Shown: piece by piece, positions 1 through 64,000 of the stretch
Layout of the letters: the number at the start of each line of letters is the position of its first letter
Position numbering within the stretch: position 1 is the first letter of the stretch
Assembly: GCF_002735305.1 (NCBI RefSeq)
Contig: NZ_PDYG01000064.1
Span: forward strand, 1-64,000
Source of the DNA: Agathobacter ruminis
GTDB taxonomy: Bacteria > Bacillota > Clostridia > Lachnospirales > Lachnospiraceae
Direction: 5' to 3'
DNA: 64,000 nt
Notes under the pieces: model-generated
Told to the model about the DNA's origin: nothing
What the model saw: only the letters and a program-made list of their open reading frames with translations
The model's database searches: none
Program-made: the position numbers and the translations under genes

Positions 1-21
1 TTCACAGTAAACATGCGGCTT

Positions 22-84
22 TTAGCCGTCTTCACCGTATATCGGTGAATAATTCAGGATTAAATCTTCCTTACTATATTCCAT
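22..84 (-). CDS. Small ORF (20 aa) downstream of tet(W), unknown
   Basis: A 20-codon frame begins MEYSKEDLIL and is preceded at good spacing by GGAGGGTAAC, a strong ribosome site. It starts about 50 bases after the tet(W) stop on the same strand, so it could be co-transcribed. I do not recognise the peptide. It may be a real small protein or the decapitated start of a gene cut when the tet(W) segment was moved. Confidence 0.3.
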   Translation of the reverse strand: MEYSKEDLILNYSPIYGEDG

Positions 85-134
85 TGTTACCCTCCATAAC
101 TTCTGATTGTTGCCGTCTTGACGATTATGTATCT

Positions 135-2054
135 TTACATTACCTTCTGAAACATATGGCGCACCTTGTCCAGGCGGCTGTTTGGACGGCGGGGCTGGAT
201 GACCGGCTGACCGACAGCGGCCTGATATCCTTTCAGCTCTGTAAGGCATACGCTCCGCCCGTTGGTGTAAAAGGCCAGATCAGTACGGTATGCCTGTATA
301 CAGCGGGCGGGAATCTCGCCAGTAAAGACAACTTCATCCTTTTTTACCTGGGCCGTTTCGATGGTGGCACAGTATTTCGGTGCATCATGATAAGCCCTGG
401 AAAGGTATTCCTGGGGCGCATAGAGGATGAAGGAGAGATAAGGTTCCAGCAGCTGCGTCCCCGATTCCTTCAATGCCTGTTCCAATACAATCGGGGCCAA
501 TGAGCGGAAGTCCGCCGGCGTGCTGACCGGACTGTAATAAAGCCCGTATTCAAAGCAAATCTTACAGTCCGTTACGTTCCAGCCGAACAAGCCCTGCTCC
601 AGCCCGTAACGGATACCATCCCTGACAGCGTTTTGAAAACTCTGGTTCAAGTATCCCAGCGAAACCCGGCTCTCGTATTGTACACCGGAGCCAAGCGAGA
701 GTGGTGTAACAGACAGTCCTATGGATGCCCAAAACGGGTTGGGCGGCACCTCGATATGGATGGTGTGGCTGGCTGCTTTGAGCGGCCGCTCCATATAAAT
801 GACGGAGGGTTCCTTTACCACTGTTTCAAGCTTGTATTTTTCCGACAGCAAAGCGGAAACAACCTCCAACTGCACCCGGCCCAAAAAAGAAAGAATGATC
901 TCATGGGTGATGGAATCCACTTCGCAACGCAAAAGCGGGTCAGTATCCGCAAGTTGCGTAAGAGCGTCCAGCAGCCGTTCTCTTTGCGCTGCCGTTTTCG
1001 GCGCAATCGTCGTCCGCAGCATGGGGAGGGGGTCCTCGCGCCACCTTTTACGAGGGAGCCGGGTTTGGTCCCCTAATACATCGTTTAACCTCACGCTGTC
1101 GCTGGGAAGGATAACAATTTCACCCTGATAAGCGGTGTCTGTCCGAACAATTTCCCCTTTGGATGGAATACGCATCTCTGTGATTTTCAGCTTTTCTCTC
1201 CCGGCCAGGGCCACCGTATCCCGCAGGCGCAGCGTTCCGCTGTATAACCGTAGATAGACACGCCGCTGGCCGCAATCGGTGTACTCAACCTTGAAAACGC
1301 TGCCGCATAGGGCGGCGCCCCCCTGTTCCCCAATCGGTTGGAACAGCCCTGTCACCGCATCCATCAACGGTTGAATGCCAAGGCCATTTTTGGCGCTGCC
1401 ATGATAGACTGGGAACAGGGAGGCGTCTTGAACCCGCTGCTGTTCCTCCCGCGCAAGTTTTTCCCGGCTGATTGGTTCTCCTGCGATATACTTTTCCAAT
1501 AATTCATCGTTATTTTCGATGACCGCATCCCATGCTTCTATGTCGGTATTTTCCTCCAGGACTATTTCCGGGGACAGCGACACCGTCTGCTTGATGATAA
1601 TATCGGCGGAGAGCTTATCCCGAACAGACTGAACCACGCTCTGCAAATCAACGCCAGCCTGGTCGATCTTGTTGATAAAGATAACGGTGGGAATGTTCAT
1701 TTTCCGCAGGGCATGGAACAGAATACGGGTCTGGGCCTGCACGCCATCTTTAGCGGAGATCACCAAGATGGCCCCATCTAAAACAGCCAAAGAGCGGTAC
1801 ACCTCCGCCAAAAAATCCATGTGGCCGGGCGTATCCACAATGTTAACTTTACATCTGTGCCACTGGAAGGAAGTGACTGCCGCTTGAATGGTAATCCCAC
1901 GCTGCCGCTCCAAAAACATGGTGTCCGTCCTCGTTGTCCCTTTTTCGACGCTCCCCGGTTCTGAAATGGCTCCGCTGGCATATAGCAGGCTCTCCGTCAA
2001 GGTCGTCTTTCCAGCGTCTACATGGGCAAGAATTCCAATATTGATTATTTTCAT
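135..2054 (-). CDS. tet(W): Tetracycline resistance ribosomal protection protein Tet(W)
   Basis: A 639-residue translational GTPase of the EF-G/TetM family. It binds the ribosome and ejects tetracycline from the A site using GTP. The G domain starts at residue 1: AHVDAGKTT is the P-loop, DTPGH is G3 and NKID is G4. The C-terminal EF-G-like domains end in the family signature [11 protein letters not shown]. Length and sequence match what I recall of Tet(W) from gut Firmicutes and Bifidobacterium rather than Tet(O) or Tet(M). The ribosome site is GGGAGG, 9 bases before ATG. Upstream lies the leader-peptide attenuator of this gene class. No recombinase or conjugation gene accompanies it in the window. 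The gene sits directly downstream of a broken HEPN gene, which implies insertion into the defence operon. Confidence 0.97.
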
Positions 2055-2091
2055 GTGATTGTCCTCCCTTTACAGCCCCAAAGGGCATAAA

Positions 2092-2129
2092 AATCCCCAG
2101 CAGTAAAATACTTTTACCACTGGGGATTA
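2092..2129 (-). terminator. tet(W) attenuator hairpin
   Basis: On the minus strand AATCCCCAGTGGTAAAA pairs with TTTTACTGCTGGGGATT, followed by a T-run and then the tet(W) ribosome site. The 5' arm overlaps the end of the leader peptide frame. This is the arrangement of tet(M)-class attenuation, in which tetracycline changes leader translation and lets transcription continue. Confidence 0.85.
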
Positions 2130-2158
2130 TAAGTTGCGGACATACACATATACAGCAT
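2114..2158 (-). CDS. tet(W) leader peptide (14 aa)
   Basis: A 14-codon frame, MLYMCMSATYNPQW, lies upstream of tet(W) and ends inside the attenuator stem. Its function is inferred from the homologous leaders of tet(M) and tet(W): ribosome progress through the frame controls the terminator. A second in-frame ATG (MCMSATYNPQW) could also start it. It is too short to be recognised by homology alone; position and overlap with the stem are the evidence. Confidence 0.7.
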   Translation of the reverse strand: MLYMCMSATYNPQW

Positions 2159-2205
2159 ACACCTGTTTGTGATTGCTGTTTTTGGGGATATGTCAAAATT
2201 GATAA

Positions 2206-2315
2206 GGCAAAAGTATTCTTAAATTGGGTACAAAAAACTAAGCCCCTACAAAAGGAGCTATCATAATCCTTTGTTCCCACTATTTGATTATAGTTTTATT
2301 TAAGAATACCTTGCC
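2206..2315 (-). promoter_or_regulatory. tet(W) upstream regulatory region with long inverted repeat
   Basis: Arms GGCAAAAGTATTCTTAAATT (2206-2225) and ATTTAAGAATACCTTGCC (2298-2315) are inverted repeats of the kind found before tet(M) in Tn916-like elements. A TATAAT box on the minus strand (2287-2292) lies in the loop region, and a TTGACA (2191-2196) lies nearer the gene. The spacing to a second -10 box is poor, so the exact promoter is not settled. Confidence 0.5.
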
Positions 2316-2580
2316 GCATATTTTTTACTCCTTTTCTGGATTAAATCATTGTATCACATCAGTTTTAGGAAAGCAAGTACCTAAAAGAAATTTTTCTTCC
2401 CCTTATATGTAACAATCATACCGGCTTCCTAGCGTTCAGAATGTTTTCTGCTGTCTGCTGTGGTGTTTGGTTGGAATTGTCCAACCAAAAGCCGATCCGT
2501 GGTGTTGTCTGCATTTTACTAAATACAAATTCAATGTATACAGAAAGATATAAGGAGTGGGAGGGATTCCGCCGTAGTTG
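2316..2580. other. Junction region between tet(W) segment and defence operon
   Basis: No convincing complete gene is seen here. One minus-strand frame (2416 to about 2520) ends in residues including RIGFWLDNSNQTPQQTAENI. That vaguely resembles the C-terminal end of P-loop kinase-like proteins and could be a gene remnant. The stretch probably contains the recombination scar that joined tet(W) to the truncated HEPN gene. Confidence 0.3.
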
Positions 2581-2622
2581 GCATTGTAGGAAAATCCAAA
2601 AGTTTAGATTTTCCCACAATGC
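2581..2622. repeat. 16-bp inverted repeat at the break in the HEPN gene
   Basis: GCATTGTAGGAAAATC (2581-2596) and GATTTTCCCACAATGC (2607-2622) pair at 15 of 16 positions around a 10-base loop. No T-run follows on either strand, so a simple terminator is unlikely. It coincides with the end of the truncated frame and may mark the edge of the inserted segment. Confidence 0.55.
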
Positions 2623-2975
2623 TTATCTTTTGGTCTTTGGTTCGGAATAGTGTAGTGCTGGCGGTCTATCTCTTGTTTTCGGTTGCTTGCTTCCTTACCG
2701 TACATGAGCATTGTCGGAAGGAATGCCACGTTACGCATTGCATACCACGATTTATCGGCAATACGGAGCAATGCAGCCAGATCAAACTGGCCAAGCTCCG
2801 TAAAGCCTCTTTCTATCGCCATCTCACGCTGGTTATAGCTCAACTTATCCAGAACACACTCTTCCCACCAATCGTCTGATGCTCTCGGAAGAAGACTCCC
2901 AAGCCAGTCAGCTAACACATTAGCGGAAGTATGCAAATATGAATTCATCCTGCTTACAATCTGGTCGTTGTCCAT
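2604..2975 (-). pseudogene. Truncated Swt1-type HEPN protein (N-terminal fragment)
   Basis: The 123-codon frame begins MDNDQIVSRMNSYLHTSANV and continues with the DWWEECVLDKLSYNQR and LDLAALLR-like pattern that I associate with the Swt1-family HEPN domain at the start of large helicase-like defence proteins. After about residue 90 the sequence loses this character, and the conserved continuation containing the RxxxxH pair expected of an active HEPN RNase is missing. A good ribosome site (GGAGGCTTCAAT) precedes ATG, 24 bases after res. The full gene was probably much longer. I infer disruption by arrival of the tet(W) segment; the fragment is unlikely to be active. Confidence 0.65.
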
Positions 2976-2999
2976 ATTGAAGCCTCCAATCTATACTCT

Positions 3000-5903
3000 T
3001 TACTCCATGAAGAATCCATCTGTATCAAAGATGTGATCCAATTCGTCGTTTGTCATGGCTCGTGCAACTTTGTCACGCACGGCACTCATAGCCATATCCA
3101 GCCTCTTGAATCTGTTATGTCCGACTGCATCCTTGGCCATTCGGATCAGCTGTATACGTCCTACACCCGGATTCTGTCTTGCATATTCAGCAAAGCCTCT
3201 TGCCTTACCAAGGTTATCTATTCTGGTAGGATCATGCGGCTCCAAAATATCAACAACATATTCGTCATCGCTGTCCTTACGTATGATCACAAAATCCGGG
3301 TATGCAGGTTTCTGCTCTCCTCCCATTTCATAAGGAATGCAGAGAGACCAAGGCTTTCTCGGAGGATTCCTGAGCCAGCATACATAATCTGCCTGACCTT
3401 GTTCCTCTACCAGTACACCTTCTTCCCAGTTATTCAGATTGATACGAGCCTTTCCATGATCGTCTACAAAAAGATGATCATCATAATCCTTTCCGTTTAC
3501 TTCATGAGGCAAACTGATGGTCTCCGGGAGGCGGAAGTTATGCTTACTGACAACATCTCCGTTAGAGACAATGGCATCATACTGTTTGATGAAACGGTCT
3601 CCCAATCCCACGATCTTCCGACGATAATCATCATTCATCTTATGGAACATCTTCTCTGCATAAGCCAGAAGTCGTGCATAGCAATCGTCATTCGACGCAT
3701 ACAGGATGACATCGATCTTATAGGCGTTCGGATCATCCTCATCGTAATAGTAATGACCATATTTGTTTCCAACGCCCTCATTTCCAAGCTTTGTCTCAGC
3801 CCTGCGGAACTGCCGGTCGATATCAATATCTGTGGAGGACATGAACATATGCACGATGTTGTCATCTACAGTTTCACCAAAAGCATCGAAAACCTGAGAT
3901 TTCATCTGAAACTCCATGATTCTCTTTGCCATATCGTCATATTTACCGTTACGTTTCAGATCGCCTACATATTCACGGATCATCTTTACGATCTCTTCCA
4001 GCACGTCATCTGTAGCATCCTGATATTTTCCAGACTGTCTGAGCAGTCTTGCCAGGCTGTACAAGGAATTTAGATAGTTGCTGATTCTAACATTTCTTAC
4101 ATCGTAGGACAGAAGTCCGGAATCATTGATAGCTTTTACCACACCCTCTCTGTCTAAAGGATCTATAAATGTTTCCTGAACGTGTTCCGGTTCTGTCTGT
4201 GTTGCGTTTCCGGCAGGTCTGGTCTGTGTAACGCCTGCAGCCGGAGCAGCTCCGGCTGCTTGTGTATTCTGTGTCTCTTCCGGCTGCTGAGAGGCTGCTT
4301 GATGCGTTGTGCCGCCAGCCGCATTGTTTGTGCCAGCATTAATTCCAGAAGGTATTTCGTGAACGCCGGAAGTACTTCCAGTCTGCCCACTACTACCATA
4401 CTGACCTGCGCCATCATGTACCTCGGAAGACTGGGTTCCACCCGGTTGATCAAATAATGATATCTGTCCCGGATATGTCGGTGTATGACGTATTCCGCCG
4501 CCAGAAGTATTTCTCGGTCTGACAGACAATGTATCCATAACTCTTGTATCAAGAGATTCGCCATAGATATCAGCAGGAATATCGCCGCCCTCTGCATTCT
4601 GCAGTTCTTCTACAACTTCCTTTACCGTATCGGAATTGAAGTAAGGCAGATACAGATGTACATCATTCAAAGTCTCATCAACCTGAATATGCATCTGCAT
4701 CGGTGTACGGATCATTCTTCCAAGAAGCTGTGCGATATAGGTTGCGTCCGTCGCATGACGGAAGGACATCATCGTCTCTGCTCTTGGACAATCCCATCCG
4801 GTTGATAAGCTTTCCTTAAAGAATACAACTCGGATGCGCTTATCCTCTGCGATGGCCGATGGAGCGACATATGGCACATTCAGCCCATTGATCCTGATCA
4901 CATTATTGGCATCTCCAAAGGTATGAACCACTTCCCCTTCCTGAAATCGGATGCCTGTTCTTTCTTCGATCTTCTGAACGCAATCATCGAGATCCGTAGC
5001 AGAAATTGAAGATGCCGTAGCATTCTGTACCTGGATAACAAGTACCGGATTCACATATGCATAGTGCTGTTCATAACAATACTGATACCAGTGATCCCAT
5101 TTATCTTTCCATTCATCAGCGGCTGCCTGAAGGACAGCCATATCCTTATTACCAGTGTTATCTTCCGGATAAGAAATAACAATACGATCCTTCAGCAGAC
5201 CGGAAGCTCTGACTTCATCAGTTGTAACAACCACATACTGCGTATCAGATGCGATACCCTGTACCAATGCATTGAATCTCGCAGATGTAGCAGACATTCC
5301 GATAACTACCGGCATAGCCTCGATACCATCTTCTGGACTTCCCTTAAGGAACTTCTGCATGATCGTTGTGGCACGTCCGGCTTCACGTCCCTGCATTCCA
5401 CGGTGCGCTTCGTCAATGATGAAGTACAGACGGTCGCTCTTTTCACGGGCTGTATTTGCCAAAGTCTCCCAGATCGTATACTGACGATTATCTGTATGCT
5501 TCGTAAGATTGGAGCTCTTGCCAAGCTTCTGCGTGTTCAGGAAATAGATATGGCCGTCATTGAACATTTCCTGATCAAAGGAATCGTCCTGAACTGTCAC
5601 ACACTGCCCCAAACGGATCTTATCTGCCTTCAGATCAATCTTATCTTTAGATTGTTCATTCAGCTGTGGAGAATCCGATAGCCACACCACGATTGCTTCC
5701 GGCTGCTCCGGATATGCTTCATCACCAAAGAAAATACTCTCTATCAAAGCAGCCATGATAATTGTCTTACCTGCTCCGGTCGGTGCTGTAAAAGATACTA
5801 CCTGTTTTGAATGAGTACGCTCATAGCGGTATACGGCTTCCGTCGATTTCATCCTAAGTTCGCTTAATGCTCGCTTCTGAAATGGAAATAATTCTGCTTT
5901 CAT
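3000..5903 (-). CDS. Res-type DEAD/DEAH helicase of a type III-like restriction system
   Basis: 967 residues. Superfamily 2 helicase motifs are clear: Walker A TAPTGAGKT (39-47), DEAH (164-167), SAT (MSATSA) and motif VI QLLGRMIRT (from 392). Residues about 455-575 are a Gly/Thr/Gln/Ala-rich linker that contains QISLF (480-484), a match to the DNA sliding-clamp binding consensus. The C-terminal part has PDFVIIR (PD at 869-870) followed by VDILEPH (885 onward). That resembles a PD-(D/E)xK nuclease core, but the usual lysine is absent. The gene begins 3 bases after mod with AGGGAGG before ATG. In type III systems Res and Mod act as one complex and cut after ATP-driven translocation; here cleavage ability is uncertain. 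Confidence 0.85.
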   Translation of the reverse strand: MKAELFPFQKRALSELRMKSTEAVYRYERTHSKQVVSFTAPTGAGKTIIMAALIESIFFGDEAYPEQPEAIVVWLSDSPQLNEQSKDKIDLKADKIRLGQCVTVQDDSFDQEMFNDGHIYFLNTQKLGKSSNLTKHTDNRQYTIWETLANTAREKSDRLYFIIDEAHRGMQGREAGRATTIMQKFLKGSPEDGIEAMPVVIGMSATSARFNALVQGIASDTQYVVVTTDEVRASGLLKDRIVISYPEDNTGNKDMAVLQAAADEWKDKWDHWYQYCYEQHYAYVNPVLVIQVQNATASSISATDLDDCVQKIEERTGIRFQEGEVVHTFGDANNVIRINGLNVPYVAPSAIAEDKRIRVVFFKESLSTGWDCPRAETMMSFRHATDATYIAQLLGRMIRTPMQMHIQVDETLNDVHLYLPYFNSDTVKEVVEELQNAEGGDIPADIYGESLDTRVMDTLSVRPRNTSGGGIRHTPTYPGQISLFDQPGGTQSSEVHDGAGQYGSSGQTGSTSGVHEIPSGINAGTNNAAGGTTHQAASQQPEETQNTQAAGAAPAAGVTQTRPAGNATQTEPEHVQETFIDPLDREGVVKAINDSGLLSYDVRNVRISNYLNSLYSLARLLRQSGKYQDATDDVLEEIVKMIREYVGDLKRNGKYDDMAKRIMEFQMKSQVFDAFGETVDDNIVHMFMSSTDIDIDRQFRRAETKLGNEGVGNKYGHYYYDEDDPNAYKIDVILYASNDDCYARLLAYAEKMFHKMNDDYRRKIVGLGDRFIKQYDAIVSNGDVVSKHNFRLPETISLPHEVNGKDYDDHLFVDDHGKARINLNNWEEGVLVEEQGQADYVCWLRNPPRKPWSLCIPYEMGGEQKPAYPDFVIIRKDSDDEYVVDILEPHDPTRIDNLGKARGFAEYARQNPGVGRIQLIRMAKDAVGHNRFKRLDMAMSAVRDKVARAMTNDELDHIFDTDGFFME

Positions 5904-5906
5904 GGC

Positions 5907-7991
5907 TTACCTCCCTATACTAATCCGGAAGTTATCCAGATAATCTCTATAAAGCTGGTATGTATCTTTATCGCCATATCCAGCAATCATCTCGCGATAT
6001 CCGGCTTCGGAATCCGTAACAACATAAATAGTCTGAATCTCTGGATGCTTACTTACCTCTTCGTTGAACTCCTGAAAATGCTTTTCATCGATAAGAATAG
6101 CAAATTCATTTTCCGGAAAAATCTGCATATAAGCTTTATCATTTTCCAAAGCAGGACACGGTCCATGAGCTCCTGCTTTTAACCATAGAACAGGATATAA
6201 TTCGGCCAGCTGACGACCTAATGCTACAGAAGTCTTATCTAAAAAGCCAAGCTTTAAAAATGCCACATTTGATTTAAATCCTTCTGCAATTGGAATGTCA
6301 GATCCATCATATGAACCCTCTATTCTTTTTCCTTTCACATCTTCACCCTTAATGACACAAGTTGTTCTCGGCCATGTAATATATCGTGCTATGCCGTGAT
6401 TCTCCCACTCAGCATCACCAGGTTTATACCCTCTTTTTATTAATTCGCTTTCTTCATCTCCGTTCATCTCGTTATTTGTCACCATAATGCATCGACGATG
6501 TCCTCCATCTTCTTTATTAAGTAGATTGACGGCGTGCATCGTGGTTCCTGAACCCGCAAAAAAATCCACAATTAATGCGTTCTTTTTATTTGCAACAAAC
6601 AAATTTATACAATCCTTTACTGCATACAAAGACTTTGGAAACGGAAATTTCCTATCAAGAAGTATCTGCTGCAATAACAGGGTGCCGAACACTTTGGCAT
6701 CATGGGATGAATTTGCCCATTGTGTTGTAGGAATAGCTTTTTTGCCTTCTTCGTAATATGCTTTAACCGCACCGTGCTCATCGTAACCTTTAATTGTCGC
6801 TTTTCCAGCCTCAATATCTTCTATTGTTCCCGACGCAAGGTATGATATAGAGTACTTTTGTGGCTTATTAGGTGTATGTCTACCAATTTTCACATATCCA
6901 CTTTCTAGTCTTTTAATGAAAGTTTCTCGCTTTAACCCCCACATCATTTCAACGCCGTTATCTCGTATTGGCCAAACTGTTTCACAATTCTCACGAGGTT
7001 CAACTGTTGATATATCCGTTCCAAATGGAAGATTTTCACCAATCTCAACAATATCATTAGTATTGACATCGATAAATAACGGAAAAAACTGGTTAGGGTG
7101 CTGTACATCACGAATATTGGAAGCTGTATGTCTACGTAACGGTTCCCAGTGAACTTCAGATTTTGAAGCAACCGTTTTCACTTCAGCAACCTGTTCAATG
7201 GTACACTGTCCAATTCTTACAAAGAAAATAAATTCATTTGTACGAGAAAACTCATCAGCCCTTTTTGTTCCTGTTGGATTTATTACTGTGCTAATCATCT
7301 GAATTCTTGCTTCCGGGAATAATTCCTCTAACAAGCACCCCAGATGCAGGTATTCTTTTTCATCAATTGTAATAATCAAGACAGAATCTGTTGGATTAAG
7401 CAATTTTTTAGCTAGCAATAGCCTTCGTTTAATAAAGGAAAGCCATTTGCTGTGTCTATATGCATCCACACTATCCACATAATCATTATTGTATTTCCAA
7501 TCTTTAGCCCCTGTATTATATGGTGGATCTATATAAATGCAGTCCACCTTTCCAGCATAGAGGTATTCCAACAATTGCAGAGCATGATAATTATCGGCTT
7601 CAATCAACGTATGCCACAGATCACTATCAGGAGCATTGCATATGCTGTCTATCGGTTTCAGATAAGGATATATAGGCTCTCCAAACTGAGCCACCGACAC
7701 AAGTTCTTGCACCGGAATCTCTTCTTTTTCTTCCGTAACCTTGTGATAGCACGTAGCAACACCATCTTTGATGGCGCTTACTTCATACATATCACTGACG
7801 GCACCAGTCTTTTTTGCAACGGTTGAGCCACGCTTAATCGGAATATCATAAAGCGGCGTACACTCCGGAAGGTGCTCTTCAAACACCAGCCCGAATTTCT
7901 TTGTCTTTGACAGTCTGTTTATCTCTTGCTCCAATCTGGCTCTCAACGCCTCATCCTGAACCTGAGCAAGCAAATCATGAATCGCAGCCAT
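5907..7991 (-). CDS. Type III-like DNA (adenine/cytosine-N) methyltransferase, Mod subunit
   Basis: 694 residues. Motif IV DPPY is at 155-158 and the SAM-binding motif DFFAGSGT is at about 476-483. This order (IV before I) is that of beta-class amino-methyltransferases such as type III Mod. The sequence between them probably includes the target-recognition region. It would methylate host sites and give the Res partner its specificity. AGGAGG lies 6-7 bases before ATG. It is in operon with res (3 bases downstream) and follows the TcmP / radical-SAM pair. The long N-terminal extension and large C-terminal part make it bigger than minimal MTases but normal for Mod proteins. Confidence 0.85.
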   Translation of the reverse strand: MAAIHDLLAQVQDEALRARLEQEINRLSKTKKFGLVFEEHLPECTPLYDIPIKRGSTVAKKTGAVSDMYEVSAIKDGVATCYHKVTEEKEEIPVQELVSVAQFGEPIYPYLKPIDSICNAPDSDLWHTLIEADNYHALQLLEYLYAGKVDCIYIDPPYNTGAKDWKYNNDYVDSVDAYRHSKWLSFIKRRLLLAKKLLNPTDSVLIITIDEKEYLHLGCLLEELFPEARIQMISTVINPTGTKRADEFSRTNEFIFFVRIGQCTIEQVAEVKTVASKSEVHWEPLRRHTASNIRDVQHPNQFFPLFIDVNTNDIVEIGENLPFGTDISTVEPRENCETVWPIRDNGVEMMWGLKRETFIKRLESGYVKIGRHTPNKPQKYSISYLASGTIEDIEAGKATIKGYDEHGAVKAYYEEGKKAIPTTQWANSSHDAKVFGTLLLQQILLDRKFPFPKSLYAVKDCINLFVANKKNALIVDFFAGSGTTMHAVNLLNKEDGGHRRCIMVTNNEMNGDEESELIKRGYKPGDAEWENHGIARYITWPRTTCVIKGEDVKGKRIEGSYDGSDIPIAEGFKSNVAFLKLGFLDKTSVALGRQLAELYPVLWLKAGAHGPCPALENDKAYMQIFPENEFAILIDEKHFQEFNEEVSKHPEIQTIYVVTDSEAGYREMIAGYGDKDTYQLYRDYLDNFRISIGR

Positions 7992-8078
7992 GTCTTTCCT
8001 CCTGTTTATCCATATTTACCGGCATTATATACTCCGGCATCTTAATTCTATCTCTTTACCTGTCCCATAAAACGGTCT

Positions 8079-8855
8079 CTATTCTGTAATCGTCTTATCT
8101 TTTATGTGGTAAGCAATTCCCTTCTTGGTACAGAAGTCAATCACTTCCCTTGCCCTTTCATTGTAGAACTTCTTATGTTCAGGATATCCAGACGTGACAT
8201 CCTTGCAGTAATTGGTTCTTCCAAAGATAATCTTATCCACGAAGCTGACTGCTTTCAGAATCTTCTTTAGATCCTGCTCTATCAGATTCGGCGTAGGATA
8301 TGGTTCAATGCTCACCCACGTCTTACAGCCCTTCTCATGCAATTTCTTTAATGCTTTCAGTCTGTCGGCATATGGTGCCGATCCAGGCTCCATCCTCTCT
8401 CTGTATTCCTCATCCAGAGAGATTAGTGTGATGCCGTACTCATTATCCTTGGAACACTTTTCCAGACTGATCGGCAGGATTCCCTTGGTAAGCACCGTAC
8501 ACTTTATCCCCGCGTCATTGAGTTTCTTTATGACATCAAGACTCATTGTCTCAATCTCAGGATATCCCACCATGAAGGGATCCGTCGTAAAACAGAGTTG
8601 TACAGATTTGATCTTGTCTTTGAGTCTTGGAATCTCTTTATCCAGGATTTCCAGCGTATTTGACACCAGATAAGGCTTCAGCCAATCCTCATACTTTTTA
8701 ATCTGCCCAAATCGTTTCTTTAACAGGAAGGCATAGCAAGGATACCGGCATCCATGCGCACATCCCTGCACAAAATTCAATGTATAATCTCCATACTCTA
8801 CGCCTGTCTTGTACAGCATGGATTTTCTTTTTATGTAGCCTTCCACTTTCGGCAT
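8079..8855 (-). CDS. Radical-SAM-like three-cysteine protein, partner of TcmP
   Basis: 258 residues from ATG at 8855, chosen because TAGGAG lies 9 bases upstream; a TTG at 8864 is the alternative. Near residue 30 the motif CAHGCRYPCYAF gives cysteines spaced C-x3-C-x3-C, as in iron-sulphur radical SAM proteins and the Gp37/Gp68 (DUF5131-type) family. Later segments (FTTDPF, TVLTKG, VSIEPYP) fit an SPL-like TIM barrel. The start lies 2 bases after the tcmP stop, so translation is coupled. The function of this pair is not established as far as I know. DNA or RNA modification in a defence context is a guess based on its place before mod-res. Confidence 0.7.
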   Translation of the reverse strand: MPKVEGYIKRKSMLYKTGVEYGDYTLNFVQGCAHGCRYPCYAFLLKKRFGQIKKYEDWLKPYLVSNTLEILDKEIPRLKDKIKSVQLCFTTDPFMVGYPEIETMSLDVIKKLNDAGIKCTVLTKGILPISLEKCSKDNEYGITLISLDEEYRERMEPGSAPYADRLKALKKLHEKGCKTWVSIEPYPTPNLIEQDLKKILKAVSFVDKIIFGRTNYCKDVTSGYPEHKKFYNERAREVIDFCTKKGIAYHIKDKTITE

Positions 8856-8857
8856 CT

Positions 8858-9997
8858 TTAGCAACTCCTATCTGAAAATGTTACGGTATTTCTGTGAACT
8901 ACAGCACCATAATATTTCTTTAATGCGTTATAAGTTTTTCTGCTGTAGTCTCTGACTGGGAACACCGGATGCTCAAACAAGTAATCCGATATCTCATCCT
9001 TCGGTACATCCTGCCTACCTCGAAAATGCTGTTGCAAATAAGCTGCAATATCTCGAAGTGTATAATGAGCATCATCTTCTTTATGCTCGTATCCGACTTC
9101 GCCGGTCTCAAAGTTCATAACCAGTTGTTCATAACCATCATCATTTCCATCATTGGTTTTCTTTCCGGATGACTGATCATCAAAGGTCTTCCATGCCGTA
9201 GACTTGAAAAGATCAAATCCTGTTGGATGACCGGTACAGTGAATCAGGTTATAAACCACGGAGTTATTACTGTTGAAGAACGGGAAGGCAGCAACATAAT
9301 AGCGGCCTTCTTTTCTTCCGCTAAAATCAAGAATAATCTGCTCAATCTTTTTCTCGAAAGCATTTCTATCGCTGCCGAATGAAATCAGTTCATCGATCGT
9401 AGTCTGATAGGTTTCCTCATACTTCTCGATAACTTCCGGCTTCTTTGCCATCTTAGCTGCCCTGATTGTATCGGACACCATGTGGTTGATGATGATCTCG
9501 CCCCAGTTTTTCAGGAACGGCATCATGGCATCCCATTCGATATGAGCATCATACGGATCGTAAACAAGCAAAAAATGCATGTCACTGAACATGGATGAGA
9601 ATTGGCTACCTATTTTTCTTAGCAGCACATTTGCATCCATAGACTCCGTATAAATTGTAAAATTGCTTGTCTGCCTTGGAATTCTTGTCTTAAGCAGGTC
9701 TATTTTTCTGGAATCAAGGTCATTGAAATATACATATGCCTGCTTGTCTGTATATCTGGTCATAGCTTCAGCAATGATCTCAGAAACAAGAAGCGGCGTC
9801 CCCTTTATTTCATTACCTTGATCATCATAGTACACGCCACTATTTGACATGCAATCTATGTAGACAATGCCCCTGCACTTTTTGTTCAGCATAAGAATGT
9901 TGATCCAGGCCTTTACATACTCTGAAATCAACTCAAACTTCTTGATACTGTGCGGCGGAGCAACGCTAATAACATCATTCTTCTTTGAGCTCGCCAT
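8858..9997 (-). CDS. tcmP: Three-Cys-motif partner protein TcmP
   Basis: 379 residues. The N-terminal pattern HSIKKFELISEYVKAWINIL followed by YIDCMSNSGVY and GTPLLVSEII is what I recall of the TcmP family, which is typically encoded beside a three-cysteine protein, exactly as here. The middle part (YFNDLDSRKIDLL, FLLVYDPYDAHIEW) looks like a Rossmann or methyltransferase-like fold, with DPYD in a DPPY-like position. I start at ATG 9997 because AAGAAGG sits 8 bases upstream; a GTG at 10006 is too close to that site. It overlaps the xre gene by 23 bases. Biochemical role unknown. Confidence 0.75.
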   Translation of the reverse strand: MASSKKNDVISVAPPHSIKKFELISEYVKAWINILMLNKKCRGIVYIDCMSNSGVYYDDQGNEIKGTPLLVSEIIAEAMTRYTDKQAYVYFNDLDSRKIDLLKTRIPRQTSNFTIYTESMDANVLLRKIGSQFSSMFSDMHFLLVYDPYDAHIEWDAMMPFLKNWGEIIINHMVSDTIRAAKMAKKPEVIEKYEETYQTTIDELISFGSDRNAFEKKIEQIILDFSGRKEGRYYVAAFPFFNSNNSVVYNLIHCTGHPTGFDLFKSTAWKTFDDQSSGKKTNDGNDDGYEQLVMNFETGEVGYEHKEDDAHYTLRDIAAYLQQHFRGRQDVPKDEISDYLFEHPVFPVRDYSRKTYNALKKYYGAVVHRNTVTFSDRSC

Positions 9998-10211
9998 TCG
10001 TATCACCTTCTTCCGGAATCAGATCCATAATGTCGCCGATATTGCATTCAAGCACTTTACACACTTTCATCAGAACTTCCATACTCACATTTTCGCCCTT
10101 GGACAGTTTTGTGACAGAAGTCCAGCTGATTCCGGCCTTTGCCTGAAGGTCTTTCTTCTTCATATCTTTGTCGATAAGTAGCTTCCAAAGCTTCTTGTAA
10201 CTAACTTCCAT
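9975..10211 (-). CDS. XRE-family (Cro/CI-type) transcriptional regulator
   Basis: 78 residues from ATG 10211 (GAGAGGA upstream). The helix-turn-helix runs KKDLQAKAGISWTSVTKLSKGE, and the protein has the short single-domain build of YozG-like regulators. It is the first gene of the defence operon and probably controls it. It is divergent from the ImmA-like metallopeptidase gene, an arrangement like the repressor and anti-repressor protease pairs of integrative elements. It could bind the ~230-base intergenic region between them. Confidence 0.85.
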   Translation of the reverse strand: MEVSYKKLWKLLIDKDMKKKDLQAKAGISWTSVTKLSKGENVSMEVLMKVCKVLECNIGDIMDLIPEEGDTNGELKEE

Positions 10212-10441
10212 AGTGCAGTCCTCTCGGTTCATTCCCAAAACATATATGTCATCAGGTAACTACGCATACCAATACAGTCTCCATTATACCACTCGTCTCG
10301 AAAATCTACAAGCAAAAATCTCCACATACGCACGAATTGACACCGCTTTTAATTGAAAATTCTCCAAATAAGTGCTATAATTCTATCTGTATCATTTCGC
10401 CCGCAACCAGCGGGCACTTCTACGAAAAGAGGTGTCTTAGA

Positions 10442-12322
10442 ATGAGCAAAGCTCAGAATGAGATTGAAGAATTTATATACAAGATTTGTTACCGCCCTAT
10501 CTGGGAATCAGTGAATAATTATATTGCAGCACACCCGACTACGCTGAACCTCAGCATGTCCCGCATTAAGTATCCTGATACCGCCATGCTTTTGGACATG
10601 CTGCTCGAATATGCCACACATATCCGTATTGATGAAGACTCTCTCTTCTTCGATGCGATTCTTAGCTGTACTATCGAATTACAGCAATTTGATGAATACC
10701 GTGGTGACATGTCTGGAGAAACATCACAATGGCTGATTGCGTCATGCGAAGCCGTTATCACCGATAAACTTGAATCCTTAACAGTTTCGTCTGTAAAGCC
10801 TTGGAGCAAAGACACAAAGCCGTCTTCTGCCGGTGTTGCAGCATCAAAGAGTATTGTACCTATCATCTACCGTAAGGATCTCGACAGAGAAGCCACAGCC
10901 TTTCTGGAGAAGTATTATCCAGAAGCACTTGAAGAACCGCTCCGCGTCCCGATTGAAGATATCGCCAAAGAGAAACTCGGTCTCAAAGTCATCCAGGGAT
11001 ATCGCATCACTGATGACTTCACCATCTTCGGTCAGATCTGCTTCTCTCCCGGAACAGTCAAGATCTACGATCTTTTCAAGACCTCTGAGAAAGAACAGGA
11101 AGTTCCCAGAGGAACTATTCTGATTGATGCTTATACCTACTGGCAGCGGAACAGCGGCTGTGTGAACAACACTATCGCTCATGAGGTTTATCACTGGCAC
11201 CGGCACCGTCTCTATGCTGCCATCAAACATATCCTGCGTGATGAGAAGTTCATCGCTTGCCGTTGTCCGGCTGAGATGAGTTATCCGGATGAAAAAGAAG
11301 AATGGACTGATGAGCAGCGCATGGAGTGGCAGGCAAATAATCTGGCCCCAAGGATCCTGATGCCGATACAGACCTTTAAGATCAAAGTAGATGAACTCTA
11401 TAAGCAATATGATTATGAGAATACTCCGTTGAAGCTCGCCGTGCTTACCTGCATTGCCGATGATCTTGCTTCATTCTACGGCGTATCAAGGCAGTCTGCC
11501 TTAATACGTATGACAGAGACCGGGTACCCGGAAGCAAAATCGGTTCTGCAAGCTATCAATGAGAAAGACTGGCACTCCTATGTCAGCCGCGAAGATGTCT
11601 TCTATGAGTACAGCACCAATGAAGACTTCCGCAAACTCATTGACACCGGTAAGTTCAGATACGTTGAAGGATATGTGGTCATCAACGATGACAAATATAT
11701 CTCCACAAACGATGATGGAAAAGCAACACTTTCCGAATATGCCTGGGATCATCTTGATGAATGCACCCTGTCTTTCAGTTGGCAGCGCATACGCCGCTCC
11801 AAAGCCAAAGAAATACTGCCGCAGATCATCTTCCACCGTGACAACGACGAACAAGAGATTTCTCATTACGATGATGATCAGAGTGCTTCTGTTGTCGCAC
11901 TCTCTGAGGATTTAAGAAAAAAGAGGAAGAGCTTTGAACAAGGCGAACAGATCCATCAAATATCAACTATTGGTAAAACATGCTGGCAGTATATTTACGA
12001 AATCATCCAGCTTAAAGGCATAAGTAAGCCCCACTTCTGTAACCTTACAGGTCTTGGTGAAGAAGTATATCGCAAGGCTGAAAAGAACTTAGGAACCGAC
12101 CCTTCCCTGAGAACAATTGTCGCTATAGCATGTGGTCTCAGCCTTGATATAGAAACCACTGAAAAAATGCTTCACCTTGCCGGTCACGCCTTCAAGGAAA
12201 GCAACGAACATAGAGCCTTAAAGTTCTGTATCAACAATTACCCTGGCGACATGCTGGAAGATCGAAACGATTTCTTACAGTCTTATGGATATGAGACCCT
12301 GGGTACAAAAGAGCGATATTAA
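10442..12322 (+). CDS. ImmA/IrrE-type metallopeptidase with C-terminal helix-turn-helix
   Basis: 626 residues from ATG 10442, where AAAAGAGGTG gives a ribosome site; an upstream in-frame ATG (10337) has none. Zinc-peptidase motif HEVYH is at 247-251, followed by an acidic helix (EWQANNLAPRILMP), as in the ImmA/IrrE family that cleaves XRE-type repressors. Residues about 535-605 (ISKPHFCNLTGLGEEVY ... LSLDIETTEKML) look like an XRE-like DNA-binding fold, unusual for small ImmA proteins. The N-terminal ~130 residues are unassigned. Divergent to the XRE gene, it may inactivate that regulator in response to DNA damage or a signal, or act as a stand-alone regulator. A terminator follows immediately. 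Confidence 0.75.
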   Translation: MSKAQNEIEEFIYKICYRPIWESVNNYIAAHPTTLNLSMSRIKYPDTAMLLDMLLEYATHIRIDEDSLFFDAILSCTIELQQFDEYRGDMSGETSQWLIASCEAVITDKLESLTVSSVKPWSKDTKPSSAGVAASKSIVPIIYRKDLDREATAFLEKYYPEALEEPLRVPIEDIAKEKLGLKVIQGYRITDDFTIFGQICFSPGTVKIYDLFKTSEKEQEVPRGTILIDAYTYWQRNSGCVNNTIAHEVYHWHRHRLYAAIKHILRDEKFIACRCPAEMSYPDEKEEWTDEQRMEWQANNLAPRILMPIQTFKIKVDELYKQYDYENTPLKLAVLTCIADDLASFYGVSRQSALIRMTETGYPEAKSVLQAINEKDWHSYVSREDVFYEYSTNEDFRKLIDTGKFRYVEGYVVINDDKYISTNDDGKATLSEYAWDHLDECTLSFSWQRIRRSKAKEILPQIIFHRDNDEQEISHYDDDQSASVVALSEDLRKKRKSFEQGEQIHQISTIGKTCWQYIYEIIQLKGISKPHFCNLTGLGEEVYRKAEKNLGTDPSLRTIVAIACGLSLDIETTEKMLHLAGHAFKESNEHRALKFCINNYPGDMLEDRNDFLQSYGYETLGTKERY

Positions 12323-12331
12323 CTTCAATTT

Positions 12332-12365
12332 GCCGTGTTTCCCCTTCGGAAGCACGGCTTTTTTT
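12332..12365 (+). terminator. Rho-independent terminator after the ImmA-like gene
   Basis: GCCGTG pairs with CACGGC around a 15-base loop and is followed by seven T residues, 10 bases after the stop codon. Confidence 0.85.
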
Positions 12366-12381
12366 ATTTCTGAAAATTTTT

Positions 12382-12398
12382 CCGACTCGATGAGTCGG
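12382..12398. repeat. Palindrome CCGACTC-GAT-GAGTCGG, with a second partial copy at 12492
   Basis: A 7-bp perfect stem with a 3-base loop. A closely related sequence, CCGACTCGGTGAG, recurs at 12492-12504. The two copies bracket a terminator, so they may be operator sites, recombination half-sites or remnants of an insertion. Confidence 0.45.
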
Positions 12399-12456
12399 GA
12401 ATATCATCATAAATCCCTGTCATACTATCATAAATGAATATGTGAACTGGTTGAAA

Positions 12457-12479
12457 CCCGCAGAAATGCGGGCTTTTTT
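12457..12479 (+). terminator. Rho-independent terminator
   Basis: CCCGC-AGAAAT-GCGGG followed by C and six T. There is no gene directly upstream except the ImmA-like gene with its own terminator, so this may end a small RNA transcribed from the 12,370-12,460 stretch. Confidence 0.75.
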
Positions 12480-12534
12480 GTTGGGTTTAATCCGACTCGG
12501 TGAGTTTTTCCAAATAAAAAGAAAGCGATTATGA

Positions 12535-12622
12535 TGGGCTTAGCTTCAGTGAGATTGCTTCTTTAGCGCTGAAGATGGTTCTACCGTCTCACCGAAGCCG
12601 CCATGTAAATCACGTCAGCCCA
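12535..12622 (+). ncRNA. Candidate structured leader RNA
   Basis: TGGGCT (12535-12540) can pair with AGCCCA (12617-12622). Inside it, GCTTCAGTGAGA (12543-12554) pairs at 11 of 12 positions with TCTCACCGAAGC (12587-12598). Within that stem CTTC/GAAG and GGT/ACC make two small hairpins, giving a branched fold. No coding frame fills the region. It precedes the unknown 192-residue protein and could be its 5' leader or a separate RNA. I do not recognise a known riboswitch. Confidence 0.45.
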
Positions 12623-12647
12623 TGTAGAACAGGCTGGCCAAGCAAAC

Positions 12648-12734
12648 TAGGAGGAATCCGAAATGACTGGCCACCTGATAGGGACAATTTCATATCGCCA
12701 TAATGCGGATTCCTCCGCGCAAATCTACGGAGGA
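12648..12734 (+). promoter_or_regulatory. Putative translational switch with two sequestered ribosome sites
   Basis: GGAGGAATCCG (12650-12660), the ribosome site of a small ORF, is exactly complementary to CGGATTCCTCC (12706-12716). The same region, TCCTCCG (12711-12717), is also exactly complementary to CGGAGGA (12728-12734), the ribosome site of the next gene. The two stems exclude each other. A ribosome moving through the small ORF would disturb both. Confidence 0.6.
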
Positions 12735-12833
12735 AAAGCGTTATGGTTGATAACGAAATCACCAAGTACAGCGATAAGCGCTCGTACAACAACCTTCCCG
12801 TACCGGAAGGATTCTACCTCGCTCCGTTCCTAG
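12663..12833 (+). CDS. Small upstream ORF (56 aa), possible leader peptide
   Basis: The frame starts MTGHLIGTISYRHNADSSAQ, has AGGAGG 8 bases before ATG, and overlaps the first 91 bases of the following gene in another frame. I do not recognise it. Its value may be regulatory: translating it would open the hairpin that hides the ribosome site of the downstream gene. The part inside the downstream gene looks like shadow sequence (Ser/Thr/Arg-rich), which favours a leader role over a functional protein. Confidence 0.4.
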   Translation: MTGHLIGTISYRHNADSSAQIYGGKALWLITKSPSTAISARTTTFPYRKDSTSLRS

Positions 12834-13321
12834 TTCACAACTGGGGCGAAGTAAAAGCGATGAACTATCATCGTGAGAACCTTGAAACCTGGCACTTCAG
12901 CGGCATCGCCGTTTTAGTCGCCTTCACACCGGTCACTGCTGAACAGTTTCCCGGCACCATGAAGCTCTTCTGGAGCGATGTTCGCACTTACATTGCAGAC
13001 CTGAAGAAGGACCCGAACATCCTCTCCTATGACAAGATGCTGGAAGATATGATGTCGGAAGACGGTAACGGCTATGATCCCGCCCAGACAGAATCTTTGG
13101 AGAACACGACTCTGCTCGGCCTTATCATTGACGATCTGATCCGTCAGGTCAGAGAGATGAATCCGCGCTATGGTCGTATCCTCGATCTTCTGAAGCAGGA
13201 ATACACCAAAGGCGAAATCCTTGATGTCATTCTTAAGGAATATGGTATCAAAAAGACGCAGGGATATTCTGAGATCAAAGCAGCTCAGAAGCTTGCGAAG
13301 GATCTCTACTACGCCGACTAA
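12743..13321 (+). CDS. Unknown island protein (192 aa), possible sigma-like C-terminal helix-turn-helix
   Basis: Begins MVDNEITKYSDKRSYNNLPV with ACGGAGGA before ATG. No enzyme motif is seen. The C-terminal 55 residues (NPRYGRILDLLKQEYTKGEI ... GYSEIKAAQKLAKDLYY) are helical, Lys-rich and shaped like a sigma-factor region 4 or other DNA-binding helix-turn-helix. The ordinary codon use and good ribosome site support a real gene. It is preceded by an elaborate leader, so expression is probably controlled after transcription. I have seen similar proteins in Firmicutes mobile islands but know of no assigned function. Confidence 0.65.
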   Translation: MVDNEITKYSDKRSYNNLPVPEGFYLAPFLVHNWGEVKAMNYHRENLETWHFSGIAVLVAFTPVTAEQFPGTMKLFWSDVRTYIADLKKDPNILSYDKMLEDMMSEDGNGYDPAQTESLENTTLLGLIIDDLIRQVREMNPRYGRILDLLKQEYTKGEILDVILKEYGIKKTQGYSEIKAAQKLAKDLYYAD

Positions 13322-13341
13322 CACAGACCGGCACAGATGAA

Positions 13342-13383
13342 AGAAGCAGCGATACTGGAACTATCTCCGGTACCGCTGCTTTG
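13342..13383. terminator. Hairpin between convergent genes
   Basis: GAAGCAGCGATAC pairs with GTACCGCTGCTTT with one mismatch, between two convergent genes. No strong T-run follows, so terminator function is likely but not certain. Confidence 0.45.
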
Positions 13384-13405
13384 CTGTGTGCCTTTGTATT
13401 CGATT

Positions 13406-13684
13406 TTATTTCTTAGACGGTCTACCCTGCATCTGCCATCTATCGTGACTCTGTATGCTCCGGATAGCCTGCTTCAAACTATTCGCACGACCGTGCTGGT
13501 GATATGGATGTGATGCCTTATGCTTATGGAAAATGATACATGTCCCCGGTGTCGGATACTCCGGATTATGAATAAACCAGAAGTGCCCTGTATTCCGGCT
13601 CATAATCGTCACATCAAAAGCATCTGTAAAGATGATGGAGAAATACTTCGGATCCAGAACGGATAGTTCATTCGCATCAAACAT
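13406..13684 (-). CDS. Unknown protein (92 aa) overlapping symE
   Basis: Starts MFDANELSVLDPKYFSIIFT at ATG 13684, inside the last codons of symE: the stop TGA of symE lies within ATGTTTGA, an 8-base overlap. AGAGGGGGAAGG gives a ribosome site. The middle is rich in His and aromatic residues (FHKHKASHPYHQHG), suggesting metal or nucleic-acid binding, and the tail is basic. It is probably co-translated with the SymE-like protein and may be its functional partner. No named family is recognised. Confidence 0.65.
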   Translation of the reverse strand: MFDANELSVLDPKYFSIIFTDAFDVTIMSRNTGHFWFIHNPEYPTPGTCIIFHKHKASHPYHQHGRANSLKQAIRSIQSHDRWQMQGRPSKK

Positions 13685-14015
13685 AGGCCTTCCCCCTCTC
13701 CTGATCCTTAGCATATTCTGCCTGCTGCTCTGCCACAAACTGTGCGTGGAGCTTTTTCTTTTCCTTCAGAAAACGTTCATGCAGCCTTCTGGTTTCTTTC
13801 TCCATAAACACTTTCTCAGCTTCCATCAGCTCCGCTCTTGCAGTGTCCAGGCTGATGATGAGCTTACCATTCTCGCACTTGACCAATACCGGATCTCCGA
13901 TATGGAAACCGGCAGTCTCCAGCCACTGTCCCATCAACCGGATCGACGGAACGGATTTGTAGTTGTATCCGCTCATTGCGCAAACCTTCAGTTCCCGTTC
14001 GTTCTTCTTTGCCAT
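13677..14015 (-). CDS. symE: SymE-like toxin of a type I addiction module
   Basis: 112 residues from ATG 14015 with AAGGAGG 7-8 bases upstream. Residues 8-55 (LKVCAMSGYNYKSVPSIRL, WLETAGFHIGDPVLVKCENG) carry the SpoVT/AbrB-like SymE core. A long charged helical tail follows (FMEKETRRLHERFLKEKKKL). In E. coli SymE is an SOS-induced toxin repressed by antisense RNA SymR. I cannot see a clear antisense promoter here. The tail is longer than in E. coli SymE. It lies at the island edge, with an overlapping small ORF downstream. Confidence 0.75.
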   Translation of the reverse strand: MAKKNERELKVCAMSGYNYKSVPSIRLMGQWLETAGFHIGDPVLVKCENGKLIISLDTARAELMEAEKVFMEKETRRLHERFLKEKKKLHAQFVAEQQAEYAKDQERGKAYV

Positions 14016-14048
14016 GTGTTTGTCCTCCTTTTTCAATCGTTTGGCTTG

Positions 14049-14095
14049 AAACAAAACAAGCTGCAGATTTCGGATCACTTCCGCATCTGCAGCTT
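14049..14095 (-). terminator. Terminator of the 23S rRNA methyltransferase gene
   Basis: An 11-bp perfect stem, AAGCTGCAGAT/ATCTGCAGCTT (14058-14095), is followed on the minus strand by GTTTTGTTT. It is the likely border between the resident gene and the island. Confidence 0.8.
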
Positions 14096-14132
14096 ATCTA
14101 TTCAAATTCCTATTCGATTGTGAGGCTGAACT

Positions 14133-15728
14133 TTAGGTGGTAGAATTCTTCCCTTCATTCTTGATGCGGTAGTAGTCTTCCATCTCCACATCAAGCGTAA
14201 TATAGGATTCTTTCTTAGGTCTTTGGGTGTTGCTCAAGAGGCACACAGTCTCCACATGCCCGGTATGTGCGAATTGATCAAATGCCTGCACTTTTTTTAA
14301 TTCATATCCGTTTGCACACAGATATTTCAAATCGCGTGCAAGCGTAGCTGAATCACAGCTGACATACACAATGCGGGGCGGTGCCATCGCCACCATGGTC
14401 TGAAGACATTTCTCGTCGCAGCCCTTGCGAGGCGGATCGACCACGATAACATCCGGGCGAAGCATTTCAGAATCTTTTCCGGCTTTGCCTTTTCCCTTTG
14501 CAGCATAAAAATCCGGAAGGACTTCCTCTGCTTTTCCGACAAAAAACTGTGTATTTGTGATGCCGTTGATATGCGCATTCATTTTTGCATCTTCAATGGC
14601 CTGCGGTACGATTTCGACACCGTAAACCAGTTTGGCTTTTTGCGACAAAAACAGGGAAATCGTACCGATTCCGCAGTACAAATCCCAGACACTTTCCTGA
14701 CCGGTCAGTTCTGCAAATGCAAGTGCCGTACTGTACAATTTCTCTGTTTGAACAGGGTTCACCTGATAGAACGACTGCGGTGAGATCCGATAGGCAATTG
14801 CATTGTCGGCATCCTGATAATCCTCACAGTAGAAGGTCTGTCCGGCATACTGCTCGTCGGTTGGAATCTGTTTTAAATGGATATAGTCGGTGATATACGG
14901 TTGTCCCCAGATACAGATGGTGGTATCGCCGAGAATCCTGTTGGTATTATCTCTGTTGATATTAAATGAAATCGAAGTCATACCTGTGATATCGGAGAGC
15001 ACTTCAATCAGCTCATCCTGATATGGCAGTTTGCCCGCATTAATCACCAGACAAACCATGATTTCTTTTGTGGTAAATCCATAGCGCAGCAGGATATGAC
15101 GGACAATTCCTTGACCCGTTGTCTCATCATACGGTTCGATTTTGCACATTCTCATCCAGTTTCTGATGCGAAAAAGGATTTCTTCATTGTCCTTCACTCC
15201 AAGCAGACAGTCCTCTACCGGGATAATTGCATGTGAACGTGCAGCATAAAAACCGGTTGCAATTTCTCCGTCACGACCATATCCAACCGGGAACTGAGCC
15301 TTGTTGCGATACCGGAACGAATCCTTCATTCCTACAATCGGAAGCATCAGCGACCGGATCAAAGCCTCGTCGAATCCTCCGATGCGCACCAGATGATTGA
15401 GCACCTTGCGGTTCTTATATTCCAATTGTTTTTCGTAGGAAAGCGCCTGAATCTGGCATCCACCGCACTGTCTGTGAATCGGACACTGTGGAGTCACACG
15501 GTCAGGTGATGGCACAAGAATTTCTTCCACGCGCGCATACCCGTAATTTTTCTTGAGTTTCAATGCACGCGCCCGAATCCGGTCACCGATCACGGCATCT
15601 TTTACAAAAAAAGTCATTCCATCGTAATGGCCGATGCCCTCACCGTCTGCTCCAATATCTGTTATTTCCAGTTCAAAAAAATCATTTTTCTTCATACGAA
15701 CATCCTTCATTCGAATCGTTTCATTCAT
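14133..15728 (-). CDS. rlmD: 23S rRNA (uracil-C5)-methyltransferase, RlmD/RlmCD (RumA) family
   Basis: 531 residues. An N-terminal TRAM domain (ELEITDIGADGEGIGHY) is followed by an iron-sulphur cluster motif CPIHRQCGGC with a later cysteine (PVEDCLLG). Next come the SAM fold (VWDLYCGIGTISLFL), the catalytic-base region DPPRKGC, and YVSCDSATLARDL with the nucleophilic cysteine. It makes m5U in 23S rRNA; Gram-positive enzymes of this type often modify two sites. Several in-frame ATGs near the start leave the exact start open (15728, or 15695 beginning MKKNDFF). The C-terminal tail beyond HVETV is typical of Lachnospiraceae homologues. The mobile island abuts its 3' end. Confidence 0.93.
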   Translation of the reverse strand: MNETIRMKDVRMKKNDFFELEITDIGADGEGIGHYDGMTFFVKDAVIGDRIRARALKLKKNYGYARVEEILVPSPDRVTPQCPIHRQCGGCQIQALSYEKQLEYKNRKVLNHLVRIGGFDEALIRSLMLPIVGMKDSFRYRNKAQFPVGYGRDGEIATGFYAARSHAIIPVEDCLLGVKDNEEILFRIRNWMRMCKIEPYDETTGQGIVRHILLRYGFTTKEIMVCLVINAGKLPYQDELIEVLSDITGMTSISFNINRDNTNRILGDTTICIWGQPYITDYIHLKQIPTDEQYAGQTFYCEDYQDADNAIAYRISPQSFYQVNPVQTEKLYSTALAFAELTGQESVWDLYCGIGTISLFLSQKAKLVYGVEIVPQAIEDAKMNAHINGITNTQFFVGKAEEVLPDFYAAKGKGKAGKDSEMLRPDVIVVDPPRKGCDEKCLQTMVAMAPPRIVYVSCDSATLARDLKYLCANGYELKKVQAFDQFAHTGHVETVCLLSNTQRPKKESYITLDVEMEDYYRIKNEGKNSTT

Positions 15729-15741
15729 CTCTCATCTATCG

Positions 15742-15768
15742 AAAAAAGAGCCGCAAGCGACTCTTTTT
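15742..15768 (-). terminator. Terminator between yhaM and the rRNA methyltransferase gene
   Basis: AAAGAGTCGCTTGCGGCTCTTTTTT on the minus strand: a GAG(T/C)CGC stem with a short loop and a T-run, right after the yhaM stop. Confidence 0.8.
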
Positions 15769-15777
15769 GATTGACAG

Positions 15778-16722
15778 TTATGACTCTGTGCGGCGAATAT
15801 TGGTATCCAGGAATCGGTTGAATCCCTGCCATCCGTAATCATTTTCCGCCACAGTTGACATTGTTTCTTTCCATGTTTCCATTTTTGCATCCACGTTATC
15901 GGCAAAGCTTAAGGCAAGAGCCTCTACCAGAGCCGGTTTCTTCGGTGAACCGAATTCCATTTCTCCATGGTGTGCAAGAATGCAGTGCTTTAACTGATTT
16001 GCCTTGCTGACCGGGAAATCAGCGATGGTTCGAATCACTTCTCCGACCCACTCAGCGCCGATGACAATATGGCCGAGCAATTGTCCCGCATCTGTATAAT
16101 CATTTTCCGGGAATTTGGAAAGCTCTTTGATTTTTCCGATATCATGAAGCATCGCAGCGGTCACCAGAAGATCACGATTCAAAATCGGATAATTCTTTGC
16201 AAAAAAATCACAATTGCGTGTCACAGAAAGTGAATGCTCCAACAGTCCGCCGACGAATCCGTGATGCACAGACTTCGCTGCCGAATGGAAACAAAATGCT
16301 TTTTTGATTTCCGGATTCTTAAAGAACCCTTCCAGTACCGCATGATAATGGATATCATGAACCGAATCAACGAATCCAAGCAATTCTGTGTACATCTGCT
16401 CGATGTCGTGCTCCGATACCGGCAAATAGTCAGTCGGGTCGTATTCTCCCGGCTGGCATACTTTCGCACGGCGAATGGTCAATTGCGGTTTTTCCATAAA
16501 GATGCTGACATCTCCACCGACATAGACATAATCCAATGCATCAAATTCTTCTATTCCGGCTGATCCCACATCCCAGATTTTTGCTTCAATGGTTCCAGTC
16601 TTATCCTGAAGGACTACATTGTCATATGGTTTCCCCGCTTTTGTCTCGGCACGCTTTTTGCTCTTTACAAGATAGACATCTGCAATGCGTTCGCCCTCGC
16701 GAAAAGTGTTGATATATTTCAT
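15778..16722 (-). CDS. yhaM: 3'-5' exoribonuclease YhaM (OB fold + HD domain)
   Basis: 314 residues, the usual length for YhaM. The N-terminal OB-fold (residues about 10-90: VYLVKSKKRAETKAGKPYDN ... IEAKIWD) binds nucleic acid. The HD phosphohydrolase domain follows, with HHGFVGGLLEHSL, AAMLHDIGK (metal-binding HD) and LAHHGEMEFG. In B. subtilis YhaM trims RNA and DNA 3' ends. It starts 2 bases after the stop of the upstream HtrA-like gene, so the two are one operon with a terminator behind yhaM. Confidence 0.92.
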   Translation of the reverse strand: MKYINTFREGERIADVYLVKSKKRAETKAGKPYDNVVLQDKTGTIEAKIWDVGSAGIEEFDALDYVYVGGDVSIFMEKPQLTIRRAKVCQPGEYDPTDYLPVSEHDIEQMYTELLGFVDSVHDIHYHAVLEGFFKNPEIKKAFCFHSAAKSVHHGFVGGLLEHSLSVTRNCDFFAKNYPILNRDLLVTAAMLHDIGKIKELSKFPENDYTDAGQLLGHIVIGAEWVGEVIRTIADFPVSKANQLKHCILAHHGEMEFGSPKKPALVEALALSFADNVDAKMETWKETMSTVAENDYGWQGFNRFLDTNIRRTES

Positions 16723-16724
16723 TT

Positions 16725-17978
16725 TTATTTTTCTCCAATCGTTATTTTGTAGGTGATATCGGCATAGCCGTCAGCGCCCTTACGCTGTACCACCATGTTC
16801 AGGGTAGAACCCTGTTCGATGGCGAGCAATACCTCGCCGTATTGATCTGCTGTGGTAATCTCTTCCCCGTTCATTTGGGTAATGATATCTCCCACCTGCA
16901 AACCTGCTTTGGCACCGAGTGATTCCATCTGTACACTCTTGATATAGACACCGGTCGGAAGATTGTATTCATTTGCGATTTTGCTTGTAACCGTTGAGAC
17001 AGACAATCCAAGAGAAGGAATGGTCTTGCCGCCGGTCAGCAAATCAATCATGGTTTCAAGATTGGTCATAGTTACCGCAGTGATGGTATTTCCCTCATCG
17101 CTGATGCCCTGCATGACCACACCGATCATTTCTCCGTCAGTATTGATCAGAATACCGCTTCCGGATGAATTAGAAACAATATCGGTACTGAATACCTTAA
17201 AATTGTGATCCACGATAGAAGCTTCCAGATTTGTCGCAGTCACGGTTCCCGTCAATACGGAAAAGGAACTGCCGAGCGGGCTGCCAAGCGCAATGACAAT
17301 CGTACCCGGTGTCACGGAAGCGGCAGAACCGGTCTGTGCAATTGCCACACGACCGAGTGTCGTATCCTGCATATCATCCTTTTTTACTGCAATCACAGCC
17401 AGTCCGATATTCTTGTCGGCGCCAATCACCTGTGCATCTACCGTCGTATTATCAATAAATGTTACACGCACACCGTCACTGCCATGAATCAGTTTCTGTT
17501 CCGTCAGGATATAAAACACCTTGGAATTTTCGGAGATGATCACACCACTTCCTTCTCCTTCCGATTCATAGGAATCATTAAACCAGTCCGTGTCATTGGT
17601 CACACTGGTAATTACGACAATGGACTTGTTTGCAGTCTGTCCGATTTTGTATAACTGTGTCTGAAGCTTTTGATAATCCTCCAGGGATAATGTCGGATCC
17701 ACGACAACCGGATCCGGCTTTTGTGTCTGTGTCTCCTGAACCTGTGTCTGGGTCGGCTGCGGCTGCGTCTCAGTTGCCGTCTGTGTGTCCGCCTCTGCAA
17801 GCATCAGACCGCGTCTCTTCAACAGGTGCGGCAAAAGCAGCGCCGTTATTGCACAAAAAATAACCGCAAAACAAATTGCAGATCCTGCGGCAACAAGAAA
17901 TTTCCGATATATTTTTTTCCGGTTAATCGGCTTGTCCTTAATTGTCTCACGGACAAATTCGTTTTTGTTTTCGTCCAT
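16725..17978 (-). CDS. Membrane-anchored HtrA-like protein with degenerate protease triad and PDZ domain
   Basis: 417 residues from ATG 17978 (AGAGAGGT upstream). A short cytoplasmic head precedes one membrane helix (about residues 24-50, VAAGSAICFAVIFCAITALL). A Thr/Gln-rich linker, a trypsin-like domain (about 95-310) and a C-terminal PDZ domain (about 320-405: GVYIKSVQMESLGAKAGLQV) follow. By fold alignment TNNHV becomes TEQKL (Lys162 for His), the aspartate of DLAV becomes Gly192, and the GNSGG serine motif becomes NSSGSG (270-275). All three catalytic positions seem lost. It may be a scaffold or envelope-stress sensor rather than a protease. Divergent from mutS2 and in operon with yhaM. 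Confidence 0.8.
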   Translation of the reverse strand: MDENKNEFVRETIKDKPINRKKIYRKFLVAAGSAICFAVIFCAITALLLPHLLKRRGLMLAEADTQTATETQPQPTQTQVQETQTQKPDPVVVDPTLSLEDYQKLQTQLYKIGQTANKSIVVITSVTNDTDWFNDSYESEGEGSGVIISENSKVFYILTEQKLIHGSDGVRVTFIDNTTVDAQVIGADKNIGLAVIAVKKDDMQDTTLGRVAIAQTGSAASVTPGTIVIALGSPLGSSFSVLTGTVTATNLEASIVDHNFKVFSTDIVSNSSGSGILINTDGEMIGVVMQGISDEGNTITAVTMTNLETMIDLLTGGKTIPSLGLSVSTVTSKIANEYNLPTGVYIKSVQMESLGAKAGLQVGDIITQMNGEEITTADQYGEVLLAIEQGSTLNMVVQRKGADGYADITYKITIGEK

Positions 17979-18082
17979 TCGGTACCTCTCTAAAAACACC
18001 TTTTTTATTATAAGCAGAAAATGCATGTGATGCAATAACTTTCCCCTTTTTTATCATACCTTTATCGAGTATAATAGTAGCC

Positions 18083-20464
18083 ATGAATGAGAAAGTTTTA
18101 CACACATTGGAATACGACAAAATTATACGGACACTCTCCGAATATGCATCCTGCGAGGAGGCCAAAAAGCGCTGTCTTCATTTGCAGCCGCAGACCGATC
18201 GTGCCGTCATCGGGAATCTGATTCAGCTGACAGATGACGCACTCAGCCGCCTGTATCGCAAATCCAATATCAGCTTTTCGGGAGTTCACAATATCAAGGC
18301 ATCTCTGAAACGACTCGAAATCGGGGCATCGCTCAACACGAGTGAATTTTTGCAAATCATCTCCCTGCTTGAGGTGGCAGGCCGCGCAAAAGCTTACAAC
18401 CGCACCGAACGAGAAGAAGAACAGCAGGACAGCCTGACCTCATTATTCTCTCAGCTTGAACCGCTGACTCCGTTAAAGGAAGAATTAAAGCGCTGTATTC
18501 TCGGAGAGGATGAAATTGCGGACGATGCCAGTCCGACCCTGCACAAAATCCGTAAATCCATCGGTGGCATGAATGACAGAATCCATGCCCAACTGACCAA
18601 GCTGATGAACAATTCATCCACGCGTCTTGCACTGCAGGATGCCGTTGTGACCATGCGCGACGGACGCTATTGTCTACCGGTCAAGGCAGACTCCAAATCG
18701 CAGGTTCCCGGCATGGTTCATGACCAGTCTTCCAGCGGTTCCACACTCTTTATCGAGCCGATGGCCGTGGTCAATCTCAACAATGAATTGCGTGAATTGT
18801 TTTTAAAAGAAAAAGCCGAAATCGAAGTCATTCTGCAGACACTTTCGCAAAAAGTATTTGAATATGCCGAAGTGCTTGCAGCCGATTACGAATTGCTGGC
18901 AGAGCTTGATTTTATATTTGCCAAGGCCGGATTTGCCAAGACCTATTCCGGCATGGCTCCGACCTTCAATGAGCGTGGATATATCCATATCCGTCAGGGA
19001 CGCCATCCCCTTTTGGATGCAAAAAAAGTGGTCCCGATTGATGTCACACTCGGCGACAGTTACAAACAGCTGATTGTCACCGGTCCAAATACCGGTGGCA
19101 AAACCGTCTCCTTAAAGACAGTCGGTCTGCTTACCCTGATGGGCCAGTCCGGACTTTTGATTCCGGCAGCAGATCGTTCGGAGCTGTCCATTTTTGAGGA
19201 GGTCTTTGCCGATATCGGTGATGAGCAAAGCATTGAGCAATCGCTCAGTACCTTCTCTTCTCATATGACGAATATTGTCCGAATCCTGCAGAAAGCCGAC
19301 GACCGCAGTCTCGTTCTCTTTGACGAATTGTGTGCCGGAACAGATCCGACAGAAGGTGCCGCACTTGCGATTTCCATCCTGCACCGCCTGCATCAGTTCG
19401 GTTCTGTTGTGATGGCAACCACACATTACAGTGAATTAAAGGTCTATGCCTTAACCACAGACGGCGTCGAGAATGCCTGCTGTGAATTCAATGTCGAAAC
19501 ATTAAGCCCGACCTATCGCCTGCTGGTCGGCATCCCGGGTAAGAGTAACGCATTTGCAATTTCCCTCAAACTCGGACTGCCTGACGATCTGATTGACGAT
19601 GCCAGACAGCGTCTCAGTGACAGCGATGTCGCATTCGAAGATTTGCTGACCGACCTTGAGACCAGCCGCGTGACCATCGAACGTGAGCGTGAAGAAATCA
19701 GTCGCTACAAAGCGCAGATTGAAGATCTCAAGAAACAGACAGAAGCCAAGCGCGACAATCTTGAGGAGCGCCGTGAAAAGATTCTGCGTGATGCAAATGA
19801 AGAGGCTTATCGCATCCTCAAAGAAGCAAAGGATGTGGCAGACAAAACCATCCGCAATATGAACAAATACGGACAGGCTATCGCACCGATCAGTGAAATG
19901 GAAAAAGAACGTTCCGCAATTCGCGACAAAATGTCCGAAAAAGAAAAGCGGCTCGCTTTGAAAGCCAAACCTGCCAAATCCGGCAAAAAAGCGCCGAAGA
20001 ATCTGCGTATCGGTGACAGTGTCAAAGTGCTCTCGATGAATATCAAAGGCACGGTGCATTCTCTGCCGAATGCCAAGGGCGATCTGTATGTGCAGATGGG
20101 TATTCTCCGGTCCCTTGTCAATATCAATGACATCGAACTGGTCAATGAGGATACTGCTGCACCGCTCAAAAAGAAATACGGCGGTGGTGGAAGCAAAATT
20201 AAAGCCACCAAATCGGCCTATGTTTCTACAGAAATCAATCTGATTGGAATGACGGTCGACGAGGCGATTGCACATCTCGACAAATATCTGGACGATGCCT
20301 ACATTGCGCATCTGCCAAGCGTACGTATTGTTCACGGAAAAGGAACCGGCGCATTGCGCAATGCCGTACACGGCCACTTAAAGAAGCTCAAATATGTCAA
20401 GAGCTTCAACCTCGGAGAATTCGGAGAAGGCGATGCGGGAGTCACCATCGCACATTTTGAATAA
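18083..20464 (+). CDS. mutS2: Endonuclease MutS2 (RqcU-type) with Smr domain
   Basis: 793 residues, normal for MutS2. Walker A TGPNTGGKT, Walker B LVLFDELCAGTDP, the IEQSLSTFSSHM signature, a long coiled coil (about 520-620) with KOW-like segment, and a C-terminal Smr domain (LIGMTVDEAIAHLDKYLDDA ... IVHGKGTGALR). MutS2 in Firmicutes suppresses recombination and, by recent work, splits collided ribosomes. No mismatch-binding domain is present. A TATAAT (18070-18075) lies only 7 bases before ATG and no ribosome site is visible, so the mRNA may be leaderless. The response-regulator gene follows within 26 bases. Confidence 0.95.
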   Translation: MNEKVLHTLEYDKIIRTLSEYASCEEAKKRCLHLQPQTDRAVIGNLIQLTDDALSRLYRKSNISFSGVHNIKASLKRLEIGASLNTSEFLQIISLLEVAGRAKAYNRTEREEEQQDSLTSLFSQLEPLTPLKEELKRCILGEDEIADDASPTLHKIRKSIGGMNDRIHAQLTKLMNNSSTRLALQDAVVTMRDGRYCLPVKADSKSQVPGMVHDQSSSGSTLFIEPMAVVNLNNELRELFLKEKAEIEVILQTLSQKVFEYAEVLAADYELLAELDFIFAKAGFAKTYSGMAPTFNERGYIHIRQGRHPLLDAKKVVPIDVTLGDSYKQLIVTGPNTGGKTVSLKTVGLLTLMGQSGLLIPAADRSELSIFEEVFADIGDEQSIEQSLSTFSSHMTNIVRILQKADDRSLVLFDELCAGTDPTEGAALAISILHRLHQFGSVVMATTHYSELKVYALTTDGVENACCEFNVETLSPTYRLLVGIPGKSNAFAISLKLGLPDDLIDDARQRLSDSDVAFEDLLTDLETSRVTIEREREEISRYKAQIEDLKKQTEAKRDNLEERREKILRDANEEAYRILKEAKDVADKTIRNMNKYGQAIAPISEMEKERSAIRDKMSEKEKRLALKAKPAKSGKKAPKNLRIGDSVKVLSMNIKGTVHSLPNAKGDLYVQMGILRSLVNINDIELVNEDTAAPLKKKYGGGGSKIKATKSAYVSTEINLIGMTVDEAIAHLDKYLDDAYIAHLPSVRIVHGKGTGALRNAVHGHLKKLKYVKSFNLGEFGEGDAGVTIAHFE

Positions 20465-20490
20465 CAGTTTGTATGAAAAGGAGGACCATC

Positions 20491-21192
20491 ATGGTCGCAA
20501 AACAAAAAATACTGATTGTGGACGATGATAATAACATCGCGGAATTAATCTCTCTGTACCTGACCAAAGAATGCTATGATACACAAATCGTCAACGACGG
20601 CGAAGAAGCCCTAAAAGCATTTGACAACTACCATCCGAATCTGATTCTTCTGGACCTGATGCTTCCTGGCATCGACGGCTATCAGGTTTGCCGCGAGATT
20701 CGCAGCAAATCCAATGTTCCGATTATCATGCTCTCCGCCAAAGGTGAAGTCTTTGACAAAGTGCTCGGACTCGAACTCGGGGCTGACGATTATATTATGA
20801 AGCCGTTTGACTCAAAGGAAATGGTTGCCCGTGTCAAAGCGGTTCTTCGCCGCTATCAGGCGCCAAAAGCCGAACCTGCCGTTACCACTGATGTACGACT
20901 GGTGGAATTCGCAGACCTGTCAATCAATCTGACCAACTATACGGTTCTCTTCCGCGGGCGCAATCTTGAGATGCCGCCAAAGGAGATGGAACTGTTATAT
21001 TTCCTCGCATCCTCACCAAACCAGGTATTTACCCGCGAACAGTTGCTGAACAATATCTGGGGATATGATTATGCCGGAGACACCCGTACCGTCGATGTCC
21101 ATGTCAAACGCCTGCGCGAAAAGCTGAACAGCCATGACGCCTGGGAAATTGCGACCGTCTGGGGCATCGGATACAAATTTGAAACCAAATAG
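20491..21192 (+). CDS. OmpR/PhoB-family response regulator
   Basis: 233 residues from ATG 20491 (AAGGAGG 7 bases upstream, preferred over an ATG at 20473). Receiver domain: acidic pair DDD near residue 11, phosphoacceptor Asp in LILLDLMLPGIDG, Lys in IMKPFD. The C-terminal winged helix ends TVWGIGYKFE. It acts with the histidine kinase 16 bases downstream. Close to mutS2, it may be read from the same transcript. The signal is unknown. Confidence 0.95.
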   Translation: MVAKQKILIVDDDNNIAELISLYLTKECYDTQIVNDGEEALKAFDNYHPNLILLDLMLPGIDGYQVCREIRSKSNVPIIMLSAKGEVFDKVLGLELGADDYIMKPFDSKEMVARVKAVLRRYQAPKAEPAVTTDVRLVEFADLSINLTNYTVLFRGRNLEMPPKEMELLYFLASSPNQVFTREQLLNNIWGYDYAGDTRTVDVHVKRLREKLNSHDAWEIATVWGIGYKFETK

Positions 21193-21208
21193 ACCATAGG
21201 AATTTGCC

Positions 21209-22645
21209 ATGAAAAAGACACTCTACCTAAAGTTGCTCGGCAGTTATCTGATTTTTGCACTCATCGCATTTGTCATTGTCGGTTTCTTTACCCAGTTTCA
21301 AATCACCAAGAATGAGCAAAAAGCCGAAGCGATGGCGCTCTATCGTGAGGCCAATCAGATTGCCGAAAATTATGCACGCCAGGTTTTTAAACCCAAAATG
21401 GAATACGCGGAATACATCCAAAACGAGATGGAAACACTCGCCAAATACAATGATTCCCAGATTCTTTTGATCAAACCGAACGGGGATATCATCCTCAATT
21501 CCGCGGATCGCAAGTGTCTTGAGAAGGCGCTCGACAGCGAATATGAGCATTTGGACGGCTTTAATATCACCGATTTTGGCAATCGTCTTTTTCGCATTGG
21601 CCGCTTCTACGATCTGCAGGACAAGGATCAGCTGATCGTATATGCAACCGTTACCACAAACTATCAGTTGATGGGTTATGTCATCATCATGCGTGATGCC
21701 AACTCCGTCGCTTTATCCGCAAATACCTACATGGGCGCCGTTTTTCTGTCCATGCTTCTGGTCATTGCGGCTTCGTTTATCATTTTGATTTTCTTCACAT
21801 TTCTGGTCTACCGTCCGCTGCGCAAAATCACACTTGCCGCCGACGAATTTGCCCAGGGTGATTTTTCAAACAAAATTGATGTCAAATCGCACGACGAGAT
21901 GGGTATTCTCGCCCACACATTAAATTATATGGCTGAGGAATTGCGTTCCCAGGAGGAGGAACAGCGCAAATTCATTTCCAATGTCTCTCATGACTTCCGC
22001 TCGCCGCTCACTTCCATCAAGGGCTACTGCGAAGCCATGCTTGACGGAACCATTCCTCCGGAAATGCAGGATCGCTATCTGAATATCATTCTCACCGAAA
22101 CAGACCGGCTCAACAAGCTGACGCAGAGTCTGCTGGAACTGAACCGATTCGGCAAACATGAGCGATCCCTCGACATTGCGGAGTTCGACATCAACCGGAT
22201 GATCAAAAATGTCCTCATGACCTTTGAAGGCATCTGCTTCAAGCGTCATATCACATTTGATCTGGTGCTCACCGGCACGGAAATGTTTGTCGTTGCTGAT
22301 ATGTCCAAAATCCAGCAGGTACTCTACAACCTGGTCGACAATGCCATCAAATTCTCGCACAACGATTCCGCCATCAAAATCGAGACCAGCGTCAAAAAAG
22401 ACAAGCTCTTCGTTTCCGTCAAGGATCACGGAATCGGAATTCCGACCGACTCCCTCAAAAAGATTTGGGAGCGCTTTTACAAAACAGATGCATCCCGCGG
22501 ACGCGACAAGCGCGGTGTCGGACTCGGACTCTCCATCGTAAAGGAGATTCTCGCCGTCCACAAACAAAACATCGACGTCATCAGCACCGAAGGGGTCGGC
22601 ACAGAATTTATTTTCACACTGGATATTGCACAGCGCAGCCTTTGA
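21209..22645 (+). CDS. Sensor histidine kinase (HAMP, HisKA, HATPase)
   Basis: 478 residues. A membrane helix (about 10-30) leads to an extracellular sensor of ~150 residues, followed by a second helix (about 175-200) and HAMP. HisKA has the phospho-acceptor FISNVSHDFRSPLTSIKGY, and the ATPase has N, G1 and G2 boxes (LVDNAIKFS, VKDHGIGIP, GVGLGLSIVKEIL). It phosphorylates the preceding response regulator. The stop codon lies inside a terminator hairpin, so the operon ends here. Confidence 0.95.
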   Translation: MKKTLYLKLLGSYLIFALIAFVIVGFFTQFQITKNEQKAEAMALYREANQIAENYARQVFKPKMEYAEYIQNEMETLAKYNDSQILLIKPNGDIILNSADRKCLEKALDSEYEHLDGFNITDFGNRLFRIGRFYDLQDKDQLIVYATVTTNYQLMGYVIIMRDANSVALSANTYMGAVFLSMLLVIAASFIILIFFTFLVYRPLRKITLAADEFAQGDFSNKIDVKSHDEMGILAHTLNYMAEELRSQEEEQRKFISNVSHDFRSPLTSIKGYCEAMLDGTIPPEMQDRYLNIILTETDRLNKLTQSLLELNRFGKHERSLDIAEFDINRMIKNVLMTFEGICFKRHITFDLVLTGTEMFVVADMSKIQQVLYNLVDNAIKFSHNDSAIKIETSVKKDKLFVSVKDHGIGIPTDSLKKIWERFYKTDASRGRDKRGVGLGLSIVKEILAVHKQNIDVISTEGVGTEFIFTLDIAQRSL

Positions 22646-22660
22646 TGGTTGCGCTTTTTT
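22633..22660 (+). terminator. Terminator overlapping the histidine kinase stop codon
   Basis: GCGCAGCC pairs with GGTTGCGC (one G-T pair) around TTTGAT, followed by six T. The 5' arm includes the last codons of the kinase gene. Confidence 0.85.
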
Positions 22661-22689
22661 AATACAACAAAATGTGATAAAATGACAAC

Positions 22690-23802
22690 ATGAGCGAGAT
22701 AAAAGAGAAAAAAATTCGCCTGCGCCGAAAGGGCGAACGAAAAAAAATGAGCCGCGTCACGCGCAATCTGATTATTGCTGTGGTGGTTCTTTCGGTAATC
22801 GTGGGAATATTGGGAGCCGCACTGGTCTTAACGGATGTAGAGCTGCGAAAGCTGTCTGCACAGATGACTTATATGCAGGATACGGTCAGTGTCATCAATT
22901 CCAATCTGGATAATTTAGGAACCAATATCACTGCCCAATTGGAAGAAGAGACTTCACTTGTGGAAGATTATCAAATTAAGCTGAAGTCCATTAATTTTGA
23001 GACCAAAACCTATACGGTAGATGTGACAATCGTGCCAAAGGAATTCACGGAATCCACTGAGACCAGCGTCTATTTCGGTACCAAGGAATATCGCATGGAC
23101 AAAGACGGATTTACCTACCACACGACAGCGACACTTCCGATCAACGAAAGTTATGAGGGAAATGTCACGGTTCTTTTCACGGACGGAACCAAGCGCACTA
23201 CCGAAATCATCAAATATTATCATGGCATCGACATCAAAGGACATGATTATATCACCTGTACCGGCGAGACAGAACAAAGTATCAGCAAAGAGGGACTGCT
23301 CTCCGAAAAATCCAACTTAAACATCAAGGTTGACGGTGCACAGCTGTTTTCATTTGAAGAGATTTCGTATGTGGTATCCGTGAACGGCACGGAAGTATAT
23401 ACCTATAATCTGCTCGAGGAATATGAAAAGAAACAGGCTGCCGAAGCCGATACGGATGAACCGGAAGCCGGCCCTGAACCGGAAACAGAAACACAGACCG
23501 AAGATGCCGAATTTGAGACCGAGCCTGTAGACACCATGGAGCAACAGTTTGCACTTGAATATAAGCTCGAGAAACCGCTCGAGGACCTTGACCGCGTTTC
23601 TACCATGGTACGCCTCAAGACGACAGACGGATATATCATGACCTATGATATCAGCAACAGCACCATCACTGCTGCCGTCAATGCAGAAAAGCCGGAAGAT
23701 CCTCCAACCTATGCGGTCACAAAAGATGAAATCACACGGCTGCTGTTTATCTTTTATGATTCCAATGGGGGCACCTATCGCAAGACGGTTGCCATTCATT
23801 AA
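22690..23802 (+). CDS. Membrane-anchored extracytoplasmic protein of unknown function
   Basis: 370 residues. A basic cytoplasmic head (KKIRLRRKGERKK) is followed by one membrane helix (about 24-50, LIIAVVVLSVIVGILGAALV), a coiled-coil-like stretch, and two or more beta-rich (Ig-like) segments. An acidic Glu/Thr-rich insert (about 245-275) splits the outer part. No family is recognised. It has its own weak -10 (TAAAAT) just before ATG and no clear ribosome site. Placed after a two-component system, it may be a regulated envelope protein. A mobile palindromic element is inserted at its stop codon. Confidence 0.75.
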   Translation: MSEIKEKKIRLRRKGERKKMSRVTRNLIIAVVVLSVIVGILGAALVLTDVELRKLSAQMTYMQDTVSVINSNLDNLGTNITAQLEEETSLVEDYQIKLKSINFETKTYTVDVTIVPKEFTESTETSVYFGTKEYRMDKDGFTYHTTATLPINESYEGNVTVLFTDGTKRTTEIIKYYHGIDIKGHDYITCTGETEQSISKEGLLSEKSNLNIKVDGAQLFSFEEISYVVSVNGTEVYTYNLLEEYEKKQAAEADTDEPEAGPEPETETQTEDAEFETEPVDTMEQQFALEYKLEKPLEDLDRVSTMVRLKTTDGYIMTYDISNSTITAAVNAEKPEDPPTYAVTKDEITRLLFIFYDSNGGTYRKTVAIH

Positions 23803-23808
23803 TTTTAT
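23801..23808. repeat. Target-site duplication, left, of palindromic element copy 1
   Basis: AATTTTAT directly abuts the element. The partner at 24406-24413 reads AATTTTAC (7 of 8 identical). It includes the last two bases of the upstream stop codon. Confidence 0.6.
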
Positions 23809-24405
23809 GTTACCATTCACCGTCTGTATTGCCTAATATCCTCAGCCCATAAACCCGGTAAGCCCTTCACGATTTTGCGAATATTTTAGGTTTTCAATAT
23901 GTAAAAGGTGAGCATCACTCATGTGTCTTTTGATGAATGAACTATTTTGAAAAAAGGTTTATGAAGTGGCGGACACTTAATTTATTGATATTATGTACTC
24001 CTCAGTCTAAGGGATACCCGGGTTCAGACTCCGTTTGCCAAGTGAAATGACAAAATGAGTTTTGTGTTTATAAGCATCATGCATTACGCAACGTCGTGTT
24101 GCAATCGCATTTGCACCGCCATCCGTGGCGGCGCATGCCTATAAACATCAAAACTCATTTTTATTTCACTAGGGCGCACTCCAATTCACCCGGGTATCCT
24201 TTAGATGAGAAGTACATATACGAAAGTTTTGGGTGTCCGCCAACCATAAAACTTTTTTCAAAATTGTACAGGCATTCAAAAGACATATGGTAATCAGGAT
24301 GCGAGCTTTTGCATATATGAAAACCAAAATATTCTTGCAAAGTGAAGGGGATACCGGGTCTATGGGCTGAGGATATTTATCATAAAACAGACTATGAATG
24401 GTAAC
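23809..24405 (+). mobile_element. Palindromic MITE-like element, copy 1 (597 bp)
   Basis: The element runs from GTTACCATTCAC to TGAATGGTAAC and is an imperfect palindrome over its whole length. The arms pair, for example GGATACCCGGG with CCCGGGTATCC, and AAATGAGTTTTG with CAAAACTCATTT. The apex carries two small hairpins (GCAAC/GTTGC, 24088-24102; CCGCC/GGCGG, 24116-24131). It has no credible gene. A reverse-complement copy lies at 42742-43337. Flanking 8-bp repeats indicate transposition. It sits between a stop codon and a terminator (24430-24469) and, relative to the upstream gene, has the same orientation as copy 2. I know of no named family that fits; a non-autonomous element moved by an outside transposase is the best explanation. 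Confidence 0.85.
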
Positions 24406-24413
24406 AATTTTAC
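24406..24413. repeat. Target-site duplication, right, of palindromic element copy 1
   Basis: AATTTTAC, abutting the right end of the element; partner of 23801-23808. Confidence 0.6.
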
Positions 24414-24429
24414 AATCAACAAAGCACAC

Positions 24430-24469
24430 AAAAAACGAGTTTCTGCACGATGCAGGAAACTCGTTTTTT
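24430..24469. terminator. Bidirectional terminator at the end of the galactan operon
   Basis: AACGAGTTTCTGCA pairs with TGCAGGAAACTCGTT, flanked by A-runs and T-runs. It serves the minus-strand galactan operon and the plus-strand membrane-protein gene behind the inserted element. The ~100 bases from here to 24572 show no other feature. Confidence 0.9.
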
Positions 24470-24571
24470 CTATTCTAAAGAATGCTTCAAGGGGGAATTA
24501 GAAACATTCCAAGAATCCACCCGTATATACGCAAATATTGTATCGCATATTCCACAAAATCGCAATTATCA

Positions 24572-26578
24572 CTAACAAATCCGCAAGATTTTTAAATCCC
24601 ACGGCTGAATCGAAATCTGTTCTCCGGATGCAATAGTTTGATTCTGCAACAGTTCTTTGGCCTCCACCGGGATCGCAAGTGTCTGTTCCTCATCCGAGAA
24701 ATTCATGACATAGACAATCTGTTCACTGGCCGCATTCACGCCCTGTTTGACAACCAATGGATAGCGCACATTCGAAAAACTGATTTTGTGCGGCTCTGCA
24801 AAATTGATTTCATGCAGGAATGCAGACAGCACTTCCTCGAGCACTTCATCCTCAAACATGGCTGCCAGATACATGGCACTGCCTTTGCCAAACTCATTGT
24901 ATGTTACTGCTGCATAACGGTTCCAAACCGGATGGGTATAACGGCTCCACACTTCTGCCGTGTCGGCAAATACCATTTCCATCCACTCCCGTGCAGCGCC
25001 GGACTTTTCATGAAAAGCCACTTCCACATTCTTCGGGAAAGTAAACTGATCGTAGTGGATGCCCAGTGCCTCATGCAGGATATGCGGCTGACGATCCGCA
25101 TAGATTTTAATCTGCTCATTTGCAAATGCGCTTTTGAAGGTTGCAATCAAATGGCCACCGTCTTTCACATAATCGGACAGAGCCTGAAGATATTCTTCCT
25201 TTGCACTGTAGAGCGCCGGAAGAAGGACGATCTCATAGCGGCTCAAATATTCAGCCTGCGCCGGTATGACATCAAATTCAATATTCAGGCGATAAAGTGC
25301 ATCTGCAAGCCAGCGCAGCACACGATTATATCCATGTGTATCCTCCGTATCCATCGGGAATTGAATCAGACCGGTATTGGAGCGGCTGTCTGCCACGATT
25401 GCCACGCGATTGTCCTTTTTCAGATTCACCAAATGCTGCCCGATGCGCTTCCATTCATTTCCGACGATTGCGCATTCTCTGTAGGTTTCATTCTCCTGCA
25501 GATCATGCGACAACACACCCTTCCAATAGCTTTCGATTGCATTATGAATCGAATGCCAATGCCAGTATTCGACCATATTGGCTCCATTTGCGACATGCGA
25601 ATATGCACAGAGTCGCAGCTGTCCCGGATACGGGAGCCATCCCAGATTGCCCTGTGCTTCTGTCTCGAGTACCAAATAGTTGTCTGATTTGAGTCCTCGC
25701 GAGATATTGCCCAGCACGGTAATCTCCGCACCGGTCAGATCCTGCGCATTCGGATGATAAATATCACAGCCCGCGATTGTCACAGCTTCCGCTGCCGCAA
25801 ACTGATCCACCTCCGGTTGCAGTCCCAGTCCCCCGCGACGTGCATCCCAGTCATAATCAAAGTTCTGTGTGATAAACTGATCCGGTCGCTTATATTCCGC
25901 AACAATTGCAGCCTGCCACTTCAGAAAATCAGTTACCAGTCCACGCGAAAATGCAGCATATTCCGCGGCAAGTGAACCATTGATGGTTCCTCTGATATCC
26001 GGAAAATGTGCCCAGTCATCCACACGATTGCTCCAGTAATCCAGACCGAATGCATGATTAAACGCATCCAGATCCGGATATTTTTGTTTGAGTGATTCGA
26101 CAAACATCTCCTGCGCTCGCGGTCCGCAGGTATCATAAGCCTTTGTTTCATTGTCCAGCTGAAATCCGATAACATGTGGCTCGTCGCACACTTCTTCCAT
26201 CAATTTGCGAATCATACGCTCTGCATACTGCAGATAAATCGGATTCGTGATATCCATATTCTGGCGGTGGCCGTAAATCCCCGGTCCGCTGTGCGTAAGC
26301 GCAAGTATGTCATCCGCTTTGTCCGCCAGCCAGCTTGGAATCGCATAGGTCGGCGTGCCGACAATGACAGAAATATGATGACGCTTGGCCGCATCGAGCA
26401 TCCGATGCAGAGACGTAAAATCAAATTCTCCCTCGCGCTTTTCCCATGTGCTCCATGTGGATTCCGCAATACGAATCACATTCATGCCGGCCTTCTCCAT
26501 CATGGCCATGTCCTGTTCTACGCGATCATATGGCATATATTCATCATAATATGCCGCTCCATATAATAATTCTTTCAT
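24572..26578 (-). CDS. ganA: GH42 beta-galactosidase
   Basis: 668 residues from ATG 26578 (MKELLYGAAYYDEYMPYDRV), the typical GH42 start; a longer frame upstream runs through the preceding gene. Acid/base Glu144 is in FQLDNETK, and nucleophile Glu305 is probably in LVLETEAQG. A barrel, a trimerisation domain (about 385-590) and a small C-terminal beta domain follow. No signal peptide, so it acts in the cytoplasm on imported galacto-oligosaccharides. The start lies 1 base after the GH53 stop; with a weak ribosome site, translational coupling is likely. Last gene of the operon. Confidence 0.93.
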   Translation of the reverse strand: MKELLYGAAYYDEYMPYDRVEQDMAMMEKAGMNVIRIAESTWSTWEKREGEFDFTSLHRMLDAAKRHHISVIVGTPTYAIPSWLADKADDILALTHSGPGIYGHRQNMDITNPIYLQYAERMIRKLMEEVCDEPHVIGFQLDNETKAYDTCGPRAQEMFVESLKQKYPDLDAFNHAFGLDYWSNRVDDWAHFPDIRGTINGSLAAEYAAFSRGLVTDFLKWQAAIVAEYKRPDQFITQNFDYDWDARRGGLGLQPEVDQFAAAEAVTIAGCDIYHPNAQDLTGAEITVLGNISRGLKSDNYLVLETEAQGNLGWLPYPGQLRLCAYSHVANGANMVEYWHWHSIHNAIESYWKGVLSHDLQENETYRECAIVGNEWKRIGQHLVNLKKDNRVAIVADSRSNTGLIQFPMDTEDTHGYNRVLRWLADALYRLNIEFDVIPAQAEYLSRYEIVLLPALYSAKEEYLQALSDYVKDGGHLIATFKSAFANEQIKIYADRQPHILHEALGIHYDQFTFPKNVEVAFHEKSGAAREWMEMVFADTAEVWSRYTHPVWNRYAAVTYNEFGKGSAMYLAAMFEDEVLEEVLSAFLHEINFAEPHKISFSNVRYPLVVKQGVNAASEQIVYVMNFSDEEQTLAIPVEAKELLQNQTIASGEQISIQPWDLKILRIC

Positions 26579-26579
26579 A

Positions 26580-28565
26580 TTATTGCACCAATTCAAAATC
26601 ATCCATTGTGCCCCATCCGTTGGCGGCACATTCCACATGCATACCGACGCGAATCTTTGATCCGGCTGTCGCCTGAATCTCACCGATGACCGGATTCTGC
26701 CAGTTCACCCAGCCGTTCAGCCGGACAGCGTCCGACTTATATTCCGTCACCGTTTTGTCCGGTGAAGTTACCTGTACAAACAGATAGATGACCGCATCAT
26801 CGCCGACATCTCCGCCCTGAATAAAGGCATTTGCACTGTAAACACCATCCGCGTCTATTGTTACGTCCTGATACATTTCATAATTCATTGCCGATGCACT
26901 CCACCAGTGGAATGCATTTTCTCCGCTGTGTGCATCGGATTCTTTCGTCTGAATATCCGTCGGATTCTCCCCGTTTTGCGAAGTCACCTGCCACATCGAA
27001 GCATCCGCATCATCAAAGTTGCCGTTGACCAGCAGATTCTCACTCAGGACTCTGACGGTCATCTTCATTTCATAGCCGGCCGCTTTGCCGGATACCGTAT
27101 AAACACCCGCACGATTTCTATCAACCGCATTGAGTTCCTCCTGATTCCATGTCACCTCTGCCTGCTCGCTGATAGACGTATCATTATAAACTGCATCCAC
27201 TTTTTGCGGAGCCTCCCAGGAGGATCCCTTTGCTATTTCGATTTCCAGATCCGGCACTGCAAGGACTTCGAGTGCTCCGCCCTTTGCGCCGTGATAAACA
27301 AAACGAAATACATCCAGCGAAGGAAGCTTTTTGCCTTCGGCATCAAAAAGTGCCTGATTGTCCCATGAGCATCCGCCATAATAAGCACCTGCATCTTTCG
27401 GATCATATGCGCCCGCATAGGACGATGCCCATCCACAGCCATATTTCTCATAGCTGTCCTTGTTGCTTTGATAATCGGAAAAGGCACCGATCCAGCAACC
27501 TTCCCAATAGAAAACGCCAAGCGCATGTGCAGACTGTGCAGCAGCCATGACATCGCGCAGATTGTTGGCCTGTCCCTGCACGGTTGCCGGATAATTCGGC
27601 AGTGCATCCGCCTCTGAAATACTGTTTGCACTTCCATCCGCATCCGCTCCCGTATAAAGATAAGAGGTCTCCATGATACAGGTCTTCACCCGGTAAGTAT
27701 CCTCAATATCACGCAGTGTCTGAATCATATTCTCATAGGTCCCATGCCAGTAGGTATAATATGAAATGCCAAAAATATCATAATCGATTCCCGCATCTTT
27801 CAAACGCGCTGCGCGCTCCTTTGTCGCAGAGGCATTGTCCACTTCGGTGAAATGAACCACGATTTGGATGTCAAGCGAATGCTCTTTTGCAAATGCGCGC
27901 ACCGCCTTTGAAGCAGCATCGAGCAATTCCAACTCGTTGTCAAAATCACTCTCTCCGGCCAGTCCGTAGTTGATTTCATTGCCGATCTGGACCATGCCGA
28001 TGTCGGTTCCGGACTCGTAGATGGTCTTCAGACTCTCACCGGTATATGCGGTTAACGCTTCCTTTTTCTTCTCCAGGTTCATATCCGCCCATGCCTTTGG
28101 CACCATCTGTTTGGCCGGATCTGCCCAGAAATCGGAATAATGAAAATCCACACAGGTCTTCATGCCGTACTCCGCTGCGCGTGCGCCCAGTTTTGCTGCA
28201 CTTTTTGCATCGCAATTGCCACCGCCGTATCCGTTTCCATCCTTGTCAAACGGATCATTCCAGACGCGGATACGCGCATAATTCACACCGGAATCTGCGA
28301 GAATTCGAAAGACATCCTGCTCTTTGCCATCCGCGTCATAATATTTTACGCCGGCTGCTTCCTCACTCAAAATGCTCGACACATCCATTCCGCGGATAAA
28401 ATCTTCGGACAAACCGTCTATCTTTTCAACATAAATCTCAGATGCTTCCATTTCAGTTGGCATCGTCGGACGATAAGGCGCCTTCGCCTCCTTTGTCTTT
28501 GCGCATCCTGTTGCAGACAACGCAAGTGTCGATATCATCATTATGATTAATTTCCTTTTTCTCAT
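26580..28565 (-). CDS. ganB: GH53 endo-beta-1,4-galactanase lipoprotein with Ig-like and galactan-binding domains
   Basis: 661 residues. A lipoprotein signal ends in LSATGC (Cys21). The GH53 catalytic barrel spans about 50-405, with acid/base Glu in VQIGNEINYG and nucleophile Glu in CIMETSYLYT. A bacterial Ig-like domain (about 415-505; VTWNQEELNAVDRNRAGVYT) and a C-terminal beta-sandwich (about 510-661, WWSASAMNYEMYQDV) resembling the galactan-binding CBM61 module follow. Surface-anchored, it would cut type I (arabino)galactan side chains of pectin into oligosaccharides for the GanSPQ importer. The CBM assignment is from pattern memory. Confidence 0.92.
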   Translation of the reverse strand: MRKRKLIIMMISTLALSATGCAKTKEAKAPYRPTMPTEMEASEIYVEKIDGLSEDFIRGMDVSSILSEEAAGVKYYDADGKEQDVFRILADSGVNYARIRVWNDPFDKDGNGYGGGNCDAKSAAKLGARAAEYGMKTCVDFHYSDFWADPAKQMVPKAWADMNLEKKKEALTAYTGESLKTIYESGTDIGMVQIGNEINYGLAGESDFDNELELLDAASKAVRAFAKEHSLDIQIVVHFTEVDNASATKERAARLKDAGIDYDIFGISYYTYWHGTYENMIQTLRDIEDTYRVKTCIMETSYLYTGADADGSANSISEADALPNYPATVQGQANNLRDVMAAAQSAHALGVFYWEGCWIGAFSDYQSNKDSYEKYGCGWASSYAGAYDPKDAGAYYGGCSWDNQALFDAEGKKLPSLDVFRFVYHGAKGGALEVLAVPDLEIEIAKGSSWEAPQKVDAVYNDTSISEQAEVTWNQEELNAVDRNRAGVYTVSGKAAGYEMKMTVRVLSENLLVNGNFDDADASMWQVTSQNGENPTDIQTKESDAHSGENAFHWWSASAMNYEMYQDVTIDADGVYSANAFIQGGDVGDDAVIYLFVQVTSPDKTVTEYKSDAVRLNGWVNWQNPVIGEIQATAGSKIRVGMHVECAANGWGTMDDFELVQ

Positions 28566-28583
28566 TGTAAAAACACCCTTATC

Positions 28584-29687
28584 TTAAAAATCACGAATCA
28601 CCGCAAGTGCCGGTAATGCATTTCCATCATAATCAAACAACGCCTGGTTGGCCCATTCGTTTCCGCCCGGGCCTTTTTCCTGCATATAAGCAATCGCTTC
28701 CGGACTCGCCCATTCGCTTCCCGGCACCGGAATCCACGCCGGTTCCCAATACATGAAGCCTTTTCCACGGCCTTCGTCGATTCCTTTGAGCAGTTCCATC
28801 AAATCCTGCATGAATTTGCTCTGTCCCTCCGGACTCATCTCGTAAGGCACTTTGGCAGCCAGCTCCGGTTTCGTCGCCATTCCTTTTCTCTTCTCATCCG
28901 GCAGTTTTTCGTAATCTTTATAATCTTCGAGTGTAAAACCGGTCGACACTTCCGCGACAATCATATCCTTATGATATCTGTGCGCCATGTCATTCATATT
29001 GGCACGCAAATCTTCCATCGTTCCATGCCAGAACGGATAATAGCTCAGTCCCATATAATCAAAGTCTGCACCATGATGTGCAAAATAATGATCAAACCAG
29101 TCGCGATACATCTCATTGTTTCCGCCGGCATCCAGATGCAGCATCACGGAAATGGACGGATCAAACTCGCGCACCGCACGAATTCCCGCGTTCAGAAACA
29201 GGACGATATTGTCCCAGTTCGGCTTTTGTCCCAGCGGCCAGAGCAAGCCATTGGTAATTTCATTGCCGACCGCCACCATTGAAGGAAGCGCGTCAGCATC
29301 TTTTAAATGTTGCAGGGAATCCTTCGTGAAATCATAGACTGCATCGGCAAGCTGTGCAGCTGTCATCCCCTTCCATGCGCGTGGCACGCGCTGTTTCCCC
29401 GGATCGGTCCAGAAGTCCGAATAGTGAAGATCCAGACACCACTTGATTCCGAGTGCTTTTGCCCGTTTTGCCAGACCGGTTACCACATCGATATCACAGG
29501 TTCCGGCTCCAAAGCTCTTTCCCTGATCATCATACGGATGATTCCACAGGCGAAGCCGCAGATAATTCATCCCATATGATTGCAAAATCGTCATAGCATC
29601 CGCAGCATTTCCGTGATCACGAAAGACGCCGCCACACTGTTCTACCTCGGCCAAAGTAGACAGGTCCATTCCTTTGATAAAATCCAT
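28584..29687 (-). CDS. GH53 endo-beta-1,4-galactanase, predicted cytoplasmic
   Basis: 367 residues from ATG 29687 (GGAGGA upstream), beginning MDFIKGMDLSTLAEVEQCGG. A single GH53 domain with acid/base Glu in VAVGNEITNG and nucleophile Glu in IVAEVSTGF. There is no signal peptide or anchor, unlike the paralogue 18 bases downstream. A cytoplasmic GH53 would trim long galacto-oligosaccharides after uptake, so the strain probably imports fairly long chains. Alternatively export could occur by an unseen route. Confidence 0.9.
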   Translation of the reverse strand: MDFIKGMDLSTLAEVEQCGGVFRDHGNAADAMTILQSYGMNYLRLRLWNHPYDDQGKSFGAGTCDIDVVTGLAKRAKALGIKWCLDLHYSDFWTDPGKQRVPRAWKGMTAAQLADAVYDFTKDSLQHLKDADALPSMVAVGNEITNGLLWPLGQKPNWDNIVLFLNAGIRAVREFDPSISVMLHLDAGGNNEMYRDWFDHYFAHHGADFDYMGLSYYPFWHGTMEDLRANMNDMAHRYHKDMIVAEVSTGFTLEDYKDYEKLPDEKRKGMATKPELAAKVPYEMSPEGQSKFMQDLMELLKGIDEGRGKGFMYWEPAWIPVPGSEWASPEAIAYMQEKGPGGNEWANQALFDYDGNALPALAVIRDF

Positions 29688-29750
29688 ATTAGTCCTCCAT
29701 ATAGTCATAATGGCAGGCTCTTTGCCTGCCATTATCGTTATTTTATGCGC

Positions 29751-29972
29751 TTAATCAAAATCTTCAAAACTGGTATAACGCTTTAAATAATCCTTATATT
29801 TGCTGCGCACTGTCTCATTCTCTGCGAGCACTTCCTCTTCTGTCCCAAAGAACTGACAGCGGATGCAATAATATTGTTTCTTTTCTTTGTCATAAAACAT
29901 ATCGATGTCCAAATCACGTTTAAAACAGGCAGGACAACGGTAGTTTAATTTGCCTTTTCCAGATTGAGCCAT
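29751..29972 (-). CDS. Small zinc-ribbon protein (73 aa)
   Basis: MAQSGKGKLNYRCPACFKRD with cysteine pairs CPAC and CIRC makes a zinc ribbon; the tail is charged and helical. AAGGAGG lies 9 bases before ATG. The frame starts inside the last 28 bases of the 616-residue gene, so it is translationally coupled to it. No function is known. It may be a nucleic-acid-binding or partner protein for its neighbour. Confidence 0.75.
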   Translation of the reverse strand: MAQSGKGKLNYRCPACFKRDLDIDMFYDKEKKQYYCIRCQFFGTEEEVLAENETVRSKYKDYLKRYTSFEDFD

Positions 29973-31795
29973 GTCGTAAATACCTCCTTGTCCTTTAAAG
30001 ATCCTGTATATCCAATTGTAAACATCGGGCTAAAAGCATAGCCTTCTTTGATATAACCGCATTTGTCGCGACCGTCGCATTCCATGGATACTTTTGTTTC
30101 AATCGGTGGAAGCGTACAGCTTGCGCTGTCTGCGTCTGCAAGGCATGCCTCACGACACTTGTATTCATATGGAATCGTAGTCGGATTGCTTCCTGTCAGC
30201 GAAAGCGACAGGGAACTCATGTCTTCGGTATATTCTGTCGTACCATAGCAGCCTACCATATATTCGTTGATGGTAATCTCTGCATCCGGATCCGACACCG
30301 AAAGGATATTGCGGTCAATGCGAATCTTACTGCTGCCCTCTTCAAATGTAATCACACTTTGAATGGTAACATTGCAGTCTCTGAATTCGATCTCCACAGG
30401 ATCCAGGGTCAGGATACGGTTCTTTCCTTCCTGAGAGAAATGTGCCTTTGTTCTGCACAGACAAAGATCCACTTCTTCCCCGTTATGACAAATCTTGGCA
30501 GAACGAACGGTTCCTTCGCCGGCATAATGGGTGAAATATCCGGCACGATATTTCTCCTGTATCAAAAATGGATAGGAAGCATCCTGAATATGTTTGGTTC
30601 CGATTCCGACAGGCCAGTTCAGCTTTGCCACATATGGGCGCAAGTCCACGATTGCGCCACCCTGATCCATATTCACGCATACGCGCATATACGGATCGGC
30701 ATACCAGAACAACTGCTTCTGGGAACCGTAGAGAATATCACGCCACAGTGCACATTCCGGCTCGTTGTAATTGCCATCGTCAACGCCCTTCTTGCTGCGG
30801 TAATAGTCCGCGAACTCAGCCATAGTCATATCGGCCAGCTTTCCTTCTTTTTTCAGCTGTCCGTAATAAGCGCATCCTTCTTCGTATGACTTTAACAGCA
30901 GTTCGTACGGAGCTTCCCATCTTCCCATCTTGTTCATCCAGCCAGGTCCCACAAACATCATATTGTAGGCATAACCATTGTTGAATTTCGCAAGATAGCG
31001 GTATTGGTCGATCAGATTGTAAAGATAAGGAAATTCCCAGGTCTTGCTGTCATAAATCATACCGCGCAATACGTTTTGCGGATGCGTGCCAAAGTTGGAA
31101 CCATTGCCGTCATAGCAGGCAATCAGGTCGCGGGACAGATGTGGAATTGCGACAATTCCACTGTCTTCCGCCGCATTGGCCGCCGGCGCATGGGTATTCT
31201 GCTTGGATGGAATCCATGGTGCCCATGGGCCGCCATCCATGAACGTGTACCAGCTGTTGTTACAGGTGTGGTACGCCTTCGGGCCTTCTTCCCAACAGGT
31301 TGCAACCGCACATTTTACGGAAGGATACTTGTCCTTGATATAATTGATCAGTTCCGCATCCATATAATACGAACCGGTCGATTCCGGATAGAATCCGAAA
31401 ATATCATGGAATTTGGCAAATACATCATCGACGATTGCCATCTTGTCCTCCATGGAGAACATCCAGATACAGAAGTCCTTTGTCTTATACTTTTCACGGA
31501 ATTGTTCACAAGGCAGTCCCAACAAAGTCAATGCAATTTCATCACCGTATTTCTCGTGATGTTCCTTTGCAAGCTGTACCGCTTCCTCATTGAACAATGA
31601 AGCATAAGTCATTTGAATGGTGGTCTTCAGACCATTCTTGTGCGCGCATTCCTGCTGCGTCTTGAAGATATCGAGTGATTCGGTCAAAAGAGCCTTATCC
31701 CCGATGTCCTCTTCTTTTCCATGACCCGTGACGGTGGCGGAATATTCCGGCACCATCTCCGGGCGATGGATGATGTTCACTACAAACTTGTCCAT
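29945..31795 (-). CDS. Unknown 616-aa galactan-operon protein, possibly a deacetylase/GH57-like barrel
   Basis: Starts MDKFVVNIIHRPEMVPEYSA with GAGGA before ATG. No signal peptide. The first ~300 residues read like a seven-stranded barrel of the polysaccharide deacetylase or GH38/57 type (KYGDEIALTLLGLPCEQF, ESTGSYYMDAELINY, CAVATCWEEG). The C-terminal half is beta-rich. I cannot assign catalytic residues. Its place between the transporter and the GH53/GH42 genes suggests a cytoplasmic enzyme on galactan oligomers or their substituents (acetyl, arabinosyl). Related proteins occur near glycosidases in gut Firmicutes as far as I recall, without a proven activity. Confidence 0.75.
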   Translation of the reverse strand: MDKFVVNIIHRPEMVPEYSATVTGHGKEEDIGDKALLTESLDIFKTQQECAHKNGLKTTIQMTYASLFNEEAVQLAKEHHEKYGDEIALTLLGLPCEQFREKYKTKDFCIWMFSMEDKMAIVDDVFAKFHDIFGFYPESTGSYYMDAELINYIKDKYPSVKCAVATCWEEGPKAYHTCNNSWYTFMDGGPWAPWIPSKQNTHAPAANAAEDSGIVAIPHLSRDLIACYDGNGSNFGTHPQNVLRGMIYDSKTWEFPYLYNLIDQYRYLAKFNNGYAYNMMFVGPGWMNKMGRWEAPYELLLKSYEEGCAYYGQLKKEGKLADMTMAEFADYYRSKKGVDDGNYNEPECALWRDILYGSQKQLFWYADPYMRVCVNMDQGGAIVDLRPYVAKLNWPVGIGTKHIQDASYPFLIQEKYRAGYFTHYAGEGTVRSAKICHNGEEVDLCLCRTKAHFSQEGKNRILTLDPVEIEFRDCNVTIQSVITFEEGSSKIRIDRNILSVSDPDAEITINEYMVGCYGTTEYTEDMSSLSLSLTGSNPTTIPYEYKCREACLADADSASCTLPPIETKVSMECDGRDKCGYIKEGYAFSPMFTIGYTGSLKDKEVFTTWLNLEKAN

Positions 31796-31870
31796 TTTTG
31801 TTTCCTCGTTAGTTTTTTCATGTTGTTTTTGGGTTACATCTATATTAAAAGCAGTCCTCTCCTCAAAAGA

Positions 31871-32719
31871 CTAGCCTTTAACAGCACCACCGGTAATTCC
31901 TTCGACATAGAACTTCTGCATAATCACGAACAGGATAGAAAGCGGAACTGCTACAATCAGACCGCCGGCGCAGAATACTGCGAAGTAATCTCCAATCAGG
32001 GTTCTTTGCAAAATATTGTACAATCCGATGGACACGGTCCAGTTGGCCGGTTCCTTGCTGTTGATCATGATACGTGCCATTACGAAATCCATCCATGGAG
32101 CCATGAAGGAGTTGATAACGGTATAAACAATCATCGGCTTTGAAAGCGGAATGACAATTCTTACAAAAGTAGTCAGTTCGGAAGCTCCCTCGATTTTTGC
32201 CGCTTCACGAAGTGAAACCGGAATCGTATCAAAGAATCCTTTACAAATCAGATATCCAAGTCCCGAACCTGCGGAATAAACTACAATCAGTCCGATCAGA
32301 CTGTCGTTTAATCCCAGCAATTTCATTACAAAGTAGATTGCAAGCATAGACAAAACGCCTGGGAACATTCCGATGATAATCGAAAAGTTCATCAACGCTT
32401 TTCTGCCTTTGAAACGCATGCAGCTGAATGCATATGCAACCATCAATACAAATACGGACGAGATGACACAGCATGCGCATCCGATAATAAATGAATTCTT
32501 AAACCACGCCGGGAAGTTTGCTACGGTATCCGGGCGGAAGAACAACTGTGCAAAGTTGTCCAGTGACCATTTCTCTGGGAAGAAATGGTTGGTATTGATT
32601 CCTTTTTCTGCTCCAAGTGCGGTCACAAACAGCCAGATAATCGGAATCAACCAGAATAATGCAAGTGCGGCCAGCACCAGATGACGAATAATTTGTTTGA
32701 TTGTTTTTTTCACTTTCAT
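31871..32719 (-). CDS. ganQ: Sugar ABC transporter permease (MalG/GanQ-like)
   Basis: 282 residues with six predicted helices and the ABC-ATPase contact loop EAAKIEGASELTTFVRIVIP. The last residues, GITGGAVKG, are the standard MalG-type ending. Its ATG overlaps the ganP stop (TAATG), and GAGAGGAGG gives the ribosome site. Together with GanP and GanS it should import galacto-oligosaccharides. No dedicated ATPase lies nearby, so a shared MsmX-type ATPase elsewhere is expected. Confidence 0.92.
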   Translation of the reverse strand: MKVKKTIKQIIRHLVLAALALFWLIPIIWLFVTALGAEKGINTNHFFPEKWSLDNFAQLFFRPDTVANFPAWFKNSFIIGCACCVISSVFVLMVAYAFSCMRFKGRKALMNFSIIIGMFPGVLSMLAIYFVMKLLGLNDSLIGLIVVYSAGSGLGYLICKGFFDTIPVSLREAAKIEGASELTTFVRIVIPLSKPMIVYTVINSFMAPWMDFVMARIMINSKEPANWTVSIGLYNILQRTLIGDYFAVFCAGGLIVAVPLSILFVIMQKFYVEGITGGAVKG

Positions 32720-34149
32720 TACTGGTAAACCTCCTCTCTATCGCCCTTTGTCATTCTTGAGAAGGTAACTAATGTCAAACCTGCACAAATCACAAATACG
32801 ACAATACCGATTACTGAAGCCATGTAATACTGCTTCGTTGTCGAGTTGGTTGTAATCTTAAACAGCCATGTAATCAAAAGGTCTGTCTCCGACGCATTGG
32901 CCATTGCATACATCGGGTTGGTCGTGACATAATCGCCCGTCAACAGGAAGATTACATTGAAGTTGTTGATATTACCAATAAAGGAAGTAATCAGACTCGG
33001 TCCGGTTACGAAAAGCATATACGGCATGGTGATTTTCCAGAAAATCTGGAAATTGGTTGCACCGTCGATACGCGCACTCTCAAGCTGATCGTTTGGAATA
33101 TTCATCAAAATACCGGTTGCAATCAGCATCTGATATGGTACACCAATCCAAATGTTGATCAGGATTACCATCACATGCGCCCAACCCGGCTTGGAAAGGA
33201 ACGGAATATAATTTAAACTTCCGCTGAGCAGTCCAATATCTTTTAAGAAAGAAGTCAGACCAATGCGGCTACAGAATCCGTTTACAATACCGTAAGTTCC
33301 AAACATCTTGCTGACCAAAAGCAAAGTTACAAACTGTGGAATCGCAATAGTCACTACAAAGAGTGAACGCCAAAGCTTTTTGCATTTGGTATTGTTATTG
33401 TTGATGAATTTGGCAAGTAAAATACCGCCGATGTATGTGGTAAATGTGGCAAATGCTGCCCATACCAGTGTCCATCCAAGAATGCGGATAAATGCATATC
33501 CGAATCCGGAATTACGGTTGAACGAGAACAAGGTGCCCCAGTTCTTTAATCCAACCCAGGTAAACAGGTTTGATGGAGGCATATGTGCTGCATCATAGTT
33601 GGTGAAAGCCACGCAGACCATGAACAAAATCGGAATCACATTGATGATTATGACACCCAGACTAGGAAGGGTGAGCAAAGTGATATAGAATTTGTTGTTG
33701 ATCATCTGGCGACAATCTTCACGGAAGGTATTGATATGTTTGCCTTCCTCCTTCATTTGCTGAAGACGATAAACAGTCTTCATGTTAGATATATATAAAA
33801 GAATAAATGCTACAATAAATAAAATTCCGATGATGCTGCAAAGCAAAATCAAAAGGGAATTATCGTAATCATTCACTGTTTTTGTCAGAGTTAATGGATC
33901 AAATACTTCTTCTCTTTGTACGGTTCCCAGTGTTCCAAGCTTTGCAAGATAGGTAAGCGAGAATTGGAATGTAAACATAAAGAAGCCAATCTCAATCAAG
34001 GTCATCAGGATTCCCTTGACAATCTGTTTTCTGCCAAAATATCCCATACCCATAATGACCAGGGATAATCTTGTCCATAAGTCGCCCTTTGCAACGGCTG
34101 TGCCGAAATTTGCAAAGTATTGACCGATTCCTTTGAAAAATTTCTTCAT
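32719..34149 (-). CDS. ganP: Sugar ABC transporter permease (MalF/GanP-like)
   Basis: 476 residues with about eight membrane helices, including two N-terminal extra ones and a long periplasmic-type segment, as in MalF/GanP. The ATPase-contact loop ESARIDGATNFQIFWKITMP is clear. The start has GAGAGGAG upstream. Operon position directly after the binding protein fits the B. subtilis ganSPQAB order. Confidence 0.92.
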   Translation of the reverse strand: MKKFFKGIGQYFANFGTAVAKGDLWTRLSLVIMGMGYFGRKQIVKGILMTLIEIGFFMFTFQFSLTYLAKLGTLGTVQREEVFDPLTLTKTVNDYDNSLLILLCSIIGILFIVAFILLYISNMKTVYRLQQMKEEGKHINTFREDCRQMINNKFYITLLTLPSLGVIIINVIPILFMVCVAFTNYDAAHMPPSNLFTWVGLKNWGTLFSFNRNSGFGYAFIRILGWTLVWAAFATFTTYIGGILLAKFINNNNTKCKKLWRSLFVVTIAIPQFVTLLLVSKMFGTYGIVNGFCSRIGLTSFLKDIGLLSGSLNYIPFLSKPGWAHVMVILINIWIGVPYQMLIATGILMNIPNDQLESARIDGATNFQIFWKITMPYMLFVTGPSLITSFIGNINNFNVIFLLTGDYVTTNPMYAMANASETDLLITWLFKITTNSTTKQYYMASVIGIVVFVICAGLTLVTFSRMTKGDREEVYQ

Positions 34150-34287
34150 AGAGAACTCCTCTCAGAGTTGTTATTAGTATCAATGTATTTCTTGTAAGTT
34201 TTTTCACTTGTAAAAATGTAACCCACGCGCCCCAACAGCACATGGGTTACATTTGCATAAACTAGCCTTCTTAATTGTTGATGACTT

Positions 34288-35598
34288 TTACTGTGCCGGA
34301 GTTGTAATACCGGTTACAGCATCATCAAGCGCTTTCTGAATATCCTTGGTTCCTTCATAAAGAGTAGTTCCAAGAGATGCGCCCGGAGTCCAGAAGTTTC
34401 CGCCAACTCTCTGGAAATCAGAGTATGGAAGCTGTGCCATGGATCCGGCAATTGCAGGAGAATTTGCAACAGAAGCGGTATTCTTGTTTGCAGGTCCTTC
34501 ACCAAGTGTCTCATAGATTTCAGCCTGAGTCTTAGCAGATGTTAAGTATTCAGCGAAGATCATAGCCCATCCAGGATTCTTAGAGTAAGCATTTACACCA
34601 ACCATCTTGTAGCCCTTGAAGCCACCCATCTGGTAGTCTTTACCATCGATGTTGAATGTAGGAAGCTTAGCAGCGCCGAGCTTGTCGCCGATTGCCTTTG
34701 TGTAATCGTTTGCTGCCCAGAGTCCGTCTACATATCCGATGATGTTCTTTTCTTTTCCATCAACAGTGATCTTTAATGTACGGCTGTCTCCATCGCCAAT
34801 GCTCTGGAATTCAGGATTTGCAGATAAGTCCATGATGTACTTACCAACTGCAGCACCGGTAGGGGTGTTGGTGGTTGAGTTCCAGTCGCAGACATTGTTT
34901 ACACCGTCATCTGCGAATGTACAGGTAAGTCCTGCACCTGCGAACCATCCGTATACATACCAAGCGTTACCCATATCCATACCGATTACGCCGTCGCAAG
35001 CCTTAGCAGCTTCGAGAAGTCCTTCCCATGAACCAGCCTGCTCTTCAGAAACGAAATCCTTGTTATAGAATAAGAAGTATCCGTTTGTGGTTAATGGATA
35101 AGCATACTGCTTTCCATCTACAGAAGCTGCATTCATAGCATCCTCTTCATAGTTTTCAGCCATATCATAAGTATAGGTTGTGGTTACTTCCTGCAAAATC
35201 TTAGCCTTTGCAAGCTCTGTAATCTGGTCATCTGCAAATACGAAAACATCTCCGCCTGCTTCAGGATCCTTTAACAAGTCATCCTTTGCGTTTGCTTCTG
35301 ACTCAGCACCGATGTTAAAGTTGAATGTTACATCCGGATACAAAGCCTTGAAGTCTTCGGTGATCTTCTTCATTTCAGTCTGCCAGTTCTCCTGCTCAGA
35401 GCACCATACAGTCAGATCAACAGGATCTTTTGTTGCCTCAATCAAAGCCTTTAAAGCGTCGTCCTTGGAAACCTCACTCTGAGTGTCCTTTCCTTCGTTC
35501 TTTCCGGCTTGTGAGTTTGTGTCTTCTTTTCCACCGCAGGCAACAAGTGATGTAGCCATTGCAGCAACAAGAAGCGCAGAAACAAGTTTCTTTTTCAT
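34288..35598 (-). CDS. ganS: Extracellular sugar-binding lipoprotein of the galactan ABC importer
   Basis: 436 residues. Lipoprotein signal MKKKLVSALLVAAMATSLVAC, then a Lys/Glu/Asp linker and a type 1 extracellular solute-binding fold (MalE-like: VDLTVWCSEQENWQTEMKKI). GGAGGG precedes ATG. First gene of the gan operon, behind a strong promoter with an overlapping LacI-type operator. Ligand is inferred from context as beta-1,4-galacto-oligosaccharides; maltodextrins are the alternative because amylase genes are nearby, but they form a different operon. Confidence 0.88.
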   Translation of the reverse strand: MKKKLVSALLVAAMATSLVACGGKEDTNSQAGKNEGKDTQSEVSKDDALKALIEATKDPVDLTVWCSEQENWQTEMKKITEDFKALYPDVTFNFNIGAESEANAKDDLLKDPEAGGDVFVFADDQITELAKAKILQEVTTTYTYDMAENYEEDAMNAASVDGKQYAYPLTTNGYFLFYNKDFVSEEQAGSWEGLLEAAKACDGVIGMDMGNAWYVYGWFAGAGLTCTFADDGVNNVCDWNSTTNTPTGAAVGKYIMDLSANPEFQSIGDGDSRTLKITVDGKEKNIIGYVDGLWAANDYTKAIGDKLGAAKLPTFNIDGKDYQMGGFKGYKMVGVNAYSKNPGWAMIFAEYLTSAKTQAEIYETLGEGPANKNTASVANSPAIAGSMAQLPYSDFQRVGGNFWTPGASLGTTLYEGTKDIQKALDDAVTGITTPAQ

Positions 35599-35686
35599 GT
35601 CCTTTTCCCTCCACTAAATAATATGTTGTGACATAAGATGAACAATGCAACGGTTGCGCTGTGTTGTCCTTGGTCATCGAGTAAAA

Positions 35687-35742
35687 TTGCGCAACCGGTT
35701 GTTCTATGACATAATAATACCCCGAGAACCATTTTTAGTCAA
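35687..35742 (-). promoter_or_regulatory. gan operon promoter with LacI-type operator
   Basis: Minus strand: -35 TTGACT (35737-35742), 17-base spacer, -10 TATTAT (35714-35719). The palindrome CAACCGGTTG (35692-35701) lies just past the expected start site, where repressor binding would block transcription. A related sequence, GCAACGGTTGC, lies at 35647-35657. Confidence 0.8.
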
Positions 35743-35798
35743 TAAATCAAAATAGACAATAGTTTCAGGGTAAATTTGTGCACCTTGTCTAGTACTTT

Positions 35799-36788
35799 TT
35801 AACGGGTGCTCTCTCTCATTTGTAAATTAAAATCGGTCAATATGCGACTTTGCGCAACTTTGCCATCGATTTTGCGCATCAAAACGTCCACTCCCTGTGC
35901 ACCGAGATACTTGGAATCAAAATATAAACTGGTGATGGACGGAGTGTGATTGAGCAACAGCTTGGAATCATAGTAGCTCACCAGCTTGACATCCTTCGGA
36001 ACACTCACACCGGAAGTCTGCAAAAACAGCAGCGTGTTGTTGCAAAGCACATCATCCATGCATACTATGCAGTCCACTTCGTTCTCCAGGATGGTGGATA
36101 CAATGGATTTCAGCCGTTCTCCCCTGTGTGCATTCAGGAAAATCAGATTTTCATTTACATCAATGCCACGCTTATTCAGCCCTTCCAAATAACCTTCCAG
36201 TCGGCTTTGCGTAACAAAAAAGCTCTCATTGCCTCCGATCAGCGCAAACTTTTTCATGTGCTGGTCTATCAAAGCCTCCATCATGCGGCGTGCTGCTGTT
36301 TTGTTGTCATTGTCCACATAAAGAATCCCTTCTTCCAGCGGATTTCCCAGGACAACATACGGCAATTCTTTGTCCTTGAGATACTCAATTACGCGTGAGT
36401 CCTTGATACAACGGCTGACAATCAGTCCGTCGATTTTTTTGTTTGTGATTGCACGATCCAGTGAGTGAATGTCGTTATTGTCCGCCAGAATATTGAGCAC
36501 ATCATAGTCATGGTCCATCGCAGCTTCGCACACTCCTACCATGACATCCTGGAAATACGGCATTTCATCCAGAGTCGAGTCCTGCGGAAAAATCAATCCG
36601 ATGTTAAAAGTCTTGCTTGCTGCAAGGCTGCGCGCAACCGCACTCGGCATATAGTTGATTTCTTTGATAAAATCCGCCACCCGCTGTCTTGTAGACTCAC
36701 TGATTCGTCCTTTTCCTGAGATTGCGCGGGATACAGTTGTTTTGCTCAGCCCCAATTCCTTCGCAATCGCATCAATCGTGTAGTTCAT
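35799..36788 (-). CDS. ganR: LacI-family transcriptional regulator of the galactan operon
   Basis: 329 residues from ATG 36788 (CAGGAGAAG upstream). The helix-turn-helix TIDAIAKELGLSKTTVSRAI is followed by the hinge YMPSAVARSLA and a periplasmic-binding-like sensor domain (NIGLIFPQDST ... DGLIVSRCIK). The GCAACCGGTTGC operator is in its own promoter and a matching core sits at the ganS promoter, so it probably represses both until a galactoside binds. Same strand and upstream of ganS, with its own promoter. Confidence 0.9.
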   Translation of the reverse strand: MNYTIDAIAKELGLSKTTVSRAISGKGRISESTRQRVADFIKEINYMPSAVARSLAASKTFNIGLIFPQDSTLDEMPYFQDVMVGVCEAAMDHDYDVLNILADNNDIHSLDRAITNKKIDGLIVSRCIKDSRVIEYLKDKELPYVVLGNPLEEGILYVDNDNKTAARRMMEALIDQHMKKFALIGGNESFFVTQSRLEGYLEGLNKRGIDVNENLIFLNAHRGERLKSIVSTILENEVDCIVCMDDVLCNNTLLFLQTSGVSVPKDVKLVSYYDSKLLLNHTPSITSLYFDSKYLGAQGVDVLMRKIDGKVAQSRILTDFNLQMRESTR

Positions 36789-36860
36789 ACTCGTTTCTTC
36801 TCCTGGATTCGAATCCTCGTTAGCATTCGAAATCATAATTTTTGCTTTTTGTATACATCA

Positions 36861-36897
36861 AAATTAGCATAGCTGTTCTTATTTTGCAACCGGTTGC
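36861..36897 (-). promoter_or_regulatory. Autoregulated promoter of the LacI-type regulator
   Basis: -35 TTGCAA (36884-36889), 17-base spacer, -10 TAATTT (36861-36866). A perfect 12-bp palindrome, GCAACCGGTTGC (36886-36897), overlaps the -35 box and shares its 10-bp core with the ganS operator. Confidence 0.75.
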
Positions 36898-36910
36898 GCG
36901 TTTTTTGTTA

Positions 36911-36946
36911 AAAATAACCACCAAAGCTATTTAAAACTTTGGTGGT
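36911..36946 (-). terminator. Terminator of the debranching enzyme-amylase operon
   Basis: ACCACCAAAG pairs with CTTTGGTGGT around 10 bases, followed on the minus strand by TATTTTT, ~60 bases after the amylase stop. Confidence 0.85.
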
Positions 36947-37007
36947 CACTCTTTAATTTCATGTTTTTTTTATATTATTTTACTAAATTTGATGCTCACA
37001 GATTCTG

Positions 37008-38672
37008 CTATTTTAATACCAGAATCGAAAAAGCAGGAAGCGTAATTGTATTTTTCTCGATTGTAACCGTCTCATCTCCGGTTAACAGTTCACCTGCAAC
37101 CTCAGCATTTTCAACCGTTTTTCCATTTATGCTCAAGGAAGTAGCATCCACTGTCTGCGCTTCTTCCGCTACATTGAGCAGGATGACTATCTCTTCATCG
37201 TTGTATGTTTTTTTGATTACATCCACATAATCTGTACTTAAATCTGACAGGTTTTGCACCTTGCCCTTTCGGATGATTTCGTTCTGGTTGCGCAACAGAA
37301 TTGCGCTTTTCACATAATTGTAAATCGAATCATCCGCTTTGGCCTGTTCTTCGTACGAATCAAATTTCATTTCAAACGAATCCATGCCCTGCGGTCCTTT
37401 GCACATTCCCTGGGCATTGGCATCTTTTGACCAGTACATCGGTGCACGCTTGTTCTCATCCTTGCCGGATCCCTTCATTCCAAGTTCTTCGCCGTAATAG
37501 ACGAAGGCATTTCCGGTCATCAGCAGGTTCAGTGCCTGCGCCATCTTCACGCGCGCTTCTCCGAGATCTCCCGGATAGAAACCTGCGGAACGCGCCATAT
37601 CATGATTCGTATAGAACGGCGCATCAATCGCATTTTCGTTGTGTGACGCGTACAATTCCTGTGCTTTTTCGCTCATAGCGCCGTAGCTGCCTGCAGGCGC
37701 AGTTCCTTTTAACACCTTTGCAATCACACCGCCCTGATCGGCAAATGCGAAATCAAACATACTGTCTACGCCGGAGTCATAATATTTGGCATAGGTATTC
37801 TGATCCGTCCAGCCTTCGCACACGATGTACGCGCTCGGTTTGACCGATTTCACATAATCATTGAACCATTTGAGCACTTCAATGCTCTTTTCATGATTGC
37901 CAAAATAGAAATAGATGACCGCATCCAGTCGGAATCCGTCCACACCGAGATCCAGCCAGAATTTGGCAATGTCTTTGAACTCATTCTTGACCGCTTCGCT
38001 ATCCCAGTTCAGATCCGGCATGCCATACCAGAATTGTGCTTCATAATACCAGTCCGTACCGGACACCTCGCTGTATCCGCCTTCCTGAGACTTCGTAAAA
38101 TTATAATAATCCACATACGGACACTTCGACGCATCCGGCTCCTCGTCCTTGCCCAGGCTCTGCATATACTTGTATGCTTCCTTGAACCATGGATGCTCTG
38201 AGCTACTGTGGTTCATCACAAAGTCGATGATCACTTCGATGTTGCGCTCATGACAATCTGCCAGAAAAGCCTTGAAATCATCCAGCGTGCCATATGCACT
38301 GTCGATGTTGAGATAATCGGTCGTGTCATATTTGTGATAACTTGGCGACGGCATCACCGGCATCAGCCAGATTCCGGTATATCCCATATCCTGAATATAA
38401 TCCAGTTTGGAGCGTAGTCCGTTGATATCGCCGATTCCATCCCCGTCGCTGTCACAATAAGAATATACAAATACCTCATAATAGGTGCGGAAATGATCTC
38501 CCTCCTGCGGCATCTGCAAGGCATTCTCTTTCCATGCAGTTGCTGCGGCATCCACCGTTTTACCTGCTTCGCTTTGTGTGTCTGCCTGTTTTCCACAGGC
38601 AGCGGCAGATGTCGCGACTACAGTTGCAAGTACCAGTGCCAGTGCCTTGTGTGCAAATTTCTTAAATTTCAT
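37008..38672 (-). CDS. GH13 alpha-amylase lipoprotein
   Basis: 554 residues from ATG 38672 (AAGGAGG upstream). The lipoprotein signal ends ATSAAAC. The GH13 barrel includes VNH-type region DFVMNHSS, nucleophile Asp in VDGFRLDAV, acid/base Glu in YIVCEGW and the third acid in FYTNHDMAR. A C-terminal beta domain follows. It probably works on starch or maltodextrins at the cell surface. Its ATG lies inside the last codons of the upstream fusion gene (11-base overlap), so synthesis of the two is coupled although they act in different compartments. Confidence 0.92.
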   Translation of the reverse strand: MKFKKFAHKALALVLATVVATSAAACGKQADTQSEAGKTVDAAATAWKENALQMPQEGDHFRTYYEVFVYSYCDSDGDGIGDINGLRSKLDYIQDMGYTGIWLMPVMPSPSYHKYDTTDYLNIDSAYGTLDDFKAFLADCHERNIEVIIDFVMNHSSSEHPWFKEAYKYMQSLGKDEEPDASKCPYVDYYNFTKSQEGGYSEVSGTDWYYEAQFWYGMPDLNWDSEAVKNEFKDIAKFWLDLGVDGFRLDAVIYFYFGNHEKSIEVLKWFNDYVKSVKPSAYIVCEGWTDQNTYAKYYDSGVDSMFDFAFADQGGVIAKVLKGTAPAGSYGAMSEKAQELYASHNENAIDAPFYTNHDMARSAGFYPGDLGEARVKMAQALNLLMTGNAFVYYGEELGMKGSGKDENKRAPMYWSKDANAQGMCKGPQGMDSFEMKFDSYEEQAKADDSIYNYVKSAILLRNQNEIIRKGKVQNLSDLSTDYVDVIKKTYNDEEIVILLNVAEEAQTVDATSLSINGKTVENAEVAGELLTGDETVTIEKNTITLPAFSILVLK

Positions 38673-41600
38673 GATTCCTCCTTTTTCCTGCAACCACTGC
38701 GCTGATTCCCGGAACAATCCAGTTCTTTTCACCAATCTGGAAATCATCCGGTCCCAGCAAAACCTCCCAAGCTTCGCATTCGAGATGCTCTTTTTTCAAA
38801 GATACTTCCGTCTGCGAAGGATTTGCATTGAATATTACAATCAGTTCTTCCGTCTCATCCGCAAGATGATAGGCCACCACATTCTTTTTGGTATGCTCAA
38901 AGAAATGCAGTTTTTCACGGATTTCCTCTGCCGTGCGCAGACGAAACAGCGCATGCATTTTGCGCAATGCAATCAGCTTTTGATAATAAGCGCGCATTTC
39001 TTTGACCGGTTCAGTCTGCAGATAGCGCAAAGCATTTGTCGCAATCGGACGATTAAAGCTGTTTTCGCACAGTTCTCCCGTCTCCGGCAACGGCTTCGTG
39101 CGAAGCATCTCCTCCCCAAGCAGGAAGAATGGCACACCCTGTGAAGTAAACAGAATGGCTGCCGCAAGCTGATTCATGCGATAGCGTTCTTCTTCTGTCG
39201 CATCCGGTCTGGATTTTGCCAGCTTATCCCAGAGCGTCAGATTGTCATGGCATGACAGATATTGTATGGTTGTGCACGGGTTCTTTGCCCATGCGCCCTT
39301 TGTATATTGATATTTTTTATAATCCACCTGTGGGTGCTCCGTTGCAGCCACAATCACATAGCGCATATCATTTTCCATTTTGGCTGCGCCATTGACAAAT
39401 CCGCATTTTTCTTCGTAGAAGACATGTCCTTTCACACAGTCTCGGAAATCATCCGAAAATGCGCCCAGATTCGGGACCGTATGTACATTGACTTTCAATG
39501 CGCGTTTCTCTGCCGCAAGTACGGAATCTCCTCCGGTCCATCCCTCTCCATACAAAATCACATTCGGGTTGATGGCACGACATGCTTTTTCTATTTCGCG
39601 CATGGTCTCGCAATCCAGGACACCCATCAGATCGAAACGGAATCCGTCGATATGATATTCCCGCATCCAATATTGTACCGATGCGATGATATAGTTGCGC
39701 ACCATCTCGCGGTCTGAGGCAATCTCATTGCCGCAGGCCGACGCATCCGAATAGCGGTCGCCATCCTTGCGATAATAATAATCCGGTGTTGTCTTCTGGA
39801 AACAGCTGTTTTCAATATCATAGGTGTGATTGTATACCACATCCATAATGACACCGAAGCCAGCTTTGTGCAATGCCATTATCATTTCTTTCACTTCGCG
39901 GACACGCATGGCTCCATCGAACGGATCACTTGCATACGAGCCCTCCGGGACATTATAATTCACAGGATCATAGCCCCAGTTGTACTGTTCTCTGCCCGGT
40001 TCATCGACAGGGATGCTCTCATCCACACTGCCGAAGTCATAGATTGGCATCAGCTGCACATGCGTCACGCCCAGCTGCTTCAGGTAATCGAGCACAGCCG
40101 GCTGCGCCAGTCCGAGATATCGGCCGCGTGTATCCGCTTTGACATCAATAGAAGCATCCGCCGTCGTATCGCGCACCGACATTTCCGTAATCACCAGATC
40201 GGTATACGCCTGCGGTTTCGGTCCTGCATCCTCTGCAAAACCATCCGGATCGGTCTGCGCCAAATCCAGAATCATACTGCGTTTTCCATTGACTCCGGTC
40301 GCAACCGCATATGGGTCCTGAGACTCTGTATGCCTGATTGTTCTGTCTTCGTTCTCAAAAGTGCATCGATACGTATAATACAGCCCTGCACAATCGCCTT
40401 CCAATACAGCAGTCCACACAGCACTTGCATCGCGCGTCATCTGCACTGTGCGAATCGGTTCTCCTTCATCACCCGTTTGATACAAAACCGCCTCGACGGA
40501 TTGTGCCATCGGCGACCACAGGCGCAATGTCGTCCTGTCTTTATGATATGTCATTCCCAGTTTCTGTTCTGTCATAATATCCTCACACAGGCAACGCAAC
40601 ACTTCACCGACAGACCAAGCCTGTGAATAACAGCCTCTGCCGTAATGCGGCGCATCGCCATCAAAAATCTCCGATATCGTTCCAATCCCATTTTCACGCA
40701 AATGTTCTTTGACCGGCACAAGCAACTGCAATGCTTTTTCATGCACTTCTGCCTTCGACAGACTGCGACGCATAACCTTCACATATGCCGTCACAAATGC
40801 GCCCAACAGGAAGCCCCATGCTGTGCCCTGATGATATGCCGCATCGCGTTTTGACAAAGCTCCCTGATAAATCGGATGATATTCAGGATCATCCGGAGAG
40901 AGCGAACGCAAGCCGACTCCGACATACAGCTTCTCATATACTTTCTCAACTACCATGCGTTCCTTTTGCTCATCCAGCAACGAATACGGGAGTGAAACTG
41001 CATAAATCTGATTCGGCCGCAACTGCGGATCATCCTCATCGACCACATCATAGAGATATCCGCCCTCTTCATACCAGAAGCGGCGCACATAAGACGCCTT
41101 TACTTTTTCCGCAAGCGCGCCGTATTCTTCGGCCTCCTCAGAGCTCAGCGCCTCCATAATTTTTAAGGCATTATACCAAAGTGCATTGATTTCAACCGGT
41201 TTGCCATGGCGTGGGGTCGGCACCCAGTCACCGACGCGGACATCCATCCAGGTCACCTGGTCCACTCCGCTGCCGGCATGAATCAATCCATCTTCATCCA
41301 TATAAATCGAAAAATCCGTCCCATTGCGATATCCTTCGATAATCTGTGTCAGCGCAGGATAGATTTCGCGCATGATAAAGGCGCGCCCCTCCTTTGATTG
41401 GTCATATTCCAGATATTTATGTACCGCATAGAAATACCACAGCGACGCATCCGCCGTATTATAAAGCGGATCCTGCCCGTCATCCGGAAACATATTCGGC
41501 ACCATTCCATGATGCACATATTTGGCAAATGTCAAAAGGATTTCCCGCGCATCTGCCAGACGATTCGTACACAATGTCAGACCCGTAAACGCAATCATCG

Positions 41601-42609
41601 TATCGCGTCCCCAATCCGTAAACCACGGAAGGCCGGCCAGAATGGTCTTGTATCCGGTCGAATCGCGACGCACAATCAGCGCATCGCTCGCCTGTACCAG
41701 ACTCTCATAAAAATTATTCCATCCTTCATCCACCTTGCGGTCGCCCGCCAAAGCAATCAGCTCCTGCACGCGTGCATCTGCGGCTGTCACTATTTCATTC
41801 ACAGTATTCAGCACTGCTGCACGATCATCCAGTTTCTCCGACCAGTCCGGATTCAGACCGCAAAGAAGTGCAACGGTCTTCTTTTCATGTGCTGCCACTT
41901 CAACCACCAGATCCAACGGACGATAATGGCAATCCAGGCCATCCACCTCATTGTCAATCTCTGTCTGAAGCATGGTATTCACATCATAGCAGGCTTTGCG
42001 CGCATGCAAAACGCCTTCGCTGCTCGCCAGACAGATTTGCTGCCCCTGCACTGTCCATACATAATACCCTTTCTCACAATCGCCCGACCCTGTATGGTCA
42101 AACAGCTCCTGTAAGCCTTCCACCGTCTGGGCAGAAGAATGCTCGCGATAATTGATCAATGGCGTCATCACAAAGCGCATCGGTTCATCCGAATCATTCT
42201 GCACTTCATATCGAATCGCGCAGGTATTTTGTCCGTATTGTAGGGCTATCGTTTTTCGGTACCGTTCCCGAAATGTCTGATAAAAAAAGTTCGCGCATCC
42301 TGAATACACAAACTCCTTCAAATATTCATTTCCGTTGTGTGCCCGAACTGTTCCGTCTTCCATTCTGTGTCTTGCACAGGTGAAGTCAGTTGTCGGCATA
42401 TCCTCACGCTCCACACGCTCCGTCACCTTGGACAAAACCAGATAACGCTCCACAGGCGGATGCAGGCTTGCAATCAGATACCCCTGGTGCGTGCGATTGT
42501 TGCCGCCGAGGATGTTGCCTCCGGCGTAACCTCCAATCCCATTTCCCATTGACCATTCACGATACTGGTTGCGCGCGTAGTCATCTAAATGTTCAAATTT
42601 GAATTCCAC
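38662..42609 (-). CDS. Fusion of glycogen debranching amylo-alpha-1,6-glucosidase and type I pullulanase
   Basis: About 1315 residues if GTG 42609 is the start (TTGAGGAAATT upstream); a TTG at 42636 without a ribosome site is the alternative. Residues about 10-230 form the bacterial debranching-enzyme N domain (MGNGIGGYAGGNILGGNNRT), and 270-665 form an (alpha/alpha)6 amylo-glucosidase domain (TDWGRDTMIAFTGL, PRHGKPVEINALWYN, QGTAWGFLLGAF). From MTYHKDRTTLRLWSPM (residue 686) a complete pullulanase begins: a CBM48-like domain, then GH13 with Asp993 (GFRFDLMG), Glu1022 (YGEGW) and Asp1122 (SCHDN). No signal peptide. It would remove alpha-1,6 branches of glycogen or imported dextrins by two chemistries in one polypeptide. 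Confidence 0.9.
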   Translation of the reverse strand: MEFKFEHLDDYARNQYREWSMGNGIGGYAGGNILGGNNRTHQGYLIASLHPPVERYLVLSKVTERVEREDMPTTDFTCARHRMEDGTVRAHNGNEYLKEFVYSGCANFFYQTFRERYRKTIALQYGQNTCAIRYEVQNDSDEPMRFVMTPLINYREHSSAQTVEGLQELFDHTGSGDCEKGYYVWTVQGQQICLASSEGVLHARKACYDVNTMLQTEIDNEVDGLDCHYRPLDLVVEVAAHEKKTVALLCGLNPDWSEKLDDRAAVLNTVNEIVTAADARVQELIALAGDRKVDEGWNNFYESLVQASDALIVRRDSTGYKTILAGLPWFTDWGRDTMIAFTGLTLCTNRLADAREILLTFAKYVHHGMVPNMFPDDGQDPLYNTADASLWYFYAVHKYLEYDQSKEGRAFIMREIYPALTQIIEGYRNGTDFSIYMDEDGLIHAGSGVDQVTWMDVRVGDWVPTPRHGKPVEINALWYNALKIMEALSSEEAEEYGALAEKVKASYVRRFWYEEGGYLYDVVDEDDPQLRPNQIYAVSLPYSLLDEQKERMVVEKVYEKLYVGVGLRSLSPDDPEYHPIYQGALSKRDAAYHQGTAWGFLLGAFVTAYVKVMRRSLSKAEVHEKALQLLVPVKEHLRENGIGTISEIFDGDAPHYGRGCYSQAWSVGEVLRCLCEDIMTEQKLGMTYHKDRTTLRLWSPMAQSVEAVLYQTGDEGEPIRTVQMTRDASAVWTAVLEGDCAGLYYTYRCTFENEDRTIRHTESQDPYAVATGVNGKRSMILDLAQTDPDGFAEDAGPKPQAYTDLVITEMSVRDTTADASIDVKADTRGRYLGLAQPAVLDYLKQLGVTHVQLMPIYDFGSVDESIPVDEPGREQYNWGYDPVNYNVPEGSYASDPFDGAMRVREVKEMIMALHKAGFGVIMDVVYNHTYDIENSCFQKTTPDYYYRKDGDRYSDASACGNEIASDREMVRNYIIASVQYWMREYHIDGFRFDLMGVLDCETMREIEKACRAINPNVILYGEGWTGGDSVLAAEKRALKVNVHTVPNLGAFSDDFRDCVKGHVFYEEKCGFVNGAAKMENDMRYVIVAATEHPQVDYKKYQYTKGAWAKNPCTTIQYLSCHDNLTLWDKLAKSRPDATEEERYRMNQLAAAILFTSQGVPFFLLGEEMLRTKPLPETGELCENSFNRPIATNALRYLQTEPVKEMRAYYQKLIALRKMHALFRLRTAEEIREKLHFFEHTKKNVVAYHLADETEELIVIFNANPSQTEVSLKKEHLECEAWEVLLGPDDFQIGEKNWIVPGISAVVAGKRRNHEI

Positions 42610-42666
42610 AATTTCCTCAATTCTCTCGATTCCCAAAGACTCGTTATTACTCTGTCATATGAAAAC

Positions 42667-42695
42667 ATCATAATATGAGTGTCTTCAAAAATCAA
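42667..42695 (-). promoter_or_regulatory. Promoter of the debranching enzyme-amylase operon
   Basis: Minus strand: -35 TTGATT (42690-42695), 17-base spacer, -10 TATGAT (42667-42672). It starts right behind the que-operon terminator. No CAACCGGTTG operator is present, so control differs from the gan operon. Confidence 0.7.
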
Positions 42696-42697
42696 GC

Positions 42698-42731
42698 AAA
42701 AAAAAGCGGCACACCGTCAGCGTGTACCGCT
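42698..42731 (-). terminator. Terminator of the que operon
   Basis: AGCGG-ACAC pairs with GTGT-CCGCT (one mismatch) and is followed on the minus strand by eight T. Without the inserted element it would lie about 10 bases past the queF stop. Confidence 0.85.
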
Positions 42732-42733
42732 CG

Positions 42734-42741
42734 TTTCTAAC
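42734..42741. repeat. Target-site duplication, left, of palindromic element copy 2
   Basis: TTTCTAAC, identical to 43338-43345 on the other side of the element. Confidence 0.8.
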
Positions 42742-43337
42742 GTTACCATTCACAGCATTCATTACAGTAGCATCCTCGCCCATGGCCCCGGTACGCCCTT
42801 CACTTTGCAAGAATATTTTGGTTTTCTAATATGCAAAAGCTCTCATCCTGATTTTCATGTGTCTTTTGAACGCCTGCACAATTTTGAAAAAAAGTTTATA
42901 GTTGGCGGACACCAAAAACTGTCGTATATGTACTTCTCAATCTAAAGGATACCCGGGTGAATCGGAGTGAACCTAGTGAAATAAAAATGAGTTTTGATGT
43001 TTATAGGCATGCGCCGCCACGGAAGGCGGCGCAAATGCGATTGCAACACGACGTTGCGTAATGCATGGTGCCTATAAACACAAAACTCATTTTGTCATTT
43101 CACTTGGCAAACGGAGTCTGAACCCGGGTATCCCTTAGACTGAGGAGTACATAATATCAATAAATTAAGTGTCCGCCACTTCATAAACCTTTTTTCAAAA
43201 TCGTTCATTCTCAAAAGACACATGAGTGATGCTCGCCTTTTGCATATTGAAAGCCTAAAATATTCGCAAAATGTGAAGGGCGTACCGGGGCCATGGGCGA
43301 GGATGCTATTGCAAGATTGCTGGCTGTGAATGGTAGC
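42742..43337 (-). mobile_element. Palindromic MITE-like element, copy 2 (596 bp)
   Basis: Reverse complement of copy 1, with the same termini (GTTACCATTCAC ... GTGAATGGTAGC), the same apex hairpins and over 100 bases identical in the inner arm. It is inserted after the queF stop and before the que terminator. Where the copies differ, several changes are matched on both arms: ATGGCCCC/GGGGCCAT here against ATAAACCC/GGGTCTAT in copy 1. Perfect 8-bp TTTCTAAC repeats flank it. Removing the element and one repeat rebuilds a short, sensible queF-terminator junction. No coding capacity. Confidence 0.88.
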
Positions 43338-43345
43338 TTTCTAAC
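43338..43345. repeat. Target-site duplication, right, of palindromic element copy 2
   Basis: TTTCTAAC; contains the queF stop codon (TAG on the minus strand at 43341-43343). Confidence 0.8.
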
Positions 43346-43838
43346 GATTATCCACTTTTTCCGGATAGAGGTCGTGGTTTGCAAGGCGATTGAATGCGAT
43401 GTCTTCCCACTTCGTTCCCGGCTTGCCATAATTGCAGTACGGATCAATCGAGATGCCTCCTCTCGGAGTGAATTTGCCCCATACTTCGATGTATTTCGGG
43501 TCCATCAGACGAATGAGATCCTTCATGATGATATTGACACAGTCCTCATGAAAATCGCCATGATTGCGGAAGCTGAACAGGTACAGCTTCAAAGACTTGC
43601 TCTCCACCATCTTCTCACCCGGCACATAGGAAATAATAATATTTGCAAAGTCCGGTTGTCCGGTAATCGGACAAAGAGAGGTAAATTCCGGGCAATTGAA
43701 TTTCACGAAATAATCGTTGTCCGGATGTTTGTTTATAAAGGTCTGTAACATCTCCGGCGCATAATTATCCGGATAGGTATTATTCTTGTTTCCTAAAAGG
43801 GTTAATGTTCCTTCATCTTTACGATCTGCCATATTCAT
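43341..43838 (-). CDS. queF: NADPH-dependent 7-cyano-7-deazaguanine reductase QueF
   Basis: 165 residues from ATG 43838. A unimodular QueF (T-fold) with catalytic Cys in [15 protein letters not shown], the QueF motif region [13 protein letters not shown], and FHEDCVN. It reduces preQ0 to preQ1, the last free-base step before tRNA insertion. Last gene of the que operon, 14 bases after queC. A transposed palindrome sits at its stop codon. Confidence 0.95.
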
Positions 43839-43852
43839 TCTCACTTTCTGTC

Positions 43853-44539
43853 TTATGATTCATATTCAATCGGATCTGTAGTTCCGTTCTCAATAAATGC
43901 CTGCTTTCTGTCAATGCATGTACCGCATTTGCCGCAGGCTTTGTCATGTCCTTCATAGCAGCTCCATGTCAGATGGTATGGCACATTGAGAGAAAGACCA
44001 AGTGCAACCACGCCTGCTTTGTTTTTGTTGATGAACGGTGCTTCAATCTGAAGCTGCTTGCCACTGCCTTCGTAGATTGCGGTATTCATTGCCTGATTGA
44101 ATGCTTCGGAGCAGTCAGGATAGGCATTTCCTGCCGCATCATCTGCATGTGCTCCGTAATAAATCTTTGAGCATCCTTTGGAAAGTGCAATTGCACTTGC
44201 GCTGGAAAGGAAAAGTCCGTTGCGGAACGGCACATAGGTGCTGACCGGTTTGCCATCGGTTTTTTCAAGCTGTTCGGCATAAGATTCCTCCGGAATCTCT
44301 CCATCGGAATGTGACAACAATGTACAGTCACTAAACTGGAACATCGTCGACAAATCAAGTGTGATATGCTCTACCTGATAATATTCACAAACCGCATTTG
44401 CAGCTTCAATTTCTTTGTCATGTCTCTGTCCGTAAAAAATGGACAAACCAATTACATTTTCGTGCCCATATTCTTTGACTGCCAGGGCCAGGCAGGTGGT
44501 GCTGTCAATTCCACCACTGATTAATACCAATGCTTTCAT
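43853..44539 (-). CDS. queC: 7-cyano-7-deazaguanine synthase QueC
   Basis: 228 residues. PP-loop [11 protein letters not shown] at the start; C-terminal zinc site with cysteines [15 protein letters not shown]. It converts carboxy-deazaguanine to preQ0 with ammonia and ATP. Operon between folE and queF. Confidence 0.96.
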
Positions 44540-44575
44540 CTTTTGTCTCCTGAATTACAATGATCTGATTATTGA

Positions 44576-45148
44576 TTATTTTAATCTTGCCAGCAAATCC
44601 GGCTCTGTGCGGAATCTGCCACGCAAAGTCTGTGTATATGTTTTTGCGCTGGCATTTTTGATGCCGCGTGCAGTCATGCAGCTGTGGCTTGCCTCGATGA
44701 AGACTGCAACATCCTGCGAACCAGTCACCCGTTCAATGATTTCTGCGATGTCATTGCCAATGCGTTCCTGCAATTGCAGACGTTTTGCTGCCATGTCGGC
44801 GATGCGTGCAATTTTGCTGAGTCCGATTACTTTTTGGTTCGGAATATATGCCACACTCACTTTCATGTCATACATCAAAGCCAGATGATGCTCGCAATAA
44901 GAGAATACTTCGATGTCTTTGACATATACCAAGTCCTGATTATTGGCATCATAATAATCTTCATCGAAGGTCTTGTTGAACATCTCCGCAATTTCTTCAT
45001 TTGTATAATTCATACCCTCAAAGACTTCTTCATACATCCGTGCAACGCGATCCGGCGTGTCTTTGACACCTTCACGATTCGGATCATCCCCAAGCGCAAT
45101 AATAATATTTCGAATGCTCTCTTTGATTAAATCTTTGTTGATTGCCAT
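44576..45148 (-). CDS. folE: GTP cyclohydrolase I
   Basis: 190 residues from ATG 45148; a longer frame upstream overlaps queE and lacks support. Signature motifs include [30 protein letters not shown] (zinc Cys and His) and [13 protein letters not shown]. It makes dihydroneopterin triphosphate, the first intermediate of both folate and queuosine. Here it belongs to the queuosine operon. Confidence 0.96.
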
Positions 45149-45167
45149 TTCCTGTTCCTTTCCGGCA

Positions 45168-45836
45168 TTATACTCCTCGTTTATTCGGATCCCAAATAAA
45201 CTTGTGCAACTGCAATTGCAGTCGAATGTCATTTCTCTGATGTAATATTAAATAATCTACCATGTCCGCAGGCTCTATCGAACCAAATACCGGACTGATC
45301 AACACGCGGCACTTTTCAGAAATCCGGTATTGATCCACAATTTCACATACCCGGTCCAGCTCATCCACCGACGAGCAGACAAACTTCACCGTATCCTTCG
45401 GTTGCAGAAGCGCAAAATTGCTCACATCCATATACTGCTCCATGCCCGATCCTGCCAACTTATAATCCAGTGTGAACGAAGGCGCATGCTCCATGGATGC
45501 ATATTTTGCAATGGAGATACTTCCATTGGTCTCAATCTCCAACGCCAAGTCACTGCATTGCGCAAATGCCTGCAGCAGCACATCGATAGACTTTGCCAGC
45601 AGAGGCTCACCTCCGGTCAAAGTCACACGCGTCACACCGGTCGATTTCACATAATCAATGATTTCGCCCTCCGTCATCTCCACGGCCTCTGCATCATCCG
45701 TGCAGGCCCATCTCGTATCGCAGTAACTGCATGCGAGATTGCACCCACGCAAACGGATAAATACGGCAAGCGCACCTGCGCTTTGTCCTTCCCCGTTGAT
45801 GCTGACGAATTTTTCTACCACTTGAAATTTTGCCAT
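45168..45836 (-). CDS. queE: 7-carboxy-7-deazaguanine synthase QueE (radical SAM)
   Basis: 222 residues. The substrate-binding start [20 protein letters not shown] is followed by the radical-SAM cluster motif CNLACSYC and TLTGGEPLL. It converts carboxy-tetrahydropterin to carboxy-deazaguanine. It begins 11 bases after queD. Confidence 0.96.
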
Positions 45837-45847
45837 ATGACACCACC

Positions 45848-46267
45848 TTACGCCCGATAAGTCGCGCAGTTGTTCGGGGTTTCATAGACTGTCACTTCAT
45901 CTACCTCAAACCCATGCTCTGCAAACCGGTCAAAAAAGTGTTTTGCAAAATTCTCCGCCGTCGGGCGATAATCCACAGGGCGCACAACAAATGCTTCATC
46001 AGCGAGTGCAGCTACCGTCGCCGGCTTCAGCGAATCCTTCTCATAGATAAAAGTATGATCAAAATAATCCGCCTCCTTTTTGAGAGCGGCTTTTACCTCT
46101 CCGAAATCCACAACCATGCCGCGTTCCTGGCCTTGTTCCTGCAGATTCTGCGATTTTATTTTTAAGATTACTCTCCAACGATGTCCATGAATATTGGAAC
46201 ATTTTCCCTCATACCCCGAAAGAAAATGTGCTGCATCAAAAGCAGCTTCTGCGGTTAAATAATACAT
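45848..46267 (-). CDS. queD: 6-carboxy-5,6,7,8-tetrahydropterin synthase QueD
   Basis: 139 residues. Zinc-binding histidines in DAAHFLSGYEGKCSNIHGHRW, with the catalytic Cys in the same segment; ETPNNCATY near the end. First gene of the que operon, with TCAGGAGG before ATG. A small hairpin (TCCTGATTCAGGA) can cover that ribosome site, and a terminator-like hairpin lies in the leader. Confidence 0.96.
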   Translation of the reverse strand: MYYLTAEAAFDAAHFLSGYEGKCSNIHGHRWRVILKIKSQNLQEQGQERGMVVDFGEVKAALKKEADYFDHTFIYEKDSLKPATVAALADEAFVVRPVDYRPTAENFAKHFFDRFAEHGFEVDEVTVYETPNNCATYRA

Positions 46268-46303
46268 GAATTTCCTCCTGAATCAGGACAGACATACTCA
46301 GAC

Positions 46304-46338
46304 AAAAAAAGAAAAGGCTGCAGAGAAACCTACAGCCT
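46304..46338 (-). terminator. Terminator hairpin in the que leader / aspS 3' end
   Basis: AGGCTGTAG pairs with CTGCAGCCT (one mismatch), followed on the minus strand by TTTCTTTTTTT. It lies between aspS and queD, so it may end aspS or serve as an expression platform for the que leader. Confidence 0.8.
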
Positions 46339-46371
46339 AAAAATTCACTCAAAAATCAAATGAATGTCTAG

Positions 46372-46415
46372 TCCTGGTTTTGTTTAGGGACAGGATGGTA
46401 CAAACGAACTGTCCT
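46372..46415 (-). promoter_or_regulatory. Candidate preQ1-type pseudoknot leader of the que operon
   Basis: GGACAG (46410-46415) pairs with CTGTCC (46388-46393). The loop begins TTC and contains TTTGT, which can pair with ACAAA in the A-rich tail, giving the H-type layout of class I preQ1 riboswitches. The consensus match is weak (the tail lacks the usual CTAA at the right place). Position, 105-150 bases before queD and just ahead of a terminator, is the main support. Confidence 0.35.
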
Positions 46416-46434
46416 ATGTAATTGTGTAGTTATT

Positions 46435-48195
46435 TTACTCCTCAACCGGAACAATTGCAATATGAACATCATCCAATTGCTTCTGATCTACAACTGCAGG
46501 TGCATTCATCATGACATCCATCGCATTCTTGTTCATCGGGAATGGGATGATTTCACGAATGGAATCCTCTCCGCAGATTAACATAATCATACGGTCAACA
46601 CCCGGTGCAATTCCGGCATGTGGCGGAGCACCATAGCAGAATGCATTGTACATGGCAGGGAATTTTGCTTTTACATCCTCTTCCCCGAGTCCAACCTTCT
46701 TAAAGGCCTCTACCATGATTTCCGGATCATGATTTCTGACTGCTCCGGAAGATAATTCCACACCGTTTACAACCAGGTCATACTGGTAAGCCAACAGCTC
46801 CAGCGGATCCTTGGTCTGAAGTGCTTCCATTCCGCCCTGCGGCATAGAGAAAGGATTATGACAGAATTCCAATTCTCCGGATTCTTCACCGATTTCGTAC
46901 ATTGGGAAATCTACGATCCAGCAGAATTCATAACATTCTTTCTTCATGTGTTTCTCGCAGGAAGCGCCAAGCAGCTTGCGAAGTACGCCTGCGGTCTTCT
47001 GTGCGGTCAAAAGTTTTCCGGCGGTTAAGCCTACAAAATCACCCGGCTTTAAGCCAAGTTTTGCAATGACTTCTTCTTTTTTATCCTGAACAAACTTTGC
47101 GATACCGCCTACGATGTCGCCGTTGTCATCTAATCTGAACCAATATGCTTTCTGTGCAGTGGTCATTTCCACTTCCGCGCACATAGCATCAATCTGCTTA
47201 CGGGTACCTGTAAATCCATCACAGACAATCGCCTTTACCACATTGCCTTCAAATGGTCCGAATCCACAATCTGCAAGCAATTCTGTCGCATCCTGAAGTA
47301 CCAGATCAATTCGAAGATCAGGCTTATCGGAACCGTACTTATCCATTGCCTCAAGATAAGGAATACGTACAAACGGAGCTTTTGATGCTGTATTATATAC
47401 ACCATATTTTGCAAATACAGGAGGAATCACATCCTCAATCACAGCAAAGACATCTTCCTGAGAAGCAAAAGCCATCTCCATATCAAGCTGATAAAATTCT
47501 CCCGGAGAGCGGTCTGCTCTTGCATCCTCGTCTCTGAAACAAGGTGCAATCTGGAAATATTTATCAAATCCGGATGCCATCAAAATCTGCTTAAACTGCT
47601 GCGGAGCCTGAGGAAGTGCATAGAACTTTCCAGGATGATTACGCGCCGGTACAAGATAGTCTCTTGCGCCCTCCGGCGAAGAAGCAGTCAAAATCGGAGT
47701 GGTAATCTCCATAAATCCATGCTCTGTCATTCTCTGACGAAGCTCTGCAACAATCTGAGAACGAAGTACGATTTTGCTCTTTACTTCCGGATTTCTAAGG
47801 TCTAAATAACGGTATTTCAGACGCATGTTCTCATCTGCATCCTTAGACTGGTTAATTTCAAACGGAAGTGCATTATAGCGGCACTTGCCCAAAACGTTGA
47901 TTTTCTCCGGAACCACTTCGATTTCACCGGTTGCAAGCTCAGTATTCTTGCTTGAGCGCTCGCGCACATTTCCTACAACCTGAATGGTAGTCTCCTTATT
48001 CAGTTCATCAACGACTGCCATCATTTCTTCGGTTTCAATCACAACCTGTGTCGTTCCGTAAAAATCACGAAGAATTACAAACCCAAGATTTTTACTCACC
48101 TTACGGATATTCTCAAACCATCCGCAGATAGTGACATTTTTGCCTGCATCACTTAAGCGAAGCTCGCCACAGTTATGTGTTCTGTACTGTGTCAT
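46435..48195 (-). CDS. aspS: Aspartyl-tRNA synthetase
   Basis: 586 residues. N-terminal OB anticodon-binding domain (about 15-105), class II catalytic core with motif 2 region FRDEDARADRSPGEFYQLD and motif 3 GIAPGVDRMIML, and the bacterial GAD insertion domain (about 280-400). AAGGAGA precedes ATG. Bacterial length. No T-box is visible upstream. Confidence 0.98.
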   Translation of the reverse strand: MTQYRTHNCGELRLSDAGKNVTICGWFENIRKVSKNLGFVILRDFYGTTQVVIETEEMMAVVDELNKETTIQVVGNVRERSSKNTELATGEIEVVPEKINVLGKCRYNALPFEINQSKDADENMRLKYRYLDLRNPEVKSKIVLRSQIVAELRQRMTEHGFMEITTPILTASSPEGARDYLVPARNHPGKFYALPQAPQQFKQILMASGFDKYFQIAPCFRDEDARADRSPGEFYQLDMEMAFASQEDVFAVIEDVIPPVFAKYGVYNTASKAPFVRIPYLEAMDKYGSDKPDLRIDLVLQDATELLADCGFGPFEGNVVKAIVCDGFTGTRKQIDAMCAEVEMTTAQKAYWFRLDDNGDIVGGIAKFVQDKKEEVIAKLGLKPGDFVGLTAGKLLTAQKTAGVLRKLLGASCEKHMKKECYEFCWIVDFPMYEIGEESGELEFCHNPFSMPQGGMEALQTKDPLELLAYQYDLVVNGVELSSGAVRNHDPEIMVEAFKKVGLGEEDVKAKFPAMYNAFCYGAPPHAGIAPGVDRMIMLICGEDSIREIIPFPMNKNAMDVMMNAPAVVDQKQLDDVHIAIVPVEE

Positions 48196-48318
48196 GTCAT
48201 TCTCCTTATATCATCATTATATTTATTGTTCAAAAAATGATCTAGTCACGAAACCTTCGCAACTAAAGCATTTTATCACATAATCTTAATTTCGTCAAAA
48301 AACAATTCCGGTCATTTT

Positions 48319-49386
48319 CTAGTCAATCGCACAATCTTCTTCCCGGAGTGTTGTATGATGCTTTTTAAACTGGAAGTTTCTGGCTATTACCACTACAAGC
48401 CCCATGAATAAAACAAAATAAAAATTCACACCGCGGGATGCGCACATGGATGTCGTTAGATACGCTTCCCCAAACACGCCTAAAAATACTTTGTGATAAA
48501 TATATTCCGAAATTCCCTGCGCTCCCGGAAGCGGAATCATATCGGAAGATATTACGACCACCAACTGCACAACCATAATATATGCAAAACTTCTGCCCTG
48601 CAGACCCAATCCGATATATACCCAATAGGTGACCAAAAGCAGGAAGAACCGCTGCAAAAAGCTAAGCATAAATACTGCAATCACCGCAGGTTTGTTTTCT
48701 TTGATCATTGTAACTATGCCGCGATATGCATCGAAAAAATGAATCACAACCCGATCAGCCTTCGCCCTGTTTTTAAGCAAATGTAATTTTACCGGAATCC
48801 CAACCAGTTTTAAGGCAACCTTTTGGCAAATATCCGGATTAAAAACAAATGCAGTCAGAATGATTGTCCATCCAATCAAAAGACCCCAGCCGATATAATA
48901 CCAGATGATATAACTGCCAAAGAGTCGTAGCAGTCCGTCATGCCAAAGTCCAAAAATGACAAGTCCCGAAAATGCCAGCACAAATTTGTTGGTGACAGCA
49001 TTAAAACTCATTGCCGCACATCCCTTTGTGAAACTGTATCCGTCTTTTTTCATATACAGCAACTGAATCGGCTGACCTCCGGACGCTGAAGGAGTAATCC
49101 CACCGTAAAAGAATTCAATCAAGGCATATCCACAACATTTCAAATATCTGCGAATCCCTTTTCTGCGGTCCATTAAAAGCCAAATTTTAAACCCTTCCGT
49201 ACCGATATACCCCAGCACGGAAGCCACCATCAAGGCGATATAAACCGGCGAAATTCTGGCAATTTCTGCAAAGACTTCCCTCGGATCGGTACCGGAAAAG
49301 ACAGCATACACCGTCAATCCCATTACCAGCACGAAGAATCCGAAAATCAATATTTTTTTGATAATATCTTTTTTTCTCTTATCCAT
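48319..49386 (-). CDS. Flippase-like integral membrane protein (UPF0104 / LPG synthase-TM family)
   Basis: 355 residues from ATG 49386 (MDKRKKDIIKKIL), with eight or so membrane helices and the family motif GITPSASGGQPIQLLYMKKD. This family includes the flippase half of MprF. Without a synthase domain it is likely to move a lipid or lipid-linked sugar across the membrane; the substrate is unknown. It lies between hisS and aspS on the same strand, 21 bases after hisS. Confidence 0.82.
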   Translation of the reverse strand: MDKRKKDIIKKILIFGFFVLVMGLTVYAVFSGTDPREVFAEIARISPVYIALMVASVLGYIGTEGFKIWLLMDRRKGIRRYLKCCGYALIEFFYGGITPSASGGQPIQLLYMKKDGYSFTKGCAAMSFNAVTNKFVLAFSGLVIFGLWHDGLLRLFGSYIIWYYIGWGLLIGWTIILTAFVFNPDICQKVALKLVGIPVKLHLLKNRAKADRVVIHFFDAYRGIVTMIKENKPAVIAVFMLSFLQRFFLLLVTYWVYIGLGLQGRSFAYIMVVQLVVVISSDMIPLPGAQGISEYIYHKVFLGVFGEAYLTTSMCASRGVNFYFVLFMGLVVVIARNFQFKKHHTTLREEDCAID

Positions 49387-49407
49387 AATTTGTCCCAAAA
49401 TCGCATA

Positions 49408-50667
49408 TTATCGGTTGAAGAATTCTACAAACTCCTCATAACCCTGCTCATTCAATTGTTCTTTTTGGAATTTCTTATTCTTGTTCATACGGACAACCAA
49501 TACCTGCTGACCGTTTGCGCGGGCATCGCTTGCCTGCTTCATGACATCAACCAGCTTTTCTGCCGGATATTTCTTTTCGACCAGATATGCCACCTTCTTC
49601 GGCGATTCCGGAATTTGGAATCCACTCTCCATCAAAAGCAAAATAATGCGCTCAAAGCCAATGGAGAAACCACAAGCCGGCACATCCTGTCCGGTAAACT
49701 TGCCGATCATCTTGTCATATCTGCCGCCACCGCCGCAGGCTGCGCCGAGTTCCGGCATTGCGATTTCAAAAATTGTACCTGTGTAATAACTCATACCGCG
49801 TACAAGTGTCGGATCGAATACCAGCGTAAATTCTGCACCCTTTGTCGCATTCACGGCATCCGCAATCTCCGTCATATTGGTAACCACTTCTTCATCCAGA
49901 TACTCGCCCAAAGTGTCTTTGAGGAATTCCACGCCGGCGCGTACATCCTTTTTGTCATTCAGCAATTCAAAAAGATTCAGATATTTATCGATTGATTCCT
50001 GCGCATATCCGTTTTCCGCGAGTTCGGCCGCAACGCCTTCCACACCGATTTTGTCCATCTTATCCAAAGTGATAAAGACACTGTCGTATTCAGCTTCCGA
50101 GAATCCGGAATAAGCAGCCATTGCCTTTAATATGCGGCGCTCATTGATGCGGATTTCGAAATTTTTGAATCCAAGACGGCCGATTGTCGTGGTCGTTGCT
50201 GTAATCAATTCAATTTCAGCCAGATTGCTCGGCTCTCCAAGGATGTCGATATCGCACTGGGTAAACTGGCGATATCTGCCACGCTGCGGTCTGTCTGCGC
50301 GCCATACGCTTCCCATTTGAAGCGCTTTAAACGGGCTTGGCAGATTATTCGCATTGTTGGAATAGAATCGCGCAAGCGGAACTGTCAGATCGTAACGCAT
50401 TCCAAAGTCAACCACATCCGCTTCTTCTTTGGCAGTTTCGAGGTTTAATTTCTCACCGCGCTTTAATACCTTAAAAATCAATTTTTCATTTTCGCCGCCT
50501 TGCTTGTTGGAAAGATTTGCAATATTTTCCATACAAGGAGTTTCAATCGGGGTAAAGCCAAAGCTGCGATAGGTATCCTTGATGACGCGTGTCACGTAAT
50601 CGCGGATTTCCATCTCAGCCGGTAAAATATCTTTCATGCCGTTAACCGGTTTCTTACTCAGTGCCAT
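49408..50667 (-). CDS. hisS: Histidyl-tRNA synthetase
   Basis: 419 residues from ATG 50667 (GAAAGGAA upstream), starting MALSKKPVNGMKDILPAEME. Class II motifs: FTPIETPCMENIANL, motif 2 VWRADRPQRGRYRQFTQCD, histidine loop LVRGMSYYTGTIFE and motif 3 ACGFSIGFERI. C-terminal anticodon-binding domain. Part of the hemZ-hisS run typical of Clostridia. Confidence 0.97.
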   Translation of the reverse strand: MALSKKPVNGMKDILPAEMEIRDYVTRVIKDTYRSFGFTPIETPCMENIANLSNKQGGENEKLIFKVLKRGEKLNLETAKEEADVVDFGMRYDLTVPLARFYSNNANNLPSPFKALQMGSVWRADRPQRGRYRQFTQCDIDILGEPSNLAEIELITATTTTIGRLGFKNFEIRINERRILKAMAAYSGFSEAEYDSVFITLDKMDKIGVEGVAAELAENGYAQESIDKYLNLFELLNDKKDVRAGVEFLKDTLGEYLDEEVVTNMTEIADAVNATKGAEFTLVFDPTLVRGMSYYTGTIFEIAMPELGAACGGGGRYDKMIGKFTGQDVPACGFSIGFERIILLLMESGFQIPESPKKVAYLVEKKYPAEKLVDVMKQASDARANGQQVLVVRMNKNKKFQKEQLNEQGYEEFVEFFNR

Positions 50668-50703
50668 AATAATTCCTTTCTTCATTACATCTTTGTATTC
50701 TAT

Positions 50704-52227
50704 TTACATTTCTATTCCCAGGTCTCGCATTCTGTTTGCCTTGCGGGCAATCATCTCATCGATGCGATCAAGGTAGTTTCTGACATCTTTGACATTTTCC
50801 ACACGCTCGATGCGTTGTGTGCCGTTTGGGTTTTTCTCCGGAAGCACAAATTTGGTCGTTGCTCCGGCGCCAAGGGCAATTATAGTCTGTTTTTCTTCCA
50901 TTATCAAGATATTATAGACGCCTGCTTTGCCATGTGAAGCATATCCGACATTTTCCATATTGCCGGCCATGCCTTTTTGACGATACAGATAATACGGATC
51001 CAAGCCGATTTTGCGACAATATGATTCGCACAAATCCATATGTTCCTCCGTATTGACCATCTCCATATCCTTATAGTAATCCTTATAAATGGTCAATCGC
51101 GCAGCACGCTTAACCGCAAGCGAATGCACGGTGATATTGTCCGGATGTAAATCCGTCACCACTTCCATCGTATGGCGCACATCGTCGAGTGTCTCAGACG
51201 GCAGACCGATGATCAAATCCATATTGATATTGCCAATCCCGGCCTTTCTGGCCAGATGAAAGCTTTCGATGGTCTGCTCAACCGTATGATGTCGTCCAAT
51301 CAAATCCAGCGTTGCCTGCTTCATGGTCTGCGGGTTTACCGAAATGCGATCGATTCCAAGTTCGTGCAGTGTCTGCAGCTTTTCGAAGGTAATCGAATCC
51401 GGTCGTCCTGCCTCTACAGTGAATTCCACACAGTGTGACAGATCAAACGATTGCTTGATTTTGGCAATCAGTCGATGCAGCTGATGCGGTTCGAGTGTCG
51501 TCGGTGTCCCGCCTCCGATGTAAATCGAATTCAGCGGACGATTGGCAAAGTGCTCCGCTGTAAAATCAATTTCTTTTTCAAGTGCATCGAGATAGTGATC
51601 CACCTCATTGCGCCATGCTTTTAACGGATATGAGGTAAAGGAGCAATACAGACAGGTGCTCGGGCAAAACGGGATCCCGATATAAAGGCTGTATCCCCTG
51701 TCATAATCGATGGTGGCAAGCAGGTTGCGCTCACGCTTTGCAATCTCAATGGATAAGTCGATTTTCTCCGGGGTCGCACAATAGGTTTCTCTCATATATG
51801 TGCGAATCTCCTCCTCATTATGTCCTTCTTCGAGTAATTTCATCGGAATCTTGGTCGGTCGGATTCCCGTCAGTGTTCCCCACGGAAGTGTGCGACCCGT
51901 GGCCTTTGAAAGCAACTCATACAGTGCCTGCTTCACATGATTCTTGTGTGCGCTGCGGTCGCTTGGCGCCTCGCAGGTGACTGTGTGTTCATTCCAGCTC
52001 AGGGTGGTCTTCTGTCCGTAATCAACGGACAGGATTGCCTGTGCCTCTTTCTTTAATCCATCCAATTCAGGGCCTGCCTCATGATGCGTACAGGCGACAT
52101 TTTGTTCCTGCACCTCAGACGGATCGCAGGTATAAAACATCCGAATCTCCTCATCTGCATAAAAGGCCTTGACCAGCGAATGAATGTCATATTCAAATTC
52201 CGGTTTTGAAAATAAAATCAATATCAT
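50704..52227 (-). CDS. hemZ: HemZ-type radical SAM coproporphyrinogen dehydrogenase-like protein
   Basis: 507 residues. A ~155-residue N-terminal HemZ-specific domain is followed by the radical SAM core YIGIPFCPSTCLYCSFTSYP and IYIGGGTPTTL. HemZ belongs to the HemN/HemW family; some members are heme chaperones or accessory oxidases, so the reaction is uncertain. The start overlaps the upstream metallo-hydrolase stop by 4 bases (ATGA). Confidence 0.9.
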   Translation of the reverse strand: MILILFSKPEFEYDIHSLVKAFYADEEIRMFYTCDPSEVQEQNVACTHHEAGPELDGLKKEAQAILSVDYGQKTTLSWNEHTVTCEAPSDRSAHKNHVKQALYELLSKATGRTLPWGTLTGIRPTKIPMKLLEEGHNEEEIRTYMRETYCATPEKIDLSIEIAKRERNLLATIDYDRGYSLYIGIPFCPSTCLYCSFTSYPLKAWRNEVDHYLDALEKEIDFTAEHFANRPLNSIYIGGGTPTTLEPHQLHRLIAKIKQSFDLSHCVEFTVEAGRPDSITFEKLQTLHELGIDRISVNPQTMKQATLDLIGRHHTVEQTIESFHLARKAGIGNINMDLIIGLPSETLDDVRHTMEVVTDLHPDNITVHSLAVKRAARLTIYKDYYKDMEMVNTEEHMDLCESYCRKIGLDPYYLYRQKGMAGNMENVGYASHGKAGVYNILIMEEKQTIIALGAGATTKFVLPEKNPNGTQRIERVENVKDVRNYLDRIDEMIARKANRMRDLGIEM

Positions 52228-52844
52228 AGGTATGGATTGTTCATCCTCTCATCATCTATTGTGGTTGCCTCTCCATGTCCCGGATAGACAACGGTTTCCG
52301 GCGGAAGTCCCATCAGTTTGTCCTTGATGGAGCGCACCAGCGTCGACATGCTGCCTCCCGGAAAATCCGTTCTTCCGACAGAGCCTGCAAACAATGTATC
52401 ACCCGCAAATAATACTTTTTCATATGGGAAATAAAAACAGCATCCACCGAGCGTATGCCCCGGTGTCGCCAGAAGGCGCAAATGAAATCCCGCCAGATCC
52501 AGCTCTTTTTCGTCCTGCAGATATTCATCCACATGATAAGCCGTTTCCGGTCCCATATCGCCACTCAGATTATAGCGTCCCTGTTCAATGGTCGGGCGCT
52601 CTCCCTCGTAAGTGTATACCGGGACTTCATAGATTTTGCGAAATGCGTCAATCCCGCCGCAATGGTCGAAATGTCCATGCGTCAGCAGAATCGCCTTTGG
52701 GATGTATCCGGATTCCTGTGCTTTTTTTGCAAGCGCTTCTCCGCTTGCACCCGGATCCACCACAATCATCTCCTTTGTCTTCTCATTGATTACAAAATAA
52801 CAGTTGGTCTGAACCGGACCAACCACATACAATTCCAATCTCAT
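52224..52844 (-). CDS. MBL-fold metallo-hydrolase (glyoxalase II-like, YcbL type)
   Basis: 206 residues from ATG 52844 (GAGGATAGAGAA upstream). Metal ligands THGHFDHCGG, TPGHTLGGCCF, AGDTLF and PGHGEATT. The compact size fits YcbL-like thioester or type II glyoxalase hydrolases. Overlaps hemZ by 4 bases; its place after the RSH gene is common in Firmicutes. Confidence 0.9.
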   Translation of the reverse strand: MRLELYVVGPVQTNCYFVINEKTKEMIVVDPGASGEALAKKAQESGYIPKAILLTHGHFDHCGGIDAFRKIYEVPVYTYEGERPTIEQGRYNLSGDMGPETAYHVDEYLQDEKELDLAGFHLRLLATPGHTLGGCCFYFPYEKVLFAGDTLFAGSVGRTDFPGGSMSTLVRSIKDKLMGLPPETVVYPGHGEATTIDDERMNNPYL

Positions 52845-52942
52845 TTCTCTATCCTCACTCGACTCTGTTCTCAGTCGACTCCGTCCGTTTTTACAAAAGA
52901 AGCGTAGCACAAAAACAATTTCATGCTACGCATCTGTATCAT

Positions 52943-55285
52943 CTAGCCGGTTGTTCTCTCAATCTCGAGAACATTGTCGATTTGTCGTAATTTTTCGATG
53001 AGTGCATTCAATTCTTCGCGTCCCTTCGTTTCAAACATGACCTCGATGGTTGCGATGCCCTGCTTGCTCGTGCGGGAATGAATAGAATTAATATTGACAT
53101 CCTTTTCGGTAAAAATCTTACTGATATCAACCAGCAATCCCGGTCTGTCATTGCAATAAATCTTGATTTCCGCAAGATAGCTGCCCAATGACTGTGCAGC
53201 GCCGGCCTGCCATTCTGCTTCAATCAGTCTGGCCTTTTCGACCACGCTGAGGTTCATAATATTGATACAGTCGGTACGATGAATCGAAACACCGCGGCCT
53301 CTGGTGACAAATCCTACGATTTCATCACCCGGAACCGGATTGCAGCATTTTGAAAAATGCACTGCCACATCATAAAGTCCTTTGACTACGATTCCACTCT
53401 TGGAATGGTGATGCGCGCTCAACGGCTTCTGACCATCCTCTCCGACCGATGCGAGTATGTCTGCATCCGTAGTCGGAACCACATGGTCTTTTTGATATTC
53501 TTCGTACATGCGGTTGACAATCTGGCTTTCTTTTAATCCGCCATGTCCAACCGTCGCAAGACATGAATTCCAATCGTGGAATCCATATTTGCGAATGATT
53601 TTTTCCTGATAATCCGGCTTGTTGATCTCGCCGAAATTGATGCCCTTAGACTTGGCATAGGACAGAATCAATTCTTTTCCGCGCTGAATGTTCTCTTCTT
53701 TGAGTTCGCTCTTGAACCATTGGTTGATCTTGTTCTTGGCCTGCGTACTCTTGACAATCTTGAGCCAGTCACGGCTCGGTCCGCGCGAATTCTGTGAAGT
53801 GATAATCTCAAGCTGGTCTCCGTTTTGAATCACATAATCAATCGGGACAAGCTTGTTGTTGACCTTTGCACCAATCATTTTATTGCCGACTGCCGAATGA
53901 ATGCTGTAAGCAAAATCAATCGGTGTGGAACCGTGCGGCAAATTCATGACATCGCCCGAAGGGGTAAAACAGAATACCGTATCGGAGAACAAATCCAGAT
54001 CGCTCTTTAAGACATTCATGAACTCTTTGTTGTCCGACATGTCCTGCTGCCATTCAAGAATCTGGCGCAGCCAGCTGAGCTTCTCCTCCTCAGATACTGT
54101 AGTATTGGTAACATTATTATTATTTTGTTCTTTGTATTTCCAATGCGCCGCGATACCGTATTCCGCGGTACGGTGCATTTCAAAGGTACGAATTTGAATC
54201 TCGAACGGCTGTCCGCTCGGTCCAATCAAAGTCGTATGCAAAGACTGATACATATTCGGTTTCGGCATTGCAATATAATCTTTGAAACGCCCCGGAATCG
54301 GTTTGTATTTTTCATGCATCAAACCCAAAACTGCATAACAGTCCCTGATATTCTCCACAATCACACGGATTGCAAACAAATCATAAATCTGATCGATGGT
54401 CTTGTTCTGGTTGACCATCTTCTTATAGATAGAGAAGAAATGTTTTGCGCGTCCGGAAATCTCGGCCTTGATGCCGGCACCATCCACCTGCTCGCGCACC
54501 GAATCCACCAGACCCTGTACATAGGTCTCGCGAATGCTCTTGCGCAATGCAATCTTTTCTACCAGATCGTAATATGCTTCCGGATTGATATATTTCAGCG
54601 AGAGATCTTCGAGCTCTATCTTGATCTTGCTGATACCGAGTCGCTGTGCAATCGGACAATAAATCTCCTGCGTCTCTCTGGCGATACGAAGCTGTGCCTC
54701 CGCTGACTGGTATTTCAGCGTACGCATATTATGCAGTCTGTCGGCCAGCTTAATCATGATGACACGGATATCCTTTGCCATTGCCAAAAACATCTTGCGC
54801 AGATTCTCGGCCTGCATCTCGAGACGCTCTGCATTCTTCTGGCTCTGGTCAAGGTTATGATCGGTCAGATGCAGATGCTGCAACTTTGTCACACCATCTA
54901 CCAGCAGGAATACTTCCTCTCCGAATTCGTCAATCATCTCCTGATCGTTCATGACGGTATCTTCAAGTACATCATGAAGCAATCCGGCTGCGATGGTTTC
55001 TTTGTCCAATTCCAGCCCTGCGAGAATGGTTGCCACGCAAAGCGGATGGATGATATATGCCTCACCCGATTTGCGCATCTGTCCTTCGTGTGCTTTGTAA
55101 GCCACCCGATAGGCTTTATCAATTAAGGACAAGTCTGCTGAAGGGTGGTAACGATGAATGGCATCCACCAGATCCTGATATAATTCGTCCGGATCTGCAA
55201 ATTCTTTTGTCTCGTTCATTGTGCCCGGACCCGAATGGAATTCGCGCTCAATCTGTTCTAATTCTTCCGGTGTTATATCAGCCAT
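52943..55285 (-). CDS. relA: Bifunctional (p)ppGpp synthetase/hydrolase (RSH family)
   Basis: 780 residues with a complete RSH layout. The HD hydrolase domain includes HPLCVATILAGLELD and GLLHDVLEDT. The synthetase domain includes DRLHNMRTLKYQS, FAIRVIVENIRDCYAVLGLM and PKPNMYQSLHTTLIG. TGS (FTPSGDVMNLPHGSTPIDFAY), a zinc-finger/helical region with VHFSKCCNPVPGD, and a C-terminal ACT domain follow. Both catalytic halves look intact. It makes and degrades the stringent-response alarmone at the ribosome. Confidence 0.97.
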   Translation of the reverse strand: MADITPEELEQIEREFHSGPGTMNETKEFADPDELYQDLVDAIHRYHPSADLSLIDKAYRVAYKAHEGQMRKSGEAYIIHPLCVATILAGLELDKETIAAGLLHDVLEDTVMNDQEMIDEFGEEVFLLVDGVTKLQHLHLTDHNLDQSQKNAERLEMQAENLRKMFLAMAKDIRVIMIKLADRLHNMRTLKYQSAEAQLRIARETQEIYCPIAQRLGISKIKIELEDLSLKYINPEAYYDLVEKIALRKSIRETYVQGLVDSVREQVDGAGIKAEISGRAKHFFSIYKKMVNQNKTIDQIYDLFAIRVIVENIRDCYAVLGLMHEKYKPIPGRFKDYIAMPKPNMYQSLHTTLIGPSGQPFEIQIRTFEMHRTAEYGIAAHWKYKEQNNNNVTNTTVSEEEKLSWLRQILEWQQDMSDNKEFMNVLKSDLDLFSDTVFCFTPSGDVMNLPHGSTPIDFAYSIHSAVGNKMIGAKVNNKLVPIDYVIQNGDQLEIITSQNSRGPSRDWLKIVKSTQAKNKINQWFKSELKEENIQRGKELILSYAKSKGINFGEINKPDYQEKIIRKYGFHDWNSCLATVGHGGLKESQIVNRMYEEYQKDHVVPTTDADILASVGEDGQKPLSAHHHSKSGIVVKGLYDVAVHFSKCCNPVPGDEIVGFVTRGRGVSIHRTDCINIMNLSVVEKARLIEAEWQAGAAQSLGSYLAEIKIYCNDRPGLLVDISKIFTEKDVNINSIHSRTSKQGIATIEVMFETKGREELNALIEKLRQIDNVLEIERTTG

Positions 55286-55328
55286 ACAGACTCCTCCTTT
55301 CCTCTAAAATATAATCTAATATTTTACC

Positions 55329-56279
55329 TTATTTGTCGCTAAAAAGCAACCTTACAACTGCATCATATTCCGCAAGTTTACGGCTTTTTTTCAAAGATTT
55401 GATCTCTTTTTTGGCATCCGGAAACAGTCCCGCGAGATATCCCCACAATTCTTTCAGATGTGCCAGAACATGTGCATCCCCCGAAAAAGTATGCTGCATC
55501 ACATCACGAATCTGCTGCATCATCGCCGCAAGCGCCATCCAATCCTCATGATTTAAGGCATATTTTTCCCCTGCCTCAAATGCTTTGATTTCTGATACAA
55601 GCATAGGATTTTTGAGGATTCCGCGCCCGATCATCACCTTATCAACTTGCGGGAATTGCGCTTTGATTGCCTGATAATCCTCGATGGTATAGACATCTCC
55701 GTTATAGCAGATACGCGAGGCATCCAGGACTTCGAGCGCCCGTGCAAACTGCTCCAGTCGCGGTTTTCCCTGATACTGGTCGCGGGTAGTCCGCGGATGA
55801 ATGATAATCTCAGAAAACGGATAGCGGCGATACACTTCCAGAATCGCATCCCATTCCTCCTCCGACTCCACACCGATCCGTGTCTTGACGGAAACCGGAA
55901 AATCCGCGCGGTCGAACAATTCCTCAAAATAACGGTCCATCCTCTCTACATCCCGCAAGAATCCGGATCCATGATCTTTGGATATAACCGTTGCCGACGG
56001 ACAGCCCTGATTCAGATTAATTTCCGAATAACCATAGCGTTCCTGCAGCAGCGCCTGCAGATGCAATACCGCATCCACTGTATGCGCCATCAATTGCGGA
56101 ATCAAATCCATCCCGATATTATTTTGCGGATTCACATCACGATCCTGCTTTTTATTCAGATTTGCGGTAGCGGAAATAAACGGGGTGAAATACCTGTCCA
56201 CACCCGGAAAATGTGCATCCAGTGCACTGCGATATATATGATTGGTAATTCCCTCCATAGGGGCAAGATAAATTTTCAT
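55329..56279 (-). CDS. dus: tRNA-dihydrouridine synthase
   Basis: 316 residues. FMN barrel with LAPMEGITNHIYR at the start, catalytic Cys in INLNQGCPSATVISKDHGSGF, then VKTRIG, IIHPRTTRDQY, YNGDV and MIGRGILKNP. It reduces uridine to dihydrouridine in tRNA D-loops. It is divergent from cysK. The exact Dus subfamily cannot be fixed by eye. Confidence 0.92.
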   Translation of the reverse strand: MKIYLAPMEGITNHIYRSALDAHFPGVDRYFTPFISATANLNKKQDRDVNPQNNIGMDLIPQLMAHTVDAVLHLQALLQERYGYSEINLNQGCPSATVISKDHGSGFLRDVERMDRYFEELFDRADFPVSVKTRIGVESEEEWDAILEVYRRYPFSEIIIHPRTTRDQYQGKPRLEQFARALEVLDASRICYNGDVYTIEDYQAIKAQFPQVDKVMIGRGILKNPMLVSEIKAFEAGEKYALNHEDWMALAAMMQQIRDVMQHTFSGDAHVLAHLKELWGYLAGLFPDAKKEIKSLKKSRKLAEYDAVVRLLFSDK

Positions 56280-56330
56280 GAAAGTATTATATCAAAATCG
56301 CCATTTTTTTCAAAAATAATTCTTTTCCTA

Positions 56331-56359
56331 TTGACTTGGTAGGAATACTATGATATTCT
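56331..56359 (+). promoter_or_regulatory. cysK promoter
   Basis: -35 TTGACT (56331-56336), 17-base spacer, -10 TATTCT (56354-56359). The sequence TTGGTAGGAATACTATGAT over the spacer resembles the kind of site bound by Rrf2-type cysteine regulators such as CymR, but I cannot confirm a consensus. Confidence 0.55.
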
Positions 56360-56423
56360 TTCTCCAACCTAATTCAAAACACAACGAATCAAAGTGATTT
56401 CGTAGAAAGAGAGGATCAAACTT

Positions 56424-57359
56424 ATGGCAAGTTATGTAGAAAATTCTTACGACTTAATTGGTGGTACTCCACTGTTAAAATTGAACCGCTATGCGGCAAA
56501 GAGCAATGTGACAAATGCAAATCTCTTTGCAAAGCTCGAGCTGTTCAACCCAGCCGGTTCTGTAAAGGACCGTATTGCACTTCGCATGATTGAAGACGCA
56601 GAAAAGGACGGACGCTTGCAGCCGGGTGGCACCATCATCGAGCCGACTTCCGGAAATACAGGAATCGGTCTTGCCGCAGTCGCAATCGTAAAAGGATATC
56701 GTGCAATTCTGACCCTTCCTGAGACCATGTCTGTCGAGAGACGCAACCTGCTCAAAGCATATGGTGCAGAGCTCGTATTGACCGACGGCACCAAAGGTAT
56801 GAAAGGTGCAATTGCCAAGGCAGAGGAACTTGCAGCTGAAATTGACGGCGCAATCATCCTCGGACAGTTCGACAACCCATCCAATCCAATCGCACATCGC
56901 GAAACCACAGGTCCGGAGCTTTGGGAACAGCTCGACGGCAAGATTGATATCTTTGTAGCCGGTGTCGGCACAGGCGGTACCGTCACAGGTGTCGGTGAAT
57001 ATCTCAAGTCCAAGAATCCGGATGTCAAGATTGTCGCAGTTGAGCCGGCCAGCTCAGCCGTACTTTCAACCGGTCAGGCAGGCGCACACAAGATTCAGGG
57101 AATCGGCGCAGGCTTCGTGCCATCTGTTTTAAATACCGAGATTTATGACGAGATTATCGCCATCGAGAACGAAGATGCATTTACCGAAGGAAAGCGTTTT
57201 GCAACCGCAGAAGGTCTGCTCGTGGGCATCTCTTCCGGTGCTGCATTAAAAGCAGCTACCATTCTGGCTTCCCGTCCGGAGAACGCCGGCAAGAATATTG
57301 TTGCTCTGCTCCCGGATTCCGGAGACCGCTATCTGTCCACACCACTTTTCACAGAATAA
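56424..57359 (+). CDS. cysK: Cysteine synthase (O-acetylserine sulfhydrylase)
   Basis: 311 residues. PLP lysine in NPAGSVKDRIA, phosphate/substrate loops TSGNTGIG and GVGTGGTVTGVG, and the C-terminal SSGAALKAA loop. It makes cysteine from O-acetylserine and sulphide. AGAGAGGATC precedes ATG. Monocistronic by context, with a bidirectional terminator behind, and convergent with a C-S lyase gene. Confidence 0.96.
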   Translation: MASYVENSYDLIGGTPLLKLNRYAAKSNVTNANLFAKLELFNPAGSVKDRIALRMIEDAEKDGRLQPGGTIIEPTSGNTGIGLAAVAIVKGYRAILTLPETMSVERRNLLKAYGAELVLTDGTKGMKGAIAKAEELAAEIDGAIILGQFDNPSNPIAHRETTGPELWEQLDGKIDIFVAGVGTGGTVTGVGEYLKSKNPDVKIVAVEPASSAVLSTGQAGAHKIQGIGAGFVPSVLNTEIYDEIIAIENEDAFTEGKRFATAEGLLVGISSGAALKAATILASRPENAGKNIVALLPDSGDRYLSTPLFTE

Positions 57360-57376
57360 TCGTCGCGTGTAATATC

Positions 57377-57410
57377 AAAAGCCACTGCTGATGCAGTGGC
57401 TTTTATTTTA
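57377..57410. terminator. Bidirectional terminator between cysK and patB-like gene
   Basis: AAAAGCCACTGC-TGAT-GCAGTGGCTTTT: a 12-bp perfect stem with A and T runs on both sides, between convergent genes. Confidence 0.92.
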
Positions 57411-57419
57411 TATTGCTGC

Positions 57420-58586
57420 TTATTCAGAATAATTGCGCACAGCGCGGATAAACCGCTCTGCCGCTTCTTCCAGTCTCTCTCGCGGAGCTGCAAGGTTCCA
57501 GCGAATAAATCCGGCTCCTCCGAGTCCGTATGCCTCACCTGCCGCGAGACGCAATTTGTATTCACTTCGCAAAAATTTGCAAAAAGATTTTGTATCTTTC
57601 GTAAACGCGGAGCAATCCAGCCACATCAGATAAGTGGCAGGCTCACTGTGCATCCGGATTTGCGGACATTCCGCTTTGATTTTTTCAGTCAGCCATGCTT
57701 TGTTATCCCAGATGTATGCACGCAATTCCTCGAGCCAGTCCTCTGATTCATTGAATGCAGCCAGTGTCGCAGCCACCGCAAACGCGTTTGGTTCTGCAAC
57801 CTCATCGGTATTTAAGGCGCGCCACATCTTGTGATGCAGCAATTCGTTTTCGGCATAGACTGCTGCAGTATTGATTCCAGCGATGTTAAAGCATTTCGTC
57901 GGTGCAATTCCTGTCACGGAAATCTCCCGACAGGTATCGGAAACCGATGCAAACGGGATATATTCCTGTCCCGGTGCAGTCAGATCACAATGGATTTCAT
58001 CCGAGAAGACAATCACATGATGCTGTTTGCAAAGCTCACCGATACGGGTCAGCGTCTGTCTGTCCCAGATTCTGCCGACCGGATTGTGCGGATTGCACAG
58101 AATCATCATCGTCACCTGCGGATCTGCAAGCTGCTCCTCGAACAATTCCCAGTCAATCGTATAATCATTGCCGTCATATTTAAGTTTGTTTTCCACAATA
58201 TAGCGGCCATTATTGTAAATTGAATTAAAGAAAATATTATAGCATGGTGTCTGAACCAATACTTTTTCTGCAGGATAGGTCAGTTTGCGAACCGCAGACG
58301 ATATTGCCGGCACGATTCCGGTGGTAAAGATCAATCGCTCACGATTCATCTTAAAATGATGGCGTCTGTCCCACCAGTTCACATAAGCATCTGCCCACTC
58401 ATCCGGCAAATCAAAATATCCAAACACGCGACGGTCGACACATTTCTGCAAAGCCGCCTGAATCGCCGGCGCTGCTGCAAAATCCATATCCGCAATCCAC
58501 ATCGGGATTTCATCCTGTGGGCCGGACCACTTGCTGCAACCACTGCCGCGTCGTTCCACCAATTCATCAAAATTATATTTTCCCAT
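57420..58586 (-). CDS. patB: PatB/MalY-type aminotransferase (probable C-S lyase)
   Basis: 388 residues, fold type I PLP enzyme. Conserved IPMWIADMDFAAAPAI, CNPHNPVGR, VFSDEIHCDLT and PTKCFNIAG, which holds the PLP lysine. PatB/MalY enzymes cleave cystathionine or cysteine conjugates to thiols, pyruvate and ammonia. Its position opposite cysK supports sulphur amino-acid work; a plain aminotransferase role is not excluded. DUF3737 and MATE genes lie upstream on the same strand. Confidence 0.9.
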   Translation of the reverse strand: MGKYNFDELVERRGSGCSKWSGPQDEIPMWIADMDFAAAPAIQAALQKCVDRRVFGYFDLPDEWADAYVNWWDRRHHFKMNRERLIFTTGIVPAISSAVRKLTYPAEKVLVQTPCYNIFFNSIYNNGRYIVENKLKYDGNDYTIDWELFEEQLADPQVTMMILCNPHNPVGRIWDRQTLTRIGELCKQHHVIVFSDEIHCDLTAPGQEYIPFASVSDTCREISVTGIAPTKCFNIAGINTAAVYAENELLHHKMWRALNTDEVAEPNAFAVAATLAAFNESEDWLEELRAYIWDNKAWLTEKIKAECPQIRMHSEPATYLMWLDCSAFTKDTKSFCKFLRSEYKLRLAAGEAYGLGGAGFIRWNLAAPRERLEEAAERFIRAVRNYSE

Positions 58587-58612
58587 GCTGTTTTCCTTTT
58601 CCTGTCATCCTT

Positions 58613-59452
58613 TTACAGGGTGGTAATCGTTGTTTTGTTCTTGTCTACAAATGCATCTTCGAGAATCAGTTCTTTGATTTCCTTTGCACGGATGGATCCG
58701 TCATAAGGGTTCTTGACACTGTCGATTGCAGTGGTTACCTCTGCATCAATGTTGGTCGAATACTCAAACGAAAGTGTGGTATTTAACAGCTTGCAATTTT
58801 CAAGCACCACATTGTCCATATAACAGAATCCCTGCAAACTCTCAATCGTACAGTTCACCAGTTTGACATTCTTGGCATTCCATCCGAAATACTCGCCGCA
58901 GATATACGAATCATAAACCACAACATTTTCGCAGTTCCAGAATGCATCCTTGGTCAGCATCTTTGCATTATGAATCTCGACATTTTTGCATCCGTCATAC
59001 GAGTAATCACCCAGGAGGCGGAAGTTTTCCGCATAGATATTCTCGCTTCCCATTGCAAAATAGGTTCCTTTTGCAACTACATTTTCCAGACGGACATTGC
59101 GGTTGAACCACAAGGTCTCACTGGCATTTGCCAAATCTACATTTTTCAAGGTCACGCCATCACAGCGACGGAATCCCTTCGGTGCCTCATACAGACAATT
59201 CTCAAGAGTAATATTTTTGGTATACCAGATTCCCGCACGCGCCATCTCAAAGAAGGTACAATCCGTTGCTTTGATATCACTGCTGTACCAGAATGGGTAT
59301 TTCCACTGAAAGCTCGAGTTCACTGCCTCAATTCCATGGCTCTCTTTAAACGGAGATTCTCCGTCCGCAAAGATACAATCGGTTACTTTTACATCTTTTA
59401 CGGCAAACATCGCACGCTCGCCGGTAAAACGCTCATTTTCAAATTCTCTCAT
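58613..59452 (-). CDS. DUF3737 family right-handed beta-helix protein
   Basis: 279 residues from ATG 59452 (GAGGCACAAGAA upstream). The protein is a run of about twelve short repeats of the form xxVxLxNCxxx (SVFADGESPFKE-like start, TLENCLYEAPKGFRRCDGV, EIHNAKMLTKDAFWNCENV), typical of a right-handed beta helix. This family is known to me only as DUF3737; no catalytic residues are evident. It lies in a cluster with patB and a MATE exporter on the same strand, with short gaps. Confidence 0.82.
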   Translation of the reverse strand: MREFENERFTGERAMFAVKDVKVTDCIFADGESPFKESHGIEAVNSSFQWKYPFWYSSDIKATDCTFFEMARAGIWYTKNITLENCLYEAPKGFRRCDGVTLKNVDLANASETLWFNRNVRLENVVAKGTYFAMGSENIYAENFRLLGDYSYDGCKNVEIHNAKMLTKDAFWNCENVVVYDSYICGEYFGWNAKNVKLVNCTIESLQGFCYMDNVVLENCKLLNTTLSFEYSTNIDAEVTTAIDSVKNPYDGSIRAKEIKELILEDAFVDKNKTTITTL

Positions 59453-59506
59453 TTCTTGTGCCTCGCTCTCTATCTTCACTACGAACACTCCAAATCACAC
59501 TATCCC

Positions 59507-60883
59507 TTATAATTCCTGTTCAATTTTGTCTACCATCTCTGCATCACCAAAATATTTGCGTATCGTATAAATAAACAGAATTACACTGATGGCTGTCGAT
59601 GAGTAATCCGCAATCGGCGTACACATCGTCAATGCTCTCGGTGTATGGAAGAAATGGTTCGACAGATAATAAAGTGGAATCAAAATCAATCCCTGTCTGC
59701 ATACCGACAGAATCATCGCCGGCACAACAGCGCCTGTCGCCTGAATCGCATTCTGGAAAATAAACATAATTCCCAAAACCGGTCCGGCATAAATCAAAAT
59801 TCTGCAAAACTGGAATCCATAATCAAATGCCTGCTCATTGTCCAAAAAGATTCTGACCAGCGGGCCAGCCGCACAATAGCAGATAATCGTCATAACCAGC
59901 GATCCGATAAATGCCACCAAAAGTGAAAATCGCATAATGCCATTAAATCGTTCCTTGTTGCGCGCCCCGAAATTGTATCCCAGCAATGGCTGCACACCGA
60001 ATCCCATACCAATCAAAACCATGACCGCAATGGAATTGACCTTCATCGCCACACCAAGTCCCGCAACCGCGAAGTTATTGTGCTTTGACATCAGGCTGTT
60101 GAGAATAATATTGGATGCCGTCATCAAAAGGCTGTTGAGTGCGGCAGGAATTCCGATTGCAAGCACGCCGAATGCAATGCCCTCTCCTGCGCGATACAGT
60201 TTCGGATTCAGCGAAAGCATGGAATGTTTTGAACTCAGATGGTAAATATAAAATCCTGCCGAAAATACATTTCCAAGAACGGTTGCAATGGCTGCGCCGC
60301 GCACATCCAGTTTCAAACCGGAAATCAGGATTGGATCCAAAACAATATTAATCAGGTTACCAACCACCGTACCAATCATGGCGATCTGTGGCTTGCCTTC
60401 CGCACGAATGATATTACTGAATGTATTTCCAATAATCAAAAGCGGAATCGCAAAAGACAGAATATCCAGATATTCCGTCGCATATCCAATCGTATCACCG
60501 TCGGCACCGATCATATAGCAAATGCTTCTCGCATTAAAATGAATCAGCAAAGCGCTGATGATACCGATTGCAGTGCCGGTCCAAAAACAAAATGATGAAA
60601 TATGCTTTGCTTTTTCTCCCTTTCCGGCGCCCAGACTTCTCGAAATCAGGGAAGTACCTCCGATTCCAAACAAGCTGCCGATTGCCATAAAGAAAAAGAA
60701 TGCCGGGCTTGATACCGAAATTGCCGCAATCATCAAATGATCCTTGGTCTGCGCAATAAAAAAGGTGTCCGCCAGGTTATAAATCATAACCATGATCATG
60801 CTGATAATCGCAGGAATCATGTTCGTAAACACCGCCTTGGGAATCGGTGCTGATGCAAATAATTCTGTTGACTTCTCTTTCAT
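59507..60883 (-). CDS. MATE family efflux transporter
   Basis: 458 residues from ATG 60883, six bases after AAGGAG; an ATG right on the ribosome site is rejected. Twelve predicted helices in two similar halves (VFTNMIPAIISMIMVMIYNL; second half GIPAALNSLLMTASNIILNS). NorM/DinF-like drug or metabolite:cation antiporter. Substrate unknown. Its own promoter probably lies in the region 60,884-60,960. Confidence 0.93.
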   Translation of the reverse strand: MKEKSTELFASAPIPKAVFTNMIPAIISMIMVMIYNLADTFFIAQTKDHLMIAAISVSSPAFFFFMAIGSLFGIGGTSLISRSLGAGKGEKAKHISSFCFWTGTAIGIISALLIHFNARSICYMIGADGDTIGYATEYLDILSFAIPLLIIGNTFSNIIRAEGKPQIAMIGTVVGNLINIVLDPILISGLKLDVRGAAIATVLGNVFSAGFYIYHLSSKHSMLSLNPKLYRAGEGIAFGVLAIGIPAALNSLLMTASNIILNSLMSKHNNFAVAGLGVAMKVNSIAVMVLIGMGFGVQPLLGYNFGARNKERFNGIMRFSLLVAFIGSLVMTIICYCAAGPLVRIFLDNEQAFDYGFQFCRILIYAGPVLGIMFIFQNAIQATGAVVPAMILSVCRQGLILIPLYYLSNHFFHTPRALTMCTPIADYSSTAISVILFIYTIRKYFGDAEMVDKIEQEL

Positions 60884-60969
60884 TTTCATCTCCTTATGCA
60901 CAAATTGTTAGTGTGCTAAACTTATATTCATACTAACACGAAAATCAATTTTGCGCAATCTATTTTTTA

Positions 60970-61016
60970 TAAAAAAAAGACTGTGCAATTTGTCTTTTCA
61001 TTTACAAATTGCACAA
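60970..61016 (-). terminator. Terminator of the repeat-tail membrane protein gene
   Basis: TGTGCAATTTGT pairs perfectly with ACAAATTGCACA around an 11-base loop, followed on the minus strand by a run of eight T. Confidence 0.88.
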
Positions 61017-61062
61017 TCCTTCTTTATAATATGCCGGTCTCTGCTCTTATTACATGCGAATT

Positions 61063-61881
61063 CTAGAATTCTCCCGGAGTGTTCTGTTGGCTCTGCTCAG
61101 GAGCCTGATACGGCTGTTCCTGTGCCTGATATGGCTGCTCCGGTGCCTGATATGGCTGGCCCTGTGCCTGATATGGCTGGCCTTGTGCCTGATATGGCTG
61201 GCCCTGTGCCTGATATGGCTGGCCCTGCGCCTGATATGTCTGACCCTGCGCCTGATATGTCTGGCCCTGATACTGTGGCTGTACTGATTGTGCTACAAAT
61301 GATTGCTGTCCGTATCCATTTCCGTTATTGGTATAGGAATTTGCATATCCTGCTGCCGGATTATATGCCGGACGTGTGCGATAAACCGCACCTGCGATGA
61401 TGGAAAGGATTGCACCGATGATCATGATGTATACGCCATAAGAAATGCTTGTGCCTTCTGCTTCAGATGTGATCATATAACACATCCATGCGATAAAGCA
61501 GGCAGCACCGAGTTCCAATACACCGAATACAATTACCGGAATCTTTGTTTTTACCAATACGAATAAAAGTGTCAGAATACCGAGCGCAACCGCAATCACA
61601 AAAATTGCCTTATATACGATTTCAACCTCAGGCTCAATCGCTCCGGAATAAAATTTCGCAACTTCTCCGATATCCCAGAAATTCAGTCTCGCACTGTTAA
61701 AGCCAAATGTTTTCATAATTCCTTCCCCATACGAGTCACTGAATGCTTCTGCCACATCACTTCCCAAATAAATATACGGCAGGAAGCATCCCACCAGGTA
61801 AATCAATGCGGAAATGAGGCCGAATACATTGAATTTCTTACGAAATTGCGGTGCAGGCTGCTGTTGATAGTTGTAATCCAT
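61063..61881 (-). CDS. Four-helix membrane protein with Gln/Pro/Tyr heptapeptide-repeat tail
   Basis: 272 residues. A short Gln/Tyr-rich head, then four predicted helices (about 18-40, 88-110, 114-137, 147-167) and a long tail (about 170-272). The tail consists largely of tandem YQAQGQP heptads, then YQAPEQP variants. Tails of this kind appear in small Firmicutes membrane proteins of unknown role. It may mediate envelope interactions or be simply low-complexity. GGAGG precedes ATG. Single-gene unit with its own terminator, divergent from pflB. Confidence 0.8.
   Translation of the reverse strand: MDYNYQQQPAPQFRKKFNVFGLISALIYLVGCFLPYIYLGSDVAEAFSDSYGEGIMKTFGFNSARLNFWDIGEVAKFYSGAIEPEVEIVYKAIFVIAVALGILTLLFVLVKTKIPVIVFGVLELGAACFIAWMCYMITSEAEGTSISYGVYIMIIGAILSIIAGAVYRTRPAYNPAAGYANSYTNNGNGYGQQSFVAQSVQPQYQGQTYQAQGQTYQAQGQPYQAQGQPYQAQGQPYQAQGQPYQAPEQPYQAQEQPYQAPEQSQQNTPGEF
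61085..61275 (-). repeat. In-frame 21-bp tandem repeats (heptapeptide YQAQGQP)
   Basis: About nine near-identical 21-base units (core CTGATATGGCTGGCCCTGTG on the plus strand) code for the heptad tail. The number of units could change by slippage without breaking the frame. Confidence 0.85.
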
Positions 61882-62034
61882 TGTTGTTTTCCTCCTACAA
61901 TCTTCCTCTTTTTCTTTGATAAAATTTATCTTAATAAGTTATATCCTATCAAATCATACTCTTGATTTCCATCCATAATTTTTCCTAGTTATATAGCGTA
62001 AATTGTACAATAATAAAAACATTGTCTTTTTTGA

Positions 62035-62063
62035 TTGACAAGAATTTAACAAAACGATATTCT
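62035..62063 (+). promoter_or_regulatory. pflB promoter
   Basis: -35 TTGACA (62035-62040), 17-base spacer, -10 TATTCT (62058-62063), ~80 bases before the pflB start. Confidence 0.75.
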
Positions 62064-62068
62064 ATGAA

Positions 62069-62097
62069 TGGTTAGGAAAGTTAGAAGTATCTAACCA
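62069..62097 (+). promoter_or_regulatory. Inverted repeat in the pflB 5' UTR
   Basis: TGGTTAG and CTAACCA, perfect 7-bp arms with a 15-base gap, lie just after the predicted transcription start. It may be an operator for a fermentation regulator or an mRNA stability hairpin. Confidence 0.45.
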
Positions 62098-62144
62098 CAT
62101 TTAAATTTGTTCCCCGTAAAACAATCAATATAGAGGAGGCTATT

Positions 62145-64000
62145 ATGGTCAATTTTGAACAATGGGATGGCTTTGAAGGACGCCTTTGGAAAGAAGAAAT
62201 CAATGTGCGTGACTTCATCCAGAACAACTACACTCCATATGACGGAGATGAGAAATTCTTAGCACCTGCTACAGAAGCTACTGATAAGCTTTGGGGTGCT
62301 CTCCAGAAGTTACAGAAAGAAGAAAGAGCTAAGGGCGGTGTTCTTGATATGGATACCGATATCGTAGCATCTCTTACTTCTCACGGACCTGGATATATCG
62401 ATGAATCATTAAAGGATCTCGAGAAGGTTGTTGGTCTTCAGACTGACAAGCCATTAAAGAGAGCTTTCATGCCTTATGGTGGAATCCAGATGGCAGAGAA
62501 GTCTTTGACCGAGTACGGATATACTCCAAACCCGGAATTACACAAGATCTTTACTGTATATCACAAGACTCACAACCAGGCAGTTTTCGATGCTTACACA
62601 CCGGAAATGCGTGCCGCTAGAAAGAACAAGATCATTACCGGTCTTCCGGATACCTATGGTCGTGGACGTATCGTTGGTGACTACCGTCGTGTAGCTCTTT
62701 ACGGTATCGATCACTTGATCGAGTGCAAGGAAGCTGACAAGGCGGTTTGCGGATCAGGCTCTATGAAGGGTGAGGTTATCCGTTTACGCGAAGAGCTTCA
62801 GGAGCAGATCAATGCATTAAAGGGCATGAAGGAAATGGCTGCTCTTTACGGATTTGACATTTCTAAGCCTGCTACAAACGCTCGCGAAGCTGTTCAGTGG
62901 ACTTACTTCGGATATCTTGCAGCAATCAAGACTCAGAACGGTGCTGCAATGTCAATCGGTCGTGTATGTACTTTCCTTGATATCTATATCGAAAGAGATA
63001 TGGCTAAGGGAATCCTTTCTGAGACTGAAGCTCAGGAATTGATCGACCACATGGTATTGAAGTTCAGAATGGTTAAGTTCGCTCGTTGCGAATCTTACAA
63101 CCAGTTATTCTCCGGAGATCCGGTTTGGGCAACCATCGACCTCGCTGGTATCGGCGTAGACGGACGTTCAATGGTTACCAAGACTGACTATCGTGTACTT
63201 CACACATTGGAGAACATGGGACCTTCACCGGAACCAAACATTACTGTACTTTACTCTTCTGCACTTCCTGAAGCATTCAAGAAGTATGCAGCTTACATTT
63301 CTATCACAACATCTTCTATCCAGTACGAGAACGATGATGTTATGAAGCCAATCTGGGGCGATGACTATGCAATCTGCTGCTGTGTATCTGCTACTCAGAC
63401 CGGTAAGGAAATGCAGTTCTTCGGCGCTCGTGCAAACCTTGCTAAGTGCTTGCTCTACGCTATCAACGGTGGTGTTGATGAGAAGAACAAAGTTCAGGTT
63501 GGACCTAAGTATCAGCCAATCACTTCTGAATATCTTGATTATGATGAAGTTATGGATAAATACGATGCTATGCTTGACTGGCTTGCAGATATCTATGTAA
63601 ACACATTGAACCTCATCCAGTACATGCATGACAAGTACTACTATGAAGCAGCACAGATGGCATTGATTGATACCGATGTACGTCGTACATTCGCTACCGG
63701 TATTGCAGGATTCTCACACGTTATTGATTCCCTTTCTGCTATCAAGTATGCAAAGGTTCAGGTAATCCGTGACGAGAACGGACTTGCTGTTGATTACAAG
63801 ATTGACGGAGACTTCCCTAGATATGGTAATGATGATGACCGTGCCGATGAAATCGGTGTATGGTTACTCCGCACCTTCTTAGCAAAGATTAAGAAGCATC
63901 ACACCTATCGTCGTTCAGAGCCTACCACTTCTATTCTTACCATTACTTCAAACGTTGTATACGGTAAGGCTACCGGTGCTATGCCGGACGGACGTCCAGC
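62145..64000 (+). CDS. pflB: Formate C-acetyltransferase (pyruvate formate-lyase), partial
   Basis: Starts [20 protein letters not shown] with AGAGGAGG upstream and stays open to the window end (about 618 codons of an expected ~750). PFL signatures are seen: the adjacent catalytic cysteines in [20 protein letters not shown], and [16 protein letters not shown] near the end of the window. The C-terminal glycyl-radical motif lies beyond the window. The enzyme splits pyruvate with CoA into acetyl-CoA and formate in anaerobic mixed-acid or butyrate fermentation. Codon use is that of a highly expressed gene (CGT, CTT, GGT rich). The activating enzyme gene is expected downstream. Confidence 0.97.

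Follow-up and report, generated by a model that had tools for sequence, protein, structure and literature searches.

Bacterial MITEs such as RUP, BOX, ERIC, Chunjie and QMITE1/2 are described, in the portions of the reports available to us, as gene-less sequences with terminal inverted repeats and target duplications that occur in many intergenic copies and include deletion derivatives; QMITEs yield small RNAs as well (PMC10969869, PMC5896051). REP/REPIN sequences, for which a tyrosine transposase has been described, are also extragenic palindromes dispersed in trans, with a length of 20-40 bp and a GTAG or CGTC tag according to the accessible sections (PMC3733652, PMC3116915, PMC2817692). At the RNA level, the closest relative of the locus reported here is RF01731 (TwoAYGGAY), which stems from a 2010 screen; in the part of its table at hand, the motif carries a 'y' as RNA, an 'n' in the column that follows (its legend begins with 'cis...'), and the distribution 'Human gut, gamma-Proteobacteria, Clostridiales' (PMC2864571). 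It was proposed in 2014 to bind CsrA (in the available part of PMC4333381), is listed in Rfam as cis-regulatory with a model of 168 nt, and has covarying pairs reported in the accessible portion of the Rfam 15 paper (PMC11701678). GGA-in-loop hairpins are shared by CsrB/CsrC/RsmY/Z, which carry numerous CsrA sites, whereas the element described here is dispersed and offers two at most (PMC4333381, same part). Finally, template switching between inverted repeats leads to homogenised arms and spacer inversion, both of which were observed here, but in the consulted parts of these papers it is presented as a process acting on inverted repeats of genes and genomes rather than as the driver of a transposon family (PMC8604942; PMC8794818).

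The 64,000-nucleotide stretch of Agathobacter ruminis DNA analysed in this work (the window) contains two copies of a palindromic element that shares with MITEs its terminal inverted repeats, an 8-bp duplication (evident for the copies as a set), the lack of a transposase and a multicopy, intergenic occurrence. Relative to the MITEs compared, as documented in the available parts of the reports cited above, its distinguishing features are palindromy over the full length, arms that are matched within but divergent between copies, and a conserved RNA-motif tip of one kind that is also found on other arms; in addition, a parent IS was not found. With its 597 bp and its 8-bp duplication, as opposed to a tagged palindrome of 20-40 bp, it was rejected as a member of the REP group. 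We are highly confident that the palindrome is a mobile element, and it is likely to represent a non-autonomous, MITE-like transposon with a CsrA-decoy-like apex and arms kept by copying. Copy 1 and its surroundings comprise the following features:

22690-23802, forward strand: upstream gene of 370 aa, whose TAA stop codon adjoins copy 1
23801-23808, no strand: left target-site duplication AATTTTAT, overlapping the stop codon
23809-24405, no strand: palindromic element, copy 1, 597 bp
23809-23820, forward strand: left terminal inverted repeat GTTACCATTCAC
23839-23870, forward strand: left copy-specific stem segment (TCCTC...CTTCAC), pairing with 24342-24373
24026-24184, reverse strand: apex of copy 1, RF01731 TwoAYGGAY, 62.1 bits (gathering score 43)
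24088-24102, reverse strand: second apex hairpin, loop ACGAC, AYGGAY lost (by eye)
24112-24135, reverse strand: apex hairpin with an ACGGAU hexaloop (CsrA-type loop)
24342-24373, reverse strand: right copy-specific stem segment, pairing with 23839-23870
24394-24405, reverse strand: right terminal inverted repeat of copy 1, ATGAATGGTAAC, one mismatch
24406-24413, no strand: right target-site duplication AATTTTAC
24428-24469, forward strand: terminator hairpin downstream of copy 1 (approximate limits)

Eight of the nine inverted-repeat pairs between positions 23600 and 24600 lie inside copy 1, along its full length, with the ninth corresponding to the terminator, and alignment of the element with its own reverse complement yields a 74% match over bases 1-597. 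Its RNA fold reaches -304.1 kcal/mol, whereas 20 dinucleotide shuffles average -143.4 kcal/mol (SD 5.8; z -27.9). These values bear out the preliminary description, which had recognised a near-palindrome of about 597 bp with arms over its full length. Similarly, the flanking octamers AATTTTAT and AATTTTAC are identical at seven of eight positions and the left one overlaps the TAA of the 370-aa gene, six bases before the start of the element, as expected from the proposed 8-bp duplication with one change that reaches into the upstream stop. The two hairpins suggested for the apex were recovered by eye at 24112-24135 and 24088-24102, and the terminal repeats lie at the sites assigned to them, except that the right end reads ATGAATGG, with one mismatch to the left end, rather than GTGAATGG. 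The program-made list of open reading frames contains one of 65 aa within the element and one of 86 aa across its right end, and two others (63 and 156 aa) merely overlap its left end. A Pfam search with the 370-aa gene gave no match. Internal promoters are not in excess in copy 1 (three found, 2.7 expected from shuffles).

The second copy is located between a debranching-enzyme gene and queF:

42734-42741 and 43338-43345, no strand: duplications TTTCTAAC of copy 2, perfect octamers
42742-43337, no strand: copy 2, 596 bp, in reversed orientation relative to copy 1
42960-43119, forward strand: RF01731 apex of copy 2, 68.1 bits
43341-43844, reverse strand: queF-like gene, whose stop codon lies within the duplication of copy 2

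The claim of a transposable element had been made to depend on the existence of further copies, and these are indeed present: the genome that harbours the window (2.86 Mb, 134 contigs) yielded 104 BLAST matches to the element, grouped by hand into 41 places, 14 of which keep both ends and 16 of which reach a contig end, some being halves of one copy. The terminal sequence GTTACCATTCAC, with at most one mismatch, has 53 matches in this genome, as compared to 19 for the reversed control. Shorter forms of 463, 427, 423, 399, 364, 273 and 242 bp exist as well, and the central loss is nearly symmetrical in the short forms L051, L055, L060 and L066, but not in L058.

The flanks of 15 complete copies (14 from this genome and one from the sister species G031, with truncated and contig-end copies left out) match at 74 of 120 octamer positions, versus 35.2 (SD 6.2) after the right flanks were reassigned among the copies by shuffling; none of 2000 shuffles reached the observed value. 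For windows of 7 bp and 9 bp, the corresponding figures are 47 of 105 (29.2, SD 4.7) and 53 of 135 (35.6, SD 5.3). The expectation that copies would be flanked by 8-bp repeats thus holds for the set, with perfect duplications in copy 2, L051 and the sister's L237, but six of the 15 copies match at just 0, 1, 2, 4, 4 and 4 of the eight positions, which counts against mobility. Two of the poorly duplicated copies, L041 and L043, lie within inverted, terminator-like flanks. Better duplications go along with fewer differences between the arms (rho -0.57, p 0.03, n 14). A stop codon lies at most 70 bp away from 12 of 16 copies and at most 10 bp away from seven of them (raw counts, a gene being defined by the longest open frame within 700 bp).

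Elements of the IS200/IS605 type are not known to duplicate their target, and the 8-bp duplication does not fit a hairpin element of this kind. Carriage by phages or plasmids was likewise discarded, as the element has no match in plasmids or phages and no exact pattern match in viral contigs. No IS or transposase with the element's ends was met in passing among the sequence examined. A distinct repeat around AGCTGACATATTTCAT is found in the flanks of the element copies L038 and L062 and at the start of a G031 contig (L241:1-60).

When at most ten candidates per genome were scored in 60 genomes including that of the window, the 597-bp family was present only in the latter and in G031. In G031, the ortholog of the gene beside copy 1 has a stop codon followed by an ordinary terminator, with the element absent, and G031 queF has an ordinary terminator where copy 2 would stand. 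G031 is without a copy at either orthologous gene end, a comparison between sister species that is limited by the inversion of the 370-aa gene relative to its neighbours (L242) and by the splitting of the copy 2 site between the starts of two contigs, which show no element in approximately 340 bases per side. One side of the latter site holds a different inverted repeat. The ortholog of the debranching-enzyme gene next to copy 2 is adjoined by another large inverted repeat (L240:23-344; 63-nt arms, 89%), whose arms are separated by 196 nt and, as judged by eye, enclose similar units of approximately 65 bp. In the openly accessible literature searched, insofar as its contents were available, neither this element nor any placement of TwoAYGGAY within mobile DNA is described; the term 'undescribed' used previously is thus appropriate for the element itself, but not for its apex, a known RNA family.

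Both apices pass the gathering score of RF01731, and the first hairpin of the copy 2 apex has an ACGGAA loop. The window's family lacks the full pair of AYGGAY loops, one of the two having been lost, and the window apex is a diverged RF01731 member by score, not by motif. The palindrome differs from RF01731 in being far longer than the Rfam model and in the mixed gene orientation around the copies of the genome G016. An extension beyond the model, by 25-195 bases per side, was observed in 27 of 30 loci, each taken from a different genome; one of the remaining loci extends just 7 bases, and two have no value because the aligner paired a neighbouring stretch. The end sequences differ among the 30 loci (by eye). 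Pseudobutyrivibrio sp. MD2005 shows a 75% match to bases 64-532 of the element, at a locus that has a 46-bp exact outer stem with no 10-mer in common with the window element and adjoins a gene read as rpsB. The genome of the window itself (G000) contains a second palindrome family of 12 copies (L154-L164, L166) with the same kind of apex, GGA in both apex loops (by eye) and other arms, which is linked to the 597-bp element by BLAST over only 17-18 bases, in two copies (L155, a member by BLAST, was left out of the alignment; L165 is not a member). More broadly, RF01731 was detected in 12 of 35 genomes of the same genus, with 1 to 49 copies each, in 45 of 299 genomes of the family (43 above the cut-off) and in 28 of 291 genomes of the class (20 above the cut-off).

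The arms of the element are more similar within than between copies. For bases 29-72 from each end, which contain the 32-bp stem 23839-23870/24342-24373, arm agreement in 16 copies is 0.835 within copies and 0.741 between them (0 of 5000 permutations; the right end of L236 was assumed). No within-copy matching is seen at bases 76-115 of these copies (0.709 versus 0.718), and the inner arms contain approximately 29% mismatches, yet are conserved between copies. Mean stem identity between copies is 0.79, a value that includes the L042 row, which was parsed as having eight arm differences, compared with zero by eye. The same pattern is found for the outer 60 bases of the G016 copies, which score 67.5 within and 13.9 between copies, the best of 5000 permutations reaching 23.3 (n 42). 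The G016 copies studied comprise 47 of 50 matches, without the three weakest ones, and five intron-bearing or truncated copies among the 47 were left out of the arm score and the mismatch counts. Trimming and refilling of 3' ends was rejected as the source of matched arms, given that bases 13-30, near the ends, are unmatched within copies (by eye).

How arms change over short times can be seen by comparing G016 with its close relative G014, which shows matches of 94-98% around most common copies and of 85% around one. Eight orthologous pairs with 465 stem columns contain 30 one-sided, seven matched two-sided and three other two-sided differences, and the seven matched double changes, three of which are transversions, compare with 0.45-0.67 expected by independence (P about 7e-6). 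Four of the seven come from one pair (L113/L324), and four of the eight pairs have none; without L113/L324, three matched changes remain in 406 columns, versus 0.28-0.42 expected (P 0.009). Moreover, two of nine orthologous pairs show an apex that is turned around with respect to its flanks, and exact inverted matches in the flipped copies reach at most 22-27 bases. L201/L321, whose stem was replaced, was left out of the double-change count, and L318/L204, with an intron in one partner, was left out of both ortholog counts. Matched changes and apex inversions fit the copying of one arm from the other, as in the template switching described above. We find it reasonably likely that such copying at the DNA level keeps the arms paired, and hold this less firmly because four of the seven matched changes derive from one copy. 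The G016 copies show no evident target duplication (by eye), which counts against mobility, and all nine G014 stretches examined (of 33 copies) share at least one flank with a G016 copy; since flanks are common and no duplication is evident in G016, the RF01731 elements of these two genomes look old and vertical. L201 and L321 have similar flanks around two different TwoAYGGAY palindromes in which both arms are replaced, a difference that could have arisen by replacement or conversion, or by repeated insertions into the same site.

Stems selected as RNA should show G-U far above A-C mismatches, as is the case for 16 tRNAs from the loci studied (17 G-U, 0 A-C). The window's family has 56 G-U and 76 A-C (with mismatches common to all copies counted in each), and RNA-selected arms are therefore unsupported in this family. 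A 3' UTR hairpin of giant size, as envisaged in the preliminary description, is right in its geometry for copy 1, but the mismatch counts show no sign of selection on arm pairing in RNA. For the outer stems of single loci from 29 genomes, the counts are 62 G-U and 60 A-C, or 58 and 47 without two loci whose arms are hard to pair. A G-U excess is apparent in the pooled outer stems of G016 (104 to 55) and in 39 other loci pooled (113 to 73), and it is strong in six copies from G235 (43 to 8). RNA pairing may thus be selected in some lineages, with the reservation that copies within one genome share ancestry and are not independent.

With respect to CsrA, the 47 G016 copies contain 73 A-N-GGA-N hexaloop hairpins (two in 32 copies, one in nine and none in six), compared with six single hairpins in 1520 shuffled sequences. 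At least one such hairpin was found in 12 of 29 loci from other genomes, 12 of the 29 having been scored on the wrong strand. CsrA is encoded in 44 of 45 family genomes with RF01731 and in 110 of 254 others, and in 24 of 28 class genomes with RF01731 and in 71 of 263 others, counts that ignore phylogeny; within the class, the numbers are 20 of 24 versus 66 of 257 without the window's family and 17 of 20 for genomes above the RF01731 cut-off. The four class genomes with RF01731 but without CsrA come from a single family, with completeness values of 80-95%. Flagellin is as good a correlate (45 of 45 versus 111 of 254 in the family), and for this reason the co-occurrence shows an association of RF01731 with motile, CsrA-bearing lineages, not binding. 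Judging from the loop motifs and the co-occurrence, binding of CsrA by the wider RF01731 family appears slightly more probable than its absence, and it is doubtful for the degraded copy 1.

Taken together, we envisage that a DDE-type transposase acting in trans moves the element, making an 8-bp staggered cut. Its arms would be kept complementary at the DNA level, with one arm being copied from the other through quasipalindrome template switching or arm-to-arm gene conversion, as suggested by the matched changes and the apex inversions, and the same process would flip the apex. When transcribed, one strand of the apex could offer A-N-GGA-N hexaloop hairpins to CsrA, such that the copies may act, or may once have acted, as CsrA decoys.

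It is also conceivable that the palindromes are host-encoded, multicopy structured RNAs, i.e. CsrA-sequestering sRNAs whose stem is selected as RNA and whose dispersal is secondary and old. This idea would explain why A-N-GGA-N loops are kept in G016 far above the shuffled control while the hairpin stems differ, and it agrees with the G-U excess in G016, G235 and the pooled loci, the co-occurrence of CsrA with RF01731, the loci common to G016 and G014, and, in the parts of the papers at hand, the covarying pairs reported for the family by Rfam 15 (PMC11701678) and the CsrA proposal of PMC4333381. However, neither the window's family nor the 29 single loci have a G-U excess, the window copy has promoters at chance level, three of the seven matched changes are transversions and lack a G-U intermediate, and the 8-bp duplications point to insertion, so that we regard this explanation as unlikely. 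Far less probable is a bidirectional terminator or insulator kept at gene ends and immobile by itself: its sites do adjoin stop codons and, by eye, terminators, and convergent genes flank 17 of the 42 G016 sites that could be classified (of 47), but the other 25 are codirectional or divergent, duplications are present, and the G031 gene at the site of copy 1 reaches an ordinary terminator without the element.

Even for a transposon, the complementarity of the arms could reflect selection on a DNA hairpin that transposition requires rather than templated copying. The outer stem is paired without sequence constraint and without strand bias in the window's family, and ortholog differences are mostly one-sided, in line with this model; yet matched changes, transversions included, exceed expectation at a divergence of a few per cent, inner arms with many mismatches are conserved between copies, and the apex is inverted in some orthologs. 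We consider hairpin selection a serious possibility, albeit the less likely one. An assembly artefact, with repeats collapsed or flipped in draft genomes, would be compatible with the many places that touch a contig end in the window's genome and with the state of G014, a draft of about 50 contigs that forms one side of each inversion, but the same structure in the single-contig genome G016 and on a scaffold of Pseudobutyrivibrio sp. MD2005 makes it extremely improbable.

For the preferred reading of a palindromic transposon with copied arms, RF01731 would no longer stand for an independent cis-regulatory RNA but for the apex of palindromes that are mobile at least in part, and the CsrA-decoy proposal for Clostridia becomes testable in many hosts. 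The elements would also provide a natural example of long palindromes that arm-to-arm copying may hold paired with little sequence conservation, and a warning for RNA discovery, as covariation statistics would read arm-copied pairs as proof of RNA selection. It is tempting to speculate, although we consider it improbable in this full form, that TwoAYGGAY is no fixed RNA gene but an interchangeable tip carried by a class of mobile palindromes in motile Clostridia. These would act as recombinase-free, invertible CsrA decoys at dozens of 3' ends; through arm-to-arm copying their arms would drift yet remain paired and their tip would flip, so that the flanking transcript would alternate between the CsrA-binding strand and its complement.

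Group IIC introns prefer hairpin-type DNA targets. In four TwoAYGGAY copies of G016 (L204, L205, L207 and L208), a group II intron (RF02001, 132-137 bits) is inserted on the opposite strand beside the first apex hairpin, at the same point as judged by eye, and the G014 stretch L318 matches L204 solely to the right of the intron. By analogy, the TwoAYGGAY hairpin may serve as a group IIC-type DNA target of this intron. The RF01731 family of G023 (L294-L305) is rather homogeneous; most of its copies have CCTATAAGG-like ends, and a terminator-like T-run directly precedes several of them (by eye).
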